DNA from: an uncultured Eubacteriales bacterium
GTDB taxonomy: Bacteria; Bacillota; Clostridia; Saccharofermentanales; UBA5734
NCBI GenBank assembly: GCA_903835065.1
Contig: CAILLO010000077.1
Coordinates: forward strand, 1-48,620
Length of the DNA stretch: 48,620 nt
Direction: 5' to 3'
Shown here: positions 1 through 48,620 of the stretch, in pieces
Numbering within the stretch: position 1 is the first letter of the stretch
How the letters are laid out: each line of letters opens with the position of its first letter
Made by a program: the position numbers and the translations under genes
Notes under the pieces: model-generated
The model's input: only the letters and a program-made list of their open reading frames with translations
Databases searched by the model: none
Told to the model about the DNA's origin: nothing

Positions 1-426
1 AACGAGGGTCCCGACTTCGTCGAGGACGTCCCTCGCCGTTCCGTCCCCGCCGGCGAAGAGCAGCAGATCCACGCCCTGGTCCGCCAAGTCGCGCGCCGCC
101 CTCTTCGTGTCTTCGGGCCCCGTGCCCCCCGGCGCGAGATGTCCTAGAATCGTCGCGTTCAGGCCGCACGAGACCAGGAGGGCCTCCCCCATGTCCGATG
201 GATAGGAGAAGATCTCGAGCCGACCGGCGACCGGCCGAAGAACCTCCAGGGCGACACGCGCTCTCTCGCCGCTCTCCGGCCGCGCCCCCATCTCGAGCGC
301 CCTGCGGACCGTCGACGCTCCGTCGCTGCCCTTCAGGCCCACCCGTCCGCCGATTCCGGCGACCGGGTTCACGAGAAATCCGAGCCGGAAGACTTTCGTT
401 TTCCCTTCCCGGCTAGATCCGCCCAT
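1..426 (-). CDS. ATP-NAD kinase family protein (3' end outside window)
   Basis: The minus strand reads openly from an ATG at 424-426 to the window edge, giving 142 residues of an incomplete protein. The N-terminal stretch GFLVNPVAGIGGRVGLKGSDG-like (residues about 15-35) and a GGDGT motif near residue 128 match the COG3199 branch of the NAD-kinase superfamily (ATP-NAD kinase/AcoX-like), which binds a nucleotide at GGDGT. The ATG lies inside the last codons of the upstream glycine-dehydrogenase-like gene, an overlap of 14 bases, so the two are probably co-translated. The ribosome site is weak (AGAAAAAG), so the exact start is less sure than the family. Whether it makes NADP or phosphorylates another substrate cannot be told without the C-terminal half. 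Confidence 0.8.
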   Translation of the reverse strand, partial: MGGSSREGKTKVFRLGFLVNPVAGIGGRVGLKGSDGASTVRRALEMGARPESGERARVALEVLRPVAGRLEIFSYPSDMGEALLVSCGLNATILGHLAPGGTGPEDTKRAARDLADQGVDLLLFAGGDGTARDVLDEVGTLV

Positions 427-1975
427 GCTTTTTCTGGTAGGCTTTCCAAGTCAGGGCCCAACGGTCCGGATCGTCGAACTCCTCCTCGTGGATGCGCTTG
501 TGGATGACGGAATGGTAGGGTGCGTTCTTCACGAAAGCCGGGTTCCCGTACGCTTCCTCGGCGACCTTGCGGACGACGGCGCAGTATTCTTCGATGTCGT
601 CCTTGCTGTAGGACTCGCAGGGTTCCAGCGTCATCGGTTCGGGAACCAGCCAGGGGTGGTGGCTGGACCAGAACCACGGAATCCCGTAGTCCAGCATCCT
701 CCGGTTCATGTCCTCGCTGCCCACGTTCACGTCGTTCTTCAGCTTCTCGAAGCTGTAGCGGATCTGTTCCTGCCGTGCGATGCCGTTCCCCTGGAACGCA
801 CTGGAGACGCCGGGGATGGTCTCCATGATCTTCTGCATGTAGTTGTTGTTGATGACGGATACGTCCGCGCATTCGCGAAGCCAGCGGGGACCCATCATCG
901 CCGTCCATGCATAGGCGCGGAGCACGACGCCGGCGCACCCCAGATAGTCCCGGATCTTGCCGATGTTCTCCGGCCGGTCATAGTCCAGCCAATACCGGTT
1001 TCCATCGGATTCGACGACCGGGACGGGCAGGTATCGAGCGAGGAAGCCGCGACAGCAGAGGGCCCCGGTCGCCGGCCCGGAGCAGCCGTGCGGCGTGCCG
1101 AAGGTCTTGTGGACGTTGAAGTGGCACATGTCGAATCCGGCTTCTTTCGCGCGGGCGACCCCGAGGAACGCGTTCGCGTTCGCCTGGTCGTAGAAGCAGA
1201 GGGCGCCGACGGAGTGCAGGATCTTCGTGATTTCGGCGGCATGGGGGTTGTAGATGCCGATGTCCTCGGGATTCGTCATGAAAATCGCCGCTGTGCGTTT
1301 CGATGCCGCGGCGCGGATGGCTTCGAGGTCCGGAATCCCGCGTTCATCGGGGTAGATCGTGATGATCTTGTATCCCGCCGTCGCGGGCGTCGCCGCATCG
1401 CAGGGGTGCGAGAAGATCGTGGTGATGACCTCGTCCCGCTGGTCCGCCTCGCCGCGTGCGGCATGGTAGGCCCGCACGATGGAAGCCGCGGTGTAGACGG
1501 CGTGGTTCCCGCCCCCCGGCTGCAGCGTGACGGCGTCCATTCCGGAGATCTCCAGGCAGACCTTCTGGAACTTGTGGAAGATCTCCAGGATGCCCTGGAC
1601 GGTGGTCGGGTCCTGGTCAGGGTGGAGTTCCGCGAACCCGGGATCCTGCGCGAGCGTCTCGTTGATCCGAGGGTTGTACTTCATGGTACAGGTGCCTTCG
1701 CTGAGGTCGTTGGACAGGTTGGACCCCATCGTCTCCTGGGACAGGTGGATCCAGTGCTGGAGGACGTGCTTCTGGGACAGCTCGGGCAGCACGGGGGGGC
1801 TAGCCCTGCGTGTGCCCCGGGGCAGACGGCCGGCGACGTCCCCCACCTGCTCGACGATCGCTTCGTCGACGTCGGGGGGGAGAATCCCCCTGACTCCGGG
1901 CGTGGACATCTCGTAGACGATCGGTTCGTCCCAGCTCGCCTGGTGGAAATTCTTCCGGATCCTCGGCTCGGCCAT
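413..1975 (-). CDS. Glycine dehydrogenase subunit 2-like protein (GcvPB-like, divergent)
   Basis: This 520-residue PLP enzyme resembles subunit 2 of the two-subunit P-protein, which decarboxylates glycine on the H-protein lipoyl arm. The CTMKYNP motif (about residues 96-102) and NVHKTF with the probable PLP lysine at about K290 are present. The glycine-rich loop after the lysine, normally HGGGGPG, is HGCSGPATG here, so it is a divergent member. I chose the ATG at 1973-1975 because GGAAGGAG lies 8 bases upstream; an in-frame start at 1993 has no such site. It follows the subunit 1-like gene by 30 bases. No gcvT, gcvH or lipoamide dehydrogenase gene is in the window, so a true glycine cleavage role is doubtful. 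Confidence 0.8.
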   Translation of the reverse strand: MAEPRIRKNFHQASWDEPIVYEMSTPGVRGILPPDVDEAIVEQVGDVAGRLPRGTRRASPPVLPELSQKHVLQHWIHLSQETMGSNLSNDLSEGTCTMKYNPRINETLAQDPGFAELHPDQDPTTVQGILEIFHKFQKVCLEISGMDAVTLQPGGGNHAVYTAASIVRAYHAARGEADQRDEVITTIFSHPCDAATPATAGYKIITIYPDERGIPDLEAIRAAASKRTAAIFMTNPEDIGIYNPHAAEITKILHSVGALCFYDQANANAFLGVARAKEAGFDMCHFNVHKTFGTPHGCSGPATGALCCRGFLARYLPVPVVESDGNRYWLDYDRPENIGKIRDYLGCAGVVLRAYAWTAMMGPRWLRECADVSVINNNYMQKIMETIPGVSSAFQGNGIARQEQIRYSFEKLKNDVNVGSEDMNRRMLDYGIPWFWSSHHPWLVPEPMTLEPCESYSKDDIEEYCAVVRKVAEEAYGNPAFVKNAPYHSVIHKRIHEEEFDDPDRWALTWKAYQKKHGRI

Positions 1976-2005
1976 GTTCACCGCTCCTTCCACGGATTCC
2001 TCCGG

Positions 2006-3394
2006 TCAGCGGCAGATCGCCGTCAATGCGGCGACCAGCCTTTCGATGTCTTCCTTCTCGTGAACTTCGGTGATGCTGAACAGGGCGCTCTGGCCGACCG
2101 GGAAGTCCTTAGAGACGTCCTTTCCGCCGAAGATGCCGAAGTCCAGCAGCGCACCGTCGATGTCGGCCACCGTTCGGCCGGTCCCGTTGAAATCGACGAG
2201 GAAGTCGGAATAGCTGATGGAATCGAAAGCGATCTTCACGCCGGGAATCCTCGCGAGCAGCTCCTTCGCGTAGGCGACCCGCTGCAGGATCCCCTCGCCG
2301 AGTTCGACGAGCCCCTGCGGCCCCATGAGGGCCAGGTAGACGCCGGCGACGATGCCGTGGAGGGCCGCGCAGGTGCCGATGAAGTCCTTGCCCTTTTCCC
2401 GGGACGCATAGGAGGTCCGCTCGTAGAAGACCTCGCCGAACCCGTACTCCCCTTCCGTCGAAGTCTCGCAGATGCCGAACAGCAGGGAGGGGTATTCGCC
2501 GACGAACGCCTTCGAGTCCCGGGTGCAGATGAATCCGCCGAGCCCGCCGCCATAGCTCATGTGAAGACCCAGTGGCTGGAAGTCTCCGACGGCGTAGTCC
2601 GCACCCTGGAGGCCGGGTGCCTCCAGGACGCCCAGCGACGTCGGATCCGCTCCCACGATGACCAGGGCTCCGACGGACCGCGCGAGCCGGCAGATCTCCT
2701 CGGCCTGCGTCTCGATCGTGCCGAGGTAGGTCGGATTCTCGAAGTACACGGCGGCAGTGTCCGCGTTCAGGCACCGCTGCAGGTCGGCGAGGTCCAGGAG
2801 GCCGGTGGCGGGGTCATATGCGATTTCGCGGACCGCGATGTCGGGCAGACAGTAGTTGTGCACGATCGACCGGCGGGATGGACCAGAATTGCGCGCGAAG
2901 AGGACTTCCTTCCGGCCCAGGGTGCGGGAGGCCATCCGGCAGGCGATCGCGGCGGCGTTGCCCCAGTCGTACGTCGGAGTGGAGCAGGCTTCGAAGCCGG
3001 TCAGCTCGCCGAGCATGGAGCTGGTCTCGAAGAGGGCCTGGAACTTGCCGTGGTCGGAATAGGCGTCGCCGACATAGGCCGTCAGGAACTCGTCGCGACC
3101 GATGATCGTGTCGCACACGGCCGGCACGTGGTGCTTCCAGGTGCCTCCGCCGAGGAAGCAGAGGTTGTCCTTCGTGTTCCGGTTCTTTTTGAGGAGGGCC
3201 TCGACGTGGCGCTGCAACCGGTATTCGGACAGGATGGGCTCCGGGATGTCCAGGGTGCCCCGGAACCGGAGCGCTTCCGGAATTTCGCGATATATGTCCT
3301 CCGAACTCTCCATCCCCAGGAAGTCCAGCATCTGCCTCTTCACCCGGGGTTCGGAATTCGGGATGTACGGGTGGACGTCGTGGGTCCTGCTCAT
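2006..3394 (-). CDS. Glycine dehydrogenase subunit 1-like protein (GcvPA-like, divergent)
   Basis: A 462-residue partner of the downstream GcvPB-like protein. The N-terminus (HPYIPNSEPRVKRQMLDFLG) follows the GcvPA pattern of a YIPN segment followed by a helical region, and FLGGGTWKHHVPA and TAYVGDAYSDHGKFQALFE correspond to the GcvPA segments FLGAGxxxHxxP and TAYTPYQPEVSQGTLQ. The second segment has lost its usual residues, so the active site must differ. The two subunits of classical GcvP form the PLP pocket together, and the same is inferred here. The ATG at 3392-3394 is preceded by TTGGAGG at 8 bases; the longer reading starting at a TTG would begin inside that ribosome site. Located in a sugar operon, 15 bases after a DeoC-type aldolase. 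Confidence 0.8.
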   Translation of the reverse strand: MSRTHDVHPYIPNSEPRVKRQMLDFLGMESSEDIYREIPEALRFRGTLDIPEPILSEYRLQRHVEALLKKNRNTKDNLCFLGGGTWKHHVPAVCDTIIGRDEFLTAYVGDAYSDHGKFQALFETSSMLGELTGFEACSTPTYDWGNAAAIACRMASRTLGRKEVLFARNSGPSRRSIVHNYCLPDIAVREIAYDPATGLLDLADLQRCLNADTAAVYFENPTYLGTIETQAEEICRLARSVGALVIVGADPTSLGVLEAPGLQGADYAVGDFQPLGLHMSYGGGLGGFICTRDSKAFVGEYPSLLFGICETSTEGEYGFGEVFYERTSYASREKGKDFIGTCAALHGIVAGVYLALMGPQGLVELGEGILQRVAYAKELLARIPGVKIAFDSISYSDFLVDFNGTGRTVADIDGALLDFGIFGGKDVSKDFPVGQSALFSITEVHEKEDIERLVAALTAICR

Positions 3395-3409
3395 GGGAGG
3401 TGCCTCCAA

Positions 3410-4168
3410 TCAGTAGCCGGATTCTTTTCCGGCGGCCTGTGGGACCGGCTCGGCATATGCGTTCCGGTCGAGGTCGGGAACCTCGATGCCACCGGGCACC
3501 GCCTCGGCCTGCTGCATGATCTTGATCGCGCTGGAGAGGCCGATGCCGAAGCGGTCGACGCCGAGCGCGTACATGGCGACGAGCGTGTCGACGTCCCGGA
3601 CGCCTCCGGCGGCCTTGACCTTGCAGCGGTCTCCGACGGTCTTCTTCATCAGGGCGACGTGGTGGAGCGTCGTCGGCGAACTGGAGAAGCCCGTGCCGCT
3701 CTTCACGTAGTCGCAGCCGCAGTCGCGGACGATTTCGGAGGCCTCGACGATCTGCTCGTCGGAGAGGAGCATCGCCTCGATGATGACTTTCAGAGAAAAG
3801 CCGCGCGTGGCCTCCCTCACGGCCAGGATGTCGTCGCGCACGCGGTCGTGGAACCCGCTCTTGAGGAATCCGACGTTCATGACCATGTCGATCTGGTCCG
3901 CGCCGAGGTCCATGAAGTACTTCGCCTGCCAGACCTTGTTCGCGGTCACTTCCTGACCGGAAGGGAAGGCCAGGGAGGTGCCGAATTCCGTGGAGGAGCC
4001 TTTCAGGGCCTTGGCGAGGTCTTCCGAATAGCTCTGCCAGATGAAGGCGCAACCGAAGTCGTACTTGCGGCAGGCGGCCACGAGGTCCAGAAAATCCCCG
4101 TGGGTCGTGTCGATCTTCAGGGCGCTGGCGTCGATGGTCCGGGCGATGTCGTGTGCGGTGAGTTTCAT
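3410..4168 (-). CDS. DeoC-type aldolase
   Basis: A 252-residue class I aldolase of the deoxyribose-phosphate aldolase family. The catalytic residues are visible: Asp94 in QIDMVMN, the Schiff-base lysine K156 in YVKSGTGF, and the second lysine K185 in KVKAAGG. Family members join or split acetaldehyde and glyceraldehyde-3-phosphate; here the substrate may be a different deoxy or keto sugar phosphate made by the surrounding enzymes. The start ATG is preceded by GAAGGAGG at 5 bases. The gene lies between an Old Yellow Enzyme gene (20 bases upstream) and the GcvPA-like gene. No nucleoside phosphorylase or phosphopentomutase gene is nearby, so a nucleoside salvage role is less likely than sugar catabolism. 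Confidence 0.85.
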   Translation of the reverse strand: MKLTAHDIARTIDASALKIDTTHGDFLDLVAACRKYDFGCAFIWQSYSEDLAKALKGSSTEFGTSLAFPSGQEVTANKVWQAKYFMDLGADQIDMVMNVGFLKSGFHDRVRDDILAVREATRGFSLKVIIEAMLLSDEQIVEASEIVRDCGCDYVKSGTGFSSSPTTLHHVALMKKTVGDRCKVKAAGGVRDVDTLVAMYALGVDRFGIGLSSAIKIMQQAEAVPGGIEVPDLDRNAYAEPVPQAAGKESGY

Positions 4169-4188
4169 GGGGCCCTCCTTCTTTGGGG

Positions 4189-5433
4189 TCAGGTGTGCAT
4201 TGCGTCGACTTTCCCGAGTTTCTTGCGCATCTGCGTGAAGACTTCGGTATAGTGGCGGTTGTAGGTGGGACAGCCGATGTGTTCCTGCCGGATCATGAGT
4301 TCGAGGCAATTCAGGCAGGAGGTGCAGTATTCGACTTCGGATTCGCGGTGCTCCATCAGCTTCCGTGGGGTCAGGGGATCCGCGAAGGATTGCCGGCCGA
4401 GTCCGACCATGTCCATGACTCCGTCCTCGATGCATTTGGCCGCATAGGGGAACAGCGCGGTGTCGGACGGCTTCATGGCGCCCAGGTTCGTGCTCTTCCC
4501 GTCGCGGAAGGGGGCGAAGTGCGAGCCGACGACGACGGTCTCCGGACGGCAGGTCTTCTTGAGGAGGCTGGCGAAATAGGAGTGCATGAAGGTCATGTAG
4601 GTGTGGTCCCGATCGGCCTCGACGTAGGAGATCGTGATCGTCGGATTGCCGATGGTCTCGACGAAGTAGGAGGCCCCGCGCTCCTCCAGGCCCCGGATCA
4701 GGTCGAGAGGTTCGGTCATGTCCATGACGGGCGAATCGGGAGAGGCCGACCCGAATCCGCCGGGGAATCCTTCCCAGAGGGAGACCTTCGAGCCGATCAG
4801 GAATCGGGGATCGGGAACGGCCTTGCGGATCCGTTCGTAGAGGTCGTAGGCGAACCGGGAGCGCTTCTCCCAGCTGCCACCGTATTTCCAGTCGCGGTCG
4901 TTGTAAGGCCGGAGGATCTGGTTGCCGAGATAGCCGTGGCAGAATTTCATGTCGATGCCGTCGGCGCCGGCGTCATAGGCGACCTTCGAGGCCAGGACGA
5001 ATTCATCGATCATGGCGTCGACTTCCTCCTCGCGCAGGAGGTCGCCTTCGTAACCCGGGAGGTTCTTCACGGTCACGCGGCGAGAGAATTTCGGGTTGGA
5101 CAGTTCACCGGCGTGCGTGAGCTGGAAGACGAAGATCGCGCCCGGTTCGATTTCCTTCATCCGGCGGACGAATGTGGAAATGGCCTTGGCGTTCTTCGGC
5201 ATGATCTCGAGCTGGGCGAGACGGGAGCGGCTCTCGCCAGTGATGGTGATGGCCTCGAGGTCGATGAAGGAGAACCCGCCCTTGAAGAGGTTCTCGTAGC
5301 GGTGGTACGTCAGATCCGAAGGGTTGCCCTCCGCGTCGGCGTCGCTGCATTCCATGGGTTGTGCGAAGAAGCGGTTGGCGGCCGTCAGGGGTCCGATCTT
5401 CACGGGGGAGAGAAGAGTTCCGCGGTAATCCAT
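4189..5433 (-). CDS. NADH:flavin oxidoreductase, Old Yellow Enzyme family with Fe-S motif
   Basis: A 414-residue TIM-barrel flavoprotein. The start (LLSPVKIGPLTAANRFFAQP) is the usual FMN-binding N-terminus of the enoate reductase/2,4-dienoyl-CoA reductase branch. A cysteine set C370-x2-C373-x2-C376-x11-C388 near the C-terminus matches the [4Fe-4S] site of that branch, which passes electrons to FMN. The protein ends soon after, so the C-terminal NAD(P)H-binding flavodoxin-like domains of the full-length reductases are missing. Such single-domain forms need a separate electron donor. It probably reduces an activated double bond or removes a group from a sugar-derived intermediate. ATG at 5431-5433 has AAGGAGG 5 bases upstream. 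Confidence 0.85.
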   Translation of the reverse strand: MDYRGTLLSPVKIGPLTAANRFFAQPMECSDADAEGNPSDLTYHRYENLFKGGFSFIDLEAITITGESRSRLAQLEIMPKNAKAISTFVRRMKEIEPGAIFVFQLTHAGELSNPKFSRRVTVKNLPGYEGDLLREEEVDAMIDEFVLASKVAYDAGADGIDMKFCHGYLGNQILRPYNDRDWKYGGSWEKRSRFAYDLYERIRKAVPDPRFLIGSKVSLWEGFPGGFGSASPDSPVMDMTEPLDLIRGLEERGASYFVETIGNPTITISYVEADRDHTYMTFMHSYFASLLKKTCRPETVVVGSHFAPFRDGKSTNLGAMKPSDTALFPYAAKCIEDGVMDMVGLGRQSFADPLTPRKLMEHRESEVEYCTSCLNCLELMIRQEHIGCPTYNRHYTEVFTQMRKKLGKVDAMHT

Positions 5434-5447
5434 GAGGTCCTCCTTGT

Positions 5448-6509
5448 TCAGAGCACGATGCGTTCGGAGAGGTCAGGGCACACCAGCACCTTGACGAGGT
5501 CCTTGTTCTCGTGCAGTTCCTTCAGGGCGATTTCCAGTTCTTCGAGCGGCACGACCATGGAGATCAGCGGCCGAGGGTCGATGCGCCCGTATTTCAGCAG
5601 GTCGATGGCGACCTCCCAGTCGTGCCCGATGCCCGCACAGGACCCGCCCACCTTCTTTTCGTGGATCACGAACTGCACCGGAGGCACCTTCATGAAGTCG
5701 TCATCCGAGCAGATACCGAAGGCTTCCAGCTTTCCGCCCCGCCGCAGCATCCGGAACGCCTGCTCGTAGGTCTGGCTCCGGCCGACGGCCTCGATCACGT
5801 AGTCGGCTCCGACGCCGCCGGTGAGGCGCATCACTTCGGCGACGGCGTCCGGGGTCTTCGAAATGTCGATGACGAAATCGGCGGAGACCCGCTTCGCCAT
5901 TTCCAGCCGAGCGGGCTGGGAGTCGATGACGATGACGGGGGAGGCGCCGCGCAGCTTCGCCATGACCGCGTGGATGATGCCGAGCCCCGCGCCGATGACG
6001 ACGACGGAGGAGCCGAGTTCGCAATTCATCTTGCGCGAGGCGTTGATGGTAGTCGTCAGGGGCTCGATGAAGGCGGCCGAATAATCGTCCACGGTGTCCG
6101 GCACGACGTAGCAGTTCTTCCAGGGGGCCTTCACGTACTCGGCATAGGCGCCGTCCACGTGGATGCCGATCTGCTGGAACGAGGAACACAGCAGGGGTTC
6201 TCCGCGGCGGCAGTGGTAGCAGGTGCCGCAGGTGATGCAGATGTCCACGGCGACCCGGTCCCCGGGGCGGATCTTCTGGACGTTCCGGCCGACCTCCTCG
6301 ACGATTCCCCAGAATTCGTGGCCCGTGACGAGCGGAAGGCAGGCGACCTCATCGGCGTACTTGCCGTTGTAGGATCCCCAATCGGAGCCGCAGATCCCGC
6401 AGTATCGGACCTTGATGAGAACTTCCTCGTCGCCGATCGTGGGGACGGGGATCCGCTTGAGCACGAGTTTTCCCGGTTTCTCCAGGACCATGGCCTTCAT
6501 GGTTCGCAT
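5448..6509 (-). CDS. Zinc-dependent medium-chain alcohol/polyol dehydrogenase
   Basis: A 353-residue MDR enzyme of the sorbitol/threonine dehydrogenase type. Catalytic zinc ligands are visible in CGICGSD (C37) and TGHEF (H64, E65). The structural zinc lobe is complete (C94, C97, C100, C108). The Rossmann fold carries VVVIGAGLGI around residues 170-180, with an acidic residue after the second strand (VIDSQ), suggesting NAD rather than NADP. It likely oxidises a secondary hydroxyl of a sugar or polyol. The start ATG has GGAAGGAG about 8 bases upstream. It sits 14 bases before the Old Yellow Enzyme gene and 15 bases after a TIM-barrel isomerase gene, in the same operon. Confidence 0.88.
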   Translation of the reverse strand: MRTMKAMVLEKPGKLVLKRIPVPTIGDEEVLIKVRYCGICGSDWGSYNGKYADEVACLPLVTGHEFWGIVEEVGRNVQKIRPGDRVAVDICITCGTCYHCRRGEPLLCSSFQQIGIHVDGAYAEYVKAPWKNCYVVPDTVDDYSAAFIEPLTTTINASRKMNCELGSSVVVIGAGLGIIHAVMAKLRGASPVIVIDSQPARLEMAKRVSADFVIDISKTPDAVAEVMRLTGGVGADYVIEAVGRSQTYEQAFRMLRRGGKLEAFGICSDDDFMKVPPVQFVIHEKKVGGSCAGIGHDWEVAIDLLKYGRIDPRPLISMVVPLEELEIALKELHENKDLVKVLVCPDLSERIVL

Positions 6510-6524
6510 CGGTCGGTCTCCTTC

Positions 6525-7502
6525 CTATCGCTGGAACAGCTTGTCGTTTCTTCCTTCATAGGGTGCGTGGATCATGAGGGGCTTCAGGAACGCGATCGTC
6601 TTGTCGACGCCGTCCGCGCGGGACATCGTGACGTCTTCGTGTTCATAGGAGAAGACGCCGTCGTATCCGACCAGAAACAGTTCGGTGATGATGCGCTTCC
6701 AGTCGACGGAGCCCCAGCCGGGGATGCGGAAGCGGAACGAGCGGTCCAGGCCTCCCCAGTCGCGCTGGAGCATCCAGTACCCGCCACGGTCCATGTTGTG
6801 CCCGACGAGTTCGCAGTCCTTCGCGTGGACCCGGACGATCCGATCTCCGACTTCGTCGATGTACCGGCACAGGTCGATGCCGGTGAAAAGGAGGTTCGCA
6901 GGGTCGAAGTTGATGGCGAAGCTCGGGTGACCGCCGCACAGAGCGAGGCAGCGGAGGGTCGTGTTCAGGTCGTAGATGATGTTGTTCGGATGGGGCTCGA
7001 ACGCGACCTTCACGCCATACTGCCGGTACGCGTCCAGGACCGGCACCCAGCGTTCGACGAAAGCCGCCTCTTCGTCGGCCCAGCCGCCCGGATAGGGCCA
7101 GTCGTTGAAGCGTCCGAAGTTCCCGACGCCCGAGAAGGCGACGACGACGGGGACCTCGAGAGCGTTGGCGAGCCGGGCGGACCGCAGCATGCTCTCCGTT
7201 CCGAAGGCGATCTGTTCTTCCTTGGTCCCATCGAAGACGGAGGCGAGGTCCTTGCCGTGCGGACCCAGCACCAGTGGGGAATCGGCATGGTTCGACAGCG
7301 CCGATATGAAGAGTCCCGTATCCTCGATGGATTTCCGGAGCGCCGCCGCCCGGTTCCCCTTCAGGAGTTCCTCGGCGTCCAGTTGCCCGTTGCCGGTATA
7401 GGCAGGCAGCTCCAGGGCCTCGTAGCCTTTCGAGGCAGCGAGCGCGGCCACTTCGGCCAGCGGCGATTCCGAATAGTTCACGGCGCAGAAACCCACTTTC
7501 AC
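6525..7502 (-). CDS. Sugar phosphate isomerase/epimerase-like TIM-barrel protein (first of two)
   Basis: A 325-residue protein of the xylose isomerase-like TIM-barrel superfamily (IolE/IolI-like). The beginning VGFCAVNYSESPL, the central EPHPNN and INFDPANL segments, and HAKDCE followed by a C-terminal YEHED carry the acidic and histidine residues that bind a divalent metal in this fold. The start is a GTG at 7500-7502, with GGAAGGAG 6 bases upstream, and it overlaps the TGA of the preceding FGGY kinase by GTGA. Members isomerise, epimerise or eliminate from keto sugars. With the Gfo/Idh oxidoreductase in the operon, action on an oxidised sugar is plausible but not shown. Confidence 0.82.
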   Translation of the reverse strand: MKVGFCAVNYSESPLAEVAALAASKGYEALELPAYTGNGQLDAEELLKGNRAAALRKSIEDTGLFISALSNHADSPLVLGPHGKDLASVFDGTKEEQIAFGTESMLRSARLANALEVPVVVAFSGVGNFGRFNDWPYPGGWADEEAAFVERWVPVLDAYRQYGVKVAFEPHPNNIIYDLNTTLRCLALCGGHPSFAINFDPANLLFTGIDLCRYIDEVGDRIVRVHAKDCELVGHNMDRGGYWMLQRDWGGLDRSFRFRIPGWGSVDWKRIITELFLVGYDGVFSYEHEDVTMSRADGVDKTIAFLKPLMIHAPYEGRNDKLFQR

Positions 7503-9007
7503 GACGTTCTCCTTCCCTTCAGGTCCGCCAGACAATCCGTCCAGGCGCGATACTTCGACTTGAGTCCGGCATAGAGGGCCTGATGCTCCAGGTCGGGTGC
7601 CTGCAATCCTTCGTCCCGATGAAGGGCATCCACTCGCGAATAATCCGACCAGAACCCCGCCGCCCGGGCCGCGATGGCGGCCGCACCGAGGCTCGCGGCA
7701 TCCTGGTCGACGCTGGACTTGAGGATCGGCATGCCGAAGACGTCCGCGAAGATCTGCCTCCAAAGAGGGCTTCGGGCACCCCCGCCGCACAGGAGCATCC
7801 GGTCCTCGAGACGCACCTGCTTCTGGAGCGCGCCCAGGCAATAGCATCCCAGGTCCAGGGCGACTCCCTCCAGGACGGCTCGGAGCAGGTCGTCGCGGGT
7901 CGTCGACAGGGTGATTCCCGAGAAGGAACCCTGCAGGTCGGTCGACGCGTTCTGGGAACTGCCGCCCGCCAGCGTCGGGTTGAACAGCACCCCACGGGAT
8001 CCGGCAGGGACCGTGGCCGCGAGTTCGTCCATTTTGGAGTACGCGTCTCCGGACAGGTCCCGGCATAACACGTCGCGCGCCCATCGATAGGCTCTCCCCG
8101 CCGCGAAGATCGATACGCCGGACGTGAAGTAGCCCTTCTCGACATGTGCGAACACGAACGGTCGGGTCTGCCGGTCGAGCACCGGGGTGGCGGAAGTGAC
8201 GGCGATCCAACAAGAGGAACCGAGCGAGGTATAGACTCTTCCCTCGCCGATTCCGCGCGCCCCCAGCGCCATGCACGCATTGTCCACGCCTCCGCAGGCG
8301 ACGAGTGTGCCCGCGGCGAGTCCGCACTCGACGGAAGCCTCCGGGGTGACCGTGCCGACGACGGCATGGGACTCCCGGATTTCCGGTACCAGGTTCGCGT
8401 CGATGTCGGCGGCTTCCAGATATTCGGTGCGATACCGCCCGCTCTTCAAATCGAATAGGCCGCTGCCGGACGCGTAGGAAGGATCCGTGGCGACGACCCC
8501 GGTCAGCCGGAAATTGACATAGTCCTTGCTTCCGACGATTTTGTCGGTCCTGGCCCAGATTTCCGGCTGGTTCTTCTTCATCCACATCAGTTTCATGATC
8601 GAATACGTCTCGGGAGGATCCCCGTTCCCCGTGATTCCATACCAGTCGTCATAGGCGATGCGCGTGAAGAATTCTTCGGCTTCGGCTGTCGCTCGCGTGT
8701 CCGACCAGATCGGAACACTGTCCAGCAGGAGTCGACCGGACTTGTCCAGAGGCAGTGCGACGAGGCTCTGTCCGCTCAGCGCGACGGCGCGGACCTCGCG
8801 GGCAGGAATTCCGCTTTCCGCAAGAAGTCGGGCGGTGGTGTCGCAGACGGCCTGCCACCAGTCCTGGGGAGACTGTTCCTGTCTCCGTTCGGAGGGAAAG
8901 CGGGTCGCGTACTCCTGGAAGGCCTTGCGGAGCAAGCGGCCGTCCTCCTGATGGATGGAAGCCTTGATGCCACCGGTTCCCAGATCGTAGGACATGAGAT
9001 AGGACAA
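7499..9007 (-). CDS. FGGY-family carbohydrate kinase (xylulokinase-like)
   Basis: A 502-residue sugar kinase. The N-terminal phosphate-binding loop YDLGTGGIKAS (residues about 7-17), the CGGVDNAC segment with the probable catalytic aspartate, and the C-terminal GGGARSPLWRQIFADVFG ATP-site segment are the usual FGGY landmarks. Length is typical for xylulokinase. I chose a TTG start at 9005-9007: it has AGGAGG 8 bases upstream, while the ATG four codons later has no ribosome site. The gene follows the Gfo/Idh gene by 86 bases and overlaps the next isomerase by GTGA. It probably phosphorylates a ketose released by the upstream steps; the exact sugar is unknown. Confidence 0.85.
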   Translation of the reverse strand: MSYLMSYDLGTGGIKASIHQEDGRLLRKAFQEYATRFPSERRQEQSPQDWWQAVCDTTARLLAESGIPAREVRAVALSGQSLVALPLDKSGRLLLDSVPIWSDTRATAEAEEFFTRIAYDDWYGITGNGDPPETYSIMKLMWMKKNQPEIWARTDKIVGSKDYVNFRLTGVVATDPSYASGSGLFDLKSGRYRTEYLEAADIDANLVPEIRESHAVVGTVTPEASVECGLAAGTLVACGGVDNACMALGARGIGEGRVYTSLGSSCWIAVTSATPVLDRQTRPFVFAHVEKGYFTSGVSIFAAGRAYRWARDVLCRDLSGDAYSKMDELAATVPAGSRGVLFNPTLAGGSSQNASTDLQGSFSGITLSTTRDDLLRAVLEGVALDLGCYCLGALQKQVRLEDRMLLCGGGARSPLWRQIFADVFGMPILKSSVDQDAASLGAAAIAARAAGFWSDYSRVDALHRDEGLQAPDLEHQALYAGLKSKYRAWTDCLADLKGRRTS

Positions 9008-9093
9008 TCGCTTCGCCTCCTGCGCGGTCGAGGATTCGTCGTCATGGCTTGTGCCACGTTCCACCTCGGAAAGGAAAACGCGTCGGCGCCGGG

Positions 9094-10125
9094 TCAGTAC
9101 TGGACTTTCACGATCCGATGGGTGCGTGCCGACTCCAGGATCGCGAGAATGGAAAGAGAAGTGTTTGCCGCATCCGCGGGGGTGATCAGGAACGGCTTGT
9201 TGTCGAGGAGCCGTTCGATGAAATGCCGGATGCTCTGGTATGCGAATCCCGCGGCTCTCCCATGGATGAAATGGTTGACGAGGATGTCCGGGTTCTCGGA
9301 TTTCGTATCCGTGAACTTGGTGATCAGCTGGCTGTTGGACGCATCGATGCTGAACATGCCGCGGGTCCCCGTGAGATTGAATTTGATGTCGTTCACGCAA
9401 GGGTGCGAGTCCGGTGTGATCCAACCGTTCTCCATCGTGGCGATGCCGCCCTTCCGGAATTCAAGGATCGTCTGGAAGATATCCTCGGTGTCGACTCCGC
9501 GTCCCGACAGGATGCCTTTTCGGGAGACGGAATGGACCTGCTCGACTTCATCGTCGAAGAACCAGCGCAGCGTGTCGAGGCTGTGCGTGCCGAGGAACCA
9601 GAGGATGGAGGATTCCGCCGCCCAGCGCAACATATCCGTGGCGACCCACCGCACGTCGTTCAACCGGAAATAGGCGCTGTAGGGATTCCCGATCTCCCCG
9701 GCGTCCAAGGAGGCCTTCGCGACGGCGAATGGCGGGTTGAAGCGGTTGTGGAGGTCGACCATCATCCTTACGCCGTTCCGGGCGACGGCTTCCATGATGT
9801 CCTCGACGTCCCGTCTCGTCGTGGCCAGCGGCTTCTCGATCAGGAGGTGCTTCCCCGCATTGGCCGAGTCGATGGCGGCGTCTCGGTGCAGGAAGTCGGG
9901 CGTCACGATGGAAACGGCGTCGATCGGGCAATCCCGAAGCATCGCCCGGTGGTCGGTGTAGACGTGCTCCGCGGGGATTCCGTGCTTGGCCGCGAGCGCC
10001 TCCGCCTTCGACCGGTCGACATCGCAGACGCCGGTCAGTCGGACCGCGTCGTATTCACCGAGAATCGATGCGTGGGTGGCACCCCAGGTCCCTGCGCCGA
10101 TGATCGCGACGTCGATCCGTTCCAT
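9094..10125 (-). CDS. Gfo/Idh/MocA family NAD(P)-dependent oxidoreductase
   Basis: A 343-residue two-domain dehydrogenase. The Rossmann motif IIGAGTWGATH (residues 8-18) and the family hallmark EKP (E97-K98-P99) are present, and H181-x2-D184 in the second domain fits the usual catalytic/binding pair. Family members oxidise a ring hydroxyl of inositol, glucose-6-phosphate or glycosides, often at C3 to make a keto sugar. It sits between the FGGY kinase gene and the second TIM-barrel isomerase gene. This neighbourhood matches catabolic operons in which a Gfo/Idh enzyme makes a 3-keto sugar for a TIM-barrel isomerase or lyase, but that link is inference. Confidence 0.88.
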   Translation of the reverse strand: MERIDVAIIGAGTWGATHASILGEYDAVRLTGVCDVDRSKAEALAAKHGIPAEHVYTDHRAMLRDCPIDAVSIVTPDFLHRDAAIDSANAGKHLLIEKPLATTRRDVEDIMEAVARNGVRMMVDLHNRFNPPFAVAKASLDAGEIGNPYSAYFRLNDVRWVATDMLRWAAESSILWFLGTHSLDTLRWFFDDEVEQVHSVSRKGILSGRGVDTEDIFQTILEFRKGGIATMENGWITPDSHPCVNDIKFNLTGTRGMFSIDASNSQLITKFTDTKSENPDILVNHFIHGRAAGFAYQSIRHFIERLLDNKPFLITPADAANTSLSILAILESARTHRIVKVQY

Positions 10126-10146
10126 TCCGCTCTCCTCCGGACAGGC

Positions 10147-10923
10147 TCAGAGAAAACGCCGCAGCCCGTCGAGACAGGCGCGGGCGTTCTCGAGCCCCGA
10201 TCCGACCCTGGATTCGCTTTCCACGATCAACGCGAGGAAATCCTGCCGGCCCGCATCGAGGATCCCCTTCCAGTCGTTCCGATCGTCCAAGGCGCCGAGG
10301 ACCGTGTCGAATCCGGCGTCCAGGGAGAACGGCTTGCAGTGGAGCAGGACCGGTCGTCCCGAGTAGGTCCGGAGGACTCCGGCCGGATCCGCACCGCCTT
10401 CGATGGCGTTCCCGGTGTCCAGTTCCATGATGATTTCAGGAGAAAGGCTCCGGAACAGAAGGTCGAACACGCGCTCGCCGTCATAGACGAGCTGGAACTC
10501 GTGCTCGTGGTTGTGGTAGCCCAGATCGATGCCATGCGCTTTCAGTCGTGCGGAGATTCCGTTCAACCGGGTCGCGTAGTCGGCCCAGAGGACGCGCCGC
10601 TCCTCGGAGGGCTTGTGTGCAACGTTCCACTTGCCGCCAAGGCAGGGCACGATGGCCCGGCTGCAACCCACCTTCTTCAAATAGTCGATGGTTCTTTCAA
10701 TGGTCTCCGGCTGGACGTTGCGCCATTCGATATGCCAGCTGCAGAGGTCCAGACCGGAGCGGTCCAGTGCCCTCCGGACTTCGTCGACGTCGTATTCCGG
10801 TTCGCCATAGAACTCGATGGCTCCATAGCCCATCTCCGCGAGCTTCACGAACGTCCCGGCCATATCGGCCTTGATGTCCTCGTAGACGGTGTACATTCCC
10901 AGCGCGATCGGCACCTTGCCCAT
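10147..10923 (-). CDS. Sugar phosphate isomerase/epimerase-like TIM-barrel protein (second of two)
   Basis: A 258-residue member of the xylose isomerase-like TIM-barrel family. Visible landmarks are LGMYTVYEDIKAD at the N-terminus, WHIEWRN, YHNHEHEF with several histidines and a glutamate, and MELDTGNAIEGG, typical of the metal site. The start ATG at 10921-10923 has GAGGAGG 8 bases upstream. YHNHEHEF is shared with a group of uncharacterised isomerases often encoded beside Gfo/Idh oxidoreductases, as here (21 bases apart). It is clearly different from the other TIM-barrel protein encoded at 6525-7502, so the two probably act on different intermediates. A LacI-type operator-like palindrome lies inside the coding sequence at 10617-10630. 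Confidence 0.82.
   Translation of the reverse strand: MGKVPIALGMYTVYEDIKADMAGTFVKLAEMGYGAIEFYGEPEYDVDEVRRALDRSGLDLCSWHIEWRNVQPETIERTIDYLKKVGCSRAIVPCLGGKWNVAHKPSEERRVLWADYATRLNGISARLKAHGIDLGYHNHEHEFQLVYDGERVFDLLFRSLSPEIIMELDTGNAIEGGADPAGVLRTYSGRPVLLHCKPFSLDAGFDTVLGALDDRNDWKGILDAGRQDFLALIVESESRVGSGLENARACLDGLRRFL
10617..10630. promoter_or_regulatory. Operator-like palindrome inside a coding sequence
   Basis: GTGCAACGTTCCAC is identical at 13 of 14 positions to the operator-like palindrome at the main promoter (23533-23546) and fits GTGNAACGTTNCAC on both strands. It lies inside the second TIM-barrel isomerase gene, where it encodes a WNVAH stretch, so it could be a chance result of codon choice. 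If real, it could be a secondary binding or roadblock site for the operon's LacI-type regulator. Confidence 0.3.
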
Positions 10924-10949
10924 TCCGGCGGCCTCCTCTTCCTCTGCCT

Positions 10950-11588
10950 TCAGATCCTTCGAACGCACCAATCGGCGGCATTCGAGAGAAGACGTCCCAT
11001 GTTGGAGAGCATCGAGGCCGTATGTCCGGGCGTGATGCTGCAGGTCCGGCCCTTGCCCAGGTCCTGGCTCCACCCTGCGATTTCCGTCCCTGCCGCGGAG
11101 ACGCTGCAGAGGAAGGGCACGGCCCGGTCCATGTCGACCTGGCAGAAATAGTGCTCGTCGGGCGATTCGAAGGGTTCCACTCCCGCGAGGACGGGGTGGC
11201 GGCAGCCGGCCAGCGGCAGGATGCGGACCGGGGCATGCTCCTTCGGGTGGCTGGCGAAATGGCCGAGGGCGATGTGGAACATCGGCGACCCCGGGTCGAT
11301 CACGGCCAGCCCGGCGTGGACGAACAGCATGCCCATCCCGCCTTCGACGGCATCCAGCAGGACCTGCTGCTCATCGATCCGCAGATGTTCGTTGTTGTCG
11401 GGATTTCCGCACCCGATCGTGAAATTCACGACGAGGTCGGGCTTGCGTTCCATCCGGACGACGTCCCGGATGTAGTCGGTGGTCAGGACGTCCCACCGGT
11501 CTTCGGTGAACGTGGCGCGGACGATGTCGCGATAGGTGTCCGCGGGGTGATACATGTCGTTCCAGACCACGGCGATCGATTTCTTCAT
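10950..11588 (-). CDS. ThuA-like domain protein (first of two)
   Basis: A 212-residue protein of the ThuA family, a class I glutamine-amidotransferase-like fold linked with trehalose and keto-sugar utilisation. It begins KKSIAVVWND, contains the turn GGMGMLFVHAGL around residue 85 that replaces the nucleophile elbow, and ends with GRTCSITPGHTASMLSN, the common ThuA TPGH segment. No classical catalytic triad is evident, as usual for this family. The ATG at 11586-11588 has AAGGAGG 8 bases upstream; a longer frame to 11630 lacks a ribosome site. It lies 26 bases before the isomerase gene. The biochemical role of ThuA proteins is poorly defined, so only the family is assigned. Confidence 0.8.
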   Translation of the reverse strand: MKKSIAVVWNDMYHPADTYRDIVRATFTEDRWDVLTTDYIRDVVRMERKPDLVVNFTIGCGNPDNNEHLRIDEQQVLLDAVEGGMGMLFVHAGLAVIDPGSPMFHIALGHFASHPKEHAPVRILPLAGCRHPVLAGVEPFESPDEHYFCQVDMDRAVPFLCSVSAAGTEIAGWSQDLGKGRTCSITPGHTASMLSNMGRLLSNAADWCVRRI

Positions 11589-11636
11589 GGGGAGTTCCTC
11601 CTTTTCGGTTCCAGAGGTCTTGTGCGTCATCGTCGG

Positions 11637-12362
11637 CTAGAGGGCGGCCGCGGCCGCGGAATCGAGGATGACTTCGCAGTCCGGATGCAGCTGGAGGACG
11701 GAAGCCGGTACGGACGGATCCACCGGTCCTTGGAGCGCCGCTCGGACGATCGCGGCCTTTCGGGCACCGTTGGCGGCGAGCACGATCCTGCGGCTATGCA
11801 TGATGTTCCGGATGCCGATGGTGATTCCGCCGAGATCCGCCTCCGCGCTCGAGTTCGTCTCTCTGCGGATCCGGGTGTCCAGGTCCTTGTCCATCCGGGA
11901 GAGCCAGGTCGTCTGGCCGAACGGCGTGCCGGGCTGATTGAAGCCGAGGTGCCCGTTCTCTCCGATCCCGAGAACCATGAGGTCGATTCCGCCGCGGGCG
12001 GCGATCGCATGTTCGAAGTCCGTGCATTCGCGGGCGAAATCGTCCGACCGCGTGGGCGGCATCAGGAAATGCTCCATCGGGATGCCGAGAGGAAGGACGA
12101 CTTCGTGCAGGATCATGTAGTAGCAACTGCCGAAATACTCCCGGTCGACCCCGGTGACTTCGTCCAGGTTGAAGACGGTCATGCGCGAAACGTCGAAGGG
12201 GTGTCCCGCGTGGATCTCCGCGAGCGAGCGGTGCACTCCGCCGGTCGTCCTTCCTGTGGATAGGCCGATGACGGATTCGGGTCGGCGGAGGGCCTGTTCC
12301 ACGATGCGCCATGCGACACGGGAGTGGAACTCCGACTCGGATGAAGTGACAGTGATCTTCAT
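11637..12362 (-). CDS. nagB: Glucosamine-6-phosphate deaminase-like protein
   Basis: A 241-residue NagB-type isomerase/deaminase that would convert glucosamine-6-phosphate to fructose-6-phosphate and ammonia. FNLDE carries the expected aspartate (D67), and GENGHLGFNQPG carries the ring-opening histidine (H138). At the position of the catalytic glutamate (E148 in Escherichia coli NagB, usually FNEP) this protein has glutamine (Q143). Deaminase activity may therefore be altered, or the substrate may be another amino sugar phosphate. The ATG overlaps the TGA of the amino-sugar kinase gene (ATGA), so kinase and deaminase are translationally coupled, which supports an amino-sugar phosphate as substrate. 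Confidence 0.8.
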   Translation of the reverse strand: MKITVTSSESEFHSRVAWRIVEQALRRPESVIGLSTGRTTGGVHRSLAEIHAGHPFDVSRMTVFNLDEVTGVDREYFGSCYYMILHEVVLPLGIPMEHFLMPPTRSDDFARECTDFEHAIAARGGIDLMVLGIGENGHLGFNQPGTPFGQTTWLSRMDKDLDTRIRRETNSSAEADLGGITIGIRNIMHSRRIVLAANGARKAAIVRAALQGPVDPSVPASVLQLHPDCEVILDSAAAAAL

Positions 12363-13366
12363 GATTTATTCCTTCCGGCATCTGCGGGCCTGCGTAGGAG
12401 TCCGATTCCTTCCGATGAGCGGCGGCAGTTCGCCCGGAGCCGGTCGAAGTTCCCGTCGCAGGATTTTTCAAGACCCAGAATCATGGCGCCGACGACCGGT
12501 TCGAACTCGGCGTTGAGGATCGATGCCTTGACGACCCTCCTGTGCACGCAGGCGCTGATGATATCCTGCAGGAGCAGATTTCGGGCCTTGAATATCCCGC
12601 CGGAAAGCACGACATCGATGGGTTTGTCCATCAGACCGTACTGCTGGGCGCCCGCGATGACATACCGGCTCAGGGAGGTCCCGAAGTCCCAGATCACATC
12701 CAGCGCGGCGGTGTCTGAGTGGTCCGCCGCTTCGAACAGCAGGAACGCCACGTCCTTCAGGGGCTTCCCGAGTTGTCCGCGCTGATAGGCCAGCAACAAT
12801 TCGTCGACCTTGGTCAGACCGAAGTGGTCGAGCGCCATGCGGGTCAGCAGAGTCGGTGGGAGCAGGCCGATCTCGCTCTGGAACACGGCCATCAGCGTCC
12901 TCGCGCCCAGACTTCCCCCACCCTGGTCCATGTCGTCGATATAGTTGTTGTAGACTTTGATGAACCCGGTGTCCGTCGTGATCGCGCAGTTCAGACCGGT
13001 CCCTCCGCAGAGCACGATGGCATTGGGATTGTCCGTCCCTCCGCGGAGCGCGATCAGGCTGTCGTTGTATACGGTGACGTTCTGGATGCCGTAGATATCC
13101 CTCAGTGCATTTTCAAGCAGTTCGATCTCGTCGGGCCAATTCGCTCCGGAAAGGCCGGCGGAGATGGCGGTGATGTCGCCGTACCCGAGTCCCGCCTGCG
13201 CCAATGCCTGGTCGACGGAGATGCGTACAGCGCCCATGGCGCGATCGAGACCATCGTAGAAGTGGCAGGAGCCGTAACTGGTTCCGGTTCCCAGCACGCA
13301 ACCGTCCCCGTCCGCAAGGAGCGCAATCGTCTTGCTCCCACCCTGATCGATCGCCAGTATCGCCAT
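12359..13366 (-). CDS. BadF/BadG/BcrA/BcrD ATPase-type sugar kinase (N-acetylglucosamine kinase-like)
   Basis: A 335-residue ASKHA-fold kinase. DQGGSKT (residues 7-13) is the first phosphate loop, NAIVLCGGTGLN the second, and VLSGGIFKA the adenosine motif near the C-terminus. This matches the N-acetylglucosamine kinase branch of the BadF/BadG family. The start ATG at 13364-13366 has GAGGGTG about 8 bases upstream. It lies directly after the lacI gene (4 bases) and overlaps the nagB-like gene. The likely role is ATP-dependent phosphorylation of an amino sugar entering through the ABC transporter. Glucosamine or a different hexosamine cannot be excluded. Confidence 0.83.
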   Translation of the reverse strand: MAILAIDQGGSKTIALLADGDGCVLGTGTSYGSCHFYDGLDRAMGAVRISVDQALAQAGLGYGDITAISAGLSGANWPDEIELLENALRDIYGIQNVTVYNDSLIALRGGTDNPNAIVLCGGTGLNCAITTDTGFIKVYNNYIDDMDQGGGSLGARTLMAVFQSEIGLLPPTLLTRMALDHFGLTKVDELLLAYQRGQLGKPLKDVAFLLFEAADHSDTAALDVIWDFGTSLSRYVIAGAQQYGLMDKPIDVVLSGGIFKARNLLLQDIISACVHRRVVKASILNAEFEPVVGAMILGLEKSCDGNFDRLRANCRRSSEGIGLLRRPADAGRNKS

Positions 13367-13370
13367 TTCG

Positions 13371-14477
13371 TCACACCCTCGTATCTTGTTCTGCAGACGC
13401 CAACCGCTTGTTGGCGCATGTGCTCTCACGGACCACTAGTTCTGTATTCAGGAGAATGCGTTCCTTGGCCGCGTGCGGGTGCCCAAGGCTGTAGACCAGC
13501 TTCTGGATGCCGACGTAACCGGCCTGCTTCAGCGGCTGCATCATCGTCGTGACCGGCTTGCAGTTGAAGCTGCCCGCCGCCCGGAACTCATCGTCGAACC
13601 CGATGACGGAGACGTCTTCCGGTACACGCAGCCCGACCTCGTTCATCGCCTTGATGGCGCCGAAGGCCGAAAGGTCCGTCGCGAAGAAGATGGCTTCGGG
13701 GACCTGATTCTTTTCTATCAGCTTCTTCATCTCGACATATCCACGATCGAAGTAGAGGTTCTGGCTCATGAACTCGTCCCTCTTCTTCCATTCGTCGACG
13801 TCCGAGAAATCGGGGAAAATGATCAGGCTCTGGTCCACCGGCACGTTGTACCGCTGGAGGGCCCGGACATAGCCGTTCATGCGGTCCAGCGTGATCTTCA
13901 GGTTCATGTTCCCGCCGATGTGGGCGATCCGTCGGTGTCCGAGATTGATCAGGTGCTCGGTCGCCATGAAGGCGCCGCCGATGTTGTCGATGACGACCTT
14001 GTTCACGTCGGTGCCCTCGATGTCGTTCTCGATGAGCATCAGCGGGAAATTGGAGTGGACCAGCTGCTGGATCATGGTATCGTCGTAGACGAGACTTCCG
14101 TACAGGACGATCCCGTCCACTCTTCCGTTCATCAGGAAATTGAGGTGGCGCTGCTTGCGCTGCACGTCGCCGTTGGAGTTGCAGAAGATGATGTTGTACT
14201 TTTCGTCGACATCGAAATCCTCCGCCCCCCTCTCGAGACCCTCGATCAGGCGGAAGATGAAGGTCGCGCAGAGATCGTCCACCACGATTCCGATCGTGTG
14301 CGTCTTCTGGAGGACCAGAGAACGGGCGATCCCATTCGGTCGGTAGTTCAGTTCCTTGATCGCGGCGATGATCTTCAGCGTGGATTCCGGGCTGACTCCC
14401 TTCTGGTCGTTCAGGTATCGGGAGACCAGGCTCTTGGAAACTCCTGCCAGATGTGCGACGTCATGGATGGTTGCCAT
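13371..14477 (-). CDS. LacI family transcriptional regulator
   Basis: A 368-residue regulator with the LacI helix-turn-helix at residues 3-22 ([20 protein letters not shown]), a hinge helix near residues 47-56 ([10 protein letters not shown]), and a periplasmic-binding-protein-like sugar domain ending in the common IGFDDE segment. It would bind a paired-half-site operator and release it, or bind it, when the sugar ligand is present. Operator-like palindromes with the central CG typical for this family sit at 23533-23546 and 23756-23769, so it probably controls the operon in which it lies. The ATG has AAAGGAGG 8 bases upstream. A TTGACA hexamer lies just upstream at 14521-14526, but without a convincing -10. 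Confidence 0.92.
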
Positions 14478-14533
14478 GGACGAATCCTCCTTTCCTACAT
14501 GGTGGATTTGCCGATTGGAATGTCAAGGAGGAA

Positions 14534-15808
14534 TCACGCGGTCGGAAAGAACTGCGGAAGAAGGGCTCGATTCGTTTCAAGAATTTCCGCGAGCATGGGT
14601 TTCGCGAGGTCGTAGTCCATGATCAGCGGGTGGGCCAATAGGGCGAGCAGCGCCTTGTCCCGGTTCCCTTCGACCGCCGCCTCGACCGTCAGCGTCTCGT
14701 AGTTCTTGACCGCGCAGACGAGGCCCCAGACGCTGGACGGAAGGCTGCCGAACGTCAGGGGGCGGATTCCGCTTGCGTTCACCAGGCACGCCGTCTCGAT
14801 GGAGGCGTCGGCCGCGAGGAACGGAATGGCGCCGTTGTTCGGAACATTCACGACGGCCCAGGTGTCCCGGTTGTTGGCGATTGCCGAAATCACGCCGAGC
14901 GCGGTCTCCGCGTAGTCGCCGCCGCCCCTCTTGGCCAGCAGCGCGGGCTTCGTGTCGACGGCGGGATCGTCGTAGATCCGGAAGAGCTCCTGTTCGATGC
15001 CGACGACCGTTTCCCCCCGGGTCATGGGGGTTTCCAGCTCGTGCCGCAACGTCTTTCCCTTGTGGTAGAAATACTGGCAGTAGAAGCTCGGAATCATCCG
15101 CTGCTTCATGATGATGTCCTTGTCGACGGCGCCGACGAATTCGGCGGCCCGCTCGAATTCGGCGTCGGTCACGGGGCGGTCGTCGATCATGATGTTGTAG
15201 CTGAAGTTCAGGTGGTTCAGTCCGAAGAAATCATACCGGACGCGGGAATGGTCGATTCCGAAGGCCTCGTACAGCATATTGGCGGGATGCCGGCCGCCGC
15301 CGCACAGCGCGGCGAATTTCACGCCCGTATGCTTGCCGACCGCTTCCGCGATGATGCCGGTGGGGTTCGAGTAATTGACGACCCATGCGTTCGGGTTGTG
15401 CTTCTCCACGTCACGGGCGATGTCGAGCATGGCGGGAATGGTGCGCAGCGCCTTCGCGAATCCGCCGGCTCCCGTCGTCTCCTGCCCGAGCAGGCCGTAT
15501 TTCATCGGAATCCGCTCATCGTGGATTCTGGCGGCGTTCCCCCCTACCCGGATCTGTGTGACGATGAAATCCGCGCCCTCGATGGCCTCGACGCGGTCCA
15601 ACGTCTTCACGACCTCCACGTCGTAGCCGATCCCGCGAAGGAACCGCTCCGTGAATCCGTGCATGATCCGCAGTCGTTCGGAGTCGATGTCCATCAGCGT
15701 AAGCCGGGCGAGCGGCAGCGTCGTGCGCATGGCGCCCAGCGCTTCCAGCAACTCCGGCGTATAGGAGCTCCCCGCTCCGATCAGCGTCAGTCGGATGGCC
15801 TTGTTCAT
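14534..15808 (-). CDS. Glycoside hydrolase family 4 (6-phospho-glycosidase type)
   Basis: A 424-residue GH4 enzyme. This family cleaves glycosides by an oxidation-elimination route using NAD and a divalent metal. The NAD loop LTLIGAGSSYTPEL is at residues 8-20, NYSNPTG near 145-151 is a family signature, and the two metal ligands are conserved: C169 in ALCGGG and H199 in GLNHLNF. The sequence following the metal cysteine, GGG, differs from the NVP of well-known 6-phospho-beta-glucosidases, so the substrate specificity is uncertain. The ATG has GGGAGG about 5 bases upstream. It precedes lacI by 56 bases. The 3-keto chemistry of GH4 fits the other oxidoreductases in this operon. Confidence 0.88.
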   Translation of the reverse strand: MNKAIRLTLIGAGSSYTPELLEALGAMRTTLPLARLTLMDIDSERLRIMHGFTERFLRGIGYDVEVVKTLDRVEAIEGADFIVTQIRVGGNAARIHDERIPMKYGLLGQETTGAGGFAKALRTIPAMLDIARDVEKHNPNAWVVNYSNPTGIIAEAVGKHTGVKFAALCGGGRHPANMLYEAFGIDHSRVRYDFFGLNHLNFSYNIMIDDRPVTDAEFERAAEFVGAVDKDIIMKQRMIPSFYCQYFYHKGKTLRHELETPMTRGETVVGIEQELFRIYDDPAVDTKPALLAKRGGGDYAETALGVISAIANNRDTWAVVNVPNNGAIPFLAADASIETACLVNASGIRPLTFGSLPSSVWGLVCAVKNYETLTVEAAVEGNRDKALLALLAHPLIMDYDLAKPMLAEILETNRALLPQFFPTA

Positions 15809-15818
15809 ATCGTCCTCC

Positions 15819-16580
15819 CTACCATTTCAGCCGTTCCCCGAACGAGTTGATGAAGGCCGGTTCGTCCGAGTTGAATCGCTCCGGGTTCTTCAGCAGTTCG
15901 AAGATGTTCTCGGCGACTTGTCCAGGTGTCACGTAGTAGCGGACGCCCTCCGGCATTTCACAGAAGGCCTCGTCCGGATCGGCGGTGGCCTTCCCGATGA
16001 CGGAAAGCATCCACCCCGGATGGATGTCCATGACATTGCCGCCATGCTTCCGGATCGCGTTCAGCACGATGACGGACTGCATGTTCACGGCGGCCTTCGA
16101 CATGCAGTAGCCTGGCTGGCCGTCCTTGGCGCAACCGCCGATGCTGCCGGCTTCCGACGAGAGGTTCACGACGAGTTTCTCGTAGCTCTCGAGCACGAGT
16201 CCGATCAGGGCCTGGGTGACGCGAAGGGTTCCCAGCGCGTTGACGTTGAATTCCGTCAGCATCCGGTCGTAATCGAAGCCGTCGTCCAGAATGGTTCCCG
16301 TGTCTGCGCTGAGCCATACCCCTGCGACATTGATCAGGATGTCGATGGACCGGGTCCGGCCCTTGGTGAACTCCGCGGCGGCCTTCACGCTTTCGGAGTT
16401 TCCGACGTCGAGCGGCACGACGTGAAGGGTATCCGGAAAACGTGCGGCCAAATCGTCCAGCAAATGCCAATTCTTCTTGAAGCGGCCTGCGAAGACCCTA
16501 TCGCCGCTTTCGGCATATTTTCTGGCCAGCTCGAACCCGAGCCCTCGGTCCGCACCCGTGATGAATACCGTCTTCTTCAT
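15819..16580 (-). CDS. Short-chain dehydrogenase/reductase
   Basis: A 253-residue SDR. The cofactor motif TGADRGLG is at residues 8-15, NVAG at about 84-87, the catalytic serine around 141-142 and the YxxxK pair at Y158 and K162. The start ATG overlaps the TGA of the upstream dehydrogenase gene (ATGA), and AAAGGA lies upstream, so the two are coupled. It probably interconverts a carbonyl and a hydroxyl on the sugar-derived substrate. It is followed 10 bases later by the GH4 gene. The substrate is unknown. It is the only SDR in a cluster that also has four medium-chain dehydrogenases and one Gfo/Idh enzyme. Confidence 0.87.
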   Translation of the reverse strand: MKKTVFITGADRGLGFELARKYAESGDRVFAGRFKKNWHLLDDLAARFPDTLHVVPLDVGNSESVKAAAEFTKGRTRSIDILINVAGVWLSADTGTILDDGFDYDRMLTEFNVNALGTLRVTQALIGLVLESYEKLVVNLSSEAGSIGGCAKDGQPGYCMSKAAVNMQSVIVLNAIRKHGGNVMDIHPGWMLSVIGKATADPDEAFCEMPEGVRYYVTPGQVAENIFELLKNPERFNSDEPAFINSFGERLKW

Positions 16581-17524
16581 GGGATGATGATTCCTTTCAC
16601 ATAGCCGTCCGACTGCTGTTCGCAGGCACGGTAACCTGCTTCCGAATCTTCCAGGGAATACCGATGGGTGACCAGTCCCCGGATATCCAGGACCCCTCGC
16701 TCCAGCAGGGCGATCGCTCTCCGCATGTCGTCCGGCTCGTCGGTGGAGTAGTTCGGAAAGACTCCTCGGACTTCCACCGCCTTTTCCATGATCTTCCTGA
16801 AATCGATTCCGCTTCCTGGTTCCTTGTACATGCTCATCAGGGTCAGACGGCCTCTGGATTTCTTCAGGAACGTGAGCGACTGCCCCAGGACGTCGGTCCG
16901 CCCCGTGCCTTCGATGACGAAATCCGCCATGTGGCCTGCGCTGATCCGTCGGACCTCCGCCTCCACGTCGGTGCTCCGGGGATCGAGTGCGTGCGTGGCT
17001 CCGTACCGTCTCGCAAGTTCGAGCCTCCGGGTGTCGGGATCGACGGCGATCAAGGCGGAGAGCAGGTTTCCTGCCAGCAATTGGATGCACCACAGGCCCA
17101 TGGGGCCGCAGCCCACGACGACCGCGACGTCCCCGGCTTCCGGCGCAGCGGCGCGGACGACGGTGACGACGCATTTCAAGGGTTCGCACATGGCATGGAT
17201 CGGGTCTATCCTTGGGGAAAGCCGATAGCAGTCGCTGTCCTTGACGGAGATGAAGTCGGCCAATCCGACTCCTCCGAGACCCGTCACGAGATCCCCTTCG
17301 CGGATTCCGGTCGTCGCCGCGCCGACGTGGACGGCCGTCCCGGCCCATTCGTGCCCGATCGTCCTCGGATAGGAAGCCGCAAGGCCCTTCCAGTCACCGA
17401 TCTCGCTGTTGCAGATCCCCCAGGCCGCCACGTCGACGACGATGCGGTCCTCCTCTAGCGGCAGGTCGAACTCCTGCAGTTCGAGCGTCCGCGAGCCGGT
17501 CAGGATCATCCTTCTGGTCCTCAC
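16577..17524 (-). CDS. Short medium-chain dehydrogenase without the structural zinc lobe
   Basis: A 315-residue MDR protein. Catalytic zinc ligands remain (ICNSE with the cysteine near residue 38, and IGHEW), but the four-cysteine structural lobe found in its neighbours is replaced by a short loop (VTGLGGVGLADF), which explains the length. The Rossmann motif VVVGCGPMGLW is near residue 134. I kept a GTG start at 17522-17524 with GGGAGAG upstream; an ATG five codons in (17507-17509) preceded by AGAAGG is also possible. The stop overlaps the SDR start. Loss of the structural zinc is known in some MDR families, so the enzyme may still be active. Confidence 0.82.
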   Translation of the reverse strand: MRTRRMILTGSRTLELQEFDLPLEEDRIVVDVAAWGICNSEIGDWKGLAASYPRTIGHEWAGTAVHVGAATTGIREGDLVTGLGGVGLADFISVKDSDCYRLSPRIDPIHAMCEPLKCVVTVVRAAAPEAGDVAVVVGCGPMGLWCIQLLAGNLLSALIAVDPDTRRLELARRYGATHALDPRSTDVEAEVRRISAGHMADFVIEGTGRTDVLGQSLTFLKKSRGRLTLMSMYKEPGSGIDFRKIMEKAVEVRGVFPNYSTDEPDDMRRAIALLERGVLDIRGLVTHRYSLEDSEAGYRACEQQSDGYVKGIIIP

Positions 17525-17533
17525 TGCTCTCCC

Positions 17534-17947
17534 TCAATCGATGTTCTGGATGAATTCCACGGTCTCGCCACCCGGAGCCCGGATGAAGGAGAACTTCATG
17601 CCGACGATCTCACCGGATCGCGTCGGAATGTGGGATTCCCGAGGTTCCTGGATCAGTTCCGCGCCCGCCGCGATCGCCTTCGCGACGGAGGCCTGGATAT
17701 CGTCGGTCAGGACGGCGACATGCTGCCATTTTCCGGTTCCGAAATCCTCCGGAGACGCGAAGATCTCGAGAAAGTCCCCGGCGCCCAGGTCCAGGATGAA
17801 GGCGTGGTCCAGGCCACCTTCCTTGCCCCATTCGACGACGAGCTTTGCGCCAAGGCCCTGCCGGTAGAATTCCGCCGTCCGATGCAGGTCCGGGACCCGC
17901 AGACAGACGTGGTGGATTCCCTTCTTCTTGTCCTTCGTCCAGGCCAT
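17534..17947 (-). CDS. VOC (glyoxalase/bleomycin-resistance fold) protein
   Basis: A 137-residue single VOC-domain protein. KGIHHVCLRVPDL near the N-terminus carries the first metal histidine, KWQHVAVLTDD the second half start, and GGETVEFIQ near the C-terminus the glutamate, giving the paired beta-alpha-beta-beta-beta pattern. VOC proteins use a metal for isomerisation, epimerisation or ring opening of small molecules. The ATG has AAGGAGG about 9 bases upstream. It lies between a ThuA-like gene (18 bases) and the short MDR gene (9 bases). An epimerase or lyase role on a keto sugar would fit the context but is not shown. Confidence 0.82.
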   Translation of the reverse strand: MAWTKDKKKGIHHVCLRVPDLHRTAEFYRQGLGAKLVVEWGKEGGLDHAFILDLGAGDFLEIFASPEDFGTGKWQHVAVLTDDIQASVAKAIAAGAELIQEPRESHIPTRSGEIVGMKFSFIRAPGGETVEFIQNID

Positions 17948-17965
17948 TTCATATTCCTCCTTGTC

Positions 17966-18733
17966 CTACATCCTGTGGGAGAGGTCTTCCCGTGGTTTTC
18001 CGTCCAGATGCTCCCGGTTCTTCGAAGAATTCCGGACCGACGCCGGAGCCAGCCATTTCGCGGCGTTCCGCAGGACAAGACGGATTTCCTTCTGGTAGAA
18101 GATCGGAAAGGTCTCGTGCCCCGGAGTGAACTGGAAGACCTTGCCTCTACCACGGTCGAACACGCACCCGCTCCTGCAGACGTCTCCTCCTTCCCACCAG
18201 GCGAGGAAGACGATCTTGTCGGGATCCGGGATGAGCAGGGGTTCCCCGTACATCTCGTCCTGGGGAATCTCGATGCAGTCCTCGATGCCTTCGACGATGG
18301 GGTGTCCTGGAGCGATGACCCACAGGCGTTCCTTCTCCCCCTTCGGCATGGTCCTGAATCTGCCCCACCCACCAGGTTGCGGGAAGATGCCCATCAGCTT
18401 CTGCCACGGTTTCGAGAAGGTGGCGGAATGGAGGACGATGAGCCCCATCCCGTCGTTGATCACCCGTTCGCAGATCCGGTTCGCCAAGCCGTCATCGAAC
18501 TCGTTGTTATCCAGGTGGCTCCACCAGACCAGCACGTCGGTGTTCTCGAGCACGTCTCCGCCCAGACCATATTCGGGCTGGTCCTGCGTCGCCGTGACGA
18601 CTTCGAAGGCCGGATCCTCGAGGAATCCCTCGGCGATCGCCATGTGCATGCCCTGCGGATAGACGCTCAGCACGGGCTCACGCCGGTCCTGGTTGTGTTC
18701 GCACCAGACGGTGACCTTGATTTTCCGTTCCAT
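17966..18733 (-). CDS. ThuA-like domain protein (second of two)
   Basis: A 255-residue ThuA family protein, distantly related to the one at 10950-11588. Segments typical for the family are VTVWCEHNQDRREP at the N-terminus, VLVWWSHLDNNEFDD, GMGLIVLHSATFSKPWQKLMG and QFTPGHETFPIF. The ATG at 18731-18733 has GGGGAG about 7 bases upstream; a reading seven codons longer begins without a ribosome site. It follows the zinc-less MDR gene by 17 bases. Two ThuA copies in one operon imply that ThuA-type chemistry is central to the pathway, but the reaction is not known from sequence. Confidence 0.82.
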   Translation of the reverse strand: MERKIKVTVWCEHNQDRREPVLSVYPQGMHMAIAEGFLEDPAFEVVTATQDQPEYGLGGDVLENTDVLVWWSHLDNNEFDDGLANRICERVINDGMGLIVLHSATFSKPWQKLMGIFPQPGGWGRFRTMPKGEKERLWVIAPGHPIVEGIEDCIEIPQDEMYGEPLLIPDPDKIVFLAWWEGGDVCRSGCVFDRGRGKVFQFTPGHETFPIFYQKEIRLVLRNAAKWLAPASVRNSSKNREHLDGKPREDLSHRM

Positions 18734-18750
18734 GCCGCGCTCCCCGTACT

Positions 18751-19734
18751 TCAAGATCTTCGCCAGTCGAACAGGGCACAGGTCTTCTCCAATCGGCCGG
18801 CTGCGATCTCACCATACACCTTGTCGCAATACCGAGGCGATTCCAGCTGGTAGATTCCTTCGACTCGGATATGCCCGTCGCGAATCCATTCCATGGCTTT
18901 GAGGAAGCTCCCGAAATTGCTGTTCGGCAGGAATTCCGAGGGGCGCCTCGGGAGCGACCATTCCCAACCCGAATGCAAGTGCACATATCCATAGAAGATC
19001 TTCCTCAGGAGCGTATGCGCATCCAGGTCCGTGGACCGGTACCAGGGGACGCCGATCAGCGACAGTTCGCCGCCTTTCCGAAGGGACTCGAGCAGCGAGA
19101 CGGCCGCTTCCTCCATGCCGGAGCATTCGAGTCCGAGGCCGATCCTCCCCTTGATTCCAGGGACTTCGTCGAGGGAGGACAGCACATGGGTCAACCCGCA
19201 GGATTCGGCCACCGCGCGTCGGTTGGCTGTAGGATCGGTCGCGAAGACTTCATACCCGCAATGCTGCATGACCTGGGCGCACATCAGTCCGACGATGCCC
19301 AGACCCGTGACCGCGACGGGCTCCGTGGGCCGGATCGCGGTTTCAATCAACGAAGTCATCGCGATGGCTGGGATGCGGCCGATGACCGCATGTTCCGGCT
19401 TCATTCCTTCAGGGACCGGCACCACGTCCGATTGCCGGACGCGTTGAAGAGCCGCATGGGGTGCCGGTGTGAAGACCAGGTCGCCCTTCTTGACCGATTC
19501 CACCCCTTGGCCGGTGGCCAGCACTTCCATGACGGCCGCATAGCCCGTCGACATGGGATAGACGGCTTCACCGGAATAATCCATATATCCACCGCGCTCC
19601 GAACCTGAAGAGATCAGGGAGACGATCGTCCTGCCCACGATTTCTTCCGCAGTCGGGGCCTGGTCTTTCCATTCGCAGGACACGAGTTCGGCCTTCTGTC
19701 TTCCGACGAACTGGACGCAGCGGTTCATTTCCAT
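18751..19734 (-). CDS. Medium-chain dehydrogenase lacking zinc-site motifs
   Basis: A 327-residue MDR-fold protein. The usual catalytic CxxCxxD and GHE motifs are absent; instead it has SSGSERGG and STGYAAVMEV at the equivalent positions, like the zinc-independent branch that includes bacteriochlorophyllide dehydrogenase relatives. A Rossmann motif AVTGLGIVGL lies near residue 158. The start is uncertain: ATGs at 19747-19749, 19732-19734 and 19726-19728 are in frame. I chose 19734 because GGAG lies 9 bases upstream. The gene begins just after a perfect palindrome (19761-19798) that separates it from the solute-binding protein gene, so its expression may be lower than that of the transporter part. 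Confidence 0.78.
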   Translation of the reverse strand: MEMNRCVQFVGRQKAELVSCEWKDQAPTAEEIVGRTIVSLISSGSERGGYMDYSGEAVYPMSTGYAAVMEVLATGQGVESVKKGDLVFTPAPHAALQRVRQSDVVPVPEGMKPEHAVIGRIPAIAMTSLIETAIRPTEPVAVTGLGIVGLMCAQVMQHCGYEVFATDPTANRRAVAESCGLTHVLSSLDEVPGIKGRIGLGLECSGMEEAAVSLLESLRKGGELSLIGVPWYRSTDLDAHTLLRKIFYGYVHLHSGWEWSLPRRPSEFLPNSNFGSFLKAMEWIRDGHIRVEGIYQLESPRYCDKVYGEIAAGRLEKTCALFDWRRS

Positions 19735-19760
19735 TTCAATCGACTCCATCTTGTGGATTT

Positions 19761-19798
19761 CGGTCCGGATGCTCCCCGCGCGGGGAGCATCCGGACCG
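19761..19798. terminator. Perfect 38-base palindrome between transporter and enzyme genes
   Basis: Bases 19761-19779 and 19780-19798 are exact reverse complements, with a CGCG centre. In RNA this gives a hairpin of up to 17 base pairs with a four-base loop. It lies 18 bases after the solute-binding protein gene (minus strand). No U-run follows on either strand, so complete termination is unlikely. A 3'-protecting or partly terminating stem, as seen after binding-protein genes in other transport operons, fits better. Confidence 0.65.
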
Positions 19799-19816
19799 GG
19801 ACTACAAACGTAGGGT

Positions 19817-21391
19817 CTACTTGACTCCCTTGGAGTCGAGGAAGGCGTTGAGCTGCTTCTGGATCTCGGTCTTGCAGGCGTCGATTCCTGCGTCCTTGGA
19901 CTGCTGCACGAAGGCCGTGAAGGCAGCCTCGACATCAGGCACCAGACCGATCATCAGAGGATTGCCATACTGGGTCTTGACGTTGTTGATCGCCGTGTAC
20001 TGCGTCTGGATCGGCTGGGTGTCGAGAACGAATCCGGCGAGAACGCTGGGCTTCGTCAGCGCGACATCCTGGGCGACACGGTCGTAGTAGGTCGGCCATG
20101 CATCGGCCTTTTTCAGGTTCAGCACGTCGTTGGCCGTGGCGCTGGACGGGAAGAAGGCTCCGCCGAGGTGCTTGGAGAGGTCGATGGAGGCATAGGAGAT
20201 CTGGTTGTCGGCGGTCAGGGTATAGTTGATTCCAGGGAGGCCGTATTGCGTGAGCATGTAGTAGTCCTTGTTCGTCTGGAGCAGGTTGACGAGCATCACG
20301 GCCCTCTCAGGATTAGGTGCGTTGTGCGTGACGGACAGCATGTTGGATGTCGGTCCCTGCCCAGTGACGACCGACAGGGGGTTGAGGCGGTTCCACTCGA
20401 AGAATCCGATCTTCCAGCCTGGATGATCCTTCTCGAGTTGCGGGACCTGGTTGGTGTCGTTGGGGAACTGACCGTTGAAGGTCGAGGCGGCTTTGCCGTT
20501 CAGCACGGAGAACTCGCCCCACTCGAGGCTGGAAAGTGCACTCTGGGACCAGTAGCCGGCATCGGCCCACTGCTTCATCCTAGGCAGCATCGCCTTGAAT
20601 TCGGGAGTCTCGATGGTCTCGAGAAGGACTCTCGGATTCGCGGGGTCGATGACGAAGTTCGACTGGTTGTCACCCGCGACGTCGACGATCTGGTACTTCG
20701 TCGAAGGGATGAACATGCAGTTGAACACCTGGGCCTGATAGTCGTCGGACGGAAGCATGTCGGGCACGTTGTCCTTGATGCCCTGCAGATAGGCACCGAC
20801 GGTGTCGAGGTCCTTGATGACCGGAAGATTGTACTTGATGCGCAGATCTTCACGATACATGAAGCTGGATTCGCTGTAGGTCTTGGCCTGGCAGGGAATG
20901 CCCATGATCTTGCCATCGATCTTCACGGCTTCCCAACGGTCCGCCGTCATGGACTTCTGGATATCGGGGGCATACGTCGGAATCAGATTCGTCAGATCGA
21001 GGAAAGCACCCTTCTTCGCGTACTGCGAATAGAGGAGCCAGTCCGCGGAGTAGATCAGGTCGTAGTTATCGCCGGATGCCAGAGCGAGGCTGTAGTTGTT
21101 CTGATAGTCGTTTCCAGCGGCATACGTGATCTTGATGGTGGCGTTCAGGTCCTTCGTCATCAGCGTGTTCAGAGCCGCATAGAACTTGTCGGTATCATCC
21201 TGGTTGAGGGGAGCGTCGCTGATCATGAAGAGCTTCAGTTCAACCTTCTTGCTGATATCGATCGCTGCGGTCGTCGGAGCCGTCGTCGGAGCCGTCGACG
21301 GAGTCACAGCCTTGCTGCAACCCGAGAAGACGCTCACCATGAGCAATAGGGACAGAATCAGGATCACCGGTCGTGCGAAGTTCTTGTTCAT
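19817..21391 (-). CDS. ABC transporter solute-binding lipoprotein (LplA type)
   Basis: A 524-residue extracellular sugar-binding protein. Residues 1-24 form a lipoprotein signal with a basic start and hydrophobic core, followed by the lipobox VFSGC with the lipid-carrying cysteine at 25. A Thr/Pro-rich tether with a repeated TAPT unit follows, then the binding domain (KVELKLFMISDAP). Length and the two LplB/YtcP-type permeases upstream indicate the family-1 oligosaccharide type. The ATG at 21389-21391 has AAGGAGG 6 bases upstream; an in-frame ATG 22 codons earlier also follows AAGGAGG but at a poor 3-base distance. No ATPase gene is present, so a shared MsmX-type ATPase encoded elsewhere is expected. 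Confidence 0.92.
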   Translation of the reverse strand: MNKNFARPVILILSLLLMVSVFSGCSKAVTPSTAPTTAPTTAAIDISKKVELKLFMISDAPLNQDDTDKFYAALNTLMTKDLNATIKITYAAGNDYQNNYSLALASGDNYDLIYSADWLLYSQYAKKGAFLDLTNLIPTYAPDIQKSMTADRWEAVKIDGKIMGIPCQAKTYSESSFMYREDLRIKYNLPVIKDLDTVGAYLQGIKDNVPDMLPSDDYQAQVFNCMFIPSTKYQIVDVAGDNQSNFVIDPANPRVLLETIETPEFKAMLPRMKQWADAGYWSQSALSSLEWGEFSVLNGKAASTFNGQFPNDTNQVPQLEKDHPGWKIGFFEWNRLNPLSVVTGQGPTSNMLSVTHNAPNPERAVMLVNLLQTNKDYYMLTQYGLPGINYTLTADNQISYASIDLSKHLGGAFFPSSATANDVLNLKKADAWPTYYDRVAQDVALTKPSVLAGFVLDTQPIQTQYTAINNVKTQYGNPLMIGLVPDVEAAFTAFVQQSKDAGIDACKTEIQKQLNAFLDSKGVK

Positions 21392-21532
21392 GAATTTCCT
21401 CCTTCTTGAGATTTCGGACGATTCACTTTCCTGCACCGGGTCCGATGGTATTGGCATTGACCTCCTTCGTGGTTCCACCGGTATTGACGAAGTTCGTTCT
21501 TGCATTTCTGGCATGAAACATCCCAGGGATCT

Positions 21533-22426
21533 TCACCCCTTGACCGCACCGATCGTAATGCCTCTCACGAAGTATTTCTGGAGGAACGGGTAGAGAAGAA
21601 TGATCGGACCGGTGGTGACCACGGCGGTCGCCAGCTTCACCGATTCCGTCGGCATCGTCCCCTTCCGGAAATAGGACGCAGCAGCTGCAGACAGGGCGAC
21701 GAACTGAGCTGAAATCGTCTTGTAAAGCAGATACTGAAGCGGCCACTTGGAACTGGTCGGAACGAAGAGGGACGTCGAATACCAATCGTTCCAGTACTGC
21801 AGGGCGAGAAAAAGTCCCACGGTCGCGATGACAGGCGTCGAGAGCGGAATGACGATCCGGCGGAAGATGAAGAAGTCCCCCGCCCCGTCGATCTTCGCGG
21901 ATTCGATGATCGATTCCGGTACCGATCTCATGAAATTGCGGATCAGCAATATGGAAAAAGCGCTTTCAAGAGAGGGGACGATCAGAGCCAGAAGCGTATC
22001 CTTCATTCCCAGTCCGACGATCAGCAGGTACCAGGGAATCAGTCCGCAATTGAAGAGTGTCGTGAAATAGATGAAGAAGGAGATCTTGTTCGCATACTTC
22101 AACTCTTTCCTCTGCAATGCGTAGCCTGCCATCGACATGAAGAACACCCCGACCACGGTACCGGTCGTCGTGACCAGGATGCTGACTTCATAGGCGCTGA
22201 TGATCTTTTCCGGGAAGAGGAATATCGCCTTGTAGGCATCCAGCGATAATTCCCTGGGAATGATCGAGTATCCATACTGGATGATGACCTGGTTGGCCGT
22301 GAAAGATCCTGCCAGTACGAGCAGGAACGGAATCAGGCATAGGAGTCCGATCAGCGTCAGATAGAAATACCCGAAGCCGTCGAATACGGATCTCGCACTG
22401 AAGATCTTGTCCTTTACCTTGCTCAT
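21533..22426 (-). CDS. Carbohydrate ABC transporter permease (YtcP/MalG type)
   Basis: A permease of 297 residues with about six membrane segments, starting at FYLTLIGLLCLIPFLLVLAG. The ATPase-docking EAA-type loop is visible as ESAKIDGAGDFFIFRRIVIP. Length and sequence style match the YtcP partner of LplB. Two starts are possible: the ATG at 22436-22438 abuts its GGAGG, too close for good initiation, while the ATG at 22424-22426 lies 12 bases from the same GGAGG; I use the latter. The 106-base gap (21392-21532 in all) to the solute-binding protein gene holds ribosome sites but no clear promoter or terminator. It would form the membrane channel with the LplB-type subunit. Confidence 0.9.
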   Translation of the reverse strand: MSKVKDKIFSARSVFDGFGYFYLTLIGLLCLIPFLLVLAGSFTANQVIIQYGYSIIPRELSLDAYKAIFLFPEKIISAYEVSILVTTTGTVVGVFFMSMAGYALQRKELKYANKISFFIYFTTLFNCGLIPWYLLIVGLGMKDTLLALIVPSLESAFSILLIRNFMRSVPESIIESAKIDGAGDFFIFRRIVIPLSTPVIATVGLFLALQYWNDWYSTSLFVPTSSKWPLQYLLYKTISAQFVALSAAAASYFRKGTMPTESVKLATAVVTTGPIILLYPFLQKYFVRGITIGAVKG

Positions 22427-22472
22427 CGCGTAAAGCATCCTCCATGATGTCGGGGGCCCAATGGGCTTTACC

Positions 22473-23450
22473 CTAGAAAAGCGCGTTCTCTTTGTTGATT
22501 TTCCGGATGATGGCGTTGACGATCATGACCGCTGCGAATCCGAACAGGGACTGATAGAGACCTGCCGCCGTGCCCGTGCTGACGTTGAAGTTGATGACCA
22601 GAGACCGGTAGATATAGGTGTCAAGAATATCGGTCGCGTTGAACAGAATGCCGTTGTTGCCGATCAGCTGATAGAACAGGTCGAACTGGCCTCTCATGAT
22701 TCCACCAAGGCTGAACAGTACCAGCATGATGAAAGTCGGCTTAAGCAATGGAAGCGTGATATAGCGGATCTGCTGGAAGATGTTGCAGCCGTCGAGTTCC
22801 GATGCTTCGTACATCTCCCGGTCGATGCCCATGATCGCGGCCAGATAGATGATGGTGCCATAGCCTAGTCCCTTCCAGGTATTGAAGAAGACCAGGATGT
22901 ACTTCCATACGCTCGGAAGCATGTAGACGTTGACGGGCTTGATTCCGAAGACCTTCAGGACGGAATTCAGGGAACCGAGCTCGAAGTTGAAGATGCTGTA
23001 GGCGATCGCACCGACGATGACGAACGATACGAAATAGGGCAATAGCATGATGGATTGCGTCGTTCTCTTGTATATCCGGCCGCGGATGTCATTCAGAATG
23101 ATCGCCGTGAAACACTGTAGACCGTTCCCAATGAATATGAAGGCAAGATTGTACAGAACCGTGTTCAACGTCAGACGCCATACGACGGCGTGAGCCCCCC
23201 CGAAAAAGAGGAATTCGAAATTCTTCAACCCGACGAAAGGGCTCCCGAACAGACCCCCTATGAAATTGAAGTTGATGAAGGCGTAATACAGACCGACAAG
23301 CGGGGCATACGCGAATATTGCGAAAAAAGCGAGCGACGGGAGCATCATCAAGTAAAGAACACGGTTCTTTCCGATTTCTCGGCTGAAGCTCAGCATGCCG
23401 TTGCCCTTGGTCTTGACCGTCAGCAATCCAGGTTCCGGTCTCTTCCGCAT
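22473..23450 (-). CDS. Carbohydrate ABC transporter permease (LplB/MalF type)
   Basis: A 325-residue permease and the first gene of the long operon. The first membrane segment is YLMMLPSLAFFAIFAYAPL (about residues 33-51), and further hydrophobic stretches give about six. The ATPase-docking loop is YEASELDGCNIFQQIRYITLP. The ATG at 23448-23450 has GGAGG 9 bases upstream. Its 5' leader of roughly 100 bases carries an operator-like palindrome at 23533-23546, and the promoter lies at 23556-23584. It should pair with the YtcP-type permease encoded 34-46 bases downstream. Confidence 0.92.
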   Translation of the reverse strand: MRKRPEPGLLTVKTKGNGMLSFSREIGKNRVLYLMMLPSLAFFAIFAYAPLVGLYYAFINFNFIGGLFGSPFVGLKNFEFLFFGGAHAVVWRLTLNTVLYNLAFIFIGNGLQCFTAIILNDIRGRIYKRTTQSIMLLPYFVSFVIVGAIAYSIFNFELGSLNSVLKVFGIKPVNVYMLPSVWKYILVFFNTWKGLGYGTIIYLAAIMGIDREMYEASELDGCNIFQQIRYITLPLLKPTFIMLVLFSLGGIMRGQFDLFYQLIGNNGILFNATDILDTYIYRSLVINFNVSTGTAAGLYQSLFGFAAVMIVNAIIRKINKENALF

Positions 23451-23532
23451 GCAGACTATCCTCCATCGACAAAAGGTTCATGCTTCACAAATCCACTGGT
23501 TCATACAACCGATCATCGACTATGAAATTCGT

Positions 23533-23546
23533 GTGTAACGTTCCAC
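23533..23546. promoter_or_regulatory. LacI-type operator-like palindrome at the operon promoter
   Basis: GTGTAACGTTCCAC is a 14-base palindrome with one mismatched pair (GTGKAA half-sites) and the central CG typical for LacI/GalR family operators. It lies 10 bases downstream of the -10 box, at about +3 to +16, a position where bound repressor blocks initiation. The lacI-family gene at 13371-14477 in the same operon is the obvious candidate to bind it. It lacks the spacing of the CcpA cre consensus. Confidence 0.65.
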
Positions 23547-23555
23547 TTCGAATTC

Positions 23556-23584
23556 ACAATACCACCGGGATTCCGAGGTGTCAA
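23556..23584 (-). promoter_or_regulatory. Sigma-A type promoter of the catabolic operon
   Basis: On the minus strand TTGACA (23579-23584) is followed after 17 bases by TATTGT (23556-23561). The -35 is perfect and the -10 matches four of six bases including the key first and last T and second A. It directs transcription into the LplB-type permease gene with a leader of about 100 bases. The whole 23451-23818 interval is clearly poorer in GC than the genes around it, as expected for a regulatory region. Confidence 0.75.
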
Positions 23585-23755
23585 CTCTCAATCTCATGAA
23601 AGCTGCGGCGATTTCCGATCACCACTGACCGTCGAAATCTACACATCGCATAGAATGGCCCCGTTCAAGTGAATTATCAATGTTGTTTCTCACAGACAGT
23701 CGCACCTGGTCGCCGAATCGATGTCCATTCAAGTCGACGCGACTACAACAACAAT

Positions 23756-23769
23756 GCGTATCGTTCCAC
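23756..23769. promoter_or_regulatory. Second, weaker operator-like site upstream of the promoter
   Basis: GCGTATCGTTCCAC matches 12 of 14 bases of the operator-like site at 23533-23546, with one half-site perfect. It is about 223 bases from the first site, roughly 21 helical turns, so DNA looping between two repressor dimers would be possible. One half is degenerate, so chance similarity remains possible. Confidence 0.35.
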
Positions 23770-23818
23770 ATCGGTATTGCAACATAGAAACCGGCCGGGA
23801 TCTTGAATGCCATTCCAG

Positions 23819-24481
23819 TCAGGCTTCGAACAATCGATCGATGTTTCCCAAAACTTCAGCAAGGCTGCCGAGCACCCGATCGGTCCAACGTCCTGAATCG
23901 GAGGTCGGGGGCAGCAGGTCGGGGATCATGATCGTATGCATCCCTGCCGATTTTGCAGCCCGAAGGCCTGAATAGGAATCTTCGACAGCGATGCATCTCT
24001 CCGGAGGAATCCCGATTCGAATGGATGCCAACAAATAGATGTCCGGAGCAGGCTTGCAGCGTTCGACTTCGTCTCCATGCGCACGAATCGTGAAGAACGG
24101 AAGAATCCCCGACGGTTTCAACATGCGTTCGACCGTATCTCTCGACGTCGAAGTGACGAGTCCTACCGGGATTCCCGTCGTCTGAAGGTAGCCAAGCAGT
24201 GGTCGCGCACCTGCTTTGACGGGTATGCCATCATCGATCGCTCTTTGATAAATCCCTCTTGCCGTAGACTCGAGAAGGCTGAATCGCATCGGGCCGTCGA
24301 TCGATTCACGGATGATTTCTTCCGATGCGGACCTGTCGATCCCGACCGTACGAAGCAGGATTTCGCGGGACAATGTGATCCCGAGTTCCGCGGCCGCCTT
24401 CATCCAAGAGTCGATGATCAGCGACTCCGAATCGAGCAGTACCCCATCCATGTCCAGCAATATGGCGAATCGTCGTATCAT
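23819..24481 (-). CDS. HAD superfamily phosphatase/phosphomutase (beta-phosphoglucomutase-like)
   Basis: A 220-residue HAD subfamily IA protein. Motif I is LLDMDGVLLDSE with the nucleophile D10 and acid-base D12, motif II is LVTSTSR, motif III lysine is in CKPAPD, and motif IV is VEDSYSG. The second aspartate of motif I is typical of phosphatases and phosphomutases. The cap region between residues about 17-90 is helical, as in beta-phosphoglucomutase. The start ATG has only a weak purine-rich GGGGGTGG upstream. It is encoded upstream of the sugar-operon promoter, and the leader of 337 bases between them suggests separate control. It may remove phosphate from a sugar phosphate of the same pathway. 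Confidence 0.88.
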   Translation of the reverse strand: MIRRFAILLDMDGVLLDSESLIIDSWMKAAAELGITLSREILLRTVGIDRSASEEIIRESIDGPMRFSLLESTARGIYQRAIDDGIPVKAGARPLLGYLQTTGIPVGLVTSTSRDTVERMLKPSGILPFFTIRAHGDEVERCKPAPDIYLLASIRIGIPPERCIAVEDSYSGLRAAKSAGMHTIMIPDLLPPTSDSGRWTDRVLGSLAEVLGNIDRLFEA

Positions 24482-24699
24482 CGAAACCCACCCCCATTCT
24501 CATGTTCGGATGAACCCGGGAGTCCCATGCGGATCGGATTGTCCGCCGAAGCATGGAATTCCGAACCCTCTACATATCCGGTTTCGCCCCTGACCTGCCC
24601 CACTTCCACCTGTCTCAAGACGAACGCGATCCGCTCTTCCTCATGCCTCTGTTTCTTCAAGTTCCCCTCCGCTTCCTTGGATCCCATTCTATTCGAAAA

Positions 24700-25142
24700 C
24701 CAGCTTTGGGAGTGGACTGTGTTTTCGGAGAGCTACGACTTCGTGGAGGACCGGGGCGCCGTATGGCCCGATCCAGCTGCGCGGGGCGCCGGAATATCTG
24801 CGAAGCGACAACGGCAGCGAATTCTCGGCCAAGGAACTGCGGAGTCGGCCGCTGAGCATCGGGGTGACGACGACGTGCATCGATCCGGGAAACCCGTGGG
24901 AGAACGGGTACATCGAGAGCTTCAATGCCCGGATGCGAGACGGGTTCCTGAACGGGAAGGTGTTCGACACCTTGAAGGAAGCGGAGGTTTTGACACGGCG
25001 CCGGGCGGATAACTACAATACAGTCAACCCCACTGCAGTCTTGGCGGACGACCGTCGGCACCGCAATCGATCTTCCCGGATTTCGTCGGTATACGGCCGC
25101 TGGAAGACTGATCCGCGGGGCGCGTACCTCGGTGACATTTGA
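24700..25142 (+). pseudogene. Decayed IS3-family transposase remnant
   Basis: The plus strand shows fragments of an IS3-type DDE integrase in different frames. SYDFVEDR (around 24731-24755) matches the segment around the first catalytic aspartate. After a frameshift and a deletion, GAPEYLRSDNGSEF carries the second aspartate, and DPGNPWENGYIESFN followed by LNGKVFDTLKEAE and NYNTV carries the glutamate and the C-terminal part. Some 50 codons normally present between the first and second blocks are missing, as is the whole helix-turn-helix OrfA. It cannot encode an active transposase. No terminal inverted repeats were recognised. The 24482-24690 stretch before it holds no gene that I can support. 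Confidence 0.82.
24990..25019 (+). promoter_or_regulatory. Outward promoter-like sequence inside the IS remnant
   Basis: TTGACA (24990-24995), an 18-base spacer and TACAAT (25014-25019) form a near-consensus promoter on the plus strand. It reads out of the transposase remnant into the dehydrogenase gene at 25173, with a leader of about 145 bases. The bases also encode the old transposase, so a chance match is possible, but no other promoter for the plus-strand gene is visible. Confidence 0.5.
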
Positions 25143-25172
25143 AACCGTGCAGAAAGAAATGGGAGGCGGAAC

Positions 25173-26195
25173 ATGAAGGGTATGTTTTTTCTAGGGAAAG
25201 GCTCGCTGGAGGTCCGCGACTTGGGGGACGCCGCGCCCGGTCCGGGTGAAGTCCGGGTCCGGGTCCGCGCCTGTGGAGTCTGTGGCACGGACGTGCATAT
25301 CTACCACGGGGAAAAGGGCTCTGCCGAGGTGACGCCCCCGGTCGTGCTCGGGCACGAGTTCGCGGGCGTCGTCGACCAAGTCGGGGAGGGCGTCTCCTCT
25401 CTCCGCGTCGGAGACCCCGTCACCATCGATCCGAACATCTACTGCGGGAAATGCCACTTCTGCCGTATCGGCAAGAAGCAACTCTGCGAGTCACTCCGTG
25501 CCGTCGGCGTCAACCGGAACGGCGGTTTCGCCGAGACCTGCATCTGTCCGGAATCGCAGTGCCTCCTTCTTGGTCCGAAGGTCCCGTTCGAACACGGAGC
25601 CATGGCCGAGCCGCTCGCCTGCTGCATCCACGGCATCGACCGGGCCGGAATCCGGGTGGGGGATTCGGTCTGCGTGCTCGGCGGCGGTTCGATCGGCCTG
25701 ATGATGGTCCAGTTGGCGGTCCTCGCCGGCGCGTCCGCCGTCGTGCTCAGCGAGCCGATGGAGCGGCAGCGCGGAATCGGACTCGCCCTGGGCGCCGCGA
25801 TTGCGGTCGATCCGACCCGAGAGGATCTCGGGGACAGGATCCGCGAGACGCTCGGCACCGATGGCGTCGACGTCGTGATCGAGTGCGTCGGCAAGCTGTC
25901 CGTCACGAAGCAGGCTTTCGACATCGCGAAACGCGGCGCGGCGGTCCTTCTGTTCAGCGTCCCGAAGCCGGATGCAGTCTACGGGCTGGAAATGATGCAG
26001 GTCTTCCAGAAGGAACTGACGATCCTCGGCTCGTTCGTCAATCCCGACACCCACGCTCGCGCCGTCGCGCTGATCGACTCCGGCCGAATCCGCCTGGAGC
26101 CCCTGATCACCCACCGATATCCGCTGGATCGGGTCGAGGACGCCATCCGGATGCAGATGAGCGGCGAGTCCGTCAAGGTGCTGGTCATGCCCTGA
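25173..26195 (+). CDS. Zinc-dependent medium-chain alcohol/polyol dehydrogenase (plus strand)
   Basis: A 340-residue MDR enzyme and the only complete plus-strand gene. The catalytic zinc site is shown by ACGVCGTD (first cysteine near residue 34) and LGHEFAG, the structural lobe by CGKCHFCRIGKKQLC, and the nucleotide loop by VLGGGSIGLM near residues 168-177. An acidic residue after the next strand (LSEPMERQR) suggests NAD. It is related to sorbitol, threonine and butanediol dehydrogenases; I cannot name the substrate. The ATG has GGGAGG about 7 bases upstream. It lies between an IS3 remnant and the tRNA-Pro terminator, facing the other genes, so it may have been brought in or re-positioned by the mobile element. 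Confidence 0.88.
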   Translation: MKGMFFLGKGSLEVRDLGDAAPGPGEVRVRVRACGVCGTDVHIYHGEKGSAEVTPPVVLGHEFAGVVDQVGEGVSSLRVGDPVTIDPNIYCGKCHFCRIGKKQLCESLRAVGVNRNGGFAETCICPESQCLLLGPKVPFEHGAMAEPLACCIHGIDRAGIRVGDSVCVLGGGSIGLMMVQLAVLAGASAVVLSEPMERQRGIGLALGAAIAVDPTREDLGDRIRETLGTDGVDVVIECVGKLSVTKQAFDIAKRGAAVLLFSVPKPDAVYGLEMMQVFQKELTILGSFVNPDTHARAVALIDSGRIRLEPLITHRYPLDRVEDAIRMQMSGESVKVLVMP

Positions 26196-26279
26196 AGAGT
26201 GGGGCAAGGGATGAGAATGATCGGGTCGGTGGTCGGATTCGTCGATAAACATCTCCAAGAACACCACCAGAACGTGAAG

Positions 26280-26310
26280 GAGCGGGTTTCCGAAATCCGG
26301 AAACCCGCTC
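26280..26310. terminator. Bidirectional hairpin between dehydrogenase and tRNA-Pro
   Basis: GAGCGGGTTTCCG (26280-26292) pairs perfectly with CGGAAACCCGCTC (26298-26310) across a five-base loop, giving 13 base pairs. On the minus strand it lies 6 bases after the tRNA 3' end; on the plus strand it follows the dehydrogenase gene by 84 bases. The U-tracts are poor on both sides (CCTTCACGTTC on the minus strand), so efficiency is uncertain, but the location between convergent units strongly suggests termination. Confidence 0.75.
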
Positions 26311-26316
26311 TGTGAC

Positions 26317-26392
26317 TGGTCGGAGTGACACGATTTGAACGTGCGACCTCCTGGTCCCGAACCAGGCGCTCTACCATCTGAGCCACACCCCG
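26317..26392 (-). tRNA. tRNA-Pro (anticodon CGG)
   Basis: The 76-base minus-strand sequence folds as a tRNA. The acceptor stem CGGGGTG pairs with CACTCCG (one G-U pair), the discriminator is A and the CCA end is encoded. The anticodon arm is CCTGG-TTCGGGA-CCAGG, giving anticodon CGG, which reads the proline codon CCG. The T-loop is TTCAAAT. It has its own promoter at 26405-26433 and a hairpin directly downstream. Confidence 0.95.
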
Positions 26393-26404
26393 TAGTGCAT
26401 GAGT

Positions 26405-26433
26405 ATCTTACCCAACCGAGGGGGGCGTGTCAA
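26405..26433 (-). promoter_or_regulatory. Promoter of tRNA-Pro
   Basis: On the minus strand TTGACA (26428-26433) is followed by a 17-base spacer and TAAGAT (26405-26410). Initiation would fall about 6 bases before the mature tRNA 5' end. The TGA of the -35 box is also the stop codon of thyX, so the end of the thrS-thyX unit and the tRNA promoter overlap. No terminator separates thyX from the tRNA. Confidence 0.8.
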
Positions 26434-27077
26434 TAAGAAGCGGCGTCTCCGAGGTCCTCGAACAGCTCCGGAAGCAGCAGGCGGAACCCGGCGAGCATGG
26501 GGACCGCGAGCTCCCGCATCTGCGGGTGCGATGCGCGGTCGGAGCGGAGTTTCAGGAAGTGCCGCCATTCGCGCAGGTCCATCGTCATCACGAGTTCGGT
26601 GCGCAGCGAATTCGGCAGGACCGAGCGGGCCTCCTGCGGGGTCGCGCCCTGTGCGAGCAGCGCCAGGTAGGCATTCTCGGCGGCCTGCATCGACTCGGTC
26701 CAGATGCGCAGCTTCTCCTTGGCCTCCGGCGTGTCCTCCTGCCAGAAGCAGGGGCGCACGAAGGAGACCTGGTTCCCGAACTTGCCGTCGCCGTAGTTGC
26801 AGTAGCGCGTGCTTTCCTGGGAATAGCTCGCGAGGCGGTGGCGGACGATCTCGTGCGAGACGCCGCGGTCGCAGACGACGCGCACCGTCAGGGAGACGTG
26901 CTCGAGCACCGACTCGTGTCCGCGTTTCACGACCGAACGCACGAACGCCGCGGCCGTGCCGTCTCCGATTTTGCCCTCGCTCTTGTAGCAGGTGCGGCCC
27001 GCGCGCTCGAGGTGCTTCAGGATCTCCTCGCGGTCGACCGGGGACTCGAAGGCGAAGGACGGCTCGACGATCCTCAA
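26430..27077 (-). CDS. thyX: FAD-dependent thymidylate synthase
   Basis: A 215-residue ThyX that methylates dUMP to dTMP with methylenetetrahydrofolate, using FAD and NADPH. The signature RHRLASYSQESTRY is at residues 79-92, and the C-terminal part has SLRTELVMTMDLREWRHFL with the arginine and histidine of the FAD/dUMP site. The start is a TTG at 27075-27077 overlapping the thrS stop as TTGA; GAGG lies 8 bases upstream, and the next residues RIVEPSF match normal ThyX N-termini. It is encoded directly after thrS with no promoter between them. Length is at the short end of the family but no motif is missing. Confidence 0.93.
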   Translation of the reverse strand: MRIVEPSFAFESPVDREEILKHLERAGRTCYKSEGKIGDGTAAAFVRSVVKRGHESVLEHVSLTVRVVCDRGVSHEIVRHRLASYSQESTRYCNYGDGKFGNQVSFVRPCFWQEDTPEAKEKLRIWTESMQAAENAYLALLAQGATPQEARSVLPNSLRTELVMTMDLREWRHFLKLRSDRASHPQMRELAVPMLAGFRLLLPELFEDLGDAASY

Positions 27078-28840
27078 GGCTGGATCCTCGCGTCCACCTC
27101 GGACTTCAATTTGTCCATGAAGTCGTCCAGGGTGAGCGCCCCGAGGTCGCCCTCGCGGCGGGAGCGGACGGCAACGGTGGCGGTCTCCTCTTCCTTGTCG
27201 CCCACGACGAGCATGTACGGGACCTTCTCCATCTGGGCTTCGCGGATCTTCTTGCCGATCTTCTCCTCGCGCGCGTCGATCTCGACGCGGAATCCGGCGC
27301 CGCGCAGGCGGGCGGAGACCTTGCCGGCGTAATCGGCGTGGCGGTCGGCGATCGTGAGCAGCTTGACCTGCACGGGGGCGAGCCAGGCCGGGAACGCGCC
27401 GGCGAACTTCTCGATCAGCAGCGCCAGGGTGCGCTCGTAGCAGCCGATCGAGGTGCGGTGGATCACGAACGGGAACTTCTTCGTGCCGTCGCGGTCGACG
27501 TATTCCATGCCGAAGCGCTGGGCCAGCTGGAAGTCGATCTGGACGGTGATCAGCGTGTCTTCCTTGCCGTGGACGTTGCGGATCTGGATGTCGAGCTTGG
27601 GCCCGTAGAACGCGGCCTCGCCGTCTGCTTCCTTGTAGTCGATCTCCATGTGGTCGAGGATCGACTTCATGAGCGCCTGCGACTTGTCCCAGTCCTCGGC
27701 CTCGCCGATGTACTTGCCCTTGTCGTTCGGATCCCACTTCGAGAATCGGTAGCTCACGTCGTCGCTCAGCCCGACGGCGTCGAGCATGAAACGCGCGAGT
27801 TCGACGCACCCGCGGAACTCGTCCTCGAGCTGGTCGGGGGTGCAGGCGATATGCGCCTCGGAAATCGTGAACTGGCGCAGGCGGATCAGGCCGTGCATCT
27901 CGCCCGAGGTCTCGTTGCGGAAAAGGGTCGAGGTCTCGTTGAGGCGCATCGGCAGGTCGCGATAGCTGCGGGCCTCGTTCAGGTAGACCTGGAACTGGAA
28001 CGGGCAGGTCATCGGTCGCAGCGCAAGAGCCTCTTCGCCCTTCTCCTCGTCGCCCATCACGAACATGCCGTCCCGGTAGTGGTCCCAGTGTCCGGAGATC
28101 TTGTACAGGTCGCTCTTGGCCATGAACGGGGTCTTGGTCAGCTGGTACCCGCGGCGCTCCTCCTCGTCCTCGACGAAGCGCTGGAGGATCTGCAGGATCT
28201 TGGCGCCCTTGGGCATCATGATCGGCAGGCCCTGCCCGATGTAGTCGACGGTGGTGAAGAGCTTGAGCTCGCGTCCGAGCTTGTTGTGGTCGCGCTTCTT
28301 GGCTTCCTCGATCGCATTGAGATAGGCGTCGAGCTGCTTCTTGTCGGGGAAGGCGGTGCCGTAGATCCGCTGCAGCATCTTGTTCTTTTCGCTGCCGCGC
28401 CAGTAGGCGCCGGCGGCGGAGGTCAGCTTGAACGCGCGGACCGCGCTGGTGTTCTGGATGTGCGGGCCGGCGCAGAGGTCGGTGAACTCGCCCTGCTTGT
28501 AGAAGGAGATCGTGGCGTCGGCCGGCAGGTCGTCGATCAGCTCGACCTTGTAGGGTTCGTCCTTCTCGAGCATCAGGGCGCGGGCCTCGGCGCGGGGCAA
28601 CTCGAATCGCTCGACCATGTAGTGGTCGCGCACGATCTTCTCCATCTCGGCCTCGATCGCGGTCAGGTCCTCGGGCGTGAACGAGCCCTCGTGGTCGAAG
28701 TCGTAATAGAACCCGGACTCGATCGTGGGGCCGATCGCGAGCTTCGTCTCCGGGTACAGCCTCTTCACGGCCTGCGCGAGAATGTGCGAGGCGGTGTGGC
28801 GGAATGCGTTTCGATAGGCGTCGTCGCTGAAGTCCGGCAT
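27074..28840 (-). CDS. thrS: Threonyl-tRNA synthetase without TGS domain
   Basis: A 588-residue class II synthetase charging tRNA-Thr. It begins almost directly with the editing domain (H15-x3-H19 in RHTASHI), so the N-terminal TGS domain of about 60 residues present in most bacterial ThrS proteins is absent. The catalytic zinc ligands are intact: C279 (MTCPF), H330 (SEAHIAC) and H461 (VIHRTSIGC). Motif 2 reads FRNETSG...HGLIRLRQFT, and an anticodon-binding domain ends the protein. The ATG at 28838-28840 has GGAGG 9 bases upstream. A promoter lies 48 bases upstream, and no T-box leader is seen. TGS-less forms are known, for example in Mycoplasma. Confidence 0.94.
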   Translation of the reverse strand: MPDFSDDAYRNAFRHTASHILAQAVKRLYPETKLAIGPTIESGFYYDFDHEGSFTPEDLTAIEAEMEKIVRDHYMVERFELPRAEARALMLEKDEPYKVELIDDLPADATISFYKQGEFTDLCAGPHIQNTSAVRAFKLTSAAGAYWRGSEKNKMLQRIYGTAFPDKKQLDAYLNAIEEAKKRDHNKLGRELKLFTTVDYIGQGLPIMMPKGAKILQILQRFVEDEEERRGYQLTKTPFMAKSDLYKISGHWDHYRDGMFVMGDEEKGEEALALRPMTCPFQFQVYLNEARSYRDLPMRLNETSTLFRNETSGEMHGLIRLRQFTISEAHIACTPDQLEDEFRGCVELARFMLDAVGLSDDVSYRFSKWDPNDKGKYIGEAEDWDKSQALMKSILDHMEIDYKEADGEAAFYGPKLDIQIRNVHGKEDTLITVQIDFQLAQRFGMEYVDRDGTKKFPFVIHRTSIGCYERTLALLIEKFAGAFPAWLAPVQVKLLTIADRHADYAGKVSARLRGAGFRVEIDAREEKIGKKIREAQMEKVPYMLVVGDKEEETATVAVRSRREGDLGALTLDDFMDKLKSEVDARIQP

Positions 28841-28887
28841 GGTGCATATCCTCCGATTCTTCCGAGCCACCCGGCCCGGTTCAGAAG

Positions 28888-28916
28888 ATTATACTCCGAG
28901 CCAGTTGTCCGGGCAA
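28888..28916 (-). promoter_or_regulatory. Promoter of thrS-thyX
   Basis: TTGCCC (28911-28916), a 17-base spacer and a perfect TATAAT (28888-28893) on the minus strand. The transcript would start about 40 bases before the thrS ATG, too short for a T-box leader. The remaining bases up to comEA (28917-29098) hold no further gene that I can support and only short, weak hairpins. Confidence 0.78.
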
Positions 28917-29098
28917 TCGGACCGACGTCCGGCGACGGCCTCATGGCAGGGCGAAGAGCCCGAAGACCCGCAACGCGGCGATTTCCATGGGCAGGATATA
29001 CCAGCCCCGGCCGACCCGGTCGGCGAAGACCTGCGCCAGCGCGCTCGGCGGCGGCGCGGCAGTAGGCGGTCGGGCGCGCGCGAGACGCGACCCTCCGG

Positions 29099-29905
29099 CT
29101 ATCCCACTCTCACGAGGTCCTTGATCGCATCGTACCGGCTCTGCTTGATGCCCGACACCTTCATGAGTTCCTCCGCCTTCTGGAACGGCCCGTTCTTCTC
29201 GCGGTAGGCCACGATCGCGGCCGCCGTGCTCGGCCCCACGCCGGGCAGTGCGTCGAGCTGGGCCGCCGTCGCCGCATTGAGGTCGAGCGGCCCCGCGCTC
29301 TCCCCTTCCCCGCCGCCGTCCTCGGGCAGCGACGCCTGGTCGGTCACCACGACGGCCGCGCCAGCCCCCGTCGTGCCCGTCGCGCCGCGCGTCGCGCCCG
29401 GAGTCGTCCCGTCCGCCTTCTCTCCGATCCGGATCATCAGGCTCCGGTCGATCCTCCAGACGAGGTTGATCCGCTCCACGTCGGCCGTTTCCGTGAGGCC
29501 GCCCGCGAGGCGCACGAGGTCGTCGAGGCAGGCGCCCTTCGGGATCCCGTAGATGCCGGGCGCCGCGACCGCGCCCATGATCTGCACGCGGATCGTCTCG
29601 ACCGTCGGCGACGGCGCAGCGGCCGCGCCCGTGGCAGTCGGCCCGGTGCCCTGCGACGCCGCGTCCGTCGCATCCGGCTCGGCTCCGACGACCCACCCCG
29701 CGCCGTCCCGCACGTCCGCGAAGCCCTGCCATGCGGCGTACCCGCCCGCCAGCACGAGCAGCATCAGGACGCCGGCCACCTTGGCGCCCTTCGCCTGCAG
29801 GAAGGCCCGCAGCCCGCCCTTCGTGGCCGACTCCCCCTCCGCATCCGCCCGTTCCTTCCGGTAGGGAATCCCGCCCAACCGCGCCACCCCCTTCCCGCCG
29901 TCCAC
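29099..29905 (-). CDS. comEA: ComEA-like DNA-binding competence protein
   Basis: A 268-residue membrane-anchored protein. After a charged N-terminus, residues about 40-60 (AKVAGVLMLLVLAGGYAAW) form one membrane segment. An SLBB-type domain follows (VQIMGAVAAPGIYGIPKGA, about 108-155), then a Thr/Gly/Ala-rich linker, and a helix-hairpin-helix pair at the C-terminus (LDLNAATAAQLDALPGVGPS, then a second GIKQSRYDAIKDL). This is the ComEA layout, which holds incoming DNA outside the membrane during transformation. The GTG start at 29903-29905 has GGGGAGG 5 bases upstream. The comEC channel gene, usually next to it, is not in the window. No own promoter was found. Confidence 0.9.
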   Translation of the reverse strand: MDGGKGVARLGGIPYRKERADAEGESATKGGLRAFLQAKGAKVAGVLMLLVLAGGYAAWQGFADVRDGAGWVVGAEPDATDAASQGTGPTATGAAAAPSPTVETIRVQIMGAVAAPGIYGIPKGACLDDLVRLAGGLTETADVERINLVWRIDRSLMIRIGEKADGTTPGATRGATGTTGAGAAVVVTDQASLPEDGGGEGESAGPLDLNAATAAQLDALPGVGPSTAAAIVAYREKNGPFQKAEELMKVSGIKQSRYDAIKDLVRVG

Positions 29906-29928
29906 GTGTCCCTCCCCATCTTCGCAGA

Positions 29929-29959
29929 GAAAAGGAGGGACCTGAAGCCCCTCCCTTTC
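29929..29959 (-). terminator. Intrinsic terminator after rsfS
   Basis: On the minus strand GAAAGGGAGGG pairs with CCCTCCTTTTC (11 pairs, one G-U) across a nine-base loop, with pyrimidine-rich sequence in and after the 3' arm. It lies 75 bases after the rsfS stop and just before comEA, so it probably ends the purine-nadD-rsfS transcript. Between it and rsfS is a short CGA-rich stretch (29967-29994). Confidence 0.65.
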
Positions 29960-30034
29960 GACGGAAGACGACGGACGACGACGACGACGGACGAACGCGC
30001 GGTCTTTCCGCCGCAGCGCTCTCCGGGCGACGGC

Positions 30035-30418
30035 CTATTCCTCGGAGGGCTCCCGCGGTGGCGCGAGCATCTCCTTCTCCGCCGGGATCCCCGTGCGACG
30101 CGACCAGAGACGCTCGAGATTGTAGTACGCGCGGTCTTCGGTGTGGAAGACGTGCACGATCACGTCCTTGTAGTCGAGCAGGATCCACTTGCAACTCTCA
30201 TAGCCCTCGACGTGGTCCACCTCGATGCCGCAGTCCTTCTTGAGGACGTACTGGACCTCGTCGGCGAGCGAGCGGATATGCGTCGTGGACGTGCCGGTGG
30301 CGAGGACGAAACGTTCGGCGATCTGGGTCTTCGCGGCGACGTCGAGTACTTCGACTTCCTTGGCCTTCTTGTCCTCGAGGATCGTGCGGATCTTTTCGGT
30401 CAGTTCGTTGACGTTCAA
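30035..30418 (-). CDS. rsfS: Ribosomal silencing factor
   Basis: A 127-residue RsfS (YbeB/Iojap family) protein, which binds L14 on the large ribosomal subunit and blocks subunit joining during starvation. The conserved core is visible: EVLDV, FVLATGTSTTHIRSLADEV, and GYESCKWILLDYKDVIVHVF. The start is a TTG at 30416-30418 with GGAG 8 bases upstream, overlapping the nadD-yqeK stop as TTGA. The acidic/proline C-terminal tail (PPREPSEE) is not part of the conserved domain. The nadD-yqeK-rsfS order is common in Bacillota. Here the three domains ride on the purine operon transcript. Confidence 0.93.
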   Translation of the reverse strand: MNVNELTEKIRTILEDKKAKEVEVLDVAAKTQIAERFVLATGTSTTHIRSLADEVQYVLKKDCGIEVDHVEGYESCKWILLDYKDVIVHVFHTEDRAYYNLERLWSRRTGIPAEKEMLAPPREPSEE

Positions 30419-31629
30419 GCGGGGGTCTCCTTTCGTTGCTCCAGCCAGCGGCGGGCCGCCGTCGAATCCGGATGCGGGTGCTTTTCCTTGTCCCTGAGGA
30501 AGCTCTCGGTGAGCTGCAGGCAGACCAGCACGGCGCGGTCGAGATTCTCGGCCGCCGCGGCGCGCAGGGTTTCGACGTTGGGGAAGCTGCGGGTGGGCTC
30601 GATCTTGTCGGCGACGAAGAGCACCTTGTCGAGCGGGCTCATGTCGGGACAGCCGGTCGTGTGGTAGCGGATCGCGTGCAGGATGCCGCGGTCCGCGACG
30701 CCGTAGGTCTCTTCTGCGACCAGGGCGCAGAGCGGCGCGTGGAGGAGTTCATGGCTGTCGAGGGTCATCTCGTCGAGCGCCGGCAAGACGCGCTGCGCGA
30801 ACGCCTGTTCCGTCTCCCGCGGCAGCGACTTCGCGCAGTCGTGCAGCAGCCCCGTCACGGCGGCGCGGGCCGGGTCGACGCCGTTCGCGAGGGCCAGCCG
30901 AACGGTCTCGCTCATGCAGCACAGCGAGTGGCGGAGCCGCCCCGGGCCGAGCGTCGTGAACATGCGGCGCTCGCAGCCGGAGAGGAAGTCCATCGTCTCG
31001 TCCGGGACGGCGTCGAGCGGGTCGACCGCCGGATACAGCGCGTGCTTGCGTATATACGCGGCGACCGTCGCCGGCACGCGGTCCTCGAGGCCGCTCCCGG
31101 CGCGCAGCGCCTCGCGCAGACCGGTCGCGGACACGTCCGGCGTCTCGGCGTCGAAGATCTCGATGCGGGCGCCGAACAGGGTCCGCAGTTCCTCGGCGCG
31201 CGCCTCCACGTCGGCGAGGCGGAATCCGGGGCGCATCGCGAGGTACAGCACGCACTCGGCGAAGACCTGCTCGGGGAAGCGCCAGGAGCGGATATCGAAC
31301 ACGATGTCGGCGCCGACCATCAGGTACAGCGTCGCGTCGGGTCCGAACCGCCCGCGCAGGGCAAGCAACGTGTCGATCGTGTAGGCGGGCCCCTCGCGGC
31401 ACATCTCGGCGTCGGACACCGAGACGCCGGGCTCGCCTGCCAGGGCGGCCGCGGCCATGAAGTAGCGGTGCGCGGCGGGCGTCATGCGGCGGGCGTCCTT
31501 GTGCGGCGGGCTCCCGGACGGGATCACCACGACGTGGTCGAGGCGCCCGGCAGAGAGTGCCGAACGGATCAGCGCGAGGTGTCCGTTGTGGAAGGGGTCG
31601 AAGGTGCCACCGAAGATCCCGACGTGCAT
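30415..31629 (-). CDS. nadD: Fused nicotinate-nucleotide adenylyltransferase and HD hydrolase (NadD-YqeK)
   Basis: A 404-residue two-domain protein. Residues 1-195 are NadD: GIFGGTFDPFHNGHL is the nucleotide-binding signature, PPHK the second site and VSATGLREALRAG the ISSTxIR-like motif. It adenylates nicotinate mononucleotide in NAD synthesis. Residues about 215-400 form an HD domain of the YqeK type (LRHSLCCMSE, GLLHDCAK, FVADKIEPTR), which in Bacillota hydrolyses Ap4A. In many relatives these are two adjacent genes; here they are one reading frame. It follows purD by 27 bases. The start ATG has no strong ribosome site, which suggests that translation partly depends on readthrough from purD. 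Confidence 0.93.
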   Translation of the reverse strand: MHVGIFGGTFDPFHNGHLALIRSALSAGRLDHVVVIPSGSPPHKDARRMTPAAHRYFMAAAALAGEPGVSVSDAEMCREGPAYTIDTLLALRGRFGPDATLYLMVGADIVFDIRSWRFPEQVFAECVLYLAMRPGFRLADVEARAEELRTLFGARIEIFDAETPDVSATGLREALRAGSGLEDRVPATVAAYIRKHALYPAVDPLDAVPDETMDFLSGCERRMFTTLGPGRLRHSLCCMSETVRLALANGVDPARAAVTGLLHDCAKSLPRETEQAFAQRVLPALDEMTLDSHELLHAPLCALVAEETYGVADRGILHAIRYHTTGCPDMSPLDKVLFVADKIEPTRSFPNVETLRAAAAENLDRAVLVCLQLTESFLRDKEKHPHPDSTAARRWLEQRKETPA

Positions 31630-31656
31630 GCCGCCACGGGTGCGGGGAACCGCAGG

Positions 31657-32991
31657 TCACGTCCCCGTGCGCCCGATATCCTTCCTGTAGTGCATCTGGG
31701 GAAAGGAGATCCTGCTCACCCCATCATACGCCCGGGAGATGGCCGTTTCAAGGTCGCCGCCCATCGCGGTCACGCCGAGGACGCGCCCTCCGGCGGTCTC
31801 GTACAGCGCTTCCCCGGGCCTGCCGTGAGGCCGCTGGAACGCGTGGCCGCCCGCCTCCGCCGATTCGAGGCCGACCCCGTCCGCGAAGCGCGTCCCCGCA
31901 TGGAAGACGACCGTGTCGTCCAGCGCCGAAGCTTCCTCGAGGCCGCGGATGGGCAGGCCGGTCCCGTAGGAGCCGGGATATCCCCCGGACGCCAGCACGA
32001 CGCAGCAGCACGCGAGGGGACTCCAGCGGATGGCGACCTCGTGCAGCCGGCGGTCGACGACGGCCTCGGCGATGTCGACCAGGTCGGTCTCGAGGCGCGG
32101 CAGCACGGCCTGGGCCTCGGGGTCGCCGAAGCGCGCGTTGTACTCGATGACCTTGGGACCGTCCTTCGTCAGCATGAGGCCGAAGTACAGGACGCCCTGG
32201 AAGAGGCAGCCCTCCTGCCGCAGCGCGTCGACGGTGGGCTGGAGGATGCGGTCCATCAGGAAGCGCTCGGTCTCCGGAGACAGGTCTGCGCCGGGGGAGA
32301 TCGCGCCCATGCCGCCCGTGTTGGGTCCGCGGTCGCCGTCGAAGGCGCGCTTGTGGTCGCGGGAGCTAGCCATCGGCACGACCGTCCGTCCGTCGGTGAA
32401 CGCGAGCACGGTGAGCTCCGGGCCCTCGAGGAACTCCTCGATGACGACCGTCGCGCCGGCGGCACCGAAGCGCTGCTCGTCCATCATGGCCCGCACGGCC
32501 TCGGCCGCCTCCTCGTCGGTCCGCGCGACGACGACGCCCTTGCCGAGCGCCAGCCCGTCGGCCTTGACCACGATCGGTGCCGGGTGGGCGGCGAGGTACT
32601 CGAGGGCGGAGCCGATCGCGTCGAAGACCTCGTAGCGCGCGGTCGGTATGCCGTACTTCTTCATGAGCTCCTTGGCGAAGGCCTTGCTGGCCTCGACGCG
32701 GGCCGCGGCGCGGCGCGGGCCGAACGCGCGGAAGCCCGCGGCCTCCATCGCGTCGACCATGCCGAGCGCGAGCGGGTCGTCGGGGGCCACGAAGACGAGG
32801 TCGGGGACGACCTTGCGCGCGAAGGCGACCATGCCGCCCACGTCCTTCGCCGGGATGGGCACGCACTCGGCCACCGACGCGATGCCGGCGTTGCCCGGCG
32901 CGCACCAGATCTTCCCGACGCGCGGGCTCTGCGCGAGCTTCCATGCCAGGGCGTGTTCGCGGCCGCCGCCGCCGACCAGGAGGATCCTCAC
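31657..32991 (-). CDS. purD: Phosphoribosylamine-glycine ligase
   Basis: A 444-residue ATP-grasp enzyme making GAR from phosphoribosylamine and glycine. The N-terminus [18 protein letters not shown], the [10 protein letters not shown] loop, the [19 protein letters not shown] signature and [14 protein letters not shown] are all present. The start is a GTG at 32989-32991 with AGG 8 bases upstream; the expected MRILL-like N-terminus supports it. It lies 23 bases after purH and 27 bases before nadD-yqeK, in the operon purE-purF-purN-purH-purD. Confidence 0.95.
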
Positions 32992-33014
32992 GATGCCGAC
33001 CTGCCTTTCCGGGC

Positions 33015-34562
33015 CTAGTGCCAGAAGTGGCGCATGCCGGTGAAGCGCATGGCCAGGCCGAGCTGGTCGCAGGCCTCGATGGACTCCGCGTCGCGCATCG
33101 AGCCGCCGGGCTGGACGATGCAGGCGATGCCCACCCGGGCCGCCGCCTCGACGCAGTCGCTGAACGGGAAGAACGCGTCGGAGGCCATCACGGCGCCCTG
33201 CGAGCGCTCGCCGGCGCGTTCCGCCGCGATGTGCACGGAAGTGATGCGGTTGGGCTGCCCCGGACCGATGCCGACGGTCTGGAGGTTCTTCGCCATGACG
33301 ATGCCGTTGGACTTCACGTGCTTCACGACCTTCATCGCGAATTCGAGGTCGGCCTCGAGCGCCGGGTCGACGGCCTTCACGGTCACGGTGCGGACGGCGT
33401 CCGGGTCGATGACGGTCGTGTCGCGGTCCTGGACGAGCAGGCCGCCGTTGACGCGTTTGAACTCGATGGCGTCGGGCGGAAGCCGCGCGGCGATTCCGGG
33501 CAGTTCGAGCAGGCGCAGGTTCTTCTTGCGGCAGAGGATCTCGAGCGCGCCGGCGCTGAACGACGGAGCCACGACGACCTCGAGGAACACCTTCTCCATG
33601 AGCGAGGCCGTCTTCTCGTCGATCTCCCGGTTGACGGCCACGATGCCGCCGTAGATCGAGACGGTGTCGGACTCGTACGCCTTGCCCCACGCCTCCGCGA
33701 GGTCCGCGCCGCAGCCGACGCCGCAGGGATTCGCGTGCTTCACGGCGACGACGGTCGGGGCGTCGAACTCGCGCAGCAGGTCGAGCGCCGCGTCGGTATC
33801 GACGATGTTGTTGTAGGACAGTTCCTTGCCGTTGCGCTGGGTCGCCTCGGAGAGGCCGCCGGCGAAGGGGATCGCATTGCGGTAGAAGACGGCCTTCTGG
33901 TGCGGATTCTCGCCGTATCGCAGCTCCTGGACGCGGTCGAAGGCCAGCGTCAGCTGGTCGGGCGTCGGCGGGGCGCCGGCCTGGCCCCGCAGGTAGGCGG
34001 CGATCAGCGCGTCGTAGGCGGCCGTATGCTCGAATACCCGCGTCGCGAGACGGAAGCGGGTCGGAAGGGTCGTGTCGCCGCCGTTGGCGCGCATTTCCGC
34101 GAGCACGACGTCGTAGTCCTCGGGCTCGGTCACGACGGTCACGTCCGGGTGGTTCTTGGCCGCGGCGCGCAGCATGCTGGGCCCGCCGATGTCGATGTTC
34201 TCGATGCATTCGGCGAGCTCGACGCCGGGCTTGAGGACGGTCTGTCGGAACGGATAGAGGTTGATGACCACGAGATCGATCGTGCCGATGCCGAGCTCCG
34301 CGAGGCGGGCCATGTGTTCCGGATTGCTCCGGATCGCGAGGATGCCGCCGTGCACCTTGGGGTGCAGGGTCTTGACGCGCCCGTCGAGGCACTCGGGGAA
34401 GCCCGTGAGATCGGACACGCTGCGCACGGGGAGTCCCGCGTCGGCGAGCGCCTTCGCGGTGCCGCCGGTCGAGACCAGTTCCACGCCCATATCCACGAGC
34501 CCGGCGGCGAACGCCGCGAGGCCGGTCTTGTCCGATACGCTGAGGATCGCTCGTCTGATCAT
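33015..34562 (-). CDS. purH: Bifunctional AICAR transformylase/IMP cyclohydrolase
   Basis: A 515-residue enzyme for the last two steps of IMP synthesis. The N-terminal MGS-like cyclohydrolase domain (RAILSVSDKTGLAAFA, LVSTGGTAKAL, RVKTLHPKVHGG) is followed from about residue 200 by the transformylase domain, with RYGENPHQKA, KHANPCGVG and SDAFFPF. Length is normal. The start ATG overlaps the purN stop (ATGA), with AGGAGGAGG upstream. It is therefore translationally coupled to purN, which supplies the earlier formyl transfer in the same pathway. Confidence 0.96.
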   Translation of the reverse strand: MIRRAILSVSDKTGLAAFAAGLVDMGVELVSTGGTAKALADAGLPVRSVSDLTGFPECLDGRVKTLHPKVHGGILAIRSNPEHMARLAELGIGTIDLVVINLYPFRQTVLKPGVELAECIENIDIGGPSMLRAAAKNHPDVTVVTEPEDYDVVLAEMRANGGDTTLPTRFRLATRVFEHTAAYDALIAAYLRGQAGAPPTPDQLTLAFDRVQELRYGENPHQKAVFYRNAIPFAGGLSEATQRNGKELSYNNIVDTDAALDLLREFDAPTVVAVKHANPCGVGCGADLAEAWGKAYESDTVSIYGGIVAVNREIDEKTASLMEKVFLEVVVAPSFSAGALEILCRKKNLRLLELPGIAARLPPDAIEFKRVNGGLLVQDRDTTVIDPDAVRTVTVKAVDPALEADLEFAMKVVKHVKSNGIVMAKNLQTVGIGPGQPNRITSVHIAAERAGERSQGAVMASDAFFPFSDCVEAAARVGIACIVQPGGSMRDAESIEACDQLGLAMRFTGMRHFWH

Positions 34563-35194
34563 GGGGTCCTCCTCCTACGGGATGCGGTTGCGGGCGGATA
34601 CGGGAGCCTTCCTTCGGCGAACAGCCGGACGGCCTCCGGCAGGATCTTCTGCTCGGCCCGGGCCATCACGCGCGCCTGCAGCGACTCGGGGGTGTCGTCG
34701 GGGCGCACCCGCACGCGCTTCTGCAGCACGATGGGGCCATGGTCGTATGCCTCGTCGACGAAGTGCACGGTCGCCCCCGTCGTCTTCTCGCCGGCCGCGA
34801 GCACCGCCCGGTGGGGCCGGATGCCGTACATCCCCTCCCCGCCGTGCTTCGGCAGCAGCGCCGGGTGGACGTTGAGGATGCGGCCCCGGTAGGCGGCGAC
34901 GACGGCGGGCCCCAGGCAGGAGAGGAAACCGGCGAGCACCACGAGTCCGACGGAATGGCGCTCGAGCAGCCCTAGGACATGGGCGTCGCAGGCCTCCTGG
35001 GTCGGGAACTCGGAGCGGACGGCATGCTCGACGGGGATGCCGGCGGCCGCCGCGCGCTGCTCGGCGAAGGCGCCGCGCCGGCTGGACAGGACGAAGGCGA
35101 TGCGGACGCCGGGGAGGGTGCCGACGGCGATACGGTCGATCAGGGCCTGCAGGTTGGTCCCGCCGCCGGAGACGAAGACGGCGGCCGAAAGCAT
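34559..35194 (-). CDS. purN: Phosphoribosylglycinamide formyltransferase
   Basis: A 211-residue enzyme that transfers a formyl group from 10-formyltetrahydrofolate to GAR. FVSGGGTNLQAL is the phosphate-binding start, ILNVHPALLP contains the catalytic Asn and His, and VDEAYDHGPI contains the catalytic aspartate. The loop after HPALLP is KHGGEGMYG rather than the FPGLH of enterobacterial PurN, a variant that is common in some anaerobe lineages. ATG has AAGGAGG 7 bases upstream and overlaps the purF stop by one base (TGATG). The C-terminal tail is arginine-rich. Confidence 0.95.
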   Translation of the reverse strand: MLSAAVFVSGGGTNLQALIDRIAVGTLPGVRIAFVLSSRRGAFAEQRAAAAGIPVEHAVRSEFPTQEACDAHVLGLLERHSVGLVVLAGFLSCLGPAVVAAYRGRILNVHPALLPKHGGEGMYGIRPHRAVLAAGEKTTGATVHFVDEAYDHGPIVLQKRVRVRPDDTPESLQARVMARAEQKILPEAVRLFAEGRLPYPPATASRRRRTP

Positions 35195-36684
35195 CAGCGT
35201 TCCTCCTTGAGGACGCCGGGGACGCGGATCTCGGAGAGGCGGCGCGCGGGGACGCCGGCGGGGAACGAGCCGTCGAAGCAGGAGGCGCAGAGGCCGCCGA
35301 CGAGACCCTTCGTGGAGGCGCGCAGGCCTTCGAGGCCCAGGTAGCCCAGGCTGTCGGCCCCGATCATGGCCCGCACCTGGTCGACCGTCATCTCCGCGGC
35401 GGACAGTTCCTCCCAGGTCGAGATATCGACGCCGTAGAAGCAGGGGTGCATGACCGGGGGCGAGGCGATGCGGACGTGGACTTCGCGGGCGCCGGCCTCC
35501 TTGAGGAGGGCGACGATGCGGCGGGTGGTCTGGCCGCGGATGATCGAGTCGTCGACCATGACGAGGCGCTTGCCTTTGACGGAGGTGCGCAGCGCCGAGA
35601 ACTTGAGGCCGATCATGGATTCGCGCTCGCCGGAGGTCGGCTGGATGAAGGTGCGGCCGACGTAGCGGTTCTTGAGCAGTCCGGAGCCGTAGGGGATGCC
35701 GGAGCGGCGCGAATAGCCGATCGCGGCGACGATGCCGGAGTCCGGGGCGCCGATCACGAGGTCGGCCTCGGCCGGGTGCTCGGCGGCGAGCGACTGGCCG
35801 GCGGCGAGGCGGGACTCGTAGACGGAGGCGCCGTCGAGGAAGCTGTCCGGGCGAGCGAAATAGACGAACTCGAAGAGGCAGAGACCGCCGGCCGCCGCCG
35901 CGGACGGGGCGGCGGGCAGGGCGCCGGGGATGGGCAGCTGGACGGGCGCGGACCGGAAGGTCTCGGAGGCGATGCCGTCGGCGGAGATCGACACGATCTC
36001 GCCCGGGTCGACGTCGCGGAGGAACTCGCCGCCCATGGCGTCGATCGCGCAGCTCTCGGAGGCGAGCACGAAGGCGTCGCCGACGCGGCCGAGGCAGAGC
36101 GGGCGGATGCCGAGCGGGTCGCGCACGCCGAGCGTGCGGTCGGGCGCGAGGATCGTGAGCGCGTAGGCGCCGCGGACGTCGGCCATCATGCGGAGCACGG
36201 CGTCCTCGAGACGGCGGGTGGTGATGCGGTGGCGGGCGAGAAGCGTCAGCAGGAGCTCGGCGTCGGAGCCGGTCTCGAAGATCGCGCCCTGCGACTCGAG
36301 GCCGAGCCGGAGCTCCTCGGCGTTGACGAGGCTGCCGTTGTGTCCGAGCGCCAGCGGGCCGCCGCGCGCGTCGATGACCATGGGCTGCGCGGAGGCGACG
36401 CCGTGGTCGCCCTGCATGGGATAGCGGACGTGCCCGATCGCGGCGTGGCCGGTCATCAGGTTGAGGGTCATGTCCTGGAAGACCTCGACGACGAGCCCCT
36501 TGTCCTTGTGGCAGAAGAGGGAGCCCTCGCGGTTGACGGCGATGCCGGCGCTCTCCTGGCCGCGGTGCTGCAGCGCGAAGAGGCCGAAGTACGCGGCGCG
36601 CGCCGCGTCGGTCATGCGGCCGGTCGGGTCGTGGATCGCGAGGACGCCGCAGGATTCGTGGGGCTTGTCCGTGCGCACGGTCAT
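35194..36684 (-). CDS. purF: Amidophosphoribosyltransferase
   Basis: A 496-residue PurF that commits PRPP to purine synthesis. The glutaminase nucleophile is C12 (HESCGVLAI), preceded by 11 residues that would be removed as a propeptide, as in Bacillus. Cysteines in LCLFEFVYF, HPCFYGVD and LCASCFDG match the four ligands of the oxygen-sensitive [4Fe-4S] cluster of the Bacillus-type enzyme. The PRPP loop is VMVDDSIIRGQTTR. The gene overlaps purE (ATGA) and purN (TGATG). Regulation is probably by the leader riboswitch plus the usual nucleotide feedback of the protein. Confidence 0.96.
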   Translation of the reverse strand: MTVRTDKPHESCGVLAIHDPTGRMTDAARAAYFGLFALQHRGQESAGIAVNREGSLFCHKDKGLVVEVFQDMTLNLMTGHAAIGHVRYPMQGDHGVASAQPMVIDARGGPLALGHNGSLVNAEELRLGLESQGAIFETGSDAELLLTLLARHRITTRRLEDAVLRMMADVRGAYALTILAPDRTLGVRDPLGIRPLCLGRVGDAFVLASESCAIDAMGGEFLRDVDPGEIVSISADGIASETFRSAPVQLPIPGALPAAPSAAAAGGLCLFEFVYFARPDSFLDGASVYESRLAAGQSLAAEHPAEADLVIGAPDSGIVAAIGYSRRSGIPYGSGLLKNRYVGRTFIQPTSGERESMIGLKFSALRTSVKGKRLVMVDDSIIRGQTTRRIVALLKEAGAREVHVRIASPPVMHPCFYGVDISTWEELSAAEMTVDQVRAMIGADSLGYLGLEGLRASTKGLVGGLCASCFDGSFPAGVPARRLSEIRVPGVLKEER

Positions 36685-37199
36685 GCCCGCAGTCCGTCGA
36701 GCTTCGCCTGGAGCCGCCGGTCGCGGTCGTCGACCGAGCGGGCGAGCGAGATCTTGTAGTCCACGAGCTTCGCGCGCAGCGCCGCGTCGCTCCCGGCGAG
36801 GATCTGGGCGGCGAGGACGGCGGCGTTGACGGCGCCGTCGATCGCGACGGTCGCCACCGGTACGCCGGGCGGCATCTGCACGACGGCGAGCAGGGCGTCG
36901 AGCCCGTCGAGCGCTCCCGTCTTCACGGGGACGCCGATCACGGGCAGGACGGTGAAGGCGGCCAGCACGCCCGGGAGGTGCGCCGCGAGGCCAGCCGCGG
37001 CGATCACGCAGCCGAAGCCGCGCGACTCGGCGGTGCGGGCCAGTTCGGCGGCCCGGTCGGGCGTGCGGTGAGCGGAGCAGACGACGCCTGCGTAGGGGAT
37101 GCCGAAATCGGTGAGGGTCCTGAAGCAGGGTTCGAGGACAGGGAAGTCGGAATCGCTTCCCATCACGACCAGGACCTTGGGAACGGTCGGAACGTCCAT
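36681..37199 (-). CDS. purE: 5-(carboxyamino)imidazole ribonucleotide mutase
   Basis: A 172-residue PurE and the first gene of the purine operon. VVMGSDSDFPVLEP is the phosphate-binding start, CSAHRTPD contains the catalytic histidine, and AGLAAHLPGVLAA and GLDALLAVVQMPPGVPVATVAI complete the signature, which looks like class I. The partner purK is not in the window. The ATG at 37197-37199 has GGGGGAGG 5 bases upstream. An in-frame extension to 37349 runs through the regulatory leader and is not coding. Expression should be controlled by the terminator and aptamer at 37276-37440. Confidence 0.95.
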   Translation of the reverse strand: MDVPTVPKVLVVMGSDSDFPVLEPCFRTLTDFGIPYAGVVCSAHRTPDRAAELARTAESRGFGCVIAAAGLAAHLPGVLAAFTVLPVIGVPVKTGALDGLDALLAVVQMPPGVPVATVAIDGAVNAAVLAAQILAGSDAALRAKLVDYKISLARSVDDRDRRLQAKLDGLRA

Positions 37200-37275
37200 G
37201 CAGCCCTCCCCCGGAGCGAAGCCTCCGGAACCGTCCGGCGGATCCGAGAATGTCCTGGCGGCGGGGGGCGGCCGG

Positions 37276-37307
37276 AAAAACGAAACGGAGGGCAGCCCGT
37301 CCGCCTC
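37276..37307 (-). terminator. Intrinsic terminator in the purine operon leader
   Basis: On the minus strand GAGGCGGACGGG (37296-37307) pairs with CCCTCCGTTTC (37282-37292) through a CTG loop, with one bulged C and two G-U pairs, followed by GTTTTT. It lies 33 bases downstream of the aptamer and about 77 bases before the purE ATG, the position expected for a riboswitch expression platform. No competing antiterminator pairing could be drawn with confidence. Confidence 0.75.
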
Positions 37308-37340
37308 GCGAAAGGGCCGTCGCTCGAAATTTTCCGGTCC

Positions 37341-37440
37341 GACTCCCATAGCCAGGCGATCCGCGGCCGCCGGTAGAAACGTCCGGACCGCGGGCGGTGC
37401 TTCGAAGAACGCCCAGTCACCGGACCTATATGGGATCGTC
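37341..37440 (-). ncRNA. Guanine-type purine riboswitch aptamer with enlarged P2 arm
   Basis: The minus-strand leader of purE carries the purine-riboswitch core. P1 is UCCCAU/AUGGGA, extended by GAC/GUC. J1/2 begins AUA (CAUAUA as in the xpt aptamer). P2 is GUCCGG/CCGGAC. J2/3 is exactly GUUUCUACC (37372-37380). P3 is GGCGG/UCGCC around the seven-base loop CCGCGGA, the canonical 5-7-5 layout. J3/1 ends GCUAUG, with the cytosine (C74 equivalent) that selects guanine. Unlike classical members, the P2 loop is about 30 bases long with an inner GGGCG/CGCCC hairpin, and J3/1 has one extra base. It is followed by an intrinsic terminator, so guanine should switch the purine operon off. Confidence 0.78.
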
Positions 37441-37486
37441 CGGCACGGGTCTCCTCGGAAGGGAGCCGTGCCTGTCGAACAACCTC

Positions 37487-37516
37487 ACAATAGCAATCCG
37501 GCGGCGCCTTCGTCAA
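37487..37516 (-). promoter_or_regulatory. Promoter of the purine operon
   Basis: On the minus strand TTGACG (37511-37516), an 18-base spacer and TATTGT (37487-37492). Transcription would start around 37480, about 40 bases before the aptamer, and give a 280-base leader before purE. The promoter begins 18 bases after the stop of the DUF1638 gene. The same TATTGT -10 is used at the catabolic operon promoter. Confidence 0.68.
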
Positions 37517-37533
37517 TCGACGGAATGGAGATT

Positions 37534-38301
37534 CTACGGTTCGGGCGGCACGGGTTCCTTGCGGATGACGCCGGCGTCGTGGGAGGGGCGTACGGTCTCG
37601 CCCGGCTCGAGCACGAGGAAGCGGTCGTCGTCCCAGCGTCCCTCGAGGAAGTCGACGATCAGGGAGGGGTCGCCCGCGAGCTCGTCGTAGGACCACCCGA
37701 GCCAGTCGGCGGATTCCTTCGTGAACCGCTTGTATTCGGTCTCGTCGACGAGGCCGCCGTCGATGTGGGCGGCGTTCGAGTATTCCTTGAACCAGCCCTG
37801 CTCCATCTCCATCAGGTATTCGGCGTTGTCCTCGCCGTACTTCTCGATGTAGTGGGCCAGCGTGGCCTCGTAGCGCTCCTTGCCGGGCTGCGTGCCGGTC
37901 TCGATCCATCCGGCGTTGTACCAGTACGTGCCCGGGTGCGCATCGAAGTAGTCGCGGTAGCGCTCCTTGGAGCCGAGGAACAGCGTGATGCAGTCGTGCC
38001 CGCGCGGGACGACGAGTCGGCTCCGCTTCGCCGAGATCCCCTCGATGCCATTCGAGCACAGGCCGTAGCCGACCAGGATCGCCTCGTACTGCCCGTCGAT
38101 GGCGTCGATGGCCTTCTGGAGCTCGGCACGGAGGATGTCGGGCGTGTCGTGCAGACCCTGCTCGAGGAAGACCAGCTGGAACGCTTTCTTCGAGCGGGCG
38201 GCGAAGTGGCTGAGTTCGCGCCACAGGACGTGGCACGCGACGACGGCGAAGGTCGGCACCGGCGATCGGCCGCGGGGGACGGTGCGCGTGAAGGTCTGCA
38301 T
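37534..38301 (-). CDS. DUF1638 domain protein
   Basis: A 255-residue protein matching the DUF1638 pattern: ACHVLWRELSHF near residue 22, VGYGLCSNGIEG near 78, and VPRGHDCITLFLGSKERY near 98. The CHVLWRE and GLCSNG cysteines are the most typical residues. The family has no settled biochemical role and is often found near corrinoid or methyltransferase genes in anaerobes. Here it is encoded 7 bases downstream of larC in what looks like the unit larB-larC-DUF1638. No signal peptide or membrane segment is seen. Acidic and aromatic residues (WGWSYDEL-like and WFKEYSN) dominate the second half. Confidence 0.8.
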   Translation of the reverse strand: MQTFTRTVPRGRSPVPTFAVVACHVLWRELSHFAARSKKAFQLVFLEQGLHDTPDILRAELQKAIDAIDGQYEAILVGYGLCSNGIEGISAKRSRLVVPRGHDCITLFLGSKERYRDYFDAHPGTYWYNAGWIETGTQPGKERYEATLAHYIEKYGEDNAEYLMEMEQGWFKEYSNAAHIDGGLVDETEYKRFTKESADWLGWSYDELAGDPSLIVDFLEGRWDDDRFLVLEPGETVRPSHDAGVIRKEPVPPEP

Positions 38302-38308
38302 GCGGGCG

Positions 38309-39538
38309 CTACTCCCGGTCGCCGAGGCGGGCGGCGAGCCGGCGCGCGGCCTCCTGCAGCGGGATGCCCGCGGCGGCGGCGTAGGCCTTCAGGTCCTCGT
38401 ACTCGGGGGTCGCCTTGCGGACGTCGCCCCAGGCGAGCCGCTTGATCCTCACGGGGCCGTGCTCCGTGTCGAGCGTTTCAGTGGAGCGGGCCATCACGTG
38501 GCGATCGGTCTCGCGCCGGCGCACGCCGATCGTGCCCGTCTCGGCGAACAGAAGGCGCACGCAGCGGCTCTCGTCCTCGGGGCGACAGACGACCGTGACC
38601 AGCACGGCGGGGCGCCATTTCTTCATGAAGGCGGGCACGAAGGCGACGTCGAGCGCCCCTTCGGCCATCAGACGCTCGGCGGCGTAGCCCAGCGTCTCGG
38701 GGGTCGAGTCGTCGACCTGGCATTCGAGGACGACGGCGCGGTCGGTGTCCGTCGACGCGGCGACGGGCCCGCCGAGCACGGCGCGCAGGGCGTTGAGGCG
38801 CCCGATCTCGCGCGTGCCGAGGCCGTAGCCGACCCGCTCGACGGCCATGGCCGGCAGGGGGCCGAAGGAATCGGCCAGGACCTTCGCGAGGCCCATGCCC
38901 GTGGGCGTGACGAGTTCGGTGTCGGCGGTGCCGGTGCGGAAGGGGATCGAGGTGCCCTCGAGCATCTTCACGACCGCGGGGACCGGCACGGGGATCACTC
39001 CGTGGCGGCTGCGGATCGTGCCCGTGCCATCGGACAGGGGCGAGCAGACGACGCGGTCGACGCCGAGCAGGTGGAGGGCCGCGAGGCCGCCGACGATGTC
39101 GACGATCGAGTCGACGGCGCCGACTTCGTGGAAATGGACGTCCTCGACGTGCACGCCGTGCACCGAGGCCTCGGCGCGGGCGATCTCGAGGAACACGGCC
39201 TGCGCGCCCCGGCGGACGGCCGGGGAGAGCGGCGCGGCGTCGAGCATCGCGGCGATGTCGGCGTAGCTGCGGCCGTGGGCTTCGGGTCCGTCGGCATGGG
39301 CGTGGCCGTGCCCGTGGCCGTGTCCGGACTCGCCCTCGTCGTCGAGGAGCACGCGGAAGGCCGTGCCCATGATGCCCGACGCGGCGCGGCGCTCGACCTC
39401 GACGCGGTAGCCCGCGACGGGCAGCGCGGCCAGTTCGGCCCGGATCCCCTCGAGCGGGGCGCCGAGGTCGACCAGGGCGCCGAGGAACATGTCGCCCGAG
39501 ATGCCGGAGAAGCAGTCCAGATAGAGCGTTCGGTCCAT
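38309..39538 (-). CDS. larC: Nickel insertion protein for the pincer cofactor
   Basis: A 409-residue LarC, which inserts nickel into pyridinium-3,5-bisthiocarboxylic acid mononucleotide. YLDCFSGISGDMFLGAL at the N-terminus, DVHFHEVGAVDSIVDIVG, and ELVTPTGMGLAKVLA are family signatures. A histidine-rich stretch at residues 73-88 (GHGHGHGHAHA) is a likely nickel store or delivery site. In Lactobacillus plantarum larC is split and needs ribosomal frameshifting; here it is one continuous frame. The ATG has GGGGAG upstream. It follows larB by 16 bases. The sulfur-insertion gene larE and any racemase larA are not in the window. Confidence 0.93.
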   Translation of the reverse strand: MDRTLYLDCFSGISGDMFLGALVDLGAPLEGIRAELAALPVAGYRVEVERRAASGIMGTAFRVLLDDEGESGHGHGHGHAHADGPEAHGRSYADIAAMLDAAPLSPAVRRGAQAVFLEIARAEASVHGVHVEDVHFHEVGAVDSIVDIVGGLAALHLLGVDRVVCSPLSDGTGTIRSRHGVIPVPVPAVVKMLEGTSIPFRTGTADTELVTPTGMGLAKVLADSFGPLPAMAVERVGYGLGTREIGRLNALRAVLGGPVAASTDTDRAVVLECQVDDSTPETLGYAAERLMAEGALDVAFVPAFMKKWRPAVLVTVVCRPEDESRCVRLLFAETGTIGVRRRETDRHVMARSTETLDTEHGPVRIKRLAWGDVRKATPEYEDLKAYAAAAGIPLQEAARRLAARLGDRE

Positions 39539-39554
39539 GGCCCTCTCCCCTCGC

Positions 39555-40358
39555 CTACCCGCCCGCGGCGGGGTGCAGCATGCGGCAGATCGTCGCGGCC
39601 ATGTAGCCCGCGCCGAAGCCGTTGCCGATGTTCATCACGGAGACGCCGCTCGCGCAGCAGTTGAGCATCGCGAGCAGGGTCGCGAGCCCGTCGAAGTTGG
39701 CGCCGTAGCCGACGCCGGAGGGCACCGCGAAGACCGGACGGTCGACGAGGCCGCCCAGGACGGACGCCAGCGCGCCTTCCATGCCGGCGACGACGATCAC
39801 GACCTCGGCCTCGCGGATCCGTTCGATCACGGAGAACAGGCGGTGGATGCCGGCGACGCCGACGTCAAAATAGCGGTCGACGCGGTTGCCGAGGGCCTCG
39901 GCCGTCACGGCGGCCTCCTCGGCGACGGGCAGGTCCGCGGTGCCCGCCGAGACGACGGCGACGCGGCCGGGGCCGTGCGGCGGGGCGGTGCGCAGGACGG
40001 TCACGACGCGCGCGTCGCGGTGGTACACGGCGTCGGGGGCGACGGAACGCACGGCCTCGTAGGCCGCCTCGTCCGCGCGGGTCGCGAGCAGGTTGCCGCC
40101 GCGGCCCAGAAGGCTCTTCGCGATCGCGGAGATGTGCTCGGGCTTCTTGCCTTCGGAGAAGATCACCTCGGGAAACCCGTTGCGGGACGCCCGGCCGTGG
40201 TCGACGCGCGCGAAGCCGAGGTCCTCGGTGGCCGACATCCCCTTCAGGCGCGCGAAGGCGTCGTCGGCCGACAATCGGCCCGCCGCGAGGTCGTCGACGA
40301 CCCGGCGCAGGGATTCCTCGTCCGAAGCGGTGGGGAGATAAGCGTCATCATGCACCAT
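39555..40358 (-). CDS. larB: Pyridinium-3,5-biscarboxylic acid mononucleotide synthase
   Basis: A 267-residue LarB, which carboxylates and hydrolyses nicotinic acid adenine dinucleotide in the first step of nickel-pincer cofactor synthesis. The N-terminal part (DLGFARVDHGRASRNGFPEVIFSEGK) is the LarB signature, and the C-terminal half resembles PurE (AVVSAGTADLPVAEEA, VAGMEGALASVLGGL, SGVGYGANFDG). The start ATG has only a modest GCAGG upstream. It precedes larC and lies 15 bases after prfB. Its substrate derives from the NadD product, whose gene is in the same window. Confidence 0.93.
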   Translation of the reverse strand: MVHDDAYLPTASDEESLRRVVDDLAAGRLSADDAFARLKGMSATEDLGFARVDHGRASRNGFPEVIFSEGKKPEHISAIAKSLLGRGGNLLATRADEAAYEAVRSVAPDAVYHRDARVVTVLRTAPPHGPGRVAVVSAGTADLPVAEEAAVTAEALGNRVDRYFDVGVAGIHRLFSVIERIREAEVVIVVAGMEGALASVLGGLVDRPVFAVPSGVGYGANFDGLATLLAMLNCCASGVSVMNIGNGFGAGYMAATICRMLHPAAGG

Positions 40359-40373
40359 GGGATCGCCTGCTTC

Positions 40374-41483
40374 CTACTTCTCGGCCTTCATTCCCGACAG
40401 GAACGCCTGGATGAAGCCGTCGAGGTCGCCGTCCATGACGGACTGCACGTCCCCCGTCTCGTAGCCGGTGCGGTGGTCCTTGACCATCGTGTAGGGCATG
40501 AAGACGTACGAGCGGATCTGGCTGCCCCAGGCGATCTCCATCTGGATGCCCTTCAGGTCCTCGATCTTCTCGAGGTGGGCCTCCATGGCGAGCGCGTAGA
40601 GCTTCGAGCGGAGCATGTTCATGGCGGTTTCCTTGTTCTGGACCTGCGATCGCTCGGTCTGGCAGGTGACCACGCAGCCCGTGGGGATGTGCGTGATGCG
40701 GATGGCGGACTCGGTCTTGTTGATGTGCTGGCCGCCGGCGCCGGACGAGCGGTAGGTGTCGATGCGGAGGTCCTCGGAGCGGATGTCGATCTTGATCGTG
40801 TCGTCGAGCTCGGGCATGACCTCGAGCGAGGCGAAGGACGTGTGGCGGCGTCCGGATCCGTCGAACGGGGAGATACGGACCAGGCGGTGGACGCCCTTCT
40901 CGGAGCGCAGGTTGCCGTAGGCGTTCTCGCCCTGGACCAGGAAGGTCGCGCTCTTGAGGCCGGCCTCGTCGCCCTCGAGCACGTCGGTCACCTTGACGGT
41001 GAAGCCCTTGCGCTCGGCCCAGCGGGAGTACATGCGGTAGAGCATCTCGACCCAGTCCTGCGCCTCGGTGCCGCCCGCGCCCGCGTGCAGGGAGAGGATC
41101 GCGTTGTTGCGGTCGTACTGCCCGGTGAAGAGCGTCTCCAGCCGGAGGTTCTCGAAGTCGGTCCGGAGCGCCTTCAGGCCATCGGCGACCTCGGTCGCGA
41201 CCGACAGGTCCTCGGCCTCGGCGCCGAGCTCGCACAGGATCAGCAGGTCCTCTCGGCGGCCCTCGATCGAGTCGTAGCGCGCGACACGCTCCTTCAGGCG
41301 GCTGATCCGCTGCTGCACCTGCTGCGCCTTCTCGATGTCGTCCCAGAAGCCGGGCTCCTGGGCGCGATTCTCGAGTTCCGAGGCCTCCTCGAGGGCGCGC
41401 TCGATGTGCAGCGCCTCGCGGAGGAGCTTCGTGTCCTCGACCATGTGCTCCAGTTCCAGTCGGTAGGCGTCGAATTCGAACAT
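40374..41483 (-). CDS. prfB: Peptide chain release factor 2 (no programmed frameshift)
   Basis: A 369-residue RF2 that releases peptides at UAA and UGA. The tripeptide anticodon SPF is at residues 205-207, and GGQ at 250-252 in SSGAGGQHINKTES. The N-terminal helical domain begins directly at the ATG, and the frame is uninterrupted through the region where most bacterial prfB genes have an in-frame UGA and +1 frameshift near codon 26. Autoregulation by frameshifting is therefore absent. The ATG directly follows the aminotransferase stop, with GGGGAG 10 bases upstream. Confidence 0.95.
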   Translation of the reverse strand: MFEFDAYRLELEHMVEDTKLLREALHIERALEEASELENRAQEPGFWDDIEKAQQVQQRISRLKERVARYDSIEGRREDLLILCELGAEAEDLSVATEVADGLKALRTDFENLRLETLFTGQYDRNNAILSLHAGAGGTEAQDWVEMLYRMYSRWAERKGFTVKVTDVLEGDEAGLKSATFLVQGENAYGNLRSEKGVHRLVRISPFDGSGRRHTSFASLEVMPELDDTIKIDIRSEDLRIDTYRSSGAGGQHINKTESAIRITHIPTGCVVTCQTERSQVQNKETAMNMLRSKLYALAMEAHLEKIEDLKGIQMEIAWGSQIRSYVFMPYTMVKDHRTGYETGDVQSVMDGDLDGFIQAFLSGMKAEK

Positions 41484-42659
41484 CTACTTGATTCTCCCCG
41501 CGGTGAAGCGCTGGAGGCGGTGCATCGCCTCCTCGATGTTCTCGATCGAATAGGCGTAGCAGATGCGGACGAACCCCTCGCCCGGGCCGCCGAAGGCGTT
41601 GCCGGGCACGACGGCGACCTTCTCCTCGGTCAGGAAGGTCTCGCAGAAGTCGGTCGAGGTCAACCCGGTCGCGCGGATGTCGGGGAACACGTAGAACGCG
41701 CCGAGCGGGTCGAAGCAGGACAGGCCGGCCTTGCGGACGGCGTCGACGACGACGCGGCGGCGGCGGTCGTATTCGGCGACCATCGCGGCGACTTCGGCGT
41801 CGCAGCTGCGCAGCGCCTCGATCGCGGCGTACTGGGCGGTCGTCGGCGAGGACATGATCGCGTACTGGTGGATCTTGTTCATCGCGGCGAGGATCGGCGC
41901 GGGGCCGCAGGCGTAGCCGATGCGCCAGCCGGTCATCGCGAAGGACTTCGAGAAGCCGTTGACGACGACCGTGCGGTCGCGCATCGACGGGAACGAGGCG
42001 ATCGAGCAGTGCGTCGCCGGCGCGTAGGTCAGCTCGGCGTAGAGCTCGTCCGAGATCACGACCGCGTCCGAGCCCTCGAGCACCTCGACGACCTTCGCGA
42101 GCTCGTCGCGGGACATCACGGCGCCGGTCGGGTTGCTGGGGAAGCCGAGCACGACGGCCTTGGTGCGGGGCGAAAGGGCCGCGCGCAGGCGCTCGGGGTC
42201 GAGCTTGAAGCCGTCCTCGGCGTAGCACGGGACGGTCACGACCTTCGCGTCGGCCAGCACGGCGCACGACAGGTACGAGACGAAGCAGGGCTCGGGCACG
42301 ACGACCTCGTCGCCGGGGTCGACCAGGGCGCGCAGGGCGAGGTCGATCGCCTCGCTGCCGCCGACCGTGACGACGACCTGCGTGTCGGGGTCGTAGCGCA
42401 GCGCGAAGCGGCGGTCCAGATAGCGGCAGATCTCGGTGCGCAGCTCGCGGAACCCGGCGTTGGGCGAATAGTGCGTGTGCCCCTGCTCGAGCGAGTGGAT
42501 GCCGGCCTCCCGGATGGCCCAGGGCGTCACGAAGTCGGGCTCGCCGATCGACAGGGAGATCGCGCCGTCCTTCATCCCGTTCACGAGGTCGAAGAAGCGG
42601 CGGATCGCCGACGGGCGGATCGACCGGACGCGGCGGGACAGCGCCTGCTCGGGGTTCAT
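41484..42659 (-). CDS. Class I/II PLP-dependent aminotransferase
   Basis: A 391-residue fold-type I aminotransferase of the aspartate/aromatic group. ISLSIGEPDFVTPWAI near the N-terminus, GFPSNPTGAVMS, SDELYAELTY and NGFSKSFAMTGWRIGY with the PLP lysine are present, as is the carboxylate-binding arginine region (GFVRICYA). The start ATG overlaps the stop of the Lrp-type regulator gene (ATGA), so the two are coupled and the regulator probably controls it. This pair (Lrp plus aminotransferase) is common in Bacillota. The amino acid substrate cannot be assigned from sequence alone. Confidence 0.9.
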   Translation of the reverse strand: MNPEQALSRRVRSIRPSAIRRFFDLVNGMKDGAISLSIGEPDFVTPWAIREAGIHSLEQGHTHYSPNAGFRELRTEICRYLDRRFALRYDPDTQVVVTVGGSEAIDLALRALVDPGDEVVVPEPCFVSYLSCAVLADAKVVTVPCYAEDGFKLDPERLRAALSPRTKAVVLGFPSNPTGAVMSRDELAKVVEVLEGSDAVVISDELYAELTYAPATHCSIASFPSMRDRTVVVNGFSKSFAMTGWRIGYACGPAPILAAMNKIHQYAIMSSPTTAQYAAIEALRSCDAEVAAMVAEYDRRRRVVVDAVRKAGLSCFDPLGAFYVFPDIRATGLTSTDFCETFLTEEKVAVVPGNAFGGPGEGFVRICYAYSIENIEEAMHRLQRFTAGRIK

Positions 42660-43144
42660 ACGAACAGCGCCTCCCGGTCGTCCTCGGACTTGGGCGCGAA
42701 CTCGGTTCCCTGCATCTTGTACTTCTTGAGGATGAAGTGCGTGGCGGTCGAGATCACGGAGTCGAGAGGCGCGATCCGCTCGGAGACGAAGCGGGCGACG
42801 GACTTCAGGGAGGCGTCCTCGATGATCACCATGAGGTCGAAGCCGCCGGACATCAGGTAGCACGACTTGACCTCGGGGTAGCTGTAGATGCGGTGGGCGA
42901 TCCGGTCGAAGCCCTGGCCCCGCTGCGGGGTGATCCGGACCTCGATCAGCGCGGTCACGGGGTCGCGGTCGGTCTTCTCCCAGTCGACGACGGCACCGTA
43001 GGCGAGGATCACCTTCTCCTTCTCCATGGCGGCGATCTCGGCGGCGACCTGCGCCTCCGGGAACCCCGTCATGACGGCGATGCGCTCCGCCGTCAGGCGC
43101 GAATCCTTCTCGAGCAGTCCCAGGATCGTTTCACGGATTCCCAT
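42656..43144 (-). CDS. Lrp/AsnC family transcriptional regulator
   Basis: A 162-residue regulator with an N-terminal winged helix (ETILGLLEKDSRLTAERIA) and a C-terminal ligand-binding RAM domain (ALIEVRITPQRGQGFDRIA, SCYLMSGGFDLMVIIED). It binds DNA as dimers or higher forms and senses an amino acid. The ATG at 43142-43144 has AAGGAGG 7 bases upstream; an in-frame extension to 43201 runs through the hairpin at 43166-43210 and is unlikely. The C-terminal tail is longer than usual (TEFAPKSEDDREALFV). It probably regulates the coupled aminotransferase gene. Confidence 0.9.
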   Translation of the reverse strand: MGIRETILGLLEKDSRLTAERIAVMTGFPEAQVAAEIAAMEKEKVILAYGAVVDWEKTDRDPVTALIEVRITPQRGQGFDRIAHRIYSYPEVKSCYLMSGGFDLMVIIEDASLKSVARFVSERIAPLDSVISTATHFILKKYKMQGTEFAPKSEDDREALFV

Positions 43145-43165
43145 GCGGGCACCTCCTTCGATGGA

Positions 43166-43210
43166 GAAAGCCGGGTGGACGGCGGGTCGCCCCGCATCCA
43201 CCCGGCTTTC
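43166..43210. terminator. Long hairpin between malic enzyme and lrp-type gene
   Basis: GAAAGCCGGGTGGA (43166-43179) pairs perfectly with TCCACCCGGCTTTC (43197-43210), and the loop holds a further five-pair stem. On the minus strand it lies 15 bases after the malic enzyme stop. Only a short TTTC precedes the end of the arm and no U-run follows, so termination may be partial. The ribosome site of the lrp-type gene begins about 7 bases after the stem. Confidence 0.7.
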
Positions 43211-43225
43211 GACGGAATCGCGGGG

Positions 43226-44401
43226 TCAGAGGCGGGCGACGCCCGTTGCGCGCGCGGCCTTGGCCACGGCGGCGGCGACGGTCGGGCCGACCCGCGGGTC
43301 GAACGGCGACGGGATCACGAAGTCGGGGCCGAGTTCGTTGTCGGAGACGAGGGACGCGATCGCGAAGGCGGCCGCGAGCTTCATCTCGTCGTTGATGTCG
43401 CTGGCGCGCACGTCGAGGGTGCCGCGGAAGACGCCGGGGAACGCCAGCACGTTGTTGATCTGGTTCGGGAAGTCGCTGCGGCCGGTGCCGACGACGCGGG
43501 CGCCCGCGGCCTTGGCGAGGTCGGGCATGATCTCGGGCCTCGGGTTCGACATCGCGAAGACGATCGGATCCTTGGCCATCGAGCGGACCATGTCCTGCGT
43601 GCAGGTATCGGGGCCGGACACGCCGATGAAGACGTCGGCGCCCTTGATCACGTCGCCGAGGCTGCCCTTCTTCATCTTGAGGTTGGAGATCTTGGCCATC
43701 TCGGCCTTCTCGGAGTTCAGGTCCTCGCGGCCGACGTAGATCGCGCCCTTGCGGTCGCAGAGCACGACGTCGGTCAGCCCGCAGGCCATCAGCAGGCGGG
43801 TGACGGAGATGCCGGCGGCGCCGGCGCCGTTCACGACGATGCTCATTTCCTTCATCTGCTTGCCGGCGAGCTTCAGGGCGTTGATCATCGCGGCGAGCGT
43901 GACGATCGCGGTGCCGTGCTGGTCGTCGTGGAAGATCGGGATATCGCAGGTCTTCTTGAGCTGGCGCTCGATCTCGAAGCAGCGGGGGGCGGAGATATCT
44001 TCGAGGTTGATGCCGCCGAAGCTGCCTGCGAGGAGGGTCACGGTCTTCACGATGTCGTCGACTTCCTTGGAGCGGATGCAGAGCGGGAAGGCATCGACGT
44101 CGCCGAAGGTCTTGAACAGGACGCACTTGCCTTCCATGACGGGCATGCCGGCTTCGGGGCCGATGTCGCCGAGTCCGAGCACCGCGGTTCCGTCGGTCAC
44201 GACGGCGACGAGGTTCCAGCGGCGCGTGTAGACATACGACAGGTCGACGTTCTTCTGGATCTCGAGGCAGGGCTCGGCGACGCCGGGGGTGTATGCGACG
44301 GACAGCTCCGCCTTGTTGGTGACCGGGGTGCGCGAGACGACCTCGATCTTCCCCTTCCAGTCCTTGTGCGCCTTGAGCGCCGCTTCACGGATATCGGCCA
44401 T
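43226..44401 (-). CDS. NAD(P)-dependent malic enzyme (short form)
   Basis: A 391-residue malic enzyme that decarboxylates malate to pyruvate. SVAYTPGVAEPCLEI is the N-terminal signature with the catalytic tyrosine, TDGTAVLGLGDIGPEAGMPVMEGK follows, and FHDDQHGTAIVTLA contains the metal-binding aspartates. VVNGAGAAGISVTRLL is the nucleotide loop; the next strand ends in LCDRKG, where aspartate suggests NAD. MSNPRPEI and GRSDFPNQINNVLAFPG complete the family. The PTA-like domain of the long MaeB form is absent. The ATG has AAGGAGG upstream. It lies 21 bases after the membrane protein gene. Confidence 0.94.
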   Translation of the reverse strand: MADIREAALKAHKDWKGKIEVVSRTPVTNKAELSVAYTPGVAEPCLEIQKNVDLSYVYTRRWNLVAVVTDGTAVLGLGDIGPEAGMPVMEGKCVLFKTFGDVDAFPLCIRSKEVDDIVKTVTLLAGSFGGINLEDISAPRCFEIERQLKKTCDIPIFHDDQHGTAIVTLAAMINALKLAGKQMKEMSIVVNGAGAAGISVTRLLMACGLTDVVLCDRKGAIYVGREDLNSEKAEMAKISNLKMKKGSLGDVIKGADVFIGVSGPDTCTQDMVRSMAKDPIVFAMSNPRPEIMPDLAKAAGARVVGTGRSDFPNQINNVLAFPGVFRGTLDVRASDINDEMKLAAAFAIASLVSDNELGPDFVIPSPFDPRVGPTVAAAVAKAARATGVARL

Positions 44402-44422
44402 GGTGGGTTCCTCCTTGATTTC

Positions 44423-45235
44423 TTAACCGGGATGTTCCGATGATGGTATCACATCCTGCGGTTGGGTTACAAGAACGTGGTAGAGCCGCCCGTTGAGCCT
44501 GCCGAGCATCATCCAGGCCATCGCGCCGAAGAAGGCGGAGATCGAGGAGGAGACGATGCCGGAGGTGTCGAGCGTGGAGAAGGGCAGCTGGAGCAGCAGG
44601 GAGGGTAGGTTCATCGCTATGAGCAGCGTCAGGTCGAGGAAGGCGATGCGCATCTTGAAGTGGTTGGTGCGGCCGAGGCTCTCGGCGACGGCCTCCGTCA
44701 TGCGGCGGCGCCCGGAGACGATCAGCAGCGGGGCGAGCGTCAGCGCGAAGAAGAGGATCAGCGCCGGGATGAAGAGGAACATTACGCTCACGACGGAGAA
44801 GATCTGGAAGACGACATAGAGCAGGACCAGCCCCGGCAGGCCGCGCAGCGTCCTCAGGACGGGCCGGCCGTCCTTGCGGGCCTCGAGCTCGTCGACGTAC
44901 AGGGCACCGTAGACCAGCGCGAGCACGAGGGAGACCAGGGGGGCGAGGAATCCCGAGGCGACCTTGAGGAGGTCGAGCCAGTCGTAGTGGAACGCGGTGA
45001 GCGCGGAGGCGAAGTAGCGCAGCAGGTCCTCGGACGTGGGACCGACATCGTAGAGTCCGGAGTTGAAGGCCTTGAGGCCGGCGCCCATGGGCAGCAGCGC
45101 CGGGGCGAGGTTGACGAGGAGGGCGAGCAGGAACAGGATGCGGACCGCCCACTCCCGGTGGAGCCTGTAGAACAGGAACGCGTCGAGCAGGAGGGGGAAG
45201 CCTCCGCCGATCGGGTCCACTGCTCTTGTCTCCAT
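44423..45235 (-). CDS. Integral membrane protein of unknown function
   Basis: A 270-residue protein with about six predicted membrane segments, at roughly residues 31-50, 92-113, 133-154, 155-173, 196-216 and 228-247. Charged loops are short apart from the one around residues 115-130 (DELEARKDGRP) and the SGRRRMTEAVAESLGRTNHF loop near 174-193. I do not recognise the family. The ATG at 45233-45235 has GAGGAG 4 bases upstream; the longer frame to 45334 overlaps the ATPase gene and is unlikely. It lies 13 bases after the HATPase gene, so it probably belongs to the hydrogenase-linked signalling cluster. Confidence 0.75.
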   Translation of the reverse strand: METRAVDPIGGGFPLLLDAFLFYRLHREWAVRILFLLALLVNLAPALLPMGAGLKAFNSGLYDVGPTSEDLLRYFASALTAFHYDWLDLLKVASGFLAPLVSLVLALVYGALYVDELEARKDGRPVLRTLRGLPGLVLLYVVFQIFSVVSVMFLFIPALILFFALTLAPLLIVSGRRRMTEAVAESLGRTNHFKMRIAFLDLTLLIAMNLPSLLLQLPFSTLDTSGIVSSSISAFFGAMAWMMLGRLNGRLYHVLVTQPQDVIPSSEHPG

Positions 45236-45248
45236 CCTTCTCCTCTCG

Positions 45249-45809
45249 TCAGGCTTCCGGCAGGATCCCGCCGAAGACCTCGCGCTGTCCTTCCGCGACC
45301 GTCTCCTCGATCCAGGCCAGCACGTCCGGTTCATCGACCGGCACGTCCCCGAGCGTCTCCCGGATCTCCTCCGTCGAAAGCTCGAATCTGCGGCCGTCCG
45401 CCGCGAGCGTCAGGGCGAATTCCATGTCCGGATTCGTCCGGACCAGCACCGAGAAGGTCGCGCCGAGTTCGCCGAGCGGAATCCGGTCGATGCTGCCGAT
45501 CCGGAAGGTCGCCGCGAGCCGGGTGCCGGCTCCCGGAGCCGACTCGATCCGGAAGGTTCCTCCGGCCGCTTCGGCCGCCTCCTTGAACAAGGGGACGCCG
45601 AGCCCGATCCTCCGGGTCGACCGGGTGGTGCGGTACGGGTCCGCGACCTCCGACAGGAGCTTCGCGTCCATCCCGCAACCGTCGTCCTCGATCCGGACTT
45701 CGAGGAATCCGGACGCGGGATCCGCGCGGACCGTCGTTCCCACATGCCTGGCGCGGGCTCTCACGGAGTTTCCGAGAATATCGAGCAGATGGAGCGACAG
45801 GTCATGCAA
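45249..45809 (-). CDS. GHKL ATPase-domain protein of hydrogenase-linked cluster
   Basis: A 186-residue protein with a histidine-kinase-like ATPase fold. The N box is LDILGNSVRARA (residues about 9-20), the G1 box EDDGCGMD (41-48) and the G2 box RIGLGVPLFKEA (67-78). No phosphorylated histidine or sensor domain is present, so it is not a classical kinase. A C-terminal alpha-beta extension (about 110-186) is of unknown role. The ATG has AGGTGA 10 bases upstream and lies 6 bases after the PHP gene stop. Such stand-alone ATPases accompany PHP, DRTGG and [FeFe]-hydrogenase genes in many Clostridia, where they are thought to be part of redox signalling. Confidence 0.85.
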   Translation of the reverse strand: MHDLSLHLLDILGNSVRARARHVGTTVRADPASGFLEVRIEDDGCGMDAKLLSEVADPYRTTRSTRRIGLGVPLFKEAAEAAGGTFRIESAPGAGTRLAATFRIGSIDRIPLGELGATFSVLVRTNPDMEFALTLAADGRRFELSTEEIRETLGDVPVDEPDVLAWIEETVAEGQREVFGGILPEA

Positions 45810-45815
45810 ATTATA

Positions 45816-46553
45816 TCACCTGGCCTTTTTCGCCCGCAACGCGCGGAGCACCGTGAAAATGCCTGTCTTCCCGGGTTCGAAGCCATCGACGTCGAGCATC
45901 ATGCACGGTTCGAGGATCTCGCCGAGACGGTGCGCGTCGGACGACCTCAGGAGGGGGATTCCGTCCAGTCCGGGGTGGCGCGCGACCAGCGCGTCCGCGT
46001 CGCACAGGGCGGAGACCTCGAGCCAGCCGACGGGCAGCTCCGCCGGGATCGAACCCAGCGTGGACAGCAGGCTGTACGAGTCGCGGTCGACGTGCGCGGG
46101 CACGACGACGCCCCCGAGGGCGTCCACGCGGCGGAACGCCTCCGCGACGCCGATCCCGCTCGCGACGTGCAGCAGGCGCGGCTCCTCGCCGACGAGGTCG
46201 TCCTCCTCGTCGATCAGCAGCTGCCGCCCGAAGATCTCCGGACGGTTGAGTAGGTCGGGCATCGAGGCGCGCACTTCCTTCTCGAAGACGAGAGCGGCGT
46301 CGATCGACGGGAAGAGGCAGACGAGGTGGATCTCCTCGGAGGTCTCGAGCTCCATGCCGGGCACGGCGACGATTCCGGCCGCCTTGGCGCGGGATTCCAC
46401 GGCGCGGAGGTTGCCGCAGGACTGGTGGTCCGTCACGGCGATCGCGGCAAGGCCCTTGAGGGCGGCCATCGCGACGAGGTTCCCCGGCGTGCAGTCGTCG
46501 TCCGCGCAGGGTGAGAGGGCGCTGTGGATGTGGAGGTCGACGGGGATCCGCAA
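45816..46553 (-). CDS. PHP domain metal-dependent phosphoesterase
   Basis: A 245-residue PHP protein. The metal-binding residues are seen as DLHIHS (residues 6-11), VTDHQSC (40-46), PGMELETSEE (65-74), PAHVDRDSY in the middle, and SSDAHRLGE near residue 208. This matches the short TrpH/YciV-like group that hydrolyses phosphate esters or nucleotides. The start is a TTG at 46551-46553 and has no clear ribosome site, so translation may depend on coupling to the DRTGG gene 17 bases upstream. Its place in the hydrogenase-linked cluster suggests hydrolysis of a signalling nucleotide, but this is inference. Confidence 0.87.
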   Translation of the reverse strand: MRIPVDLHIHSALSPCADDDCTPGNLVAMAALKGLAAIAVTDHQSCGNLRAVESRAKAAGIVAVPGMELETSEEIHLVCLFPSIDAALVFEKEVRASMPDLLNRPEIFGRQLLIDEEDDLVGEEPRLLHVASGIGVAEAFRRVDALGGVVVPAHVDRDSYSLLSTLGSIPAELPVGWLEVSALCDADALVARHPGLDGIPLLRSSDAHRLGEILEPCMMLDVDGFEPGKTGIFTVLRALRAKKAR

Positions 46554-46570
46554 GGGGGCGCCGCGTCCGT

Positions 46571-46906
46571 TCAGACGACGCCCGCGCCGTGGAGCGCGAT
46601 TACCGCGCGGCAGGCGTCGAGGCGCGTGGAGGCGACGGCGACGCCCTTCTCGGCCGCGCGCTCGCGTACGGGCGCCGGGAGCTCGACGCCCTCGGCCAGG
46701 ACGACGCAGGCGACGTCGGCGAGGTCCGCGACCGCGACGACGTTGAGGCTGTTGAGAATCGTGATCCAGGCGCCGCCGGCGACCGCGCGGGACATCGCCC
46801 AGCTCAGCATGTCGCAGGCGTAGGCGCCTTCGACGGCGCGTCCGGGGTCGCCGGTCAGCAGCGTCCAGTCCAGTTCGACGCAGAGCTCGCCCAGCGGCCG
46901 GCTCAA
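46571..46906 (-). CDS. DRTGG domain protein
   Basis: A 111-residue protein consisting of one DRTGG-type domain. The core is VELDWTLLTGDPGRAVEGAY, ACDMLSWAMSRAVAGGAWITILNSLNVVAVADLADVACVVLAEG, with the LTGD and W-I-T pattern typical of hydrogenase-linked members. DRTGG domains are thought to bind a ligand and often accompany CBS pairs; none is present here. The start is a TTG at 46904-46906 with AAGGAGG 6 bases upstream and it overlaps the hydrogenase stop (TTGA), so both are coupled. The function is unknown; it is a standard partner of the sensory-type hydrogenase. Confidence 0.83.
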   Translation of the reverse strand: MSRPLGELCVELDWTLLTGDPGRAVEGAYACDMLSWAMSRAVAGGAWITILNSLNVVAVADLADVACVVLAEGVELPAPVRERAAEKGVAVASTRLDACRAVIALHGAGVV

Positions 46907-48207
46907 TCGACGCCTCCTTCGGGCGCGGTTGTCTCGAGCGTGCCGCGCAGCTGCTCCCGCAGCCGGACGATGCAGTCCTGCTCGGTCGCCTCGCCGTTCA
47001 CGATGTCCTCGGCGAGCGCGCGGCAGTCGGGCGCCCCGCAGGCGCCGCAGTCGAGGCCGGGCAGTTCCTTCGCGATCCGCTCCAGCCGTTCGTATTTCGC
47101 GAGCGCGAGCTCCAGGTCGGCGTCGAGCTGCAGGGCGGGGTTCGGGGCGAGCGGAAGCGTCCAGCGCAGCAGGCGGGCGGCTTCCCGGGCGACGTCGTGC
47201 GCCGGGGGAGAAACGGCGGCGGACTCGATCGAGCGCTTGAGGCGCGTGCGCGCCGTGAAGCGGTTGGCGACCACCAGGACACCGCCGATGCAGCCGCCGA
47301 TGCAGGAGTTGGCCTCGACGAAGACGACGTCGCGCAGCCGTTCGTTCTCGATCTCCTCGAGGATCTCGATCACGCTGTGGATCCCGTCCACCGCGAGGAA
47401 CCGCTCGGTGCCGAGCGCCAGCGACTCGCCGCCGATGTTGCCCCAGCGGATGCCGTCGCGTCCGGCCAGCGTGCGCGCCTCGAATTCGTGGAGCGCGACC
47501 GGGTCCATCTTCTCGAGGCAGGCGAGGATGCGCGGGTACGCGTCGGCGATCGCGATCACGGCGTCGACGTCGGTCCGCTCGCGCCCGTAGGGCTGGCGGG
47601 CCGCCGTGCGCTTGGCGGGGCAGGGCGAGATGAAGAAGACCCCGATGCGGGATGGGTCGTGACCCGTCGCGGCGGCGGCTTCGCGGCGCGCGACCGTCGC
47701 GGTCGCCTCCATCGGGGAGTCGAAGGGCACGAGGTTGGGAATCAGCCCCGGGAAGCGCATCTGGACGAGGCGCACGACCACGGGGCAGGCGGACGAGATC
47801 AGCGGCAGGGCCGTCGCGCGGTCGGGGTCGAGCAGTTCGGCGAGCGTCGCCGACGTCACGGACTCGGCGCCGGCGGCGACCTCCCGGACGTCGTCGAAGC
47901 CCGTGGCGCGCAGGGCCGCGAGGATCATCGCACGTGTCGCCGGCGGCCCGAACTGGGCGTACAGCGACGGCGAGGCGAGGGCGATCCGGTAGTCGTATCT
48001 GGACAGCACGTCGTAGCCGTCCATCGTGGCGCTCTTGGCGTGGTGCGGGCAGATGCGGATGCATTCACCGCAGTCGAGGCAGCGGGGCTCGGCGATGCGG
48101 GCCTTGCCGTCGCGGACGCGGATCGCCTCCGTCGGGCAGCGCTTGATGCAGTTCGTGCAGCCGACGCACTTGTCGCGGTCGAGCCGGACCGAATGACGCA
48201 GTTCCAT
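46903..48207 (-). CDS. Sensory-type [FeFe]-hydrogenase homologue
   Basis: A 434-residue iron-sulfur protein. Two [4Fe-4S] ferredoxin motifs (C14, C17, C20, C24 and C43, C46, C49, C53) precede the H-cluster domain. The four H-cluster cysteines appear to remain: C141 in SSACP, C196 in SPCPAK, and C302 and C306 in EANSCIGGC. The proton-relay cysteine normally before C141 (TSCCP) is alanine (A140), as in sensory HydS-type enzymes. A C-terminal Fe-S motif C387-x2-C390-x4-C395-x16-C412 follows. It probably senses hydrogen or redox state rather than making hydrogen in bulk. ATG has GGAGG 9 bases upstream; it follows the anti-sigma-like gene by 4 bases. Confidence 0.88.
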   Translation of the reverse strand: MELRHSVRLDRDKCVGCTNCIKRCPTEAIRVRDGKARIAEPRCLDCGECIRICPHHAKSATMDGYDVLSRYDYRIALASPSLYAQFGPPATRAMILAALRATGFDDVREVAAGAESVTSATLAELLDPDRATALPLISSACPVVVRLVQMRFPGLIPNLVPFDSPMEATATVARREAAAATGHDPSRIGVFFISPCPAKRTAARQPYGRERTDVDAVIAIADAYPRILACLEKMDPVALHEFEARTLAGRDGIRWGNIGGESLALGTERFLAVDGIHSVIEILEEIENERLRDVVFVEANSCIGGCIGGVLVVANRFTARTRLKRSIESAAVSPPAHDVAREAARLLRWTLPLAPNPALQLDADLELALAKYERLERIAKELPGLDCGACGAPDCRALAEDIVNGEATEQDCIVRLREQLRGTLETTAPEGGVD

Positions 48208-48211
48208 ACCG

Positions 48212-48620
48212 TCAGGCCTCCGGGCCCGGCGCGGTCGGCGCGGGGCGGTGGAACCGCACGAGGATCGTCAGGGCGGTGCCCTCCCCGACCCGGGTGTCGA
48301 TCGTCAGGTCATCGGCGTTGCGCTGGATGTTGGGCAGGCCCATCCCGGCGCCGAAGCCCATCTCGCGGGCCGCGTCGGGCGCGGTCGACCAGCCCTCCTG
48401 CATGGCGAGGCCGACATCCGGAATGCCCGGACCGTGGTCGCGGATCACGATCGAGACGCGGTCGGCGAAGATCTCGACGTCCGCCTCTCCGCCGCCGGCG
48501 TGGATCACCGCGTTGATCTCCGCCTCGTACATCGCGACGGAGGCGCGCTTCACCGCCGACGGGTCGACGCCGAGCTTGGACAGCGCCTTCTTCATGCCGC
48601 TCGAGGCTTCGCCCGCGGAA
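48212..48620 (-). CDS. Anti-sigma-factor-like GHKL ATPase (5' end outside window)
   Basis: The visible 135 residues run from the window edge to the TGA at 48212-48214. The N box is YEAEINAVIHA, the G1 box RDHGPGIPDVGLAMQEGW, and the G2 box GFGAGMGLPNIQRN, the SpoIIAB/RsbW-type arrangement. An internal ATG at 48593-48595 exists, but the codons before it (SAGEASSG) continue the family's usual GEAS-S segment, so the true start lies beyond the window. It precedes the hydrogenase homologue by 4 bases, as in Clostridia where this protein, the hydrogenase, DRTGG and PHP genes form one unit. Confidence 0.85.
   Translation of the reverse strand, partial: SAGEASSGMKKALSKLGVDPSAVKRASVAMYEAEINAVIHAGGGEADVEIFADRVSIVIRDHGPGIPDVGLAMQEGWSTAPDAAREMGFGAGMGLPNIQRNADDLTIDTRVGEGTALTILVRFHRPAPTAPGPEA

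Follow-up and report, generated by a model that had tools for sequence, protein, structure and literature searches.

A guanine-class purine riboswitch with the architecture of Rfam family RF00167 very probably lies ahead of the purE-F-N-H-D genes, in the 5′ leader of their operon, in an uncultured Clostridia bacterium; the apex of its loop L2 has been replaced by a hairpin. Within a known class it represents a rare structural variant, whose L2 hairpin is conserved between two species of the same genus. The DNA analysed (hereafter the window, 48,620 nucleotides) is part of one contig in a 2.5-Mb draft genome, and the closest named record to its PurF is from uncultured Clostridiales bacterium LaPlata_bin-1746 (78% identical). 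Records titled 'Bifidobacterium breve' MAG (L042, L043, L050, L076 and L079) match this PurF at the identity level of the surrounding Acidimicrobiia-type records, and their titles look mislabelled.

A purine-riboswitch core upstream of purE

The leader occupies roughly 37520-37276 of the minus strand and comprises a promoter-like site, an aptamer resembling that of purine riboswitches (37440-37341) and an intrinsic terminator. The core between these two flanking elements, upstream of purE-F-N-H-D, is complete, its parts following in the order CCCAUAUAG (P1/J1-2), GUUUCUACC (J2/3, 37380-37372), a 7-nt L3 and GGCUAUGGG, with the terminator hairpin after them. The promoter-like site is sigma-70-like, TTGACG-N18-TATTGT with a TG-extended -10 (37516-37487), as judged by pattern search and conservation in a congener from the same genus; one such site was found in a 601-base region against 0.0 expected in shuffles, in agreement with the promoter proposed in the first-pass annotation. 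Over 37520-37480, the -35 and -10 region is 71% identical to that of the congener.

The gene that follows, purE (AIR carboxylase, minus strand 37199-36681; Pfam PF00731, E=5.6e-59), starts at ATG 37199, which is preceded by GGGAGGG and is conserved in the congener. A long ORF opens earlier, at 37349 inside the aptamer, but ATG 37199 with its Shine-Dalgarno sequence was preferred as the start of purE. Pfam identifies the remaining genes of the operon (minus strand 36684-30035) as purF, purN, purH, purD, a nadD-yqeK fusion and rsfS. The fusion (31629-30415, minus strand) encodes a protein of 404 aa, in which a NadD-type cytidylyltransferase (PF01467) is joined to an HD domain (PF01966, YqeK-like), and rsfS comes after it. 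On the other side, directly upstream of the riboswitch promoter, a larC-type nickel insertion gene (PF01969) is followed by a DUF1638 gene (39538-37534, minus strand), and the end of the DUF1638 gene is also found upstream of the element in the congener.

When this stretch was compared with all 4227 Rfam families, RF00167 (Purine) was the best match for the leader (minus strand, 37453-37329; 31.2 bits, E=0.0034), and it is also the single Purine match in the whole genome (E=0.006). Given these two values, the match exceeds chance, though it is sub-threshold: the gathering threshold of 37 bits is missed by both the window and the congener (30.0 bits), and a search of the window at that threshold returns a tRNA alone and nothing at the leader. 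The Purine-model check proposed in the first-pass annotation thus yielded a match at the expected place, but one below the cut-off, and for this reason the element is described here as a divergent variant and not as a threshold member of the family. In the alignment, a 27-29-nt stretch of L2 falls outside the model.

A covariance model built from the window and congener variants alone (R1) was then applied to 391 class genomes. It returned 7 other matches with E<0.001, all 7 being purine riboswitches over the Rfam cut-off (72-89 bits). The J2/3 letters that these elements have in common enter into the R1 test; even so, it shows that the resemblance to purine riboswitches is specific.

Aptamer anatomy and the split L2 loop

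Positions within the aptamer are numbered according to the xpt crystal structure, and 45 distinct canonical elements collected in this analysis serve as the reference for conservation. The covariance-model alignment places the 5′ strand of P1, UCCCAUA, at 37435-37429, and beyond a 2-nt bulge GAC (37440-37438) lengthens it at the lower end; the 3′ strand, UAUGGGA (37350-37344), is extended by GUC (37343-37341). J1/2 (37428-37426) consists of U22, A23 and G24, the last replacing the A (73%) or U (27%) of the canonical elements. P2 is formed by GUCCGG (25-30, 37425-37420) and CCGGAC (40-45), together with a mismatch between U31 (37419) and U39, the latter lying with the 3′ strand at 37387-37381. 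J2/3 (G46-C54, 37380-37372) is the same as the canonical consensus and holds the ligand pocket with U47, U51, A52 and C53. P3 (C54-G72, 37372-37353) pairs GGCGG with UCGCC and is capped by L3, CCGCGGA (37366-37360). J3/1 has two bases, G73 and C74 (37352-37351), C74 being the base expected to pair with guanine. The assignments of the P1 5′ strand and of P2 draw on comparison with the congener as well, and those of J1/2 and J3/1 on the 45 elements.

All the pocket positions that are invariant among the 45 canonical elements are kept, namely U22, A23, G46, U47, U49, C50, U51, A52, C53, C74 and U75; C54 and A76 are also as in canonical elements, in which nearly all compared positions are invariant. 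C74 (37351), the base found in 100% of the 45, is likewise a C in the congener. Outside the loops, the departures are G24, G73 (7% of canonical elements, 3/45, against 93% with A73) and a U that bulges out at the base of P3. The last of these had been read as an additional base in J3/1; Infernal instead aligns it within the 3′ strand of P3 (37354). The core itself, its guanine-type C74, the terminator and, by Pfam, the purE operon, all recognized by the first-pass annotation, are upheld, and so is its suggestion of a structural variant.

Related variation was seen elsewhere in the Clostridia. Two purine riboswitches of canonical length (L128 and L129) are altered at the base of P3 or in J3/1 (CUACG...UUUGCUAUG; GGCUAUG), which shows natural variation both at position 73 and in the 54-72 pair. 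In a genome of the same family, a Purine riboswitch that passes the cut-off with 63 bits (L003:1501-1603) has a divergent J2/3, GUCUCUAUG, and G73; it precedes a gene for a phosphoribosyltransferase-like protein, with an ABC-transporter ATPase ORF next.

The congener carries an orthologous element, also before purE. Its junctions, P2 and the stem of the insert are identical to those of the window, and P3 is nearly so, a single G-U pair there having become A-U. In P1, two pairs show compensatory changes (A-U to G-C and U-A to C-G), and one C-G has become U-G. The comparison of related purE leaders suggested earlier therefore gives conserved junctions and covariation in P1, but none in P2 or in the insert stem among the only two known sequences. 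The insert stem, GGGCG/CGCCC, is invariant, while its apical loop differs in both sequence and length (13 nt in the window, 11 nt in the congener). By comparison, the expression platform is only 35% identical between the two species, and neighbouring leader sequence 35-46%.

In place of the 7-nt L2 loop of RF00167, the element has a loop split by an inserted hairpin (37418-37390; covariance model and folding), which reads G32-A33-C34, then U and GGGCG (37414-37410), a 13-nt loop, CGCCC (37396-37392) and G-C. The insert is thus a 5-bp hairpin at the apex of L2 that replaces A35-U36. The first-pass annotation was right about the size of L2, some 30 bases with an inner stem, but not in attributing it to an enlarged P2 arm. 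G37-G38 (37389-37388), the kissing partners of C61-C60, are present in 100% of the canonical elements and are kept here; the bases of G37-C61 and G38-C60 occur in both species. A33 and A66 are kept too. U34 has become C and A65 has become G in both species, A35 is replaced, and A64 is a G, so that the altered positions match one another as 34/65 and 35/64. Among the 45 canonical elements, the bases that are changed have frequencies of 100% (A35), 98% (U34), 93% (A64), 98% (A65) and 93% (A73). The new L2 strand GCGG is complementary to CCGC of L3, with 4 pairs in the window and 3 in the congener.

The known L2-L3 contact is built of two base tetrads, one made up of A33, A66, C60 and position 38, and the other of U34-A65-C61-G37; it has been reported to be needed for ligand binding and to be highly conserved (PMC3764141). 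From the bases retained, both Watson-Crick pairs and one tetrad can persist, with the other tetrad altered in two of its members, and we infer that the kissing contact forms. The earlier claim that this contact must be changed would then apply to its rim, at 34/65 and 35/64, and not to G37-C61, G38-C60, A33 and A66, which are kept. Given the changes at A35, U34, A64, A65 and A73 together with the P3 bulge, the affinity for the ligand could be reduced.

A further reading, which we consider possible but hold only tentatively, is that the two elements represent a structural subclass, in which L2 has turned into an internal loop with a peripheral hairpin and the kissing interface has been re-wired, C34 facing G65 and the L2 strand GCGG being able to form 3-4 bp with CCGC/CCGG of L3. 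If this is true, an L2-L3 contact that was supposed to be closed can accommodate a domain inserted in nature, and the added domain may adjust affinity or provide room for some other interaction. Riboswitches as a group have long been known to accept stem-loop insertions at particular sites (PMC2258182).

The split-L2 build was found in the window and in one sister species, and nowhere else among the sequences searched. J1/2 and J2/3 lie 20-25 nt apart in the 59 screened elements with canonical arms (22 nt in 49/59), as compared with 46 nt in the window and 44 nt in the congener. No third split-L2 element was found with RF00167 and R1 in 188 genomes of the order, with these two models and an exact pattern in 391 genomes of the class, with a pattern in 398 genomes of the phylum, or in two IMG/VR scans; divergent examples could escape these searches, which used strict filters or exact patterns, and the genome samples overlap. 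After screening for P1/P2 complementarity, the window and the congener alone remain. Three other long-arm matches were rejected, since they represent upstream promoter TATA boxes ahead of canonical 22-nt arms. In the open-access literature searched, we found no description of an L2 or P2 insertion in guanine riboswitches.

Ligand, control and alternative explanations

Guanine or hypoxanthine is most likely the ligand, judging from the presence of U22, U47, U51, C53 and C74, a J2/3 without insertion, and the lack of any marker feature of the 2′-deoxyguanosine, xanthine-II or guanine-II classes. With the guanine-I elements of RF00167, the leader shares the three-way junction of P1, P2 and P3 (seen in the covariance-model alignment and in the minimum-energy fold of the congener), UA in J1/2, the J2/3 pocket sequence, C74, the bases of G37-C61 and G38-C60, the 7-nt L3, the terminator platform and the purE context. 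It differs from them in having the L2 hairpin for A35-U36, C/G for U34/A65, G for A64, G24, G73, the bulged U of P3, a sub-gathering score and a P2 arm about twice the usual, mostly 22-nt, length. 

The related classes are distinguished by their junctions. Both 2′-dG-I and 2′-dG-II (RF01510 and RF03165) have the same three-way junction but carry C at the position of U51 (58 in 2′-dG-I), and 2′-dG-II has two further bases in J3/1 (PMC8872408); the element has neither feature, its position 51 being U (37375). As in the present case, 2′-dG-I departs from the canonical L2/L3 while retaining two G-C kissing pairs (PMC8872408). Xanthine-II elements use the same scaffold with G51 and insertions in both J2/3 and J3/1, and lie before purine-degradation genes (PMC9295807), in contrast to the U51, uninterrupted J2/3 and two-base J3/1 observed here. 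Guanine-II shares the scaffold, U22, U51, C74 and a guanine ligand, but is marked by a single-nucleotide insertion in J2/3, most of the xanthine-II changes and PRT genes downstream (PMC9295807); the element has no such insertion in GUUUCUACC and precedes purE.

These comparisons bear on the suggestion, made in the first-pass annotation for 2′-deoxyguanosine, that the element has a shifted ligand specificity (for 2′-deoxyguanosine, guanosine or xanthine), with the split L2 as part of the change. Scaffold variants with new ligands do exist, some having altered loops or J3/1 (PMC9295807; PMC8872408), and in the element G73 and G24 stand where A73 and A/U24 are usual. However, G73 also occurs in 3 of the 45 canonical elements, U51 is kept, J2/3 is the canonical consensus, and the genes downstream serve de novo purine synthesis and not nucleoside breakdown or DNA metabolism. 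Furthermore, the 2dG-I model (RF01510) has no match in the genome, and the 2dG-II model, whose use had been proposed as a check, misses the element and gives one noise match (E=4.5) on another contig. We thus regard a shifted specificity as quite unlikely, and 2′-deoxyguanosine as a poor candidate.

It is very improbable, too, that the leader is a decayed or weakened switch in which the insertion has abolished the kissing contact and hardly any response to ligand is left. The changes at L2/L3 positions 34, 35, 64 and 65 and the sub-threshold score would fit such decay, but the junction, the bases of both G-C kissing pairs, P2, P3, the insert stem and the terminator organisation are all conserved in two species against the 35-46% identity nearby. 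A chance resemblance, in a GC-rich leader that works in some other way such as plain attenuation, is scarcely credible: its folding energy is indeed no better than that of shuffled sequence, yet a specific Purine match stands at the right place before purE in both species, and the reciprocal search with R1 retrieves genuine purine riboswitches. For this GC-rich RNA, in which z-scores are uninformative, folding by itself is weak evidence. In the congener, the unconstrained minimum-energy fold reproduces the predicted junction, including P1, P2, the insert hairpin and a P3 that has the bulged U; in the window, the aptamer fold lies 3.2 kcal/mol above the unconstrained minimum, as calculated without ligand or tertiary contacts.

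By the established mechanism of this class, known from the xpt guanine riboswitch, the ligand is bound through pairing with C74 and contacts to U22, U47 and U51; it locks P1 and steers the expression platform. For a guanine riboswitch in the purE leader, we propose by analogy that guanine (or hypoxanthine) would sit in the three-way junction, paired with C74 and contacted by the same three uridines. P2 and P3 would be held side by side by the kissing contact on G37-C61 and G38-C60, as in canonical elements, with the L2 apex hairpin pointing outward and the loop partners changed to match (U34/A65 to C/G, A64 to G).

Downstream, a strong intrinsic terminator, a 12-bp hairpin (37308-37281, -16.0 kcal/mol) followed by UUUUU (37280-37276), is predicted by folding to compete with an overlapping candidate antiterminator hairpin, CGGCCC..GGGCUG (37319-37293, -15.5 kcal/mol). 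The two are mutually exclusive and of near-equal energy, and the congener has the same arrangement in unrelated sequence. Simple folding reveals no ligand-state-dependent choice in either leader, nor does co-folding link the aptamer to the terminator. As is usual for genes of purine synthesis, bound guanine would be expected to favour termination (OFF). A canonical purine riboswitch in another Clostridia genome (L102, 98.8 bits) also precedes PurE-like and PurC-like ORFs, identified by eye from their translations; hence the gene context of the variant is ordinary.

The purine riboswitch is a model RNA, and the element offers a ready-made natural test of which part of the L2-L3 contact matters: L2 is opened by a hairpin, yet the bases of the two G-C kissing pairs are kept and the partners of the altered bases have changed with them. 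It also pinpoints a place in the RNA that can accept an extra domain. Finally, such elements score below the Rfam cut-off, and so purine control of similar operons goes unannotated.
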